Shown: positions 1-41,225 of the stretch, piece by piece
Position numbering within the stretch: the stretch's first letter is position 1
How the letters are laid out: each line of letters begins with the position of its first letter
Source of the DNA: Deltaproteobacteria bacterium
GTDB lineage: Bacteria > Desulfobacterota > Desulfobulbia > Desulfobulbales > Desulfurivibrionaceae
Length of the DNA stretch: 41,225 nt
Assembly: GCA_021811385.1 (NCBI GenBank)
Contig: JAJZPC010000016.1
Span: 1 to 41,225 of the forward strand
Direction: 5' to 3'
Program-made: the position numbers and the translations under genes
The notes under the pieces: generated by a model
What the model was told of the DNA's origin: nothing
Databases searched by the model: none
The model's input: the letters and a program-made list of their open reading frames with translations, nothing else

Positions 1-2
1 CC

Positions 3-1193
3 CTCAAGGATGAATCCGCCCAGCTCAAGGCGGTGCTTTTCAAAACCCAGCAGCGCTATCTCGCCTGTACCCCGGAAGACGGCATGGAGGTGGTCTGCCG
101 GGGGAGGATTTCCCTGTATGAAGCCCGGGGCGAATACCAGCTCATCGTGGACGTCCTTGCCTCAAAGGGCGCGGGAGCATTGCAGCTTGCCTTCGATCTT
201 CTCAAACGCAAACTGGCAGCCGAAGGTCTCTTTGCCGAGGAGAGAAAACAGCCATTGCCGCTGCTGCCGGAAAAAATAGCCCTTATCACCTCGCCCAGCG
301 GGGCGGCGGTGCATGATTTTCTCACCATGGCCCAAAAAAGATGCGCTGCCGTTCCCGTGGAGATCATCCCGGTCCGGGTGCAGGGGAGCGGAGCCATGGA
401 AGATATCATCGAGGCCATCGCCCTCTGCAACGAAAGGGGGCAGAATGACGTGATCGTTCTCTGCCGGGGCGGCGGCTCCCTGGAAGACCTGTGGACCTTC
501 AACGAGGAAAAGCTCGCCCGGGCCATTGCCGACTCAAGCATCCCCATTGTCTCGGCAATCGGCCATGAAGTTGACTTCACCATTGCCGATCTGGTCGCGG
601 ACCTCCGGGCGCCGACCCCGACCGGTGCAGCAGAAATGCTTATCCCCAGCCGCGCCCAGCTCCACGCCCAACTGCACAATCTCGCCACCCGGCTGACAAA
701 AACCGTGCAGGACAGACTGGTATTCTTCCGCCGCGCCATCGAGGGCCACCGGAAAATACTGGGCGACCCCACCTCGCTGCTCGACCAGTTCCGCCTGACC
801 ACCGACCATGCGCTGGCCGCTCTGCAATTCGCCTTTTCAAGCGCCATCCATCAACGCCAGCTCGCCCTTGCCCGGCTCAGTCAGATCCTGGCCCGTCACA
901 ATCCCCAACAGCGTCTGGATTATCAGCAGCAATGGGTCCAAGAACTGCACAGACGTTTGGTCCAGGCCATGCTTGGCCAACAGGAACGCAAGCGCGCGGC
1001 CCTGGGCAAAAATGCCGGCCTGCTCCATGCCATCAGCCCCCTGGCGGTTCTTGGCCGTGGCTACAGTATTGTGCAGCAGAAAAACGGAGATATTGTTCGA
1101 GACAGCGCAAGGGTGCAGCCGGGGGAGAATCTCAGCATCACCCTTGCCCGGGGCGGAATTGACTGCGAGGTGAAAACCATACGATCCGGATGA
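3..1193 (+). CDS. xseA: Exodeoxyribonuclease VII large subunit (5' end cut by window)
   Basis: Large catalytic subunit of exonuclease VII, a cytoplasmic nuclease that degrades single-stranded DNA to oligonucleotides with the small subunit XseB. The frame is open from the first bases and the leading residues (LKDESAQLKAVLF) match the interior of the N-terminal OB-fold, so the true start lies upstream. The family core is visible: EKIALITSPSGAAVHDF, the RGGGSLEDLW motif, the SAIGHEVDFTIADLVADLRAPTPT stretch in part (as IGHEVDFTIAD), a long helical region, and the closing LGRGYSIVQQ segment. No xseB follows; the next element is a hairpin and a tRNA on the other strand. The partner must be elsewhere or upstream. 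Identification is secure, the start is unknown. Confidence 0.96.
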   Translation, partial: LKDESAQLKAVLFKTQQRYLACTPEDGMEVVCRGRISLYEARGEYQLIVDVLASKGAGALQLAFDLLKRKLAAEGLFAEERKQPLPLLPEKIALITSPSGAAVHDFLTMAQKRCAAVPVEIIPVRVQGSGAMEDIIEAIALCNERGQNDVIVLCRGGGSLEDLWTFNEEKLARAIADSSIPIVSAIGHEVDFTIADLVADLRAPTPTGAAEMLIPSRAQLHAQLHNLATRLTKTVQDRLVFFRRAIEGHRKILGDPTSLLDQFRLTTDHALAALQFAFSSAIHQRQLALARLSQILARHNPQQRLDYQQQWVQELHRRLVQAMLGQQERKRAALGKNAGLLHAISPLAVLGRGYSIVQQKNGDIVRDSARVQPGENLSITLARGGIDCEVKTIRSG

Positions 1194-1213
1194 TTCTGCC
1201 CGCACAAAAACGA

Positions 1214-1250
1214 CAAAAAAAACGGCTTACGGAATAATCCGCAAGCCGTT
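1214..1250 (-). terminator. Rho-independent terminator of the tRNA-Pro transcript; hairpin shared with xseA
   Basis: Inverted repeat 1221-1250 with arms AACGGCTT and AAGCCGTT plus an inner CGGA/TCCG pair around a 4-nt loop. On the minus strand the stem is followed directly by eight T residues, a classic intrinsic terminator just downstream of the tRNA. On the plus strand there is no T tract, so it is at best a weak end for xseA. Confidence 0.85.
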
Positions 1251-1258
1251 GCTATTAC

Positions 1259-1335
1259 TGGTCGGGATGAGAGGATTCGAACCTCCGACCCCGTGCTCCC
1301 GAAGCACGTGCTCTACCAGGCTGAGCCACATCCCG
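1259..1335 (-). tRNA. tRNA-Pro(CGG)
   Basis: A 77-nt cloverleaf on the minus strand. The acceptor stem pairs CGGGATG (1335-1329) with CATCCCG (1269-1263), followed by discriminator A and an encoded CCA (1261-1259). The anticodon arm CGTGC/GCACG encloses the loop TTCGGGA with anticodon CGG (1301-1299), reading CCG proline codons. The T arm contains GGTTCGAATCC. The sequence closely resembles other bacterial tRNA-Pro. It lies between the HU terminator and its own terminator, so it is probably a single-tRNA unit; no convincing promoter was found directly upstream. Confidence 0.97.
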
Positions 1336-1423
1336 ACATTATAAATCTATCCTCAACTCCCTCCGCTGATTCCGGTAGAAGAATTGTGGAGCATATGTAC
1401 CCAGAGTTTCCCCGGGCGTCAAC

Positions 1424-1470
1424 AAAAAAGAAGGCAGACATCCTCTCTCAAGGAGTGCCTGCCTTCTTTG
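1424..1470 (-). terminator. Rho-independent terminator of the HU gene
   Basis: Minus-strand stem AGAAGGCAG / CTGCCTTCT with a loop of about 20 nt, then a run of T residues (complement of the A run 1424-1429). It starts about 25 nt after the HU stop codon. Confidence 0.85.
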
Positions 1471-1495
1471 CAATACTGTTACAGCGATTGATGAA

Positions 1496-1768
1496 TTACT
1501 TTACTGCTTCAGCAAGCTTGCTGCCGGGCTTAAAGCGAGCAACTTTGCGGGCCTTGATGGTGATGGCCTTTCCGGTCTGAGGATTGCGACCCTGACGGGC
1601 AGCCCTCTTGGTCACGGAAAATGTGCCAAACCCTACCAAGGTTACCTTGTCGCCTTTCTTCAAGGCGGCGGTAACCGCGGCCAGCATGCCGCCAAGGGTC
1701 TTCTCTGCTGCAGCCTTGCTGATACCGCCAGCCTTTGCCATGTTCTCGACTAATTCACTTTTGTTCAT
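1496..1768 (-). CDS. HU family DNA-binding protein
   Basis: Histone-like nucleoid protein that binds and bends DNA as a dimer. It is 90 residues long, exactly the family's usual size. The N-terminal helices (MNKSELVENMAKAGGISKAA) are followed by the beta-arm region with GFGTFSV and the signature GRNPQTG, then a Lys/Arg-rich end. The start at 1768 is set by an AGGAGG Shine-Dalgarno sequence a few bases upstream; the frame continues 17 codons further but without need. A sigma-70-type promoter and a pair of direct repeats lie upstream, and a strong terminator downstream, so the gene is likely its own transcript. HU alpha/beta or IHF subunit identity cannot be fixed from sequence alone; the length and lack of IHF-specific features favour HU. 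Confidence 0.96.
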   Translation of the reverse strand: MNKSELVENMAKAGGISKAAAEKTLGGMLAAVTAALKKGDKVTLVGFGTFSVTKRAARQGRNPQTGKAITIKARKVARFKPGSKLAEAVK

Positions 1769-1843
1769 TCCTCTCCTTCCTCCTCGTGAATTTAGAGATT
1801 CTCTGCCTTCTACAAGCACCGTAATGAAGTTGCCTTAGGGGCG

Positions 1844-1871
1844 ATTTAAACTTATGTGATGTGATTGTCAA
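1844..1871 (-). promoter_or_regulatory. Candidate sigma-70 promoter of the HU gene
   Basis: On the minus strand a perfect -35 TTGACA (1871-1866) is separated by 16 nt from TTAAAT (1849-1844), 4 of 6 matches to the -10 consensus. It lies about 75 nt upstream of the HU start codon. Confidence 0.6.
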
Positions 1872-1891
1872 ACAAAAAAAAGCGTCTGTCA

Positions 1892-1927
1892 AAGAAAAAA
1901 TGCGATGAAATAAGAAAAAAATGCGAT
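1892..1927 (-). repeat. Tandem direct repeat upstream of the HU promoter
   Basis: Two copies of an A-rich unit ending in ATGCGAT (plus-strand reading, about 1892-1906 and 1912-1927), about 20-21 bp apart, i.e. two helical turns. They lie just upstream of the -35 hexamer and could be a regulator site or UP-like element; function is unknown. Confidence 0.5.
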
Positions 1928-1964
1928 ACCGGTGCAAATTTTTCATCCATCAGACTGCCTAGAA

Positions 1965-2765
1965 TTACCCCAACGGCTCATATCTCCCTTGCGAATCAAC
2001 AATAACCTTGCTCACTCCCAACGACATGAATCCATCGTTAATAGCTGAAAACACATGCTTTTTTTGCACAACGGGCAAGTCCTTTTGCTGAACGGCAATG
2101 CTTGCGGTTTTCTGGGAAAGGCGTACCCGAACCCCCATGAACCCATGTTCTTGCAGCAACGCCTCGCACCGGGAAACCAGCACAATTTTCTCCCTGGTAA
2201 TGGGCTCATTGTGCGCTATTCGGGTAGCCAGACAGGAGGAGGCATGGACATTCCATGTCGACAGGGCAAAATCCCTGCTGAGCAAACGGATTTCCTGTTT
2301 GGTAAAACCGATGTCAGCCAAGGGGGTCTGCACCCTCAGTTCAGCGACCGCCTGCAACCCTGGCCGCTCCTGTCCGAGATCGTCGCGGTTGGTGCCATCA
2401 AACAACAGCGCGCCTGTGGGGAAAGAATGGTCCGTCAAAAATGTTTGGTAGATATTTTTCTTGCAGAGGTAACAACGATCGGGAGCATTGGCCACGAATT
2501 CCGGCCAACCGAGCGGATCGATCTCCACGGGATGGAAGCGGCAGCCACGTTCGTTGACGGTGCGCTCAACCCGCCCAGCCTCCGTGGGGGGCAGGAGTTC
2601 GGACTTGGCATGAAAGGCGTGAACCGCCGAAGAGCCTATGGCAACGCAGGCCGCATACAGGAGAAAGGAGCTGTCCACCCCTCCGGAAAAGGCGATGGCA
2701 ACCTGTTTGTGTCGGGATAATATTTTTTGCAGCTTTCCGTACTTTTGGGATAAGGAGATCTCCAC
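1965..2765 (-). CDS. larE: LarE-type ATP-dependent sacrificial sulfur transferase (PP-loop)
   Basis: LarE adenylates a substrate carboxylate (pyridinium biscarboxylate in nickel-pincer cofactor synthesis) and donates sulfur to it. The PP-loop SGGVDSS is at residues 27-33 from the chosen GTG start. Three cysteines occur at about 98, 101 (CYLC) and 178 (SSCLATR). Established LarE work distinguishes one-Cys sacrificial enzymes from three-Cys forms carrying an iron-sulfur cluster that can recycle sulfur; this pattern fits the three-Cys group. The start is uncertain: GTG at 2765 gives family-like length, while TTG at 2810 would overlap the upstream gene by 35 bp. No larA/B/C is nearby, so the partner here may be the adjacent DUF39 protein and the true substrate may differ from lactate racemase cofactor. 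Confidence 0.85.
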   Translation of the reverse strand: MEISLSQKYGKLQKILSRHKQVAIAFSGGVDSSFLLYAACVAIGSSAVHAFHAKSELLPPTEAGRVERTVNERGCRFHPVEIDPLGWPEFVANAPDRCYLCKKNIYQTFLTDHSFPTGALLFDGTNRDDLGQERPGLQAVAELRVQTPLADIGFTKQEIRLLSRDFALSTWNVHASSCLATRIAHNEPITREKIVLVSRCEALLQEHGFMGVRVRLSQKTASIAVQQKDLPVVQKKHVFSAINDGFMSLGVSKVIVDSQGRYEPLG

Positions 2766-2775
2766 CCTGGCGCAC

Positions 2776-3945
2776 TTATTCAGAGGGCAAGGTCTGGATG
2801 GGTTTTTCAAGTAAAAACTTGCCGGCGGTTATCCACTCTTTGAGAGTCTCGGCGATTTCCCGTGCCCGGACCACGCTGGAGAGCGGCGCCGTGGGCACCA
2901 TCTTGCCATTCACCTCGATCTGGCCGCTTTTGAGCTGGGCATAGCTGACCTCGCCATAGTTACGCGCCACGCCATGGGAATAGTCATAGGAATAGTCAAC
3001 GATCTGGGTGAAGATCTCCGCATCGGAAACCCCGGTATAGGCGGCCATCTCCTCATTCAGAATGGGGATCGGTATCCCGATGCCCACGGCCAGGGAACTC
3101 CCGTAACCCTGCATGCTCACGCCCTTGAGCCAGCGGGAAGACATCTGTTTCAAATCCCCCTGCACCATCAAGGTGCCGGCCGCTCTTCTGGTGGTGCCGT
3201 TTTCCGACCGCAGGGCTTTCGGGTTATGCTGGCTGCCCTGCCAGGTCACATACCCGACTCCGCCCCCCAGGAAGATCCTGGTGCCCAAACCGATGGTCTT
3301 ATAATAGGGATCATTCAACAACGGACTCAACTCACCGGCGCTGCAATAGGTCGCATTCCGCACCTGGGGTTTCAGGGTTCCCATGTAACAATATACGGTG
3401 CGATCGGAAAGATTGATGGCGCAATTGTAATTCTGGTAGCAGTTGCGGGGATTCACCAGGAGGGCGTATGGCAGATCGGCCAGGGTCACCTCTTTTTCCA
3501 CATTTTTATTGGGATAACAGTCGGTGCCATAGCCAACTGCCTTGAGCAGCACCTTCTTGCCGGCCACCAGATCCTCAAGCACATGGCCGCCGCCATAGAG
3601 AAATTCACCGGGGAAGACCTTATTCAACGGATCATCCTCGGTCGGCTCCGTCGCGCCGATATACACATCCACCGCCGCAAGCCCGGCATAGGCGGGGACA
3701 TTGTTCATCCACACCTTGAGCGCCTTGGTGGTGGGATTGGAGTGGCCGAAATTGATGAACGCCCCGGAGGAACACATGGGCGAGAAGGTGCCGGTGGTGA
3801 CCACATCGACCTTCCGGGCTGCTTCAACCGGGCCATGTTTTTTGACAATGCCGACCATCTCTTCGGCGGTGACCACCACAGCCTGCCCCGCCTTGATCTT
3901 GGCATTGATTTCTTCGTATGTTTTTTGAACCTTGAATTCGCTCAT
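2776..3945 (-). CDS. DUF39/COG1900 homocysteine biosynthesis-type protein
   Basis: A 389-residue member of the DUF39 (COG1900) family. In methanogens this family, with a ferredoxin-like partner, is implicated in making homocysteine from aspartate semialdehyde and sulfide. Recognisable features are the N-terminal KTYEEINAKIKAG, the DVVTTGTFSPMCSSGAF segment, VNPRNCYQNYNCAIN with closely spaced cysteines, the LGTRIFLGGGVGYV and QGSQHNP motifs, and SSRWLKGVSMQGYG. Multiple Cys (CSS, CYQNYNC, CYM, CSAG) suit sulfur chemistry or a cluster. The start at 3945 has a GAAGGAG ribosome site. It is 43 bp after a CBS-ACT gene and about 10 bp before the larE-like gene, probably one transcript. Archaeal homologues can carry a C-terminal CBS pair; this one lacks it. 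The exact reaction in this organism is inferred. Confidence 0.85.
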   Translation of the reverse strand: MSEFKVQKTYEEINAKIKAGQAVVVTAEEMVGIVKKHGPVEAARKVDVVTTGTFSPMCSSGAFINFGHSNPTTKALKVWMNNVPAYAGLAAVDVYIGATEPTEDDPLNKVFPGEFLYGGGHVLEDLVAGKKVLLKAVGYGTDCYPNKNVEKEVTLADLPYALLVNPRNCYQNYNCAINLSDRTVYCYMGTLKPQVRNATYCSAGELSPLLNDPYYKTIGLGTRIFLGGGVGYVTWQGSQHNPKALRSENGTTRRAAGTLMVQGDLKQMSSRWLKGVSMQGYGSSLAVGIGIPIPILNEEMAAYTGVSDAEIFTQIVDYSYDYSHGVARNYGEVSYAQLKSGQIEVNGKMVPTAPLSSVVRAREIAETLKEWITAGKFLLEKPIQTLPSE

Positions 3946-3988
3946 GAACCCCGCTCCTTCCCGGGAATAATCAGACAATGGCCGGAAA

Positions 3989-4588
3989 TCAATCCACCAC
4001 CGAGACAACCTTATGTCCGGCATCTTCGAGGGCGTCGATCGCTTTGTCCAACTCCCCCTTCTCCAGCCTGAAACAATACAATTTCCGCCGGGAGGAATGG
4101 CTTTCCGTTGCCACGCTGATTATCTCACACCCGTGCGCCTTAATGATTCTCGTAACATCCTCGACTCCTCCGACCTTGCCGACCAGAACATCCAGCCGCG
4201 AGGAGTCCCGCAACAACCCCATCATATTAATGAAAGCCGAGAGCAGATCAATGGCGGTGATGATCCCCACCAGTTTCTTTTTGTCAAGGACCGGCAAGCC
4301 GCCGATCTTGTAGTCGTGAATGAGACGGGCAGCCTTTTCAATGCTGGCGTTGAGATTGACGGTAATGGGATTGAGCACCATCACCTCATGCACATGGATA
4401 TCCTTCTCCTGGGAAGGGAAGGAATACTGCCGCAAATCGCTTTCCGTGATAAAGCCGACCAGCTGTTCATCCTCCACCACCGGCAGATGGCGGATGGAAT
4501 GTTTTTTCATCAACGCCCCGGCCTCTTGCAACAATGCGTCCTTGCCGACGATAATCAGATCTTTCTGCATGCAATTTTTTACTTTCAT
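3989..4588 (-). CDS. CBS-CBS-ACT domain protein (AcuB-like)
   Basis: A 199-residue cytoplasmic sensor-type protein. Residues 1-60 form a first CBS motif (KKHSIRHLPVVEDEQLVGFITESDL), 61-125 a second (DYKIGGLPVLDKKKLVGIITAIDLL), and about 130-199 an ACT-like domain (DVTRIIKAHGCEIISVAT...). CBS pairs bind adenosyl compounds (AMP, ATP, SAM, MTA) and ACT domains bind amino acids, so it could read methionine-cycle status. That role is inferred from its position as first gene before the DUF39 and LarE-like genes. AcuB-type proteins elsewhere have the same architecture. Only a weak ribosome site precedes the ATG. Confidence 0.85.
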   Translation of the reverse strand: MKVKNCMQKDLIIVGKDALLQEAGALMKKHSIRHLPVVEDEQLVGFITESDLRQYSFPSQEKDIHVHEVMVLNPITVNLNASIEKAARLIHDYKIGGLPVLDKKKLVGIITAIDLLSAFINMMGLLRDSSRLDVLVGKVGGVEDVTRIIKAHGCEIISVATESHSSRRKLYCFRLEKGELDKAIDALEDAGHKVVSVVD

Positions 4589-4921
4589 GATCCGGCCTGG
4601 GAAACGATTGGGCGTTTTTTCTCAAACTCTGCCTGGCATAATCCGGCCTTACCGCTACAGCAAAGGCATGATTATTTACTATGATGTTTATACATTATCC
4701 ACCCGGAGAAGCAAACAGTTAATGCCCTCCCCAGGGGACTTTCCTCGGGCAGACAGCCCCCGGGACACCGAGAGAACTTTTCCCTTTTATTTTTCCCGGG
4801 ATGCGATTAAGAAAGTCTCTGTAGCAAAGGGAAATCGCCTGAGTCCGCAAAAGTCTTGCCCGGAAGGTGGGCATACAGCAACCACAGTATAGAAATACGG
4901 CCATCAAGCCCAAACAATATT
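4589..4921. other. 333-bp divergent intergenic region (CBS-ACT / pheA)
   Basis: No gene seen. It holds the candidate minus-strand promoter at 4687-4714 and two hairpins: CCCGGGA (4759-4765) with TCCCGGG (4794-4800), and TGCCC (4857-4861) with GGGCA (4869-4873). The pheA side lacks a good Shine-Dalgarno sequence at the start codon. No known riboswitch or leader-peptide attenuator could be recognised. Confidence 0.5.
4687..4714 (-). promoter_or_regulatory. Candidate promoter of the CBS-ACT/DUF39/larE operon
   Basis: Minus-strand TTGCTT (4714-4709) and TATAAA (4692-4687) with a 16-nt spacer, about 100 nt upstream of the CBS-ACT start. The -10 matches 5 of 6, the -35 only 3 of 6. Confidence 0.4.
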
Positions 4922-6010
4922 ATGATGAAAAATACAAAAGACCTCACCCTTGCCGATGTCCGGCAACAGATCGACGCCATAGACAGTCAGTTTTTGGAGC
5001 TTCTCAAAAAACGACTGCTCTGCGCCAAGAAGATCGGCGAACTCAAGGATCAAAACAACAAAGCCAAATGGGATCCCTTGCGCGAACGGCAGATCTTCGA
5101 ACGGTTGCTTGCCGAAAACAACAGCGCGTTTCCCGAGGAACCCCTTGTCAGCATCTTCCACGAGATCATCACCACCTGCCGGCTCTCGCAAAAACATGTG
5201 GAGGTGGCCTACCTGGGGCCCGAAGCGACCTTTTCCCATCTGGCCGGAGTGAAATACTTCGGACACGCCGCCAAGTATCTTCCCCTGGAAAGCATTGAAG
5301 ACATTTTTGACGAGGTTGAGCGGGGCAGAACCGAATACGGCATTGTGCCGGTGGAAAACTCCATCGAGGGCGCGGTCACCTCGACCCTGGACTCCTTCAT
5401 CAAATACAATGTCAAGATCTGCGGGGAATTGAATCTGGGCATCATCCAGAACCTGGTCAATAAATCAGGCAATATGGATGACATCAAGCTGGTGGTTTCC
5501 CATCCGCAGCCCATTGCCCAATGCCGACAATGGCTGAAGAAGCATCTCCCCAACGTCACGATTCAGGAGGTCTCCAGCACCAGCGCCGCCGCGAAAATGG
5601 CCGCGGAGAACCCGAGCGTCGCGGCCATTGCCAGCTCGCTGGCCATCACCACCTACCACTTGCAGACCGTGGTCAAGGGCATCGAGGATTACCGGGGCAA
5701 CACCACCCGTTTTCTGCTCATCGGCAAGGAATCTCCCTCCAGAAGCGGCAAGGACAAAACCTCGCTCCTGGTCAGCCTCCTGGACCGGCCGGGCGCCCTC
5801 AACGACGCCTTGAGCATCCTGGCCCAGCGCTCCATCAACCTCACCCGGATCGAATCGCGTCCGGTCAAGGACGAACCGGGCCGCTATCTGTTCTTCATCG
5901 ACATGCTTGGCCATCTGGAGGATGAGATTGTCAAGGATGGCTGTGAGCGGCTGAAGGAAATCTGCTCGTATTTCGAGTGGCTGGGATCCTATCCCAGGGT
6001 GGGAGAGTAA
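4922..6010 (+). CDS. pheA: Bifunctional chorismate mutase / prephenate dehydratase (P-protein)
   Basis: Catalyses chorismate to prephenate and prephenate to phenylpyruvate in phenylalanine synthesis. The 362-residue protein has an AroQ chorismate mutase domain at 8-90 (DVRQQIDAIDSQFLELLKKR, with the RLLCAKKIGELK helix). A prephenate dehydratase domain spans about 94-272 (VAYLGPEATFSH, VPVENSIEGAV, and the catalytic TRF motif at 262-264). A C-terminal ACT domain spans 280-355 with GAL (291-293) and ESRP (311-314), the motifs linked to phenylalanine feedback inhibition. Two consecutive ATG codons (4922, 4925) open the gene; neither has a clear ribosome site, and the upstream in-frame TTG would add unrelated residues. 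It converges on moaA, separated by a small CGCAA/TTGCG hairpin at 6011-6024. Confidence 0.95.
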   Translation: MMKNTKDLTLADVRQQIDAIDSQFLELLKKRLLCAKKIGELKDQNNKAKWDPLRERQIFERLLAENNSAFPEEPLVSIFHEIITTCRLSQKHVEVAYLGPEATFSHLAGVKYFGHAAKYLPLESIEDIFDEVERGRTEYGIVPVENSIEGAVTSTLDSFIKYNVKICGELNLGIIQNLVNKSGNMDDIKLVVSHPQPIAQCRQWLKKHLPNVTIQEVSSTSAAAKMAAENPSVAAIASSLAITTYHLQTVVKGIEDYRGNTTRFLLIGKESPSRSGKDKTSLLVSLLDRPGALNDALSILAQRSINLTRIESRPVKDEPGRYLFFIDMLGHLEDEIVKDGCERLKEICSYFEWLGSYPRVGE

Positions 6011-6040
6011 CGCAATCCGTTGCGCCTTGCCCCCTCTCCT

Positions 6041-7126
6041 CTACCCGCCTATCCGCGACATCTGCCCGTGGCAGCTTCCCCCGCTCTCCACCGAAATGGT
6101 ATGCCCCTTCGGCTTGCTGAGAATCGCGGCGATGATAAGCTCCCTGATCTCCGCGTCGGTTGCCCCGCTGCGCAGCCTCTCCCTCAGATCGGTTTCCTGA
6201 TCGGACAAGAGGCAGGAACGCAGTCTGCCTTCCGAAGTGAGCCGCAAGCGGTTACACCGGTCGCAGAAGTGGTGACTGATGGGACTGATGAACCCGACCG
6301 TGCCGGCAGCCCCGGCAAACCGGTATATCCGGGCGGGGCCGTCCATCCGCTTCGCCTCCACCGGTTCAAGCGTCCCCAAGGGCTTGAGAAGCTCCATGAT
6401 CCCCTGGGAGCTGATGTACTTTTCTTTATTCCATAGGGCGGAATCGCCGATGGGCATGAACTCGATGAAACGGATCTGCAACGGCTCGGTAAGCGTCATC
6501 CGGGCAAAGTCGATGAATTCGTCGTCGTTTACCCCATTGAGGGCGACGATATTCAGCTTGATCGGGGAAAAACCAAGCTCCCGTGCCCTGCAGATTCCGG
6601 CCCAGACCCGGGCAAAGGCGTCCACCCCGGTGATCTGCCGGAAACGCTCCGGGCGCAGGGTGTCAAGACTGATATTCAGCTTGCTGATCCCGGCCTTCTG
6701 CAACTCTTCGGCATAATCGGCCAGCAAAACGCCGTTGGTGGTAAGCCGGATGTCCGTAAGCCCGGGTATTTCCGCGAGCGCCTTGATAAAGGTGAGCACA
6801 TCCCGCCGCACCAAGGGTTCGCCGCCGGTCAACCGGACCTTTTCGATGCCGAGCGAAACGGCAACACGCACCACCCTGAGGATCTCCTCGTAACGCAACA
6901 GCTCCTCGTTTGCCAGCTTGATCCGCCCTTCCTGCGGCGTGCAGTACTGGCAGCGGAGATTGCAGTGGTCGGTGAGGGAAATCCGCAGATAACTGATGGA
7001 ACGGGCAAACATGTCCGTCAACCGCTCTCCCTGGGATTGACCGGGAAGAGCAGCCTCAGGCGGAGAGCCAGGAGTTGCCGGTTGCTTTGCCGCATCGCGT
7101 TCGTGCTTGGTTTTCATGCTCGTCAT
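6041..7126 (-). CDS. moaA: GTP 3',8-cyclase MoaA (molybdenum cofactor synthesis)
   Basis: Radical SAM enzyme converting GTP to 3',8-cyclo-H2GTP, the first step of molybdopterin synthesis. The SAM-binding cluster motif C55xxxC59xxC62 (CNLRCQYC) and the second C-terminal cluster (CDRCNRLRLTSEGRLRSC) are present. So are RLTGGEPLVRRD and LNISLDTL. The protein ends in GG, the usual MoaA tail. At 361 residues it is about 30 longer than typical because of an N-terminal Pro/Ala/Gln-rich stretch before the conserved LTDMFARSISYLR. The ATG at 7126 has no good ribosome site; an ATG at the MF residues (39) would remove part of the conserved start seen in other MoaA proteins, so the longer form is kept. 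No other moa genes are nearby. Confidence 0.95.
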   Translation of the reverse strand: MTSMKTKHERDAAKQPATPGSPPEAALPGQSQGERLTDMFARSISYLRISLTDHCNLRCQYCTPQEGRIKLANEELLRYEEILRVVRVAVSLGIEKVRLTGGEPLVRRDVLTFIKALAEIPGLTDIRLTTNGVLLADYAEELQKAGISKLNISLDTLRPERFRQITGVDAFARVWAGICRARELGFSPIKLNIVALNGVNDDEFIDFARMTLTEPLQIRFIEFMPIGDSALWNKEKYISSQGIMELLKPLGTLEPVEAKRMDGPARIYRFAGAAGTVGFISPISHHFCDRCNRLRLTSEGRLRSCLLSDQETDLRERLRSGATDAEIRELIIAAILSKPKGHTISVESGGSCHGQMSRIGG

Positions 7127-7350
7127 GTGGAGTATCTTTAAAAATGAGCGGCAAGGAAGGAAAAAATTCTTCCCCCGGCGCCCTGCCCCGGATCTCCGGA
7201 GGAAATCGTCGACGCCGCCTGCATCAATCTTTGATTTTTTTCGGCTTTCCTGCTACATAGTGAGGGACGTAACACTACGACGCCTGAACGCATTCGTCAA
7301 TCGTCATTTATGCACTCCCCCTTTAAATTTCACCCTGGGAAAAACCGCTC

Positions 7351-8415
7351 ATGCTCATCCTCGGCATTGAAAGCTCCTGCGATGAAACAGCTGCGGCGGT
7401 TCTGCGCGACGGCAACATCCTGCTGAGCAATGTCATCAACTCCCAAGTGGCCGTGCATAGCCCCTACGGCGGGGTGGTTCCGGAGCTCGCCTCCCGAAAA
7501 CATCTGGAAAACATCTATCCGGTGGTGGAGGCGGCCCTTACACAAGCAGGCGTCGTCCTGGACGATCTTGACGGCCTGGCCGTCACCCAGGGCCCGGGCC
7601 TTGTCGGCTCGCTGCTCATCGGCCTTTCCTTTGCCAAGGCCATTTCCGCGGTGAAGTCCATCCCCTATGTGGGGGTTGACCACATTGTCGGACACCTCCT
7701 CTCCCCCTTTCTGGAAAAGGAACAACCGGAATTCCCCTACATCGCCCTGGTTGCCTCGGGAGGACACTCCAGCATCTTCCTGGTCCGGAGCCACACCACC
7801 ATCCAGCCCCTGGGCAGAACCCGTGATGATGCGGCGGGCGAGGCCTTTGACAAGGTGGGCAAAATCCTCGGCCTTGAATATCCGGGCGGGCCGATTATCA
7901 GCCGTTTGGCCGAGCAAGGGAACCCTGCGGCCATCCCCTTCCCCCGCGCCTGGCTTGGAGCGGAAAGCCTTGACTTCAGCTTCAGCGGCCTGAAAACCTC
8001 GGTGGCCAACTATGTCCACCAGCACCAGCAGAAGAACGAACCATTCAACATTCCCGATGTCTGCGCTTCCTTTCAGGAGGCCGTTGTGGAGGTGCTGTGC
8101 GAAAAGGTGCTCAAGGCCGCGCAGATGCACGGGATCTCCACCGTTGCCCTGGCCGGAGGGGTGGCGGCCAACTCCCGGTTACGCGCTGCCCTGCAAAAAC
8201 TCGGCGCCCAGCGGAAGATCCGGATCTTCATGCCCTCCCTTGAGCTCTGCACGGATAATGCCGCGATGATCGCCCTGGCAGGCTATTATCATTTTGCCGA
8301 AAAATCCACGACCTCGTTTGACACCGATGCCTATTCCCGCTCGCCGTTTCTGCATCCGGATTTTGTTTTCGCAAAAAACCCGCCACCTTCGCCCGCGGTC
8401 CGCGCCCAGCCATGA
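7351..8415 (+). CDS. tsaD: tRNA N6-adenosine threonylcarbamoyltransferase TsaD
   Basis: Transfers the threonylcarbamoyl group to A37 of ANN-decoding tRNAs, with TsaB and TsaE. The 354-residue protein starts MLILGIESSCDETAAAVL, the family signature. The metal ligands H111 and H115 (HIVGH) are present, as are SGGHSS, the ATP-binding LAGGVAANSRLR and CTDNAAMIA with the third metal-binding Asp. Its stop overlaps the start of the DUF2062 gene (ATGA), and the following genes are packed within a few bases, so it heads a four-gene operon with rsmA and an alcohol dehydrogenase. The upstream 224-bp region separates it from divergent moaA. Confidence 0.97.
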   Translation: MLILGIESSCDETAAAVLRDGNILLSNVINSQVAVHSPYGGVVPELASRKHLENIYPVVEAALTQAGVVLDDLDGLAVTQGPGLVGSLLIGLSFAKAISAVKSIPYVGVDHIVGHLLSPFLEKEQPEFPYIALVASGGHSSIFLVRSHTTIQPLGRTRDDAAGEAFDKVGKILGLEYPGGPIISRLAEQGNPAAIPFPRAWLGAESLDFSFSGLKTSVANYVHQHQQKNEPFNIPDVCASFQEAVVEVLCEKVLKAAQMHGISTVALAGGVAANSRLRAALQKLGAQRKIRIFMPSLELCTDNAAMIALAGYYHFAEKSTTSFDTDAYSRSPFLHPDFVFAKNPPPSPAVRAQP

Positions 8416-8912
8416 AGCCCAACCGCGCCGCAAGATACTATTACCTGAGATTTCTCCGCCTGCAGGGTGACCCGCATTCCCTGGCCCTGGGGGTGGCCAT
8501 TGGTCTCTTTGTCGGCGTTACTCCGACCATCCCCCTGCACACCGCGCTCATCATTCTCTTCGTCTGGCTCCTGAAGGGAAATTTTTTTTCCGCCCTGATC
8601 GCGGCCACGGCCATCAGCAATCCCCTTACCTGGCTGCCGCAGTATTATTTCTGCTGGCGGTTGGGAGACTGGCTCCTGCCGGGGAATCTCTCCTGGGAGC
8701 GGATACAGGCTCTGCTGAACCTGCTTGCTTCCGACACGAACATCAAAGATACCCTCGCCTCCATCTGGCAGATGGGGCTCGATGCGGTTGCGGTCATGCT
8801 TGTCGGCGGAGTCCTGCTGGCAATCCCCTTTACCTGTGCCGGATATATTCTCGCCTTCAAGTTTTTCCGCGCTCTCCGCAAAAAGAGACAGGAAAAACAT
8901 ATTCTTAAATGA
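8412..8912 (+). CDS. DUF2062 domain membrane protein
   Basis: A 166-residue inner-membrane protein. After a short basic N-terminus comes the DUF2062 core (GDPHSLALGVAIGLFVGVTPTIP, then a hydrophobic helix and NPLTWLPQYYFCWRLGDWLL), with another hydrophobic segment near 125-150 (AVMLVGGVLLAIPFTCAGYI) and a basic tail. The molecular function of the family is not established. The start overlaps the tsaD stop by 4 bp and rsmA begins 6 bp after its stop, so translation is probably coupled. Confidence 0.88.
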   Translation: MKPNRAARYYYLRFLRLQGDPHSLALGVAIGLFVGVTPTIPLHTALIILFVWLLKGNFFSALIAATAISNPLTWLPQYYFCWRLGDWLLPGNLSWERIQALLNLLASDTNIKDTLASIWQMGLDAVAVMLVGGVLLAIPFTCAGYILAFKFFRALRKKRQEKHILK

Positions 8913-8918
8913 GACCAA

Positions 8919-9788
8919 ATGAGCAACGATCTTCCCATAAAAAAAATCCTCACCGAGCGCCAGCTGGCCCCCAGCAAAAAGCTGGGCCAGAATTTCCTGG
9001 TCCACCGGCAGACCGCGGAACGTATTGTCGAGTTGTCAGGGGTTACCCCGGACGACGCTGTTCTGGAACTTGGCGTGGGCTTGGGCTCCCTGACCCTGCC
9101 CCTGGCCGAGCGGGTCAGACAGGTGATCGGCCTGGAGCTTGATGCCGGGATCATCGCCTACCACCAGGAATGCCGGGATCTGCCCGACAACGTCACCCTC
9201 ATCCACCAGGATCTTCTCAAGGCCGACTTTTCCGCGCTGGCCGCCCAGACCAACGGCCCCCTGAAGATCCTGGCCAATCTTCCCTACTCCATCTCCAACC
9301 TGCTTCTTTTCAAACTCGTCGAGAGCCACGAATCCCTGGATTGGGCCGTGCTCATGCTGCAAAAAGAGGTGGGCCAGCGGATTACCGCCCCGGTGGGGTC
9401 CAAGGAATACGGGGTGCTCTCCGTCCTGCTCGCCGGCTGCGCATCGGTGGAAACCATCATGCAGGTGGGGCCAGGCCAGTTCCATCCCCGGCCCAAGGTT
9501 GACTCCGTGGTGGTGCGGATTACCTTCCGCCCGGTGCCGGCGCGGGTGGCGCAGCTCCCCGGTCATGACCGGAAACTGCTCCGGAGCATCGTCAACGCCG
9601 CCTTTGGCCAACGACGCAAGACACTGCGCAACTCCTTGAGCGCAGGGATGATCAACGGCCTATCCAGGGAACGGATTTCCACCCTGCTCAGCCAATCGGG
9701 GATCAACCCGGAAACCCGGGCGGAACGACTGACCATCGAGGATTTTGTCCGTTTGACCAACGCCGTGGCCGGCTGCGGACCAGGCTGA
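8919..9788 (+). CDS. rsmA: 16S rRNA (adenine1518/1519-N6)-dimethyltransferase
   Basis: Dimethylates two adjacent adenines in helix 45 of 16S rRNA late in 30S assembly, using SAM. The 289-residue protein shows the opening APSKKLGQNFLVH, the SAM-binding VLELGVGLGSLTLPLA, and the catalytic NLPYSIS motif. Further on are QKEVGQRITA and the C-terminal FGQRRKTLRNSL domain. Kasugamycin sensitivity is the classic phenotype of loss. It starts 6 bp after the DUF2062 gene and ends 4 bp before the alcohol dehydrogenase gene. Confidence 0.97.
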   Translation: MSNDLPIKKILTERQLAPSKKLGQNFLVHRQTAERIVELSGVTPDDAVLELGVGLGSLTLPLAERVRQVIGLELDAGIIAYHQECRDLPDNVTLIHQDLLKADFSALAAQTNGPLKILANLPYSISNLLLFKLVESHESLDWAVLMLQKEVGQRITAPVGSKEYGVLSVLLAGCASVETIMQVGPGQFHPRPKVDSVVVRITFRPVPARVAQLPGHDRKLLRSIVNAAFGQRRKTLRNSLSAGMINGLSRERISTLLSQSGINPETRAERLTIEDFVRLTNAVAGCGPG

Positions 9789-9792
9789 TCCC

Positions 9793-10956
9793 GTGCGCGA
9801 TTTTGTTTTTCACAATCCGACCAAGATCATTTTCGGCCCGAAATCCCTTGCGCAAACCGGCGGGCAAACTGCATCCCTTGGCGCCAAGGCCTTACTGGTC
9901 TCCGGCAGGGAGAACCTGAAAAAACTGGGGGTTTACCAGACGGTCCTTCACTCCTTGCACCAAGCCGGAATCGAGGTTGTCGAGCATGCGGGCGCGCAGC
10001 CGAACCCAATCTTGAGCCACGTCCGCCAAGGGATTGCCCTTGCGCAAAAAAACGGGACTGGGGTTGTTGTCGCCTTGGGGGGCGGCAGCGTCATCGACAG
10101 CGCCAAGGCCATTGCCGCCGGAGCCCTGGCAAGTCACGATGTGTGGGGATTTTTCAAGGGGAAAAAAAGCATCAAGACCGCCCTGCCGGTTATCGCCCTG
10201 CCCACCGTTGCCGGATCGGGATCGGAAACGAACAACGGCATGGTGCTCACCAACGAGGCAACCGGACAGAAGATCGGCATCGGCAACCGGCATCTCTTCC
10301 CGGCAATCGCCATCCTGGACCCCACCGTCACCTTCAGCGTTCCACCGGCCACAACCGCCTTCGGGGCAGTGGACGCCTTCAGCCATCTGCTTGAGTTCTA
10401 CCTGGACCGGGAAGAATCCTTTGCCCCGTTGCAGGATCATTACAGCGCCGGGCTCATGAAAACGGTGATGACCGCCTGCGAGGCAGCCTTGGCCAACCCC
10501 TTGGATTACCGGAGCCGGGCCGAACTCCTCTGGGCAAGCAGCCTGGCCCTCAACGGCATCAGCTCCACGGGGCTGGGCCGGGTCAGATTCCCCTTCCACC
10601 TGATCGAACACTCCCTCAGCGGTCTGCACAATATCCCCCATGGCGCAGGCCTTGCAGCCATCCTGCCGGGGGCCATGGCTTTCGCGGCACGGAACAACCC
10701 GGCCAGACACGCTCTTTTTGCCGCGCAGGTTTTCGGGGTGCGCGACGCGGACCAGCACCTCCTTGCCCGGGAGGGCATCCGACAGCTCAGCAACTGGCTG
10801 AAAAAAATAGCCGCCCCCACCTCGCTGTCGGATCTGGGCCTGTCGCGCAAGGATATCCCCGCCCTGGCGGAGAACACCAGGACGCAGGCAAGGCTGTGGC
10901 GGCTTAGTGCGTATCCGCCGGAGATTGTGGAGGCAATTCTGCAGGAGTGTCTTTGA
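9793..10956 (+). CDS. Iron-containing (type III) alcohol dehydrogenase
   Basis: A 387-residue NAD(P)H-dependent oxidoreductase that interconverts alcohols and aldehydes/ketones. The nucleotide-binding GGGSVIDSAKAIA is present. The metal ligands are intact: D194, H198 (DAFSH), H269 and H283 (in FHLIEH and PHG). The N-terminus (FHNPTKIIFG) and the TVAGSGSETNN motif resemble the butanol dehydrogenase (BDH/YqhD) branch. The GTG start lies 4 bp after rsmA. Its last 53 bp overlap the end of the convergent DUF3108 gene. Substrate cannot be predicted from sequence. Confidence 0.92.
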   Translation: MRDFVFHNPTKIIFGPKSLAQTGGQTASLGAKALLVSGRENLKKLGVYQTVLHSLHQAGIEVVEHAGAQPNPILSHVRQGIALAQKNGTGVVVALGGGSVIDSAKAIAAGALASHDVWGFFKGKKSIKTALPVIALPTVAGSGSETNNGMVLTNEATGQKIGIGNRHLFPAIAILDPTVTFSVPPATTAFGAVDAFSHLLEFYLDREESFAPLQDHYSAGLMKTVMTACEAALANPLDYRSRAELLWASSLALNGISSTGLGRVRFPFHLIEHSLSGLHNIPHGAGLAAILPGAMAFAARNNPARHALFAAQVFGVRDADQHLLAREGIRQLSNWLKKIAAPTSLSDLGLSRKDIPALAENTRTQARLWRLSAYPPEIVEAILQECL

Positions 10957-11836
10957 TGATGAAATGCCCGGCAGGCCCTGTGTATTCGACCAATTCCGCC
11001 GTCAGGGAGCCGATGACGATCTTCGCCTTGATCTTGGTGGGGATTCGCCAGGCATCGTCGGTAAGCCAGACCAAGGGATCCCCGATCTTTTCATAGAGCC
11101 CCTTGAACTTTAGATGCGGCTGGACCTTGATGATATTTTTCTTGCCCAGCACGCTTTCCTGCTCTTCCTTTCCTTCCACGCCAACGACCACCTCGTGCCG
11201 CTTTTTATCGGCAAAGGTCGGGACGATCATCGGGGCATCCCCGGTAAACGACAAGGCTCGCATGAAGAAAAACGAGGAAAACTCGTTATGCATGGGACCA
11301 TCGAGCTGATACACATCGGCTGGCTCGTCATTTTTACGATAGGAGACCCGAAACCTCTCCTGGTCATACAGGGTGAGCTTGCTGTTTATGCGACGCCCCT
11401 CCTTTTGCTGCATTTCATGACGGCTCGGCAAGCGCATCCGCCCTTGCACGATGGTACGGAACTTGTCCTCCACCGGATAGAATACCGCCAGCAGCCCGGC
11501 ACTCCTGGCGGTAACCTCGATGGCAAAGGTTTCATGGCCGTCGCCGATTTTATTGACCTGCATGACGAGCTCTCCCGCCTTTATCCCAAGCCAGCTGACC
11601 GTATAACGCAAGGTTTCCCCTCCGGCATAGGCGGTTTGCAACAACGCCTCATCAGGCCCGGTGCCAGGATTTGCTCCGGCTCCGCGAGGGGGAGAAGCAC
11701 GCACGACGAGAAAACCGTCGGCATCGATAAGCGCTTCGCCCCAGGCGAGGGACGAAAAAAGCAGGAAGCTCAGGATAAAAAGAGGAAGCATGCCTACTCG
11801 GACATTGGAGATATTTTTTGCCACCAGTATCTGCAC
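10904..11836 (-). CDS. DUF3108 domain exported protein
   Basis: A protein of about 310 residues with an N-terminal signal sequence (hydrophobic LPLFILSFLLFSSLAWG followed by EA). The rest matches DUF3108: LRYTVSWLGIKAGELVMQV, VEDKFRTIV, RMRLPSRHEMQQKEGRR, and a C-terminal WLTDDAWRIPTKIKAKIVIGSLTAELVEY segment. It is expected in the periplasm or outer envelope; the family's role is unproven. The GTG at 11836 has a GAGG ribosome site 6 nt upstream; an ATG at 11791 directly before the signal core is the alternative. Its 3' end lies inside the end of the convergent alcohol dehydrogenase gene. Confidence 0.82.
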   Translation of the reverse strand: MQILVAKNISNVRVGMLPLFILSFLLFSSLAWGEALIDADGFLVVRASPPRGAGANPGTGPDEALLQTAYAGGETLRYTVSWLGIKAGELVMQVNKIGDGHETFAIEVTARSAGLLAVFYPVEDKFRTIVQGRMRLPSRHEMQQKEGRRINSKLTLYDQERFRVSYRKNDEPADVYQLDGPMHNEFSSFFFMRALSFTGDAPMIVPTFADKKRHEVVVGVEGKEEQESVLGKKNIIKVQPHLKFKGLYEKIGDPLVWLTDDAWRIPTKIKAKIVIGSLTAELVEYTGPAGHFIIKDTPAELPPQSPADTH

Positions 11837-11887
11837 GAAAGCCTCATTCTAAAAAATATTATTACTTGATTAAGATCCTCATTTCCT

Positions 11888-11916
11888 TTGCGGTTTACCC
11901 CTAACCCTTTTATGAT
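11888..11916 (+). promoter_or_regulatory. Candidate promoter of the 11997 gene
   Basis: TTGCGG (11888-11893) and TATGAT (11911-11916) with a 17-nt spacer, about 80 nt before the start codon. The -10 matches 5 of 6, the -35 3 of 6. Confidence 0.4.
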
Positions 11917-11996
11917 ACGCACTTACAATATCATCGTTGCCGAGGAAACCCAACATCGCAGATACAGCCTCAGTGCAAAAAAATAGCGAGAAGACC

Positions 11997-12347
11997 ATGT
12001 CCGCCACCACTATGAAACAGTATGGCCAATTTACCGCCAACATGCACAGGGAATACGAACAGGCAGTGAAAAAAATGCGGGAAGAGCTGTCCCAAGGCCG
12101 GACATATGATCATGCCTGCGACACCTTGGTGGAGGTCAGCCAGGACATAAGGAACTTTGTCAGGGAGGATTTTCTCAAAATCATCATTGCGGAAGAGCAT
12201 TTCGGGGCAGGGATCGAAATCTCCGACATCGCTCTCTTGCTTGAACTTCCCTACGAACAGGTCGAATCCGCCAGGCTGGCCCTGCTCAACGACATGATCC
12301 GTGAAGCGGAGAATCACCTGGAGCGGCTGAACAAAAAAATCAACTGA
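11997..12347 (+). CDS. Conserved-looking helical protein of unknown function
   Basis: A 116-residue cytoplasmic protein not matched to a known family. It is predicted largely helical, with heptad-like stretches at 12-40 and near the C-terminus (REAENHLERLNKKIN). The segment GIEISDIALLLELPYEQVESARLAL resembles a helix-turn-helix, so a DNA-binding or adaptor role is conceivable but unproven. ATG at 11997 is preferred over a TTG 60 nt upstream because a GAGAAG site precedes it. It is monocistronic; the convergent zraP-like gene ends about 100 bp away. Confidence 0.7.
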   Translation: MSATTMKQYGQFTANMHREYEQAVKKMREELSQGRTYDHACDTLVEVSQDIRNFVREDFLKIIIAEEHFGAGIEISDIALLLELPYEQVESARLALLNDMIREAENHLERLNKKIN

Positions 12348-12388
12348 CCCTCGCTCCGACTTTGCGCTCACCAAGCAAGATTTACGGC

Positions 12389-12422
12389 AAAAAAAAGGTG
12401 GGCTCCGACGAGGAAGCCCACC
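12389..12422 (-). terminator. Rho-independent terminator of the ZraP-like gene
   Basis: Minus-strand stem GGTGGGCT / AGCCCACC (12422-12415 and 12404-12397) followed by eight T residues. It lies about 25 nt after the stop codon of the ZraP-like gene. Confidence 0.9.
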
Positions 12423-12448
12423 CAAGATCAAAAAAACACCTGACGGAA

Positions 12449-12883
12449 CTACCAGCGACAGGAGCGCCGCTGGGGGCCTGCGCCCATGCCCATGCCGCCA
12501 GGCCCGCCACAAAGACCAGGACCGAAACCGGCCTTGGCCAAACCCGCCTCCTGAGCCTTCTTGTGCATCTGGCCACGGAGGTCAAACAACTCTTCGGAGA
12601 GTTTTGCCGCTTTTTTCTCATCCGGCTTTTCCCCGCTCATGACCGCGTCCAGTTCGGTTTTCTTGGAAAACATCTTTTTGCGCAGCTCCGTGTTCTCGTT
12701 AAAAAATTTCTCCCTGGCCTTGATGGTCTCTTCGCTGGCCTGCCCCTGGCCTTGCCCCATGCCCATCATGGCACAACCGGGCCCCATGCCCGGTCCGCCT
12801 CCCCAGGGTTGCGCCTCGGCGAGCTGATACCCGGCCAGACCAAGCGTAGCTATCGCGGCAACGGCAAGTAATGTCTTTTTCAT
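12449..12883 (-). CDS. ZraP-like periplasmic zinc/envelope-stress protein
   Basis: A 144-residue secreted protein with a cleavable signal peptide (MKKTLLAVAAIATLGLAG...AEA, cleavage about residue 24). A Gly/Met-rich stretch with a Cys follows, then a charged helical core (TIKAREKFFNENTELRKKM ... LSEELFDLRGQMHKKAQEAG). The C-terminus is Gly/Met/Cys-rich and ends SCRW. This layout matches ZraP, the periplasmic zinc-binding chaperone of the CpxP/Spy/ZraP group, including the GMG-rich tail. An AGGAGG site precedes the ATG. A sigma-54-type promoter lies upstream and a ZraS-like kinase is divergent, as expected for a Zra system. Metal specificity is inferred. Confidence 0.82.
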   Translation of the reverse strand: MKKTLLAVAAIATLGLAGYQLAEAQPWGGGPGMGPGCAMMGMGQGQGQASEETIKAREKFFNENTELRKKMFSKKTELDAVMSGEKPDEKKAAKLSEELFDLRGQMHKKAQEAGLAKAGFGPGLCGGPGGMGMGAGPQRRSCRW

Positions 12884-12952
12884 TGTCTGTACCTCCTGAA
12901 CATATGGTGTTGAATGGAATGGATTGTAACGGTTTCTCTTGTCATCTTGCTG

Positions 12953-12970
12953 TTACAACAACCATGCCAA
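12953..12970 (-). promoter_or_regulatory. Candidate sigma-54 promoter of the ZraP-like gene
   Basis: Minus strand TTGGCATG then GTTG then TTGTA: the -24 GG (12968-12967) and -12 GT (12956-12955) are exactly 10 nt apart as sigma-54 promoters require. It matches the TGGCACG-N4-TTGC consensus with two mismatches. The predicted start is about 60 nt upstream of the gene. Confidence 0.65.
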
Positions 12971-13065
12971 CAAACACCGGAAGCACACAACGTACTGAAA
13001 TAAAAACATTTTTCACAAAACAACAAAAATCTTCCTGCACAAAATCAGAACAAAGAATGCGGACT

Positions 13066-13080
13066 GGATATTTTTTATCC
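13066..13080. promoter_or_regulatory. Upstream palindrome 1, candidate activator site
   Basis: Perfect 5-bp inverted repeat GGATA-N5-TATCC centred at 13073, about 130 bp upstream of the predicted sigma-54 transcription start. It is similar in form to palindrome 2. Confidence 0.5.
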
Positions 13081-13097
13081 ATGCCCCGGACGGCGTA

Positions 13098-13116
13098 TTG
13101 GTTATTTTTTACCCAA
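13098..13116. promoter_or_regulatory. Upstream palindrome 2, candidate activator site
   Basis: TTGG/CCAA outer arms with an inner TA pair around a T-rich core, centred at 13107. The centre is 34 bp (about three helical turns) from palindrome 1 and shares its T-rich core, as expected for paired enhancer sites of an NtrC/ZraR-type activator. Confidence 0.5.
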
Positions 13117-13282
13117 CTTGAAGCCCCTGGGAAACTCAAGACATGACCCCATGCCGTGACAACACCATTTCCCCGGCGGAAAGAGAAGCGGAACAACAAT
13201 TGCTTGTGCATCATAATCGTGGTTTTATAAAAATAGGCATACTCTCCGTGCGCAAGAAGATTTCCTCCCAGGACAAGGCATC

Positions 13283-15088
13283 ATGAAAAAAGAAACGAAG
13301 ATCGTCACCTCTCCCTTTGCCTATGCCTCCCCCTGGATTCTGGCCACCGCCATCGGGATGCTCATTGCCATTGTTTTTTTCTTTGCAGTCAACAACCTGC
13401 AGCGGGAAAAGCGGATCTTGACCGAAAGTCTTTTCAACAAGGGGCAGGCGATAGTCCGTTTTATCGGCGCGGGCACCAGGGCCTCGATGATGATGGGCGG
13501 CGCCAATCCCCAGCAGTTCCAGCACCTGATCGAACAGGCCGCCGGTGAATCCAGCATCCTTTATATCGCGGTTGCCGACAGCACGGGAAAAATCATGGCG
13601 CACAGCACTCCGGCCCTGGTGGGCGCCAATCTCGATCATCCCCTGCTCATCGACCCGGAACTGACTCCCCTTGGCAAATACCAGATCATCAGCGACCCGA
13701 AAACGAAACAAAAGGTCTTTGAGATTGTCGCGCCGTTCAAACCGTTCATGCGCGGTCGCGGGCGTTTTTTCAAACAACACATGCAGGCCATGCAACAACC
13801 GGGAAGAGCGACGCCGCCTGTCGGGAAAGGTCCGGGCGATGGCCCGCCCTGTCAATCTTTCCCGGGCCAGGAGGCCTGGCTGCCCGGAGAGAATCTCTCC
13901 ATTGTCGTCGGCCTTGACATGGCGGAACAGGACAAGATTATCCAGCAGGACCGGTACCACATGCTGTACATGTCCATCGCCATGCTGCTGGTGGCCATCG
14001 GCGGCTGGATCGCCCTGCTCACCGCGCAAAGCTACCGTTCCTCCCAGAAAACCCTCATGAACATGCGGGCCTTTACCGACCTGCTTATTTCCCGGTTGCC
14101 CGTGGGCATCATCGCCACCAATGCCGAGGGGCATATCCAGACCTTCAACAGCACCGCAGCAAGATTCACCGGAAAAACCCCGGCACAGACCGTTGGCCAC
14201 CCGCAAGCCACAGTCCTGCCGGAGATCGAGCAACTCATCCCTTCCGGAGAACATGCGGGCGAGGTGATCGACCGGGAGATCTTCCTGCCCCCGGATTCTC
14301 CAACGCCCAACCACCTGCGCGTCACCTCCGTGCCCATCACCGATACCCAAGGCAACACCATCGGCAGGGTGGTGCTCATGTACGATGTCACGGAGATCAA
14401 AAAACTCGAAGCCCAGGTCCGGCGGCATGACCGCCTTGTCGCCTTGGGAAAGATGGCCGCCGGCGTTGCCCATGAGGTAAGAAATCCGCTGAGTTCCATC
14501 AAGGGGTTCGCCACTCTGCTTGGCTCCCGCTTTCCGGCGGAAAGCGAGGAGGGGGAGGCGGCCAGGCTGTTGATCAACGAAGTGGAACGGCTCAACCGCA
14601 GCATCACCGAGCTGCTCACCTACGCCCGCCCCCTCCCCCTGAGTATGGCCGAGGTTGAGATCGAACCATTCATCGAGGCATCCCTTAAACTTATTCAGAG
14701 TGACGCCAGGGAGCTGGGTGTTGCCGTCCACCACGAGGTTGCCCAGAGGCGCAAACAGATGCGGTTGGACAAGGACCGGCTCAACCAGGTTTTGCTGAAT
14801 CTCTATCTCAACAGCCTGCAAGCCATGGAGCACGGGGGGCAACTAGAGGTGTCGGTGCGTGAGGGGGATCTGCCCGGCACCGTGGAAATAACTGTGCGGG
14901 ACACTGGCAGCGGGATCGCGGCGGATATTCTGGAGCGGGTCATGGACCCGTATTTCACCACCAAGCCGGAAGGCACCGGCCTGGGGCTGGCCATGGTCTA
15001 CAAGATCATTGACGAACACGGGGGCACGATAAAAATCGCAAGCAAGGAAGGACAAGGCACCACGGTGAGCATCATCCTCCCGGGGTAA
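13283..15088 (+). CDS. ZraS-like membrane sensor histidine kinase
   Basis: A 601-residue two-component kinase. Membrane helix 1 is at about 17-38 and helix 2 at 227-249. They enclose a periplasmic sensor domain with a Met/Gly patch (SMMMGGANPQQ) and an Arg/Gly/Pro-rich loop. A PAS domain lies at 265-370 (LPVGIIATNAEGHIQTFN). The HisKA domain has the phosphoacceptor H397 (GVAHEVRNPLSSIKG), and the HATPase carries N, G1 (DTGSGI), F (PYFTTK) and G2 (GTGLGLA) boxes. The layout matches ZraS/HydH, which senses zinc and envelope stress. It is divergent from a ZraP-like gene. The expected ZraR response regulator is not adjacent: the next gene is murA on the other strand, so the cognate regulator must be elsewhere. 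Confidence 0.88.
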   Translation: MKKETKIVTSPFAYASPWILATAIGMLIAIVFFFAVNNLQREKRILTESLFNKGQAIVRFIGAGTRASMMMGGANPQQFQHLIEQAAGESSILYIAVADSTGKIMAHSTPALVGANLDHPLLIDPELTPLGKYQIISDPKTKQKVFEIVAPFKPFMRGRGRFFKQHMQAMQQPGRATPPVGKGPGDGPPCQSFPGQEAWLPGENLSIVVGLDMAEQDKIIQQDRYHMLYMSIAMLLVAIGGWIALLTAQSYRSSQKTLMNMRAFTDLLISRLPVGIIATNAEGHIQTFNSTAARFTGKTPAQTVGHPQATVLPEIEQLIPSGEHAGEVIDREIFLPPDSPTPNHLRVTSVPITDTQGNTIGRVVLMYDVTEIKKLEAQVRRHDRLVALGKMAAGVAHEVRNPLSSIKGFATLLGSRFPAESEEGEAARLLINEVERLNRSITELLTYARPLPLSMAEVEIEPFIEASLKLIQSDARELGVAVHHEVAQRRKQMRLDKDRLNQVLLNLYLNSLQAMEHGGQLEVSVREGDLPGTVEITVRDTGSGIAADILERVMDPYFTTKPEGTGLGLAMVYKIIDEHGGTIKIASKEGQGTTVSIILPG

Positions 15089-15135
15089 GCGGTTCCCAGG
15101 AAAAAAACATGGCTCGATCTCTAAAATGAAAACGC

Positions 15136-15225
15136 GCAGCAGTGCCGCAGATGCGCGAAAGAGGCCCGCGACGTGTGCTATTGCACATGAGCTGGCCGAT
15201 GACAAAGCAGATGCGGTGCTGCTGC
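15136..15225. repeat. Imperfect long inverted repeat between kinase and murA
   Basis: A 19-nt arm at 15136-15154 pairs with 15207-15225 (15 of 19 positions). It encloses a perfect TGTGC-TATT-GCACA hairpin at 15174-15187. On the minus strand the structure is followed by short T tracts, so it may end the murA transcript; the kinase converges on it. Confidence 0.4.
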
Positions 15226-15229
15226 ACGT

Positions 15230-16486
15230 TTACTCTTTTTCGCGCCTGATCCGAGCCCCGGCCCGGGTAAGCTTGCCAACCAGGTCGTCATAGCCCCGGT
15301 CGAGATGATAGACCCGGGAGATATGGGTTTCCCCCTCGGCGGCAAGGGCCGCGATCACCAGGGAGGCGCTGGCCCGCAGATCCGTGGCCATCACCGGCGC
15401 GCCGCTCAACCGGCCGGTGCCGGTGACGATGGCGCTGTGGCCGTCCACCTTGATATCCGCTCCCATGCGGTGCAATTCGGCCACATGCATAAAGCGATTC
15501 TCGAAGATGGTTTCGGCAATCACGCTCAGGCCGGAGCTCAAGGTCATCAGCGCCATGATCTGTGCCTGCAGATCCGTGGGAAAACCAGGATACGGCATGG
15601 TCTTGACATCCACGCTCTGGAGCGGTCCCTTGCGGGCGACATGGATGCGGTCCTTGCCCTCCTCGATGGAAAGTCCGGCGGCCCGCAATTTTTCCAGCAA
15701 GGCCGGCAGATGCTGCGGGTTGCAATGCGTCACCGTGGCTTCGCCGCCAACGGCGCCGACGGCAATGAGGTAGGTTCCAGCCTCGATCCGATCCGGGATG
15801 ACCTCCTGTTCGGCCCCGTGCAGTTTCCTTACTCCCTCGACCACCAGGGTGTCGGAATCCTTGCCCTTGATCCGCGCGCCCATGGCAACAAGCAGATCGA
15901 CAAGATTGCCGATTTCCGGCTCACGGGCCGCATTCTTGATTACGGTAACACCCTCGGCCAGGGTCGCGGCCATGAGGATATTCTCGGTGCCGGTAACGGA
16001 AGGGATATCAAAACAGACAGTGCCTCCCTGCAACCGCCCCTTGACCTTGGCATCAACATACCCCTGGCTCAATTCATATGAGGAGCCGAGTTTTTCCAAC
16101 CCTTGGAGGTGAAAATTGATGGGCCGGGCGCCGATGGCGCAACCGCCGGGCAGGGAAACCCGGGCCGTGCCGTGCCGGGCCAGAAGCGGTCCCAGCACCA
16201 ACACCGAGGCCCGCATGGTCTTCACCATCTCGTAGGATGCCTCGCAATTGGTGATCGTCGAGGCGTCAAGCACCAGCACCGTGCCGTCCTTCCGCCACCT
16301 AACCCCGAAAGACTCAAGCAAGGCGAGAAAGGTCCGGGTATCCCGGAGATCCGGCATATTGCGCAAGGTTATCGGCTCAGAGCTCAACAGACAGGCGGCC
16401 ATCAGCGGCAGGGCCGCGTTTTTGGCGCCGCTCACCGCAATTTCACCATGCAGGGGATATCCGCCTTCAATAACTATCTTATCCAT
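15230..16486 (-). CDS. murA: UDP-N-acetylglucosamine 1-carboxyvinyltransferase
   Basis: Adds enolpyruvate from PEP to UDP-GlcNAc, the first committed step of peptidoglycan synthesis and the target of fosfomycin. The 418-residue protein starts [28 protein letters not shown]. The catalytic, fosfomycin-modified cysteine is present as C116 ([10 protein letters not shown]). Also visible are [12 protein letters not shown] and [13 protein letters not shown]. The start at 16486 is the standard one; the frame runs on upstream but without family similarity. It is the last gene of the rho-rpmE-prfA-prmC-murA block, 49 bp after prmC. Confidence 0.97.
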
Positions 16487-16535
16487 GGGGTTCTCACTTA
16501 TAAAAAAATCGCAGGGAAAAATACGGCATTGCGGC

Positions 16536-17393
16536 TCAGCAGCGGCGGGCCTGGAAGATACGCGGCAAACCGGCCAGATCAAAATGGACCTGCAACCTAT
16601 CATATTCCGGAAAGGAAGAAAAGATTTTCAGCACCGCCTCCCGTTGGTCCGCTCCGATCTCCATAAAGAACATGCCGCCGCTCAACAATACCCCGTGAAC
16701 CTGCGATGCCAAAGCGCGGATATCGGCAAGACCGTCAACACCGCCGAACAGAGCGGAATGGGGCTCAAAATCCCGCACCTCCGGCTGCAGGGCGTCCATT
16801 GTTGTTGCTGCGATGTAAGGCGGATTGGAGACAACCAGGGCAAACCTTCTCTCCGGCCGTATAGGGGTCAGCCAATCGCCGTTTACTAAAAAAACCCTCT
16901 GCCGCACCTGATGGAGCCGGATGTTTTCCCTGGCAACCTCAAGGGCTTCCAGGGAAAGATCCACCCCAAACACCAACCGATCGGAAAGTTCGCGGGCCAG
17001 CACAACGGTGATCGCGCCGCTGCCGACCCCCAGATCCAGTGTTGGGCCGGGCGGCAGACCATCCTGACGCACCGTGGCGAAAATTTTCTCAAGAAGCTCC
17101 TCGGTTTCGGGGCGGGGGATGAGAACCTTGGGGGAAACCGCGAAGGGCAACGACCAGAATTCCTGCTCGCCGAGGATGTAGGCCAACGGCTCCCTGGTGA
17201 GACGCCGGGAAAGGAGGGTATTGAAAAGGGAAAGATGCCGCGGCGGGATTTCCTGCTCCAGGGCAAGGAAAAGCTGTGCCCGGGAATAGCCCAGGACATG
17301 CCCCAGCAAAAGCGCGGCTTCGATTTCCGCCTCGGCAACGCCCGCATCGGCAAGGCGTTGAACGCTCTCACGATATACCTGCTTGAGAATCAT
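16536..17393 (-). CDS. prmC: Peptide chain release factor N5-glutamine methyltransferase
   Basis: Methylates the glutamine of the GGQ motif in RF1/RF2, using SAM. The 285-residue protein has the N-terminal helical domain typical of PrmC. The SAM-binding [15 protein letters not shown] follows, then the substrate-binding NPPY motif (VVSNPPYIA) and [10 protein letters not shown]. The ATG at 17393 gives family length; a GTG at 17444 right behind prfA would add an unrelated stretch. It lies directly downstream of its substrate's gene prfA, a widespread arrangement. Confidence 0.96.
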
Positions 17394-17447
17394 GGGCGGC
17401 TCTTCAGGCCTCAGGAAAAGCGGGAGACCGCATCCACAGGCCACACG

Positions 17448-18515
17448 TTATTGCATGAGTTGCAGGGCTTCGGTCTGAAAATGGACAATGAGGGGTTCGA
17501 TGATGTCGTCGAGCTTTCCCATGAGGATCTCATCGAGCTGATACAGGGTGAGATTGATCCGATGATCGCTGACCCTCCCCTGGGGGAAATTATAGGTTCG
17601 TATCCGCTCGCTCCGGTCGCCGCTGCCCACCTGGCTCTTGCGGTCCGCGGACATCTTCTCGTCCTGTTCGCGCTGCATCTTGTCGAGGAGCCGGGCCCGC
17701 AGAACCTGCAAGGCCTTGGCCTTGTTCTTGTGCTGGGATTTTTCATCCTGGCAGGTCACCACCAGTCCGGTGGGCAGATGGGTGACCCGCACCGCCGAAT
17801 CCGTGGTATTGACGCTCTGGCCGCCCGAGCCGGTGGAACGGTAGACATCGAACCGCAGGTCATTGGGGCTGATATCAAGCTCAACCTCTTCCGCCTCGGG
17901 CATTACCGCCACGGTAACGGCGGAGGTATGGATGCGCCCCTGGGTTTCGGTCTCGGGGACACGCTGCACGCGATGGGCCCCGGATTCATATTTCAATCTG
18001 CTGTAGACGTGCTCGCCGCTGATCAGGGCGATGATTTCCTTGAACCCCCCGATCCCGGTGGGATTGCTGGTCATCACCTCAACCTTCCACCCCTGCTGCT
18101 CGGCATACCGGCTGTACATCCGGAACAAATCACTGACAAACAGAGCGGCCTCGTCGCCGCCGGTTCCGGCCCTGATCTCAAGAAGGGTATTCTTGTCATC
18201 ATTGGGATCCTTGGGGAGCAGGGCAACCCGCAGCTCCTTAATCAACTCCTCCTGACGGATTTCCAGCTCGGCAAGGTCGGCCCGAACAAGCTCCCGCAGC
18301 TCGTTGTCGTCTTCCTCCTGAAGCAGAAGACGATTATCCGCGATTTCCCTGCCCACCTTCGTGTAGTTATTGTACAGCTCGTCGAGTTTCGCCAGATGGG
18401 CATGTTCCTTGGCAACCCGGCGAAATTCGGCCTGATCACCTGCCAACCGTGGGTCTGAAAGCTTAGCCTCAAGGGCAAGCTTGCGTTCTGCAACATTTTC
18501 AAGTTGGGCAAACAT
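17448..18515 (-). CDS. prfA: Peptide chain release factor 1
   Basis: Recognises UAA and UAG stop codons and triggers peptide release. The 355-residue protein has the GGQ motif ([16 protein letters not shown]) and the RF1 codon-recognition tripeptide in the form PET ([15 protein letters not shown]). Also present are the helical domain 1 and the C-terminal [13 protein letters not shown]. Of two ATG codons, 18515 is preferred because GACGGA sits at proper spacing; 18521 is possible. It follows rpmE and precedes prmC. Confidence 0.97.
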
Positions 18516-18605
18516 AGGCATTCCGTCAAAAAAGGAACGCCCCTGAGCCATCGCCCCTAACAGGGATGGTCCAAAGGCGTTATCAACACCAAAAAACGTG
18601 TTTTT

Positions 18606-18815
18606 TTACTTAGCGGTTTGCTTGCCGTATTTCTTGTTGAACTTGTCGATCCGGCCGGCAGAGTCGATCAATTTCTGCTTTCCGGTGAAAAACGGATGGC
18701 AGGCCGAGCAGATTTCCACTTTTATCTCAGGGAGAACAGAGCCAAGTTCAACCGCATTGCCACAGGCACAAACGGCATTGATTTTATGATATTCGGGATG
18801 CACACCTTCTTTCAT
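18606..18815 (-). CDS. rpmE: Ribosomal protein bL31 (zinc-binding type)
   Basis: A 69-residue 50S subunit protein. It begins [12 protein letters not shown] and contains two cysteine pairs (CAC and CSAC, with HPFFTGKQK following), the four-Cys zinc form of L31. The C-terminal DKFNKKYGK is typical. A strong GGAGG site precedes the ATG at 18815; upstream codons in frame are not needed. Zinc-type L31 is often repressed or replaced when zinc is scarce; no Zur site was recognised here. It has its own promoter between rho and itself. Confidence 0.97.
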
Positions 18816-18901
18816 GGAAAGACCCTCCATTAAATTAACAAAAAATCCATTACACAACCCTGACGGGCACATTTTCCTGCCAGAGGCGAAAAAAACAGTG
18901 G

Positions 18902-18930
18902 ATTATATCTTTATATTCTTTTTTTTGCAA
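18902..18930 (-). promoter_or_regulatory. Candidate promoter of rpmE-prfA-prmC-murA
   Basis: Minus strand TTGCAA (18930-18925) and a perfect TATAAT (18907-18902) with a 17-nt spacer, in the gap between rho and rpmE. The leader would be about 80 nt. Confidence 0.7.
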
Positions 18931-18954
18931 GCCAGGAAATGAAGAACAATAAAA

Positions 18955-20214
18955 TCAACCGCCCTTCATCATGTCAAAGAATTCCGCATTGGAGCGGGTG
19001 CCCTTCATCTTGTTCAGAAAAAACTCCATGGCGTCGATGGGATTCATCGAGGAAAGAAGCTTGCGCAAAATCCAGACCTTGTTCAGCTCTTCGGCCGTGA
19101 GCAACAGCTCTTCCTTTCTGGTTCCGGATTTGGCCATGTCGATGGCGGGAAAAATTCTCCGGTCCGCGATCTTGCGGTCGAGCACCAGCTCCATGTTGCC
19201 GGTCCCCTTGAACTCTTCGAAGATGACCTCATCCATCCGGCTGCCGGTCTCGATCAGGGCGGAGGCAAGAATAGTCAGACTGCCGCCCTCTTCGATATTC
19301 CGCGCCGCGCCGAAAAATCGCTTCGGCCGGTGCAGGGCGTTGGAGTCAACACCGCCGGAAAGAATCTTGCCGCTGGGCGGCACTACCGTGTTGTAGGCCC
19401 TGGCCAGACGGGTAATACTGTCCAGCAAAATCACCACGTCCTTTTTGTGCTCCACCAGACGCCGGGCTTTATCGAGCACCATCTCGGCCACCTGGATATG
19501 CCGCTGGGGGGGCTCGTCAAAGGTGGAGCTGATCACCTCGGCATTGACGCCTCGCGCCATGTCGGTGACCTCCTCGGGCCGCTCGTCGATGAGCAGAACG
19601 ATAAGGATGATTTCCTTATGGTTCTTGGTGATGCTGTTGGCGATATCCTTGATCAACACGGTCTTGCCGGTTCGGGGCGGAGCGACGATCAAGCCGCGCT
19701 GGCCCTTGCCGATGGGAGACATGATATCCATGATCCGCATGGAGTAGTTGTCCGGTTCCCGCTCAAGGTTTATGCGCTGCTGGGGATGCAACGGCGTGAG
19801 ATTGGAAAACAGGGTTTTATCCCGGGCCTTTTCCGGCGGATCAAAGTTGACGCTGTCAACCTTGAGCAGGGCGAAGTAGCGCTCGCCCTCCTTGGGAGTG
19901 CGGACCGGACCTTCAATGGTATCACCGGTGCGGAGATTGAGCCGCCGGATCTGGGAAGGAGAGACATAGATATCGTCGGGCCCGGGCAGGTAATTGTAGT
20001 ACGGGGCCCGAAGAAAACCAAAGCCATCGGGCAACACCTCGAGCACGCCGCTCCCCCAGTTCTCGCCGTTTTTCTCGGCTTGCCCGCCGGCGGCCTGCAG
20101 GATGGCAAAAATCAGCTCCTGCTTGCGCATGGCGCTGTATTCTTCAATACGATAGTCCTTGGCGAGCTTGGTCAGCTCGGTGATTTTCATCAATTTAAGT
20201 TCAGATAAGTTCAT
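18955..20214 (-). CDS. rho: Transcription termination factor Rho
   Basis: Hexameric RNA-dependent ATPase that ends transcription at Rho sites. The 419-residue protein has the N-terminal Rho-N helices ([19 protein letters not shown]) and the RNA-binding cold-shock-like domain ([28 protein letters not shown] in part). The ATPase has the P-loop APPRTGKT and the Q/R loop region [31 protein letters not shown] in part, seen as [16 protein letters not shown]. Length is standard. It is divergent from the sigma factor gene, with a good sigma-70 promoter 40-70 nt upstream. Confidence 0.98.
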
Positions 20215-20252
20215 GCAATCCCTTTCTCCATCTCCCGTGTACGGCTAGCAAT

Positions 20253-20281
20253 CTTATAAAGTTATATAGTTTGTGTGTGAA
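20253..20281 (-). promoter_or_regulatory. Candidate rho promoter
   Basis: Minus strand TTCACA (20281-20276) and TATAAG (20258-20253), 17-nt spacer, each 5 of 6 to consensus, giving a leader of about 32 nt. Confidence 0.65.
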
Positions 20282-20727
20282 CCGCGGCTGACCCCGGCAA
20301 TATAGAAAATCAGACCCAACGTGACCAAAAGACGTGAAAAACACGATCTCCGTGCCCATCACCATCACAACAGAAAAAATCTGAAATGAACAACTTGAAA
20401 TGTTTCGGCGGAATCACGAAGATATCAGGACAACCATCGCGATCAATCGATGTGAATACCTGACAATTTTCGAAGATGCGAAAATTTTACAGAGAGCGAA
20501 ATGTGAAATTTTGGACAGGTTTTTCGAGAATTGGGGGTTAGAGGCTGATATATATTCTCGGAGTATCTTGACCTTAACTAAGTTTTGTCGAGGCTAAGGA
20601 TACTTGCTTGATTTTTTCGTATGCGATGCGGAATAGTATTGAGTAATCCGCCCAGTGTCAACATTTTTTTAATAAATTCAGGAAGGTCACAAAAAAAACT
20701 AATAATTATTTTTTTGTTCACTTTCTC
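20282..20727. other. AT-rich core of the 625-bp rho/sigma intergenic region
   Basis: Unusually long and AT-rich for this window. It contains a perfect inverted repeat (20465-20486) and a related half-site (about 20496-20512). A bulged stem at 20562-20604 pairs AGTATC with GATACT and is followed by a T-rich tract. A 65-codon open frame at 20400-20597 has no ribosome site and no recognisable product. A regulatory region or small RNA is possible; nothing definite was recognised. Confidence 0.4.
20465..20486. repeat. Perfect inverted repeat between rho and sigma gene
   Basis: AATTTTCG - 6 nt - CGAAAATT. The symmetrical form suits a repressor operator. A similar GTGAAATTTT half-site follows about 20 bp later. 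Confidence 0.5.
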
Positions 20728-20756
20728 TTGCCATCATCTGATACTATTTGTATAGT
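20728..20756 (+). promoter_or_regulatory. Candidate promoter of the sigma factor gene
   Basis: TTGCCA (20728-20733) and TATAGT (20751-20756) with a 17-nt spacer, each 5 of 6 to consensus. The leader would be about 75 nt. Confidence 0.7.
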
Positions 20757-20839
20757 GTCAAGTTTTCTGCCCCGGTTACAAAAATATCAGTATTCACCTG
20801 CAACAGAAAGAAAACTTTGAAACCAGGAGAGGTTAGCCC

Positions 20840-22192
20840 GTGCCTGCCGATATAAAAGCCAGATTACTCGAAGCCGGAAAGGATGAAGGATGCGTAACCC
20901 TCAGCTTCCTGAACGACCTGATTCCGGAGGGCAAGGACGCTGATGCCATCGACGGCATTTTCGACTTTCTCAACGAGAACAATATAGAAATAGTCAGCCA
21001 GGAGAAATCCGGCAAGAAAAAAACCCTCGACGGCAAAAGCTGGGAAGGTGGCGGGGACAACCAGCTCGAAGACGTCCCCCTGGACGATGACGACGACAAG
21101 CTCATGGACGCAGCCGCCCTTGTTTCCAAGGAGGATAGTCCGGAGCCGGAAGAAACGACCACCACCTATCTCCGGGAAATGGGCAAGTTCGAGCTGCTCA
21201 CCCCCCAGGAGGAAGAAAAATACAGCAAGACCATCCGCGAGGGCTTTGACGGAATAATCCGTGCGGTTCGCCAGAACCAGCATGGGACCGAGGAACTGCG
21301 CCAGCTGGTTGAACGCATTGACCTGTGGGAAAAACGCGATCCGACCCTGAAGCCCAAAAAACAGCACCTCAATTTCATGATGCGTGCGATCGCCAAGGCC
21401 TGCCAGGCGCATCCCGGCAACAAAAAGCTCCAGGAAATGCACTGCAAGCTGGAGATGTTCCACCGCTCCATCGAGGTCGCCAAGGATGCAATGATCAAGG
21501 CCAATCTCCGCCTGGTGGTCAGCATCGCCAAACGGTACATGCACCAGGGCCTCACCCTGGCCGACCTCATCCAGGAAGGCAACCTCGGCCTGATGCGGGC
21601 CGTTTTCCGTTTTGACTACACCAAGGGCAACAAATTCAGCACCTATGCCAGCTGGTGGATCCGACAGGCGATTACCCGGGCCATTCTGGACAAGACCAGA
21701 ACCATCCGGCTGCCGGTGCATTTTCTGGAGCTCAGGAGCCAGTTCTTCAAGGCGTTTTACTCGCTCCTCAAGGAGCTGGGACGAGAACCGACCCCCATCG
21801 AAATTTCCGAGAAAACCGGGTTGCCGATGGACAAGATCCTCGCCATCCTGGAGGCCTCCAGGGAACCCATCTCCCTGGAAACCCCGGTGGGCGATGACGA
21901 CTCCACCCTGGGGGACTTCCTGGAAAACCAGGAATCGGTTTCCCCTTACGAGGCGGTGCAGAACCAGCAGCTCTCCGACCGGGTCACCAGCATCCTCAAC
22001 ACCCTGAGCACCCGCGAAGAAAAAATCATCCGGTTGCGCTTTGGCATAGGCGAGGACGCGGAATACACCCTTGAAGAAATCGGCAAGCGGTTCAACGTCT
22101 CACGGGAGCGGATCCGGCAGATCGAGAAAAAAGCGCTCAATCGTTTGCGGCATTCGAGCAGACGGGAAAAGCTCAAGCATTTTCTGGACTAA
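20840..22192 (+). CDS. RpoD-like sigma-70 family RNA polymerase sigma factor
   Basis: A 450-residue sigma factor with all main regions. A region 1.1-like N-terminus (LLEAGKDEGCVTLSFLNDLIPE) is followed by an acidic linker (DDDDDK) and region 1.2 (TYLREMGKFELLTPQEEEK). A short non-conserved insert precedes region 2 (NLRLVVSIAKRYMHQGLTLADLIQEGNLGL, FSTYASWWIRQAITRAI). Region 3 (GREPTPIEISEKTG, EPISLETPVGDDDSTLGDF) and region 4 (LEEIGKRFNVSRERIRQIEKKALNRLR) complete it. Length is short for RpoD of this lineage, the RTIRLPVHFLE stretch is closer to RpoS-type sequences, and dnaG is not adjacent, so it may be a group-2 paralogue rather than the housekeeping factor. GTG start with AGGAGAGG ribosome site. 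Confidence 0.88.
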   Translation: MPADIKARLLEAGKDEGCVTLSFLNDLIPEGKDADAIDGIFDFLNENNIEIVSQEKSGKKKTLDGKSWEGGGDNQLEDVPLDDDDDKLMDAAALVSKEDSPEPEETTTTYLREMGKFELLTPQEEEKYSKTIREGFDGIIRAVRQNQHGTEELRQLVERIDLWEKRDPTLKPKKQHLNFMMRAIAKACQAHPGNKKLQEMHCKLEMFHRSIEVAKDAMIKANLRLVVSIAKRYMHQGLTLADLIQEGNLGLMRAVFRFDYTKGNKFSTYASWWIRQAITRAILDKTRTIRLPVHFLELRSQFFKAFYSLLKELGREPTPIEISEKTGLPMDKILAILEASREPISLETPVGDDDSTLGDFLENQESVSPYEAVQNQQLSDRVTSILNTLSTREEKIIRLRFGIGEDAEYTLEEIGKRFNVSRERIRQIEKKALNRLRHSSRREKLKHFLD

Positions 22193-22301
22193 AAACTCCG
22201 GCCCGTTCTTCACGTTACCGCCGCATATCGTCACCCCCCAAACAATCAGGTCAGCCGCCGCTTACTGAACCTTTTCCAGCGGGAAGTCGTAGACAAAGCA
22301 C

Positions 22302-24791
22302 ATGCTGCCCGAGACAGACCGCAACCCTCTCCTTCCGGTACTCCTGGCCTTTGCCGCCGGGGCCATGACCGCGGGAGCCGACTGGCTGCCGGCAACCGCC
22401 CCTCTTTGGCCGGCAGCCTGCTTGTTTGCGGTCATGGCCACCTTCACTCTGCTCCGGTGGCCGCAGGCACGGGCCTGGCTCCTGGCCCTGCTGCTTCCCC
22501 TGTTCTTTTTCTGCGGCCTGCTGTACACAACTTCCTTCCTCTCACCCGGATTGCCACCCCATCATCTCGCCCACCGCATCCCCGAAAAACAGGATGTCAG
22601 CCTGACCGGCAAATTGATCCGCAAGCCTGTTTTCAAGAATGGAAAAACCCATCTTATTCTTGAGACGGACAGCATCCTTCTCCCTTCGGCCCAAGCCCCC
22701 CTTGCAACAACCGGCCGCGTCACGCTCACCGTCAACGCGCCCCAGCTCAAGGGAGTTGTTCCCGGCAAGGACTATCTGGTGCGCGCCCGGCTTTCCCTGC
22801 CGGAAAAACTGGCAACCCCAGGCATATTTGACTATGCCGGGTATCTGGCCGCCGAGGAGATCATGGTCAAAGGGTGGGTTGCCACCCCCATCTTCATCCA
22901 GCCCATCTCCCCTCGCACCAGTAGCCGCCTGTCCCTGCCGGACCCTTATTTTCTCGAGAGGTTCCGCCAGCAGTTCGAGGCCTTTCTCCATGCCCGCCTT
23001 GCCCCAAGCGACGCCGCGCTGTACCAGGCTCTCCTCATCGGCGACAGCAGCTCCCTCTCGCCGGAAGTCTCGGAGATGTACCGGGCGACCGGCATCATGC
23101 ACATCCTTGCCATCTCCGGCAGCCATCTCGTTGTCGTGGCCTTCCTGACCACGCTTTTATTCCGCTTTCTGGTCAACCGCGTCCCCTGGCTGCTGCTCCG
23201 CCTGCCCGCCGACAAGATTGCCCTGGGTCTCTCGTTTCCCGTGCTCTTTCTTTACACCGGTTTTGCCGGTTTTCAGCCTCCGGTGGCGCGGGCCCTGATC
23301 ATGACCGGGGTCTTCATGGCCGCCATCCTTCTGGATCGCCAGTGGTCAAGTCTGAACAATCTCGCCATTGCCGCTTTCTGCATCCTCCTGCCGAACCCGC
23401 TCAGCATCCACACCGCGTCCTTTCAGCTCTCCTTTGCCGCCACCGCGGCCATAATCCTCGCCATGCCGCACCTCGCGGCCCGGCGCCCCAAAAAGGACAA
23501 CCGGACTCCCTGGCAAACCCTGCGCTACCTTCTCATCTCGGGGCTTTTCATCTCAATCGCCGCCTTTCTTGCCACCGCCCCCCTTGCCCTGTACCACTTC
23601 AACAGAATCTCCCTGGCAGGCCCCATCACCACCCTGCTGGTCACGCCTTTTCTTTGCTTCTGGACCCTGCCCCTTGGGTTGCTGGCAATCCTCAGCCAGC
23701 CGCTTGCTCCTGAATTTGCGATTTTCCTTTTAAAAACAGGCACATTTGGCATCCGGATTTCCCATACGCTGACCGCTGTGCTGGCCGGAGTGCCGTTTTC
23801 CTCTCTCTGGCTTCCCACCCCGCCCATTCCCCTGCTGCTCCTTTCCTACGCGATACTTCTTCTCATCTTCCACCACCGGCGAACGCTTCCAAACCTGGCC
23901 TTGCTTGCCATATTTTCCCTGCTGCTTTCCGGCTACACCCCGCTGCCGAAATGGCATGACAACTCGACACAGATCTCTTTTTTAGCCGTGGGAAACGGCA
24001 GCGCCACGGTCGTCGAACAACCCGGCGGCCGCGTCACCCTCATCGACGGCGGCGGCCCGCCCACCGGACTTTTCAACGTGGGAGAACGGGTGATTGCGCC
24101 GTTTTTATGGCACAAGCAGATCAGGCGAGTGGAACAGATCATCCTCACCCACGCCCATGCCGATCATTTTAACGGCCTGCCCTGGATCCTCAAAAGGTTT
24201 CAGCCAAAGATCCTCTGGCTCAGTGAAAGCAACGACCAGGAGCCGGGATTTGCCGCTTTTCTCCATGAAGCGGCGCAGGCCGGCTGCCAGGTACGGATTG
24301 CCAAGGCAGGGGAAGTGCTTGTCAACGGGGGGAATAACGGCTTCAGCATCACCTGTCTGGCCAATCTGGCCCTGGCCGGAAATACGGAGCAGCGTGCGAG
24401 CGGAAAGGAAATCCCGGAAAACCCGAACAATCGGGGACTGGTTCTGCGCCTGAACAACGGCGGCAACACCTTTCTCTTTCCCGGGGATATCGAAAAGGAC
24501 TACGAAGAACCCATCCTGGAGAAGGCGGAACTGCTCAAAGCCGATGTCCTCCTGCTGCCCCACCATGGCCTGAGGTCTTCGGGCAGCCCACGCTTCATGG
24601 CGGCGGTGGGGGCACGCTACTCAGTGGTGTCGACAGGAAAGAAGGAGCCGTTTCCCCCGGCGCAGTATCAGGATGCAGGGGGTTGCATCTTTTCCACGGC
24701 CCGGCATGGCTCGATATTGTTTCTGTCCGACGGCAAGAACATAACCGCCCGCCCCTATCGGACGGGCGACGGTTTGCGGGAGGCGCGGTGA
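22302..24791 (+). CDS. ComEC/Rec2 DNA-uptake channel protein
   Basis: An 829-residue inner-membrane protein for transport of single-stranded DNA during natural transformation. The N-terminal DUF4131-like region contains membrane helices and an OB-like domain (DVSLTGKLIRKPV). The Competence domain (ALLIGDSSSLSPEVSEMYRATGIMHILAISGSH in part) carries many helices. The C-terminal metallo-beta-lactamase domain has the metal motif THAHADHFNGL and a later LPHHGLRSSGS. This is the complete three-part architecture. No competent ribosome site precedes the ATG, but the frame is closed 12 nt upstream. It converges on pilT. Confidence 0.93.
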   Translation: MLPETDRNPLLPVLLAFAAGAMTAGADWLPATAPLWPAACLFAVMATFTLLRWPQARAWLLALLLPLFFFCGLLYTTSFLSPGLPPHHLAHRIPEKQDVSLTGKLIRKPVFKNGKTHLILETDSILLPSAQAPLATTGRVTLTVNAPQLKGVVPGKDYLVRARLSLPEKLATPGIFDYAGYLAAEEIMVKGWVATPIFIQPISPRTSSRLSLPDPYFLERFRQQFEAFLHARLAPSDAALYQALLIGDSSSLSPEVSEMYRATGIMHILAISGSHLVVVAFLTTLLFRFLVNRVPWLLLRLPADKIALGLSFPVLFLYTGFAGFQPPVARALIMTGVFMAAILLDRQWSSLNNLAIAAFCILLPNPLSIHTASFQLSFAATAAIILAMPHLAARRPKKDNRTPWQTLRYLLISGLFISIAAFLATAPLALYHFNRISLAGPITTLLVTPFLCFWTLPLGLLAILSQPLAPEFAIFLLKTGTFGIRISHTLTAVLAGVPFSSLWLPTPPIPLLLLSYAILLLIFHHRRTLPNLALLAIFSLLLSGYTPLPKWHDNSTQISFLAVGNGSATVVEQPGGRVTLIDGGGPPTGLFNVGERVIAPFLWHKQIRRVEQIILTHAHADHFNGLPWILKRFQPKILWLSESNDQEPGFAAFLHEAAQAGCQVRIAKAGEVLVNGGNNGFSITCLANLALAGNTEQRASGKEIPENPNNRGLVLRLNNGGNTFLFPGDIEKDYEEPILEKAELLKADVLLLPHHGLRSSGSPRFMAAVGARYSVVSTGKKEPFPPAQYQDAGGCIFSTARHGSILFLSDGKNITARPYRTGDGLREAR

Positions 24792-24846
24792 ACCCATATG
24801 CGCCGGCTCTGCAACACGCGACAAGAACACGAACACTTGCCCGCTG

Positions 24847-25929
24847 TCACGCGTCGGTAAAATCCGTGGGCGGTTTTTTGAGGAACTGGACAAACTTGCT
24901 CTTGTCAATGCAGTTTACGTAGGCGTCATCCCCGGAGATCCAGCCTTTCTTGATCAGGTCCATGATCGCGTCATCCAGGGTCTGCATGCCGAATTTCTTC
25001 CCGGTCTGCATGGCGGAGGGGATCTGGTAGGTCTTGCCTTCCCGGATCAGGTTCCGCACCGCCGGGGTGCAGATCAGGATCTCCAGCGCGGCGCAGCGCC
25101 CTTTGACATCCACCCGCTTGAACAGGGTTTGGGAAACCACGGCCTTCAGGGCATCCGCCAGGGTGGAACGGACCTGGGCCTGCTGGTTGGACGGGAAAAT
25201 TTCGATGATCCTGTCCACGGTTTTGTTGGCGTTCAGGGTATGCAGGGTGCCGAAAACCAGATGGCCGGTCATGGCCGCTTCCATGGCCAGGGCAATGGTT
25301 TCCAGGTCGCGCATTTCGCCGACCATGATGATGTCCGGATCTTCACGGAGCGCGCCGCGCAGGGCGGCGGAGAAGGATTGGGTATGCAGCCCCACCTCCC
25401 GGTGGTTGACGATGCAGTTCTGGCTCTTGTGCACGAACTCGATGGGGTCTTCGATGGTCAGAATATGGTCTTTGCGCAGCTTGTTGGCCTGATCGACAAT
25501 GGCCGCCAGGGTGGTGGATTTACCGCTGCCCGTGGGGCCGGTGACCAGAACCATCCCCTTGGGCAGGGTGGCGAGCTGGGCGACAACCTGGGGCAGCCCC
25601 AGCTGGTCGCAACCCAGGATATTGCTGGGAATCTCGCGGAATACCGCGCCGATCCCGTATTTCTGCATGAAAAGGTTGCCGCGGTAGCGGGCAAGCCCGG
25701 GAATTTCGTAGCCGAAATCCACATCCCCGGTCTCCTCGAAAACCTTTACCTTTTCCTCGGAAACAATCTCATAGAGCATGGCCTTGAGCTCATCGTTGCC
25801 AAGAACCTTGTACTTGACCCGTTCCATCTCGCCGCGAATACGAAGGATCGGCTGCTGACCGGAAACCATATGCAGATCCGAGGCGCCCTGTTCGTTCATC
25901 AGTTTAAAAAAAGCATCGATCTGAGCCAT
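24847..25929 (-). CDS. pilT: Type IV pilus retraction ATPase PilT
   Basis: Hexameric ATPase that depolymerises type IV pili for twitching motility and DNA uptake. The 360-residue protein begins MAQIDAFFKLMNEQGASDLHM. It has Walker A GPTGSGKSTT, the Asp box (TIEDPIEFVH), Walker B (REDPDIIMVGEMRD), the His box (TGHLVFGTLHT) and the PilT-type PAVRNLIREGK motif near the C-terminus. The ATG at 25929 has an AGGAG site. The C-terminal tail adds IDKSKFVQFLKK. A PilU identity is less likely given the AIRNLIRE-like motif but not excluded. Confidence 0.94.
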   Translation of the reverse strand: MAQIDAFFKLMNEQGASDLHMVSGQQPILRIRGEMERVKYKVLGNDELKAMLYEIVSEEKVKVFEETGDVDFGYEIPGLARYRGNLFMQKYGIGAVFREIPSNILGCDQLGLPQVVAQLATLPKGMVLVTGPTGSGKSTTLAAIVDQANKLRKDHILTIEDPIEFVHKSQNCIVNHREVGLHTQSFSAALRGALREDPDIIMVGEMRDLETIALAMEAAMTGHLVFGTLHTLNANKTVDRIIEIFPSNQQAQVRSTLADALKAVVSQTLFKRVDVKGRCAALEILICTPAVRNLIREGKTYQIPSAMQTGKKFGMQTLDDAIMDLIKKGWISGDDAYVNCIDKSKFVQFLKKPPTDFTDA

Positions 25930-26003
25930 GAAAAAAACTCCTGTAATCGGCAGGTTGAAGGTCTCGGGGAGATAGGCGCGCAATGATGCGGCTCATCCAT
26001 ACA

Positions 26004-26024
26004 GCATTAATGCACCAGTAATGC
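26004..26024. repeat. Inverted repeat between pilT and PHP gene
   Basis: GCATTA - 9 nt - TAATGC in the divergent promoter region; the left half extends to the palindrome GCATTAATGC. Possible operator; no regulator assigned. Confidence 0.4.
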
Positions 26025-26096
26025 TAGTATATAGATTCGAACAAAATTACTCCACGCAAAAAATCAAGCACACGGGCAAAAAAGCACCCCTGAAAA

Positions 26097-27005
26097 ATGA
26101 CGCCGTACATCGATCTGCATACCCACTCAACCTGCTCGGACGGGCTGCTCTCCCCGGCCGCCCTGCTGGCCCTTGCCGCCCGCCGGGGGCTTGCGGCCAT
26201 CGCCCTTACCGACCACGACACCGTCGCCGGGCTTCCCGAGGCCCTTGCCCACGGCGCACTCACCGGGGTTGAGGTTATCACGGGGATAGAGATCAGCAGC
26301 GCCCTCGATGGGGTTTCCCTCCATATTCTCGGCTACGGCATCGACCACGGGAACCCGGGTTTCCTCGCCTTTCTGGATAGACTGCAACAGGCCAGACATG
26401 ACCGCAACCAGGGGATACTGGAACGCCTCCAAACCCTCGGCATCTCCATAACCGGCGAGGAGTTGACCCGGATTGCCGGAGACCAGATAGGCCGGCCCCA
26501 CTTCGCCCGGCTGCTTACCCAAAAAGGAAGGGCCAAAAACACCCAGGATGCCTTCAGCCGCTACCTCAAACGGGGCTGCCCTGCCTTTGTCGAACACGCC
26601 AAGCCCCAGGCGGACGAAGTAATCAGGAAAATCACCGGGGCCAACGGCCTGGCGGTACTCGCCCATCCGATTTACTCTGATCCGACCCTTGAAAAAATTC
26701 CCGCCCTTGTCGCCCAGCTCAAGGATTACGGGCTGGCCGGGCTTGAGGCCATCTACCCCACCCACTCCAAGAAAGCCTGCCGTTTCCTGCACGCCCTTGC
26801 CACGCGACACGATTTGCTCATCAGCGGCGGCACGGACTACCATGGGGACAAGCGTTCGATCACCCCCCTGGGCGGCAACGCCAAAACCATCCGCGTCCCT
26901 CTCCGGATCCTGCAGGAGATCAAGCACCGGCTGGCCATCAATGCCGTACAGGCAGACACCAGCAAGACCTCTTGCAACAATGGCCCAACGGAGTGCCGGG
27001 GGTAA
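26097..27005 (+). CDS. PHP domain phosphoesterase (RNase AM / YciV type)
   Basis: A 302-residue metal-dependent phosphoesterase. PHP motifs: DLHTHSTCSDG (6-16), LTDHDTVAG, GIEIS, GRPHFARLL, VLAHPIYSD and GGTDYHGD near 258. The family includes YciV/TrpH, shown to act as a 5'-3' exonuclease on short RNA and on 3',5'-nucleotide bisphosphates. It has an insert between the first and second PHP parts as in those proteins. Alternative: another PHP-type phosphatase. The start ATG lacks a strong ribosome site. It is divergent from pilT. Confidence 0.87.
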   Translation: MTPYIDLHTHSTCSDGLLSPAALLALAARRGLAAIALTDHDTVAGLPEALAHGALTGVEVITGIEISSALDGVSLHILGYGIDHGNPGFLAFLDRLQQARHDRNQGILERLQTLGISITGEELTRIAGDQIGRPHFARLLTQKGRAKNTQDAFSRYLKRGCPAFVEHAKPQADEVIRKITGANGLAVLAHPIYSDPTLEKIPALVAQLKDYGLAGLEAIYPTHSKKACRFLHALATRHDLLISGGTDYHGDKRSITPLGGNAKTIRVPLRILQEIKHRLAINAVQADTSKTSCNNGPTECRG

Positions 27006-27139
27006 CAAGCACCCGGATTCCCTGCCGAAATTTATTTTTCACGCCCGGCCTCTCTTTTTTTTTGCGAAAAATCCCGGTTTCTTGCGGCAATGCCTACGAA
27101 AAATAAAAAGCCATGTCCATTCGTATGCAAAAAGCGGGA

Positions 27140-27168
27140 TTGACTTCCTGACCAGCCGACAGTACTAC
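27140..27168 (+). promoter_or_regulatory. Weak candidate promoter of the nucleotidyltransferase gene
   Basis: TTGACT (27140-27145) and TACTAC (27163-27168), 17-nt spacer. The -35 is good (5 of 6), the -10 poor (3 of 6). Confidence 0.3.
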
Positions 27169-27261
27169 AGATACGTTCCCTGTCGCTGGCCGGGGCATGT
27201 GATCAAGACAAGAAAATTCGCATCTTAACAACGCGGATAACGGACAAAGACGGGAAATCCC

Positions 27262-28023
27262 ATGACGGGCGACGAATACATCCTCTCGATCCTCAAGAAA
27301 TACGAAGTCCCACGCGGGCCGGAATCTCCGGCGGAACAGGCAGCGGGCCGCATCGCCCCCAAGATACAACGCTGGGCAGGAGGATGGCTTGCCTCCCTGT
27401 CGCCTTCCGGTTCCTATGCAAAGCAAACCGGTGTGCACGGCGTAACCGACATGGATCTCTTCATCTCCCTAAAACCGGAGATGCCGGGAAGTGTAAAAAA
27501 AATCTACGACGAGCTGTTTACCCTGGCTGCCTTGCATGGCTGGAATCCCCGCCGTCAAAATGTTTCCATCGGCGTGTCCATCCATGGCGTGAACCTCGAC
27601 TTGATTCCAGGCCGGGGACAAGCAGGCTATGAAAACTCCCATGACCTGTACTGGCTCAAGTCCGATTCCCTGCGACAAACCGACGTGAATCTCCATGTGG
27701 ATACCGTCGTGAAATCACATCGCCTCCATGAAATCCAGGCCATCAAAATTTGGCGGCACATACATCAGCTTGAGTGGCCGTCGCTGTATCTTGATTTTTT
27801 TGTCATCAACGCCCTGACAGGAAGAGACACCGACTCCTTGGCGCACAATGTCCTGCATGTCCTTGATTCGATAGGGGAAGCCTTTGAAACGACCTGCATA
27901 GTCGACCCGGCCAACCCCGACAATGTCCTTTCAGACGACCTCACCGCGGAAGAGAAAAAAAACATCGCTGACCAGGCAAAAAAATCAGCGGCCGAGCAGC
28001 ATTGGGAGGATATCATCTGGTAA
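27262..28023 (+). CDS. Stand-alone OAS/CD-NTase-like nucleotidyltransferase
   Basis: A 253-residue Pol-beta-superfamily nucleotidyltransferase. The active-site GS motif is at 50-51 (SGSYAKQTG), the paired acidic residues are D63 and D65 (TDMDLFI), and the third is D113 (VNLDLIPGR). A following helical part includes AIKIWRH and LYLDFFVINAL. This order resembles class I CCA-adding enzymes, OAS1 and CD-NTases of anti-phage CBASS systems. All three catalytic acids are present, so it should be active. No effector, ubiquitin-like or HORMA genes are adjacent, so a CBASS assignment is not supported; a stand-alone RNA or nucleotide modifying role is equally possible. A GGGAAA ribosome site precedes the ATG. 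Confidence 0.75.
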   Translation: MTGDEYILSILKKYEVPRGPESPAEQAAGRIAPKIQRWAGGWLASLSPSGSYAKQTGVHGVTDMDLFISLKPEMPGSVKKIYDELFTLAALHGWNPRRQNVSIGVSIHGVNLDLIPGRGQAGYENSHDLYWLKSDSLRQTDVNLHVDTVVKSHRLHEIQAIKIWRHIHQLEWPSLYLDFFVINALTGRDTDSLAHNVLHVLDSIGEAFETTCIVDPANPDNVLSDDLTAEEKKNIADQAKKSAAEQHWEDIIW

Positions 28024-28095
28024 ATCCCCCAGCCGTTCCCGGCGAAAACCTGCCATTCCGATCTGTCCCCTTCCGTCAACGCCATTCCTTTTTGC

Positions 28096-28125
28096 TTGAT
28101 CCGTTTTCCCAAATGGTCCTATGAT
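28096..28125 (+). promoter_or_regulatory. Candidate promoter of the CheY-CheA-NtrC cluster
   Basis: TTGATC (28096-28101) and TATGAT (28120-28125), 18-nt spacer, about 150 nt before the first gene; a long inverted repeat lies just downstream. Confidence 0.45.
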
Positions 28126-28130
28126 ATCCA

Positions 28131-28196
28131 TATCGTTTGCCCATTTTTTCTAACAAACCATTATCTCTTCTTCAGAAATATTTCCAGCAAACGATA
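28131..28196 (+). repeat. Leader inverted repeat upstream of the CheY-like gene
   Basis: Perfect 10-bp arms TATCGTTTGC (28131-28140) and GCAAACGATA (28187-28196) separated by 46 nt. It lies directly after the candidate promoter, in the predicted 5' untranslated region; it could fold in RNA or bind a protein. Confidence 0.5.
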
Positions 28197-28276
28197 CGAG
28201 GGAGGAGACCGCACCGGCCGCCTCCTGTTTAGGCAGCTTTCCCTTGGAAATACATCCCGTTAAGGACACGCACCGC

Positions 28277-28699
28277 ATGGCCAGAAAATACAAACTCCTC
28301 ATCGTCGATGACTCAACCAGCATCCTGAAGGCCCTGGCAAGAACCTTTGCCGACACGCCCTATGAGGTTACGACCTGCAACGACCCCGTCAAATCCTACG
28401 AAATGATCGAAGACGAACATTTCGACATCGTTATCAGCGACATCATGATGCCGGAACTGGACGGGCTTTCCCTGTTGCGCAAGATCAAGAACTACAACGG
28501 CACCATCCAGGTGATCATGATCACCGGCTACATTACGATCAACAACACCCTCAACGCCTTTCGCTACGGAGCAAACGACATCTTCTTCAAGCCGTTCAAG
28601 GACATGCGGGACCTCATTGACGCCGTGGATGCAGCCGCTAGAAAACTGAACCGCATCAACGAGATTCTCAAAGTGCTGGCCAGCGAAAAAGGAAACTGA
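28277..28699 (+). CDS. CheY-like single-domain response regulator
   Basis: A 140-residue protein consisting of a receiver domain (KLLIVDDSTSILKALAR, phosphoacceptor Asp in IVISDIMMPELDG, MITGYI, and the conserved Lys in FFKPFKD) with a short helical tail. The ATG at 28277 is preferred to a TTG 33 nt upstream. It has no output domain, so it acts by protein contact. It is separated by one base from the CheA-like gene, so they are co-transcribed and probably partners. Confidence 0.9.
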   Translation: MARKYKLLIVDDSTSILKALARTFADTPYEVTTCNDPVKSYEMIEDEHFDIVISDIMMPELDGLSLLRKIKNYNGTIQVIMITGYITINNTLNAFRYGANDIFFKPFKDMRDLIDAVDAAARKLNRINEILKVLASEKGN

Positions 28700-28700
28700 C

Positions 28701-30992
28701 ATGCCGTACGACGTTGATCTTGACGCACTCCAAGGCTTTATCGATGAATCCAACGATTCACTCCAGGGAATCGAGGCGGACTTCATCGCCCTGGAAGAAG
28801 ATCCCGGCAATGCCGAGATCATCAACAGGATCTTCCGCCCGGTGCACAGCCTCAAGGGCAATTCCGGCTTCTTCGGCCTGACCAATATCAACAAGTTCTC
28901 CCACCGCCTGGAAAATCTCCTGGATGCCTGCCGCAAGGGAGAGGTTCTGATCAACAAAAAGATCATCGATACCCTGCTCAAGGGGATCGAATACCTGCAA
29001 GCCATGCTCGACCGGGCCCAGAAAAACCCGGCCGAAGTGGCCTTTCTCCCGGAGGAAAAAAGTTTTCTCACCCAGGTTGAGGCGATTCAGCCCATTGCGG
29101 CAACCGGCTCCATCCAGAGTGTCATCACCCTGGAACACCTCCTCCATGAGTTCCTGGATCTTGGCCACAACATCCACGCCCACCCTCTGATCCCGGGGTT
29201 GCTGAATCAAATCGAGAAAGCCAACATCGACCTTCAGTCGATTATTGCCGCACAACAGCAAAAAGGACCGAGCAGCGCCTTTTCCCCGGACAACCAATAT
29301 TTCCTGGGCGACAAGGATTTCACCGGCCAGCTGGCCCAGTTCGGGCTGATCCTCGAACTTCTCGAAGGCAAAAAACCCGTGGGCAAGGAGCTCCTGCTCA
29401 CCTTTGCCGATGCCCTTGCCCAGGTGAGCGAAGCCCTGAAAGGCAACAGCGCCATTAGCGGAGAGCTTGACGAGCTCTGTGCCATGCGAAACTTCCTTGA
29501 CGACGCCCTGATGGTGGCCAGCGACGAATACAACACCCTCTGCCGCAACCTGCTCAACTCGGTGATCGGCTGCTTCGAGGCCAAGGCCAAGCCCGGCTCC
29601 ACCCGGCTGGGCGAGATTCTGGTGGAGCAGCAGCTTGTCAGCGAAGCGCAGATCTCCGCAGCCTTGGGCCGGCAAAAGAAGATCGGAGAACTGCTCATCG
29701 AGCAGGGGGTCATTCAGGAAGATGACCTGAAAAAGGCGCTGGCAATCCAGGACAAACGGGCTTTGGATGCCCACATCAAGGAAACAAAAACCTCCGAGCA
29801 GACAAAAACCATCCGCATCGATCAGGCGCGGCTCGACAACTTCGCCAATTCCGTGGGCGGGCTCTACATCAGCCTCGATTCCCTCAATTTTCTCAAGAAA
29901 CAGCTCGAAACAAAGCTGGCGGATTTCGGACTCGTGACCAGATTCGACGGCATCATCAATGCGCTTGACGAACAGCTTGAAAAACTGCACGCCAATATCA
30001 TGAGCATCCGCAGGGTGCCGGTCAAATCCCTGTTCCAGCGATTCCCCAAGGTGGTCCGCCAGCTGTCCACCTCGCTCTGCAAGGAGGTGCACTTCACCAT
30101 CACCGGTGAGGAGACCGTCATCGACAAGGATCTCCTGGAAAAGATCGAAAACCCACTGGTCCACATCCTGCGCAATTCCCTGGACCACGGCCTCGAAACG
30201 CCGGAGGGGAGAAAAAAATCCGGCAAGCCGGAGCAGGGCTCCCTCCGGCTGCACGCGCGCGCCGACGAGAACAATGTCTACATTGTTATAGAGGACGACG
30301 GCCTGGGCATCGATCCGCGAAAAATGAAGGAAGTCGCCCTGAACAAGGGATTCATGACCTCCGAAGAGTTGGAACGGCTGAGCGACAGGGAGCTGATAAA
30401 CCTTGTTTTCAAGCCGGGGTTCAGCTCGGCCGAGAAGGTCAGCGAGGTCTCGGGCCGCGGGGTGGGCATGGACGTGGTTCTGTCCGGGCTCAGGGAATGC
30501 AACGGCTCCATCCAGCTCGATTCCACCATCGGCAAGGGCACCACCGTTTCCCTCACCGTGCCGCTCACCAAAACCCTGGTCACCAAGGATGCCATGCTCG
30601 CCGAATCGGGCAAGGAGACCTATGCCATCCCCTCCGACGAGATCACCACGGTCATCGAAACGGAAAACATCATCCCGCTTCTTGCGGAAAACAACTGCAT
30701 CGCATATGATGGCGCAATCCTGCGGCTGGTAGAACTCAACACCTTCTTTTACCCGGAAGCCTCCTCCACCCTGGCTGACCCGAGCAGTAAAGTTGTTGTG
30801 GTCTGCAAGCCCCACGGGATCGGCATCCTGGTTGACCGGATCCTGTCGCATCAGAAGATCGTGGCCAAGGAATTCGGCGACGGATACAAGAAACTCCAGA
30901 AAATCAACGGGATCTGCGGCTACACCATCATGGGCAACGACGATATCATCCTGATTGCCGATATCAAGGAAATCGCCGAGCATGCCGCATAG
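28701..30992 (+). CDS. CheA-like histidine kinase with internal MshEN-like module
   Basis: A 763-residue chemotaxis-type kinase. The HPt (P1) domain has phosphoacceptor H49 (HSLKGNSGFFG). A helical region of unknown type covers about 105-300. A tandem motif at 302-350 resembles MshEN (GspE N-terminal) domains. P3-like dimerisation (about 365-460) is followed by the HATPase (P4) with N box near 486 (NPLVHILRNSLDHG), DDGLGID near 532 and GRGVGMDVV near 585. A CheW-like (P5) domain follows, about 640-763. No P2 domain is evident. No MCP, CheW, CheR or CheB genes are adjacent; a CheY-like gene precedes and an NtrC-type gene follows, suggesting a dedicated pathway rather than core flagellar chemotaxis. 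Confidence 0.9.
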   Translation: MPYDVDLDALQGFIDESNDSLQGIEADFIALEEDPGNAEIINRIFRPVHSLKGNSGFFGLTNINKFSHRLENLLDACRKGEVLINKKIIDTLLKGIEYLQAMLDRAQKNPAEVAFLPEEKSFLTQVEAIQPIAATGSIQSVITLEHLLHEFLDLGHNIHAHPLIPGLLNQIEKANIDLQSIIAAQQQKGPSSAFSPDNQYFLGDKDFTGQLAQFGLILELLEGKKPVGKELLLTFADALAQVSEALKGNSAISGELDELCAMRNFLDDALMVASDEYNTLCRNLLNSVIGCFEAKAKPGSTRLGEILVEQQLVSEAQISAALGRQKKIGELLIEQGVIQEDDLKKALAIQDKRALDAHIKETKTSEQTKTIRIDQARLDNFANSVGGLYISLDSLNFLKKQLETKLADFGLVTRFDGIINALDEQLEKLHANIMSIRRVPVKSLFQRFPKVVRQLSTSLCKEVHFTITGEETVIDKDLLEKIENPLVHILRNSLDHGLETPEGRKKSGKPEQGSLRLHARADENNVYIVIEDDGLGIDPRKMKEVALNKGFMTSEELERLSDRELINLVFKPGFSSAEKVSEVSGRGVGMDVVLSGLRECNGSIQLDSTIGKGTTVSLTVPLTKTLVTKDAMLAESGKETYAIPSDEITTVIETENIIPLLAENNCIAYDGAILRLVELNTFFYPEASSTLADPSSKVVVVCKPHGIGILVDRILSHQKIVAKEFGDGYKKLQKINGICGYTIMGNDDIILIADIKEIAEHAA
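29604..29750 (+). other. Tandem MshEN-like motif inside the CheA-like kinase
   Basis: Two 24-residue units at residues 302-325 and 327-350. Unit 1 begins RLGEILVEQ and ends AALGRQ; unit 2 begins KIGELLIEQG and ends KALAIQ. Both follow the RLGxxLVxxG...L..AL..Q pattern that binds c-di-GMP in MshE-type ATPases. Differences: Lys replaces the second Arg, Gln replaces the Gly in unit 1, and the spacer is one residue rather than about five, so binding must be tested. Confidence 0.65.
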
Positions 30993-31054
30993 CATGCCGC
31001 TTCCGCCCCGGCCCGTTTCCCAAAGAAATCTTACCGCTGCAAGGCTGCCTCCAC

Positions 31055-32440
<1,386 letters not shown>

Positions 32441-32559
32441 CGGAGCTGTTTGGGGATTTAGACTGACGGCTGAAGACCGAAGCATACCCGAAAACCTTCC
32501 GCCTTCGGCCTATCCACCTGAGTAGTTGCAAAATTTCACCCCCACATCAGGTTCACGCC

Positions 32560-32742
32560 ATGAGCTTTTCCTGCAAAAACTACGATTACAACGATGACAA
32601 ATGCCTCATGCTCAAGCAGGATTGCATTCCCGGCCGTCCGGGGTGCGTGCTTGAGGGGAGAATAGCCCTGAGCGAAGCGCTCATGGACCGGATCAAGGCG
32701 CTGGAGCAGAAAAAACCCTCCGGCAGGACAGAAAAGAAATAA
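32560..32742 (+). CDS. Small four-cysteine protein
   Basis: A 60-residue protein, MSFSCKNYDYNDDKC... with cysteines at 5, 15, 22 and 29 and a Lys-rich C-terminal helix. The cysteine set suggests a zinc or iron-sulfur site. No family name is known to me, but the even spacing and the intact small frame between two real genes support it. It stands 8 bp before the next small zinc-finger-like gene. Confidence 0.65.
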   Translation: MSFSCKNYDYNDDKCLMLKQDCIPGRPGCVLEGRIALSEALMDRIKALEQKKPSGRTEKK

Positions 32743-32750
32743 CCCGCCCC

Positions 32751-33014
32751 ATGGCGCAACCTGAACGGTTTCTTGGCGGTTGCCGAAACATACCCTTCCC
32801 ACCCGTGCCTTCCATGAAAAAAATCTGTGATTACTGTGGCGGTTCCGGCCAGATACAATTCTTCGCCGGGGTGAGCAGATTCTTCCTCTCCTGCGAGGAA
32901 TGCCCTCACTGCGCCGGGATCGGCTACGAACTCCCACCCGATGACACCACCGCCCAGGACAACCAAGACCCTTGCCCCGCGAAAAGATCTTCCTCCCGGA
33001 AGAGGTCCGGGTGA
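32751..33014 (+). CDS. Small protein with paired CxxCxGxG zinc-finger motifs
   Basis: An 87-residue frame with CDYCGGSGQ and CPHCAGIGY, the DnaJ-type CxxCxGxG motif twice, about 23 residues apart. One such pair can hold one zinc ion. The start is uncertain: ATG 32751, or the internal ATG 32814 giving a 66-residue protein beginning MKKICDYC. The C-terminus is Ser/Arg/Lys-rich. It ends 7 bp before the flavoprotein gene start, suggesting co-expression. Confidence 0.6.
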   Translation: MAQPERFLGGCRNIPFPPVPSMKKICDYCGGSGQIQFFAGVSRFFLSCEECPHCAGIGYELPPDDTTAQDNQDPCPAKRSSSRKRSG

Positions 33015-33021
33015 ACCCGCC

Positions 33022-34254
33022 ATGAGAGAGGAATCCAGGGTGGCGGTGGTCGGCGGCGGCCCCGCCGGACTCATGGCCGCCACCGTGCTCAGCGAGGCAG
33101 GCCTTGCGGTGGATATTTTCGATGCCAAGGGTTCGGCCGGCCGAAAATTCCTGGTTGCCGGTCGCGGCGGTCTGAACCTCACCCATTCGGAGCACGCCGA
33201 ACCCTTTGCCGGCCGCTACGGAAACAACGCCGAAACCTTCAAAAAGCTCCTGGCCGGTTTTTCCCCGGACGACCTGCGCGCCTGGCTGCGTGGCCTTGGG
33301 GTGGAAACCTTTGTCGGCACCAGCGGCCGGGTCTTTCCCAAGGAGGCCACCGCCGCCGGGATTCTAAAAATCTGGCTCGATGGTCTGGGCAGGCGCGGGG
33401 TCGAATTCCACTACCGCCATCGCTGGCAGGGGTTTTCCGAAAAAGGCGCCCCGCTTTTTCTTACCGAAGACGGCGAGCTCCTCGAATTTCCGGCCCGGGC
33501 CGTGCTTCTTGCCCTGGGCGGAGCAAGCTGGCCCCAAACCGGTTCCGATGGAAGCTGGACCCCGCTTCTCGCTGCCAGAGGCGTCCGGCTTGAACCGTTC
33601 CGGCCGGCAAACTGCGGGGTCGAAGTGGCGTGGTCCGAACATTTCCGCACCCGTTTCAGCGGCCGGCCACTCAAGAATATCTTGCTCCGCTGCTCCGACC
33701 GACAGGCCACCGGCGACGTGATCATCACCGCTCACGGCTTGGAAGGCGGCCCGGTCTATGCCTTGAGCGGCGTAATCCGCGATCGGTTGGAGAAAGAGAG
33801 GCCGGTTGCCGTTCTTCTCGATCTCAAACGCGATCTCCCGCAGGAACGGATTCGCGAAAGACTTGAACATCGCCGCGACAAGGAAAGCCTCGCCAATTTT
33901 CTCCGCAAGACACTACACCTCACCGGGCCGGCCTATTCGCTGCTCCGGGAAATCTGCCCGCCGGAAGATCTGAAAAACCCGGCAACGCTTGCCGGACATC
34001 TCAAGAATCTTTCCCTCCCCGTTATCAATACCAGGCCGCTTGCCGAGGCAATCTCCTCCGCCGGAGGCGTTACCTTTTCGGAGGTGAATGCGGACCTCAT
34101 GCTCCAAAAACTGCCGGGAGTATTCGTGGCCGGGGAAATGCTGGACTGGGAAGCGCCCACCGGGGGCTATCTGTTGCAAGGCGCCTTTACCACCGGGTAT
34201 CAGGCGGCCAGAGGCATGCTCAAATGGCTGGGCCACCCGACCCGCCGACAATAA
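33022..34254 (+). CDS. HI0933-like FAD-dependent oxidoreductase
   Basis: A 410-residue flavoprotein. The N-terminal Rossmann motif VAVVGGGPAGLMAA, then GSAGRKFLVAGRGGLNLTHSE (seen in part as GRKFLVAGRGGLNLTHS) and GRVFPKEATAAG are present. The C-terminal VFVAGEMLDWEAPTGGYLLQ and FTTGYQAARGM fit the HI0933/BaiN-like family, nearest to its PP_4765-type branch (inference). These proteins bind FAD; their substrates are mostly unknown. The ATG at 33022 is chosen because it directly precedes the Rossmann fold; an in-frame ATG lies 81 nt upstream inside the preceding gene. Confidence 0.85.
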   Translation: MREESRVAVVGGGPAGLMAATVLSEAGLAVDIFDAKGSAGRKFLVAGRGGLNLTHSEHAEPFAGRYGNNAETFKKLLAGFSPDDLRAWLRGLGVETFVGTSGRVFPKEATAAGILKIWLDGLGRRGVEFHYRHRWQGFSEKGAPLFLTEDGELLEFPARAVLLALGGASWPQTGSDGSWTPLLAARGVRLEPFRPANCGVEVAWSEHFRTRFSGRPLKNILLRCSDRQATGDVIITAHGLEGGPVYALSGVIRDRLEKERPVAVLLDLKRDLPQERIRERLEHRRDKESLANFLRKTLHLTGPAYSLLREICPPEDLKNPATLAGHLKNLSLPVINTRPLAEAISSAGGVTFSEVNADLMLQKLPGVFVAGEMLDWEAPTGGYLLQGAFTTGYQAARGMLKWLGHPTRRQ

Positions 34255-34269
34255 TCCCCATGCGGTTCC

Positions 34270-34400
34270 GGGCCTGGACAGCTGCCTGGTCGGCGATTTC
34301 TCCGCTTGCAATCAAAACAAATTTATCGGACAATCCATCCTGTTATAATCAGTCGCTGTTGTGGTATAAATAAAGATCGGGCCGGGATACTGTCCAGCCC
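34270..34400. repeat. Inverted repeat flanking the selenoprotein promoter region
   Basis: GGGCCTGGACAG (34270-34281) pairs with CTGTCCAGCCC (34390-34400) with one bulged base; 108 nt lie between, including the TATAAT at 34344-34349. Meaning unknown. Confidence 0.4.
34322..34349 (+). promoter_or_regulatory. Candidate promoter of the selenoprotein gene
   Basis: A perfect TATAAT (34344-34349) with TTTATC 16 nt upstream (34322-34327), about 80 nt before the selenoprotein start. The -35 is weak. Confidence 0.35.
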
Positions 34401-34429
34401 CTAAAAACATTTTTTCACACGGAAACCCC

Positions 34430-34654
34430 ATGAAAATCACCATCACCTACTGCACCCAATGAAACTATCTGCCACGGGCTTCCAGGCTGGAAGCCGAACT
34501 GAAAAAACAACTCGCTGCCGAGGTTGAACTCATTCCCGGCTCATCGGGCATCTACGAGATCATTGCCGATGGCCGCCTGATTTTTTCCAAGCAGGCAGCC
34601 GGCCGTTTTGCCGAACCCGAGGAAATCATCAGCCTCATCCGGAGCCACGGGTAA
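34430..34654 (+). CDS. SelW/Rdx-like selenoprotein (in-frame TGA read as selenocysteine)
   Basis: Reading the TGA at 34460-34462 as selenocysteine gives a 74-residue protein: MKITITYCTQU, then NYLPRASRLEAELKKQL, ending ISLIRSHG before TAA. It has the redox motif CxxU (residues 8-11) in the form YCTQU-NYLPRA, the Rdx-family pattern, where the strand-CxxC/U-NYxPRAxxL opening is diagnostic. Length fits the short bacterial members. Downstream residues keep the family's EL..L.P...G.YEI..DG..IFSK...GRF.EP.EI. layout. A SECIS-like hairpin follows the TGA at the correct distance. A standard gene caller stops at TGA and misses it. The function is thioredoxin-like redox; the partner is unknown. It stands about 175 bp after the flavoprotein and 28 bp before the FHA-cyclase gene. 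Confidence 0.9.
34460..34495 (+). promoter_or_regulatory. SECIS-like element for the selenoprotein
   Basis: After the TGA, a perfect stem GGCTTCCA (34477-34484) / TGGAAGCC (34488-34495) with a G-starting loop. The apical loop is about 22 nt after the TGA, within the 16-37 nt window known for bacterial SECIS hairpins bound by SelB. Confidence 0.8.
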
Positions 34655-34681
34655 CGGGATCCCCTTTTGACGACCAAGACC

Positions 34682-35677
34682 ATGCCATCGGAAACACCAG
34701 CGACCCTCACCCTTCTCGATGCTCAGGACACCGGCGAGCACCGCTGGCTGCTCAACGGCAACACCACCTATACCCTGGGCCGGGTGACCAGCACCGATAT
34801 CACGCTTCCCTATTCCTGGGTGTCCCGGAAACACGCCATGATTCAAAGGGAAGAAAATGGCCGCTTCAATCTCCTGGACCTGGGAAGCTCAAACGGCACC
34901 TTTCTCAACGGCCGGAGAATCCATACCCCCGCCACCCTGCAAAACGGCGACTGTATCGGCATCGGCAGCACCCGTCTCCTGTTCCATCAGGATGCGATCC
35001 CTGTCCGGCCATCGCCGGTCCCCGGCCCGGACCTCGATGAAATGACCGTTGCCTTTGTCCAAAAGCAGATCATCACCATCCTGATCTGCGACATCCATGA
35101 CTTCACCAAGCTTTCGGAAACCATGGGTGACCAGTGGGTTTCCCAGCTTCTTCAACATTGGACCGGCGGGGTCAGCAAGCTGGTGCAGAAACATAACGGG
35201 ATTGTCGACAAATTCATCGGCGACGCGGTGATGGCCCTGTGGGCCGGGCCAAACCTTGGGGACAACATCCACCAAGCCCTGAAGACCGCCATTGCCATCA
35301 ACACCTTCACCAGCAACCTCAAGAAAAAGGTTCCGGATCTTCCCTGGTCACTACAGATCGGAGCGGCGCTCAACACCGGCGAGGCAATGATGGGAAACCT
35401 TGCCCAGGACGGCAACTACACCGTGGTCGGGGACGTGGTCAATGTGGCGTTTCGCCTGGAAAACATGACCAACCGCCAGGATGATCTGGACATTGTCATG
35501 GGCGGCGACGCAGCCGCACACCTCCTGGAGCCGGAGATTTTCTTCAAGAAATTTTCCTTCCAGCTGAAGGGAAAACAAGGGGCTGTCGAGGCTTATGGCT
35601 GCAGCTTCGCCAAGCTTTCAACCTATCTGGGGCAGAGCGCTGGGCGGCTTGAAGTCCAAGACACCCCGGCGGATTAA
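34682..35677 (+). CDS. FHA domain-adenylate/guanylate cyclase (class III)
   Basis: A 331-residue cytoplasmic protein. The N-terminal FHA domain shows YTLGRVTSTDI, SWVSRKHAMI and DLGSSNGTFLNGRRI, so it should bind phosphothreonine. The class III cyclase domain starts near 125. Metal-binding aspartates lie in ICDIHDFTK and KFIGDAVMALW, with the transition-state Asn/Arg in VGDVVNVAFRLE. Catalytic residues appear complete, and the KFIGD lysine favours ATP as substrate. The ATG at 34682 is preferred; a TTG 15 nt upstream is possible. It follows the selenoprotein and precedes the HD-GYP gene. Confidence 0.87.
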   Translation: MPSETPATLTLLDAQDTGEHRWLLNGNTTYTLGRVTSTDITLPYSWVSRKHAMIQREENGRFNLLDLGSSNGTFLNGRRIHTPATLQNGDCIGIGSTRLLFHQDAIPVRPSPVPGPDLDEMTVAFVQKQIITILICDIHDFTKLSETMGDQWVSQLLQHWTGGVSKLVQKHNGIVDKFIGDAVMALWAGPNLGDNIHQALKTAIAINTFTSNLKKKVPDLPWSLQIGAALNTGEAMMGNLAQDGNYTVVGDVVNVAFRLENMTNRQDDLDIVMGGDAAAHLLEPEIFFKKFSFQLKGKQGAVEAYGCSFAKLSTYLGQSAGRLEVQDTPAD

Positions 35678-35725
35678 GCGGTCGGCTGCACCGCGCCATG
35701 AAAATTCCGGAGAACCTGTAGAGAA

Positions 35726-36685
35726 ATGATCACCGAATCCAGAAAATTTATCCGGATCGTCACCGATTATCTCCTGGCGGAAGACAGGAAGATCGATTTC
35801 AACATCTACACCAAGCCTCCCAACAGCAACAAACCCCTCCTGTTGATCGCGGCCAACACCAATATCGCCGACATCAAGGAGACCCTTGCCAGAAAGAGCC
35901 ACGGTCCGCTCTACATTACCCAGGAGTCAGCCAAGAAATTCGAGAACTTCATGGAAGACTCCCTGGATGCCATTATCAGAAACAGGGATATCCCCCTTGA
36001 GCAAAAATCCTCGGTTGTGCACTCCTGCGCTAAAAACATCATCCGGGATGTGTTCGAGGATCCCCGCAGCGGCAAAAACATCTCCCGCGCCAGAAACGTA
36101 ACCAGCAACATCATCGATCTTACCCTGACGGACACCCAATCCATCCGCCACTTGCTTCGCCTTGGTTCCCACGACTACTACACCTTTTCCCACTGCGTGA
36201 ACGTCGCGGTTTTCGGCATCGGCCTCTGGCTGATGATCCGCAAGGGAGACAACACCGAACTCCACGATTTTGCCCTGGGCTGCATCCTGCACGATGTGGG
36301 AAAAAGCCAGATCGTGGACTCCATCCTGAACAAGCCGGGGAAACTCGACTTCGAGGAATTCGAAATCATCAAAAAACACCCGGGCCAGGGCCACTGGCTC
36401 ATGGCCAAGCACGCATCCGAAATCACCCTCGACGTGATCATGCACCACCACGAACAAATCAACGGCAACGGCTACCCCCACGGGCTCAAAGGCGACCAGA
36501 TTTCCGACAACGCCAAAATCGCCACCATTGCGGACGTCTACGACGCCCTGACCACCAACCGCCCATACGGCGGGGCCCGGCGCCCCCTCAACGCCCTGAC
36601 CCTGATGAAGGAAGAGATGGTCGGCCACTTCGAGCAAAAAAGGTTTGAGGATTTCATTCTGTTTTTGGGCGGGAGGTCGGCCTGA
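35726..36685 (+). CDS. HD-GYP domain c-di-GMP phosphodiesterase
   Basis: A 319-residue protein. The N-terminal 130 residues are unassigned (DUF3391-like region possible), followed by an HD-GYP domain: HCVNVAVFG, the HD pair H189-D190 (LHDVGKSQIVD), and HHHE at 240-243 followed by GNGYPHGLKGDQI. These are the residues needed for metal binding and hydrolysis of c-di-GMP to pGpG/GMP. It lies 48 bp after the FHA-cyclase, so the cell may link cAMP and c-di-GMP signals here. The ATG at 35726 is preceded by a weak ribosome site. Confidence 0.88.
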   Translation: MITESRKFIRIVTDYLLAEDRKIDFNIYTKPPNSNKPLLLIAANTNIADIKETLARKSHGPLYITQESAKKFENFMEDSLDAIIRNRDIPLEQKSSVVHSCAKNIIRDVFEDPRSGKNISRARNVTSNIIDLTLTDTQSIRHLLRLGSHDYYTFSHCVNVAVFGIGLWLMIRKGDNTELHDFALGCILHDVGKSQIVDSILNKPGKLDFEEFEIIKKHPGQGHWLMAKHASEITLDVIMHHHEQINGNGYPHGLKGDQISDNAKIATIADVYDALTTNRPYGGARRPLNALTLMKEEMVGHFEQKRFEDFILFLGGRSA

Positions 36686-36727
36686 GCCGCCACCCCTTCC
36701 CCCCCAGGCAACAAGGAGCAACGCGGC

Positions 36728-37561
36728 ATGTGGTCATCTAAGGATGTATATTATATCTCGGACAGCACCGGAATCCTGGCAACCAACCTGGGCCAGGCCC
36801 TGATCTGCCAATTTCCGGAAATCAATTTTCACGAGGAAAAGTTCCCCTTTGTCCTCAACAAGGAAGAAGCGAAAAAGATCCTGGACTATATCCTGAAAAA
36901 ATCCTCCGGCCGTCGGCCCTTGATTTTCAGCACCATCATGACCAAGGATATCCGCGCTGTTTTCGACTCCCCCGAGGTCGAACTCTTTGACGCCTTTGAA
37001 ATTTTCATGACCCGACTGGAAGGCTGTCTTGAGGCGAAGGCTCTGGGCGTGCCCGGCTTTTCCCGGCATATCGACAACCTTACCATGGCCAAACGGGTCG
37101 AGGCGATCCACTTCTGCCTGGAACACGACGACGGCGTCAACACCCACGAACTGGACGAGGCGGAGGTCATTCTCCTTGGGGTTTCCCGCTCGGGCAAGAC
37201 CCCGGTCAGCGTGTACCTGGCAACGCAGATGGGAATGAAATCGGCGAATTTCCCCCTCACCGCCGAGTATCTCCGGGAATACACCCTGCCGGAAGCAATA
37301 GTCAGGAACAGAAAACGCGCCATCGGCCTGACCACCACCCCGGAACTGCTTCACAGTGTTCGGGAAAAACGGTACGCGGACAGCAACTATGCCAAACGCT
37401 CCACCTGCGCCGAAGAGATCCAGACCGCGGAAACCATCTTCCACAACCACCACATACCCATTGTTTCCACAGCGGGCAAATCCATCGAAGAGATTGCCAC
37501 CCAGGTTTCCCAGGAGCTGGGCCTTTCGAAAAAGCCGGCCTCGTTGAACGAACGTTCCTGA
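36728..37561 (+). CDS. ppsR: PEP synthase / pyruvate phosphate dikinase regulatory protein
   Basis: A 277-residue bifunctional kinase/phosphorylase (DUF299). It inactivates PEP synthase or PPDK by ADP-dependent threonine phosphorylation and reactivates it with phosphate. Features: YYISDSTGILATNLGQAL at the start, the P-loop GVSRSGKTPVS and GLTTTPELL. It stands between an HD-GYP gene and a small membrane protein gene. The target enzyme is not in the window. Confusion with other P-loop proteins is unlikely because the GVSR-GKTP and N-terminal motifs are distinctive. The partner substrate (PpsA or PpdK) is not determined by sequence. Confidence 0.92.
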   Translation: MWSSKDVYYISDSTGILATNLGQALICQFPEINFHEEKFPFVLNKEEAKKILDYILKKSSGRRPLIFSTIMTKDIRAVFDSPEVELFDAFEIFMTRLEGCLEAKALGVPGFSRHIDNLTMAKRVEAIHFCLEHDDGVNTHELDEAEVILLGVSRSGKTPVSVYLATQMGMKSANFPLTAEYLREYTLPEAIVRNRKRAIGLTTTPELLHSVREKRYADSNYAKRSTCAEEIQTAETIFHNHHIPIVSTAGKSIEEIATQVSQELGLSKKPASLNERS

Positions 37562-37642
37562 TCCTTGAACGGTAACCCCGCCCCTGTCCTTATTTTTTCC
37601 ATGGGCTCTTTTTTCCCATGCCCCCCACCGGGGCATCATGGT

Positions 37643-38188
37643 ATGCTGCTCGGAACAGTCGGGGTGCTCAAACTTTTGACCCGATTTTTTCCATACACAA
37701 CAAGCATCCGAGGTTTTTTCTTGGCGCCATTATTGTGCACCGTATTCCTGCTGCTCTTGGGCGGACTTCTGCCGGATAACGCCCTGGCCTTTCAACCCCA
37801 CGCCTATTCCGGACTCTACATCCACCAGCTTGCCCATTTTTTCCTGATTGTCTCCCTCTTCTTTTTTGCCGTCAAAGCCCGCCAGACCCGCCTCGCTTCT
37901 CTCAAGGGCTGGCAATACATCATCGCCGGAACCTGGCTTCTCATGCTCTGGAGCGGCGCCACCATGGTGGGGCATGTTCTTGACCTGGAGATCGAAGACG
38001 CCCTGTTCCTGCCGCCCGGCGAAGATATCCCCCTGCTTCGCCTGACGAGCTGGCAGGAGGTGCTGTACTATCTCCTGAAGCTGGATCATCTCATCGCCGT
38101 GCCCGCCATGTTCCTTTTTTATCGGGGCCTCAAGCAGCTCAGGGAGGAAAAAGCAATGCTCTCCTCTTCCGGGCAGGACCGGCCATGA
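37643..38188 (+). CDS. Membrane protein, partner of the following kinase
   Basis: A protein of about 181 residues with about four hydrophobic segments (GFFLAPLLCTVFLLLLGGLL; LAHFFLIVSLFFFAV; YIIAGTWLLMLWSGATMV; LIAVPAMFLFYRGL). No family was recognised. Upstream starts at TTG 37565 and ATG 37601 are possible, but the earlier residues are Pro/Gly-rich and not membrane-like. Its stop overlaps the kinase start (ATGA at 38185), so the two are translationally coupled and likely act together, perhaps as a membrane sensor. Confidence 0.7.
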   Translation: MLLGTVGVLKLLTRFFPYTTSIRGFFLAPLLCTVFLLLLGGLLPDNALAFQPHAYSGLYIHQLAHFFLIVSLFFFAVKARQTRLASLKGWQYIIAGTWLLMLWSGATMVGHVLDLEIEDALFLPPGEDIPLLRLTSWQEVLYYLLKLDHLIAVPAMFLFYRGLKQLREEKAMLSSSGQDRP

Positions 38189-39300
38189 TCACCATCTCCA
38201 TGCTCCCGGTCTGGCTCTTTGATTTCGGCGGCGCCGTGGCCCTCATCCTTCTTTCCGGCCTCTGCCTCAAGCATGCCCTGGCCTTGGCCCGCATCGACCG
38301 GGAAAGTCCCCTGGTCATCTTCCTCCTCTGGTTCTGCGGCGCGCTTTTCGCCCTTGCCCTGTCGCGTTCCAGCGGCCACATCCTCAAACATCTCCTCACC
38401 CTGTCCGGCAGGGAAGATATCTGGCGGCTGCTGGCTCCGTTCAGCGGGTCGGTCAACAGCATGGCCTTCATTGTCATCGCCTCGGTAACCCTCTTTTTCA
38501 ATCGGATCGAAACCATCATGGAACGAATGGTCCGGGACCGCGAAAAGATCGAAAAAAACAGCCAGGATCTTTTCCGCCTGAACAAGGAGATCGAGGCGGT
38601 CATCGCGGAGCGGACCAAGGCGGCCATGGCCCTGCGCATCGCCCATGAGGTGCGCAACCCGATCACCATCATCGGCGGCATGGTTCGCCGCCTGCTCAAC
38701 GCCTATCCGGCCGAAGAGGAGGGAAGGCTGAAGCTGATCCATATCCTCGACCAGGCCCGCAAGCTGGAAAACCTGGTGAGCAAATTCGAATCCGTCCGGC
38801 CGGAATCGAGGAAGATCTTCGCGCCGCTGGACCTCAACCCCATTGTCGCGGAGGCGGTGGAATCCCTGCAACACGAGGCCCGGGCCAAGGAAGTCAGCCT
38901 CAGCCCCGACCTCAGCCAAATCCCGCTCTTTTTCCACGGCAACAGTTCGCTGATCAAGATCGCCCTTGCCCACCTGCTCCGCAACGCGGTGAATGCCTGC
39001 GCCAAGAACAACCGGATCATCATCGCCACGGAAATGACCTCCGCCGGTTGCCAGGTGAAAATTACCGATGACGGCCCGGGAATCTCCAAGGAAATGCTCG
39101 AGGTCATCTTCGACCCCTATCAACACATCAACCGGCAGAGCACCGGCCTCGGCTTGCCCTATGTCAAGCAGATCATCAACGAGCACATGGGCACGGTCAC
39201 CGTCACCAGCGAGCAAGGCGCCGGCACCACCATCCTGATCGTCCTGCCCACCCACCTCGGCGAGCTCACCGGCGTTGCCGGTGGCGCCTATGCCATCTGA
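38185..39300 (+). CDS. Membrane histidine kinase (orphan)
   Basis: A 371-residue two-component kinase. Three hydrophobic segments occur in the first 115 residues (ALILLSGLCLKHAL; VIFLLWFCGALFALAL; MAFIVIASVTLFF). A coiled-coil like stretch follows, then HisKA with H154 (RIAHEVRNPITIIGG) and the HATPase with N (HLLRNAVNAC), G1 (DDGPGIS), F (FDPYQ) and G2 (STGLGLPYVKQI) boxes. No periplasmic domain or PAS domain is obvious, so sensing may occur in the membrane or through the overlapping upstream membrane protein. No response regulator is adjacent; the next gene is an ABC-F ATPase. Confidence 0.88.
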   Translation: MITISMLPVWLFDFGGAVALILLSGLCLKHALALARIDRESPLVIFLLWFCGALFALALSRSSGHILKHLLTLSGREDIWRLLAPFSGSVNSMAFIVIASVTLFFNRIETIMERMVRDREKIEKNSQDLFRLNKEIEAVIAERTKAAMALRIAHEVRNPITIIGGMVRRLLNAYPAEEEGRLKLIHILDQARKLENLVSKFESVRPESRKIFAPLDLNPIVAEAVESLQHEARAKEVSLSPDLSQIPLFFHGNSSLIKIALAHLLRNAVNACAKNNRIIIATEMTSAGCQVKITDDGPGISKEMLEVIFDPYQHINRQSTGLGLPYVKQIINEHMGTVTVTSEQGAGTTILIVLPTHLGELTGVAGGAYAI

Positions 39301-39486
39301 GGATTCTTTCCCCCTGCCGCCAACCTGTTGTAATTGCGAATAATCACACAATTCCCTTGCGCAATCCCGGCGTTGAGAAAACCGCGGCCGGTCTTTTGCA
39401 ACATCTATTAGAAATACCCGGCGTAATGTGCTATGGTGTCCGATTGTTCTTGCCCTCAATTGACAATCTCAGCGGATAGTACACAC

Positions 39487-41225
39487 CCATGCTTGCCATC
39501 AATCAGCTTTCCATCCAGTTCGGCTCCAAACACCTGTTCAAGAATGTCTCGGTCCGGGTCCATCCCGGCGAAAAAATCGGCCTGGTGGGGGTGAACGGCG
39601 CGGGCAAATCCACCCTGCTCAAGATCATGGCCGGGGTAAAGCATGTGGATGACGGCGTCCTGGCGCGATCCAAGAACGTCTCCGTCGGCTACCTGCCCCA
39701 GGAGATCACCGCCTTTCCTCCGGGCCGCACCCTGTTCCAGGAGGCGGAAACCGCCTTTGCCGAGGCCCTGGCGCTGCAAAAGGAGCTCGATCAGGTCAAC
39801 CATGATCTTGGCCGGATTCCGCCGGAGGATCCCGGTTTCGCCGACCTGCTTCACCGCCAGGGAGACTTGCAGCACCGCCTGGACCAATCCGACATCTTCA
39901 CCATGGAGTCCCAGGTGGAAAGGATTCTGCTGGGGTTGGGTTTTTCCCAGAGCGATTTCGGCAAGGACAGCATCTCCTTTTCCGGCGGCTGGCTCATGCG
40001 CTTGATGCTGGCCAAGATCCTCCTTGCCAAGCCGGACCTCCTGCTCCTGGACGAACCGACCAACCATCTCGATATCGAGTCGCTCACCTGGCTCGAAGAG
40101 TTTCTGCAGAATCACCGGGGGGCCATGGTGATGATCTCCCATGACCGGGCTTTTCTCGACAACCTCACCACCGTAACCTGGGAAATATCCCTGGGCGAGC
40201 TCACGATCTACAAGGGCAATTACTCGAAATACCTGGTGGATAAAGCAAACCGGATGATCATCAAGCGGGCGGCCTACGAAAACCAGCAGGCCATGATCGA
40301 GCAAACCATGAAATTCGTGGACCGGTTCCGCTCGAAAGCCACCAAGGCCACCCAGGTGCAGAGCCGCCTCAAACAGCTGGAAAAGATCGAGATCATCGAA
40401 CTGGACGAGACCGAAAGCTCCATCTCCTTCCGCTTTCCGCCCTCCCCGCCTTCCGGCAGAACCGTGCTGGAGATCGAGGGTCTGAACAAACAGTTTGGCC
40501 CCCTGCATGTTCTCCGCGACCTCTCCTTTAGCCTGCAACGCGGCGAGAAGCTCGCGGTGCTCGGGGTCAACGGCGCGGGCAAGTCCACCCTGGTGAAGAT
40601 CCTGGCCGGCCTGATCGCCCCGGACAACGGCACGATCCGTTTCGGCCACAACGTGGCCATCTCCTACTTCGGCCAGCATCAGGCCCAGGAGCTCGACCCC
40701 CGCTACACGATCCTGGAGACCCTGAGCCATGTGAGCAACGAGCTGAGCGTCACCCAAACCCGTTCCCTGCTGGGCGCTTTCCTCTTTCGCGGCGATGACG
40801 TGGACAAGAAGGTGGGGGTGCTCTCGGGCGGGGAGAAAAGCCGGGTGGCCCTGGCCAAGATGATCGCCACCCCGGCCAACCTCCTCATCCTGGACGAGCC
40901 CACCAACCATCTGGACATCCAGTCCCAGGAGGTTTTGCAGGAGGCGATGCGCCAATACGACGGCTCCATCATCGTGGTTTCCCACAACCGCTATTTCGCC
41001 AACTCCTTTGTCGGCAAGGTTCTGGAGATCAAGTCCGGCCACGGCACCATCTTTGACGGCAATATCGACTACTATCTCCACAAGATCCATGCCGAAGCGG
41101 CCTCACCCCCGCAGAAAACCGCAGCCGCGCCCAAACCGGAACCAGGCGCTCCTGCCCCGGAAAAGCAGACCAAAAAAGGCAAGGAATCCCGCAAGCTGCA
41201 GGCGGAATTGCGCCAGCAGAAAACC
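39487..41225 (+). CDS. ABC-F family ATPase (3' end cut by window)
   Basis: A soluble tandem ATPase without membrane domains. 579 codons are visible and the frame runs off the window end. ABC1: Walker A GVNGAGKST (34-42), a signature (SFSGGWLMRLMLAK) and Walker B LLLLDEPTNHLD. The linker region has charged helices (RFRSKATKATQVQSRLKQLEK), the P-site tRNA-interacting linker of ABC-F proteins. ABC2: a second GVNGAGKST, VLSGGEKSRVALAK and LLILDEPTNHLD. A Pro/Ala/Lys-rich extension begins before the cut. ABC-F proteins act on ribosomes. The sub-type (Uup, EttA, YheS-like) is not resolved. Confidence 0.93.

Follow-up and report, generated by a model that had tools for sequence, protein, structure and literature searches.

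A reading frame on the forward strand of the window (the whole stretch of 41,225 nucleotides analysed) very likely encodes a selenoprotein of the SelW-like family, with what looks like a stop codon almost certainly specifying selenocysteine (Sec), as judged from the sequence and its relatives. Since the protein family is matched on both sides of the TGA, the TGA itself is conserved and the stem behind it covaries, the observation lies far beyond chance. The gene is real but nothing out of the ordinary within its family of bacterial selenoproteins, which has been known for about twenty years. Its parts are the following:

34430-34654, forward strand: predicted selW-like (Rdx family) selenoprotein gene with Sec at residue 11, assigned from Rdx, NF041051 and the TGA in all 40 named loci
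34451-34453, forward strand: TGC codon for Cys8, the opening residue of CxxU, invariant across the 14-row alignment A1
34460-34462, forward strand: TGA predicted to be read as selenocysteine, residue 11, with TGA in all 40 named loci and Cys opposite in PDB 2FA8
34477-34495, forward strand: bacterial SECIS-like hairpin, assigned from its fold, its covariation and its fit to the bSECIS model

The first-pass annotation described a 75-codon frame holding a single TGA at the redox position of a CxxU motif, flanked by family-consistent sequence, and this description agrees with what we find. The frame consists of 74 codons plus TAA with a lone TGA at codon 11, and its translation reads MKITITYCTQ, the TGA, NYLPRASRLEAELKKQLAAEVELIPGSSGIYEIIADGRLIFSKQAAGRFAEPEEIISLIRSHG and the terminal TAA, so that the TGA occupies the Sec position of the CxxU motif C8-T-Q-U11. 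For the family searches the TGA was entered as Cys in the protein. The Pfam family Rdx (PF10262) matched residues 2–71 with an E-value of 1.9e-21, covering most of the protein and both sides of the TGA. The NCBIfam model NF041051, named 'SelT/SelW/SelH family (seleno)protein', gave 94.9 bits against a cut-off of 88 (E 2.6e-27), and TIGR02174 (CXXU_selWTH) gave 59.1 bits against a cut-off of 34.2 (E 4e-16). Atu0228 (PDB 2FA8), a chain of 105 residues, also aligns over residues 2–71 (E 7.7e-12) and has CTQC where the present protein has CTQU; Cys is likewise found at the aligned Sec position in PDB 2OKA. It had also been claimed that ordinary gene finding would miss the gene. This is now true in part only: a plain ORF caller would cut the frame to 10 codons, and reading the raw sequence recovers the selenoprotein, but NF041051 scores above its cut-off.

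To follow the TGA through other genomes, genome contigs were searched with six peptide patterns that all avoid the TGA codon, yielding 40 named loci, one of which (L039) lies in the genome of Desulfosediminicola flagellatus. The TGA is present at codon 11 in all 40 of them. According to their record titles, these loci include Desulfobulbaceae and other Deltaproteobacteria, Planctomycetota, Acidobacteria, Myxococcales, a betaproteobacterium, Anaerolineales and Sulfurovum; almost all are metagenome bins, and the loci are partly non-independent (L025 equals L026 in gene DNA, and L050–L054 are near copies). The metagenome bin JAPLJH may be mixed: it contains the gene twice, as L023 and as L026, and the gene DNA of L026 is that of L025, which comes from a different bin of the same lake series. 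Within the window's own family, 25 of 27 genomes (own included) had matches, 26 in number, all with the TGA and one with a TAA in addition; this set largely duplicates the named loci, since of 19 family loci compared, 16 share their gene DNA with one of them. An even draw of 297 genomes from the phylum gave 42 with a match, and the TGA was present in 39 of these and absent from three. The codon context was read for 30 of the 39 TGA forms (L090, which is the window, and L091–L119), and in all 30 the TGA lies within C-x-x-U. The three stop-free matches, L120, L121 and L122, are Cys forms, with CTQC once and CGVC twice. Thus Cys homologues align across the TGA both in Atu0228 and in 3 of the 42 phylum matches, in accordance with the earlier statement that the Rdx/SelW family has Sec or Cys at this place.

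A few of these matches deserve mention in their own right. The CGVC form is divergent and occurs in two genomes from the same genus, G100 and G133, in both of which selA and selB score over their cut-offs, along with a further selB-like match over the cut-off in each. An extra TAG or TAA accompanies the TGA within the matched stretch at L116 (genome G138, TAG) and at G005:C292:184-408, and these two may be decaying copies or assembly errors.

The codons behind the TGA were examined for selective constraint. Over codons 12–71, comparison with 16 near relatives (L019–L034) gave dN values of 0.059–0.138 and dS values of 0.381–0.871, and the variable columns numbered 23, 17 and 54 at codon positions 1, 2 and 3, respectively (60 columns each). 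For codons 2–10, before the TGA, the corresponding numbers were 4, 3 and 7 (9 each). The low dN relative to dS and the third-position variability indicate that translation continues in this frame beyond the TGA, and they point to strong purifying selection downstream of the TGA. These data bear directly on the notion that the TGA is a nonsense mutation or a sequencing error in a Cys protein, i.e. that the frame is a pseudogene or an artefact. At first sight a single stop in a short frame does resemble a pseudogene, and in an assembly fragmented into 108 contigs an error is conceivable. However, the same TGA stands at codon 11 in every named locus, a few near copies among them, and the constraint behind it is strong. 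We consider a pseudogene or sequencing error exceedingly unlikely, and reject it on the ground that the TGA is conserved in separate genomes.

With regard to the hairpin, the first-pass annotation reported a perfect 8-bp stem with a G-containing loop 22 nt past the TGA, and the coordinates bear this out. Positions 34477–34484 (GGCTTCCA) pair with positions 34488–34495 (TGGAAGCC) around the loop GGC (34485–34487), the stem starting 14 nt and the loop 22 nt from the TGA, with a minimum free energy (MFE) of −13.2 kcal/mol. Taken alone, this hairpin proves little, being no better than chance: compared with shuffled sequences its fold had a z-score of −0.80, with 42 of 200 shuffles equally good, and of the 1291 TGAs that the two strands of the window contain, 41, counting the present one, have a comparable stem (at least 8 bp, at an allowed place). 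No Rfam family was matched by the hairpin region, even with a lax threshold. A search with RF00031, which we take to be the eukaryotic type of SECIS, gave no match at the window and none in 14 controls, and was therefore uninformative.

A different picture emerges from the alignment of the hairpin, comprising 41 sequences including the window, 39 of them distinct. The proportion of paired cells was 91.7% versus 81.6% in shuffled alignments, the cells changed on both sides numbered 27 versus 8.8, and the covariation score was 0.286 versus 0.114; none of 500 shuffles reached the observed value in any of these three measures. When the partners were slid by 1–3 columns, only 24.7–48.7% of the cells were paired and the covariation scores dropped to 0.020–0.121. 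One of the five measures was weak, namely the number of pairs changed on both sides, which was 4, was reached by 9 of 500 shuffles and rose to 5 upon a slide of +3. Codon constraint may favour some of the pairs, but the pairing of columns 21 and 33 falls on third codon positions, and these two columns pair in all 41 sequences (TA in 25, CG in 13, GC in 2 and TG in 1). Pairing is lost at 18–36 in 9 of 39 sequences, at 22–32 in 8 and at 19–35 in 7. The first loop base is G in all 41 sequences, the loops being GGC (20), GTC (12), GGT (4), GTT (4) and GTG (1). In 36 of the 41 sequences the 19-nt hairpin passes a limit of −7.5 kcal/mol, in the other 5 it is weaker, and the locus L058 is without this stem.

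The limit just mentioned belongs to the bSECIS model, which, according to the available portion of PMC13188914, demands an apical loop of 3–9 nt on an upper stem of 4–16 bp, a G within the first two positions of the loop, with G or U frequently next, a distance of 16–37 nt from UGA to loop and an MFE of −7.5 kcal/mol or lower. The hairpin of the window satisfies all four constraints as set out there, with a 3-nt loop on an 8-bp stem, GGC, 22 nt and −13.2 kcal/mol, respectively.

Next we considered whether the genome carries the machinery for selenocysteine insertion. The first-pass annotation held that the organism uses selenocysteine and named selA, selB, selC and selD as the genes by which this could be checked. 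The assembly has 2.6 Mb in 108 contigs and is 75.1% complete. Profile matches over the curated cut-offs were obtained for selB (359.7 bits), selA (619.2 bits) and selD (380.1 bits), whereas selC was not found in this incomplete assembly. The selD gene (L016, C16:42594-43517) itself has an in-frame TGA, situated within STVKAAGUAAKLSPGDLDQLL; the motif KAAGUAAK is presumably the Sec/Cys site of the SelD family, and selD is thus likely to be a second selenoprotein gene of this genome. In the phylum draw, 39 genomes have the TGA form; 38 of these exceed the cut-off for selA and 35 for selB, the exceptions being G075 (below for both) and G086, G105 and G108 (below for selB); of the genomes with a Cys form, G118 had neither gene over the cut-off, in contrast to G100 and G133. 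It should be underlined that this co-occurrence was counted in genomes that have the gene, and that it therefore shows the machinery to be present but establishes no association. Of the two findings that the first-pass annotation named as refuting its reading, a genome devoid of sel genes and a lack of Cys/Sec homologues aligned across the TGA, neither was made, and its reading is supported: the organism very probably decodes UGA as selenocysteine.

The missing selC was pursued further. The initial tRNA-Sec search of the own assembly scored 150 of 384 candidates, and its six matches were all below the cut-off; according to ARAGORN these six are ordinary tRNAs, and they were discarded. A letter pattern fitting both kinds of gene seen in the relatives had one match in the own assembly, which is no tRNA by its letters (the pattern first used required a longer gap than canonical selC has, and the result is that of the corrected pattern). 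In the genus set, consisting of 17 genomes including the own, a tRNA-Sec match over the cut-off was present in 15 genomes, in 14 of them with the canonical length of 94 nt, and ARAGORN called tRNA-SeC (tca) in all ten canonical-length loci given to it; the own genome and G017 had no tRNA-Sec match over the cut-off. In both G023 and G024, a tRNA-Asn/tRNA-Pro pair and a tRNA-Met come before selC. The Asn/Pro pair is also present on contig C97 of the own assembly, which aligns at 86–87% identity, and the first base of this contig is about 2 kb short of the place of selC. Since C97 ends that far short of the syntenic selC, the absence of the gene is best read as due to a break in the assembly.

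The machinery also bears on the reading that TGA has been reassigned throughout the genome, for instance to Trp or Gly, with no selenocysteine involved. The frame would indeed be open with TGA read as any residue. However, TGA terminates 17 of 33 window frames that were picked by hand from the ORF list as likely genes, Cys stands opposite the TGA in the solved homologues, and the presence of selA, selB and selD speaks against mere reassignment. We reject a genome-wide reassignment, the probability of which is close to nil, in view of the picked frames that terminate in TGA.

Three relatives, G009, G019 and G020, have a further tRNA-Sec-like match of 100 nt scoring 60.7–61.3 bits, and in G020 this kind is the sole tRNA-Sec match over the cut-off. 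These 100-nt tRNA genes (L126–L128, L129–L131) are located at G009:C4:34504-34603 (forward strand), G019:C260:14781-14880 (reverse strand) and G020:C98:3723-3822 (forward strand). Their letters show a TTCAA anticodon loop (UCA anticodon) and ends that pair over 8 bp with A-U first; ARAGORN calls nothing at the three loci. Each of them directly precedes a frame with CNWCCY, which we take to be MvhD-like, and follows a frame that we take to be HdrA-like. The 100-nt UCA tRNA resembles the selC* tRNA-Cys of Desulfobacterales, for which the available portion of PMC7609411 gives an A1:U72 pair and an opal anticodon. This raises the alternative that a tRNA of the selC* type (a tRNA-Sec-like tRNA-Cys with UCA anticodon) inserts cysteine at the UGA, which would turn the motif into CxxC. 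In its favour, the three relatives carry such a selC*-like 100-nt UCA tRNA, and this tRNA may carry Cys according to the same portion of PMC7609411. In contrast, the canonical-length tRNA-Sec is commoner in the genus set (14 of 17 genomes versus 3 of 17 for the 100-nt kind), selA is present in the own genome and in nearly all phylum genomes with the TGA form (38 of 39), and the fit of the hairpin to the bSECIS model, as far as PMC13188914 sets it out, argues against cysteine insertion. A pattern fitting the genes of the three relatives found no selC*-like tRNA in the own, incomplete assembly. Decoding as cysteine is accordingly rated as very unlikely, and decoding as selenocysteine is the reading we retain.

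Members of this family have been described before. The available text of PMC1794560, which put SelW-like selenoproteins of Deltaproteobacteria in print by 2006, lists Desulfotalea psychrophila and Geobacter sulfurreducens, as well as Symbiobacterium thermophilum in its Table 4. The present gene shares with them the family, the CxxU motif and, in part, the Deltaproteobacteria as then named, and adds a further species. The same portion of the paper reports few or no Cys homologues of the family in Sec-using organisms, which agrees with the TGA in 39 of 42 matches of our phylum draw. The SELENOW-like prokaryotic selenoprotein in Table 1 of PMC13188914 (PF10262, CxxU, one Sec) has the same Pfam family and motif, and no difference is seen at the level of that table. 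In the Sargasso Sea data, according to the part of PMC1088965 at hand, the SelW-like family was the most abundant selenoprotein family with 48 genes; these are alike in having a bacterial SECIS right after the TGA, but they come from other organisms, in a marine metagenome. A narrow literature search combining Desulfurivibrio and selenoprotein found no paper on the subject, and we make no claim that the gene was unreported. The gene leaves the picture of bacterial selenoproteins unchanged; the known family gains one more member with good support, together with an alignment of 41 SECIS sequences that covaries.

By the established bacterial Sec pathway, SelA would make Sec-tRNA(Sec) using selenophosphate from SelD, and SelB would bind the hairpin and bring the Sec-tRNA to the UGA on the ribosome. 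The product would be a protein of 74 residues with the motif Cys8-Thr-Gln-Sec11. Judging from the family, it would adopt a thioredoxin-like fold and is predicted to be a small thiol/selenol oxidoreductase in which Cys8 and Sec11 form the redox pair.

The genes surrounding the selW-like gene were compared among the 40 loci by tblastn with E-values up to 1e-8, the loci extending at most 3 kb to each side and some being shorter. The neighbours are the following:

32941-34254, forward strand: HI0933-like FAD flavoprotein (TIGR03862), upstream neighbour with matches in 13 of 40 loci, not claimed as a functional part
34682-35677, forward strand: protein with an FHA domain and an adenylate/guanylate cyclase domain, 27 nt downstream, matches in 16 of 40 loci
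35726-36685, forward strand: HD-domain protein, the next gene, matches in 12 of 40 loci

All neighbour matches in the loci are on the strand of the selW-like gene. The flavoprotein gene lies 175 nt upstream of it, and an alternative TTG start for the FHA-cyclase gene is open at 34667. A scan of positions 34200–34720 revealed no sigma-70-like promoter site and one terminator-like site, on the opposite strand, versus a mean of 0.7 in shuffled sequences. It is possible that the selW-like gene and the FHA-cyclase gene are co-transcribed.

This arrangement suggests an addition to, rather than an alternative for, the selenoprotein reading: the main role of the Sec protein might lie in signalling, in that it would sense the redox state and act on the FHA-cyclase and HD-domain proteins, thereby serving as redox input to a run of signalling genes kept among relatives. 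In support, the FHA-cyclase gene is only 27 nt away on the same strand and follows in 16 of the 40 loci, with the HD-domain gene in 12, and the link extends slightly past the close relatives (L035, L036 and L049, at 43–66% identity). In addition, an interaction between the Sec of mammalian SELENOW and 14-3-3beta is reported in PMC8508763. Against it, 24 of the 40 loci are without an FHA-cyclase match, although these are mostly distant ones and some are too short to show it, and the shared neighbourhood may reflect shared history only. It also counts against a role in signalling that FHA and 14-3-3 are unrelated folds. We regard a redox input of this kind as unlikely; were it true, the SelW-like family of bacteria would gain a physiological role. 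The signalling-gene neighbourhood is a modest lead to function, no more.

Some further observations concern the rest of the window. Read-through frames of 11 intergenic gaps in the window, inspected by eye and unsystematically, contained no other convincing selenoprotein. A frame of 66 codons at 32814-33014 (forward strand) encodes CxxCxGxG-like repeats (MKKICDYCGGSGQ...CPHCAGIGYELP) and looks like the gene of a DnaJ-type zinc-ribbon protein; it overlaps the listed start of the flavoprotein gene at 32941, the real start of which may be near 33022. The protein of 253 residues encoded at 27262-28023 (forward strand) had no Pfam match and scored far below the cut-off with the NCBIfam CBASS cyclase models, but a PADLOC oligonucleotide-cyclase model matches it from end to end (E 5.1e-75), and it looks like a CD-NTase-like nucleotidyltransferase. 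Finally, a tRNA at 1262-1335 (reverse strand) is the window's only Rfam match at gathering score.
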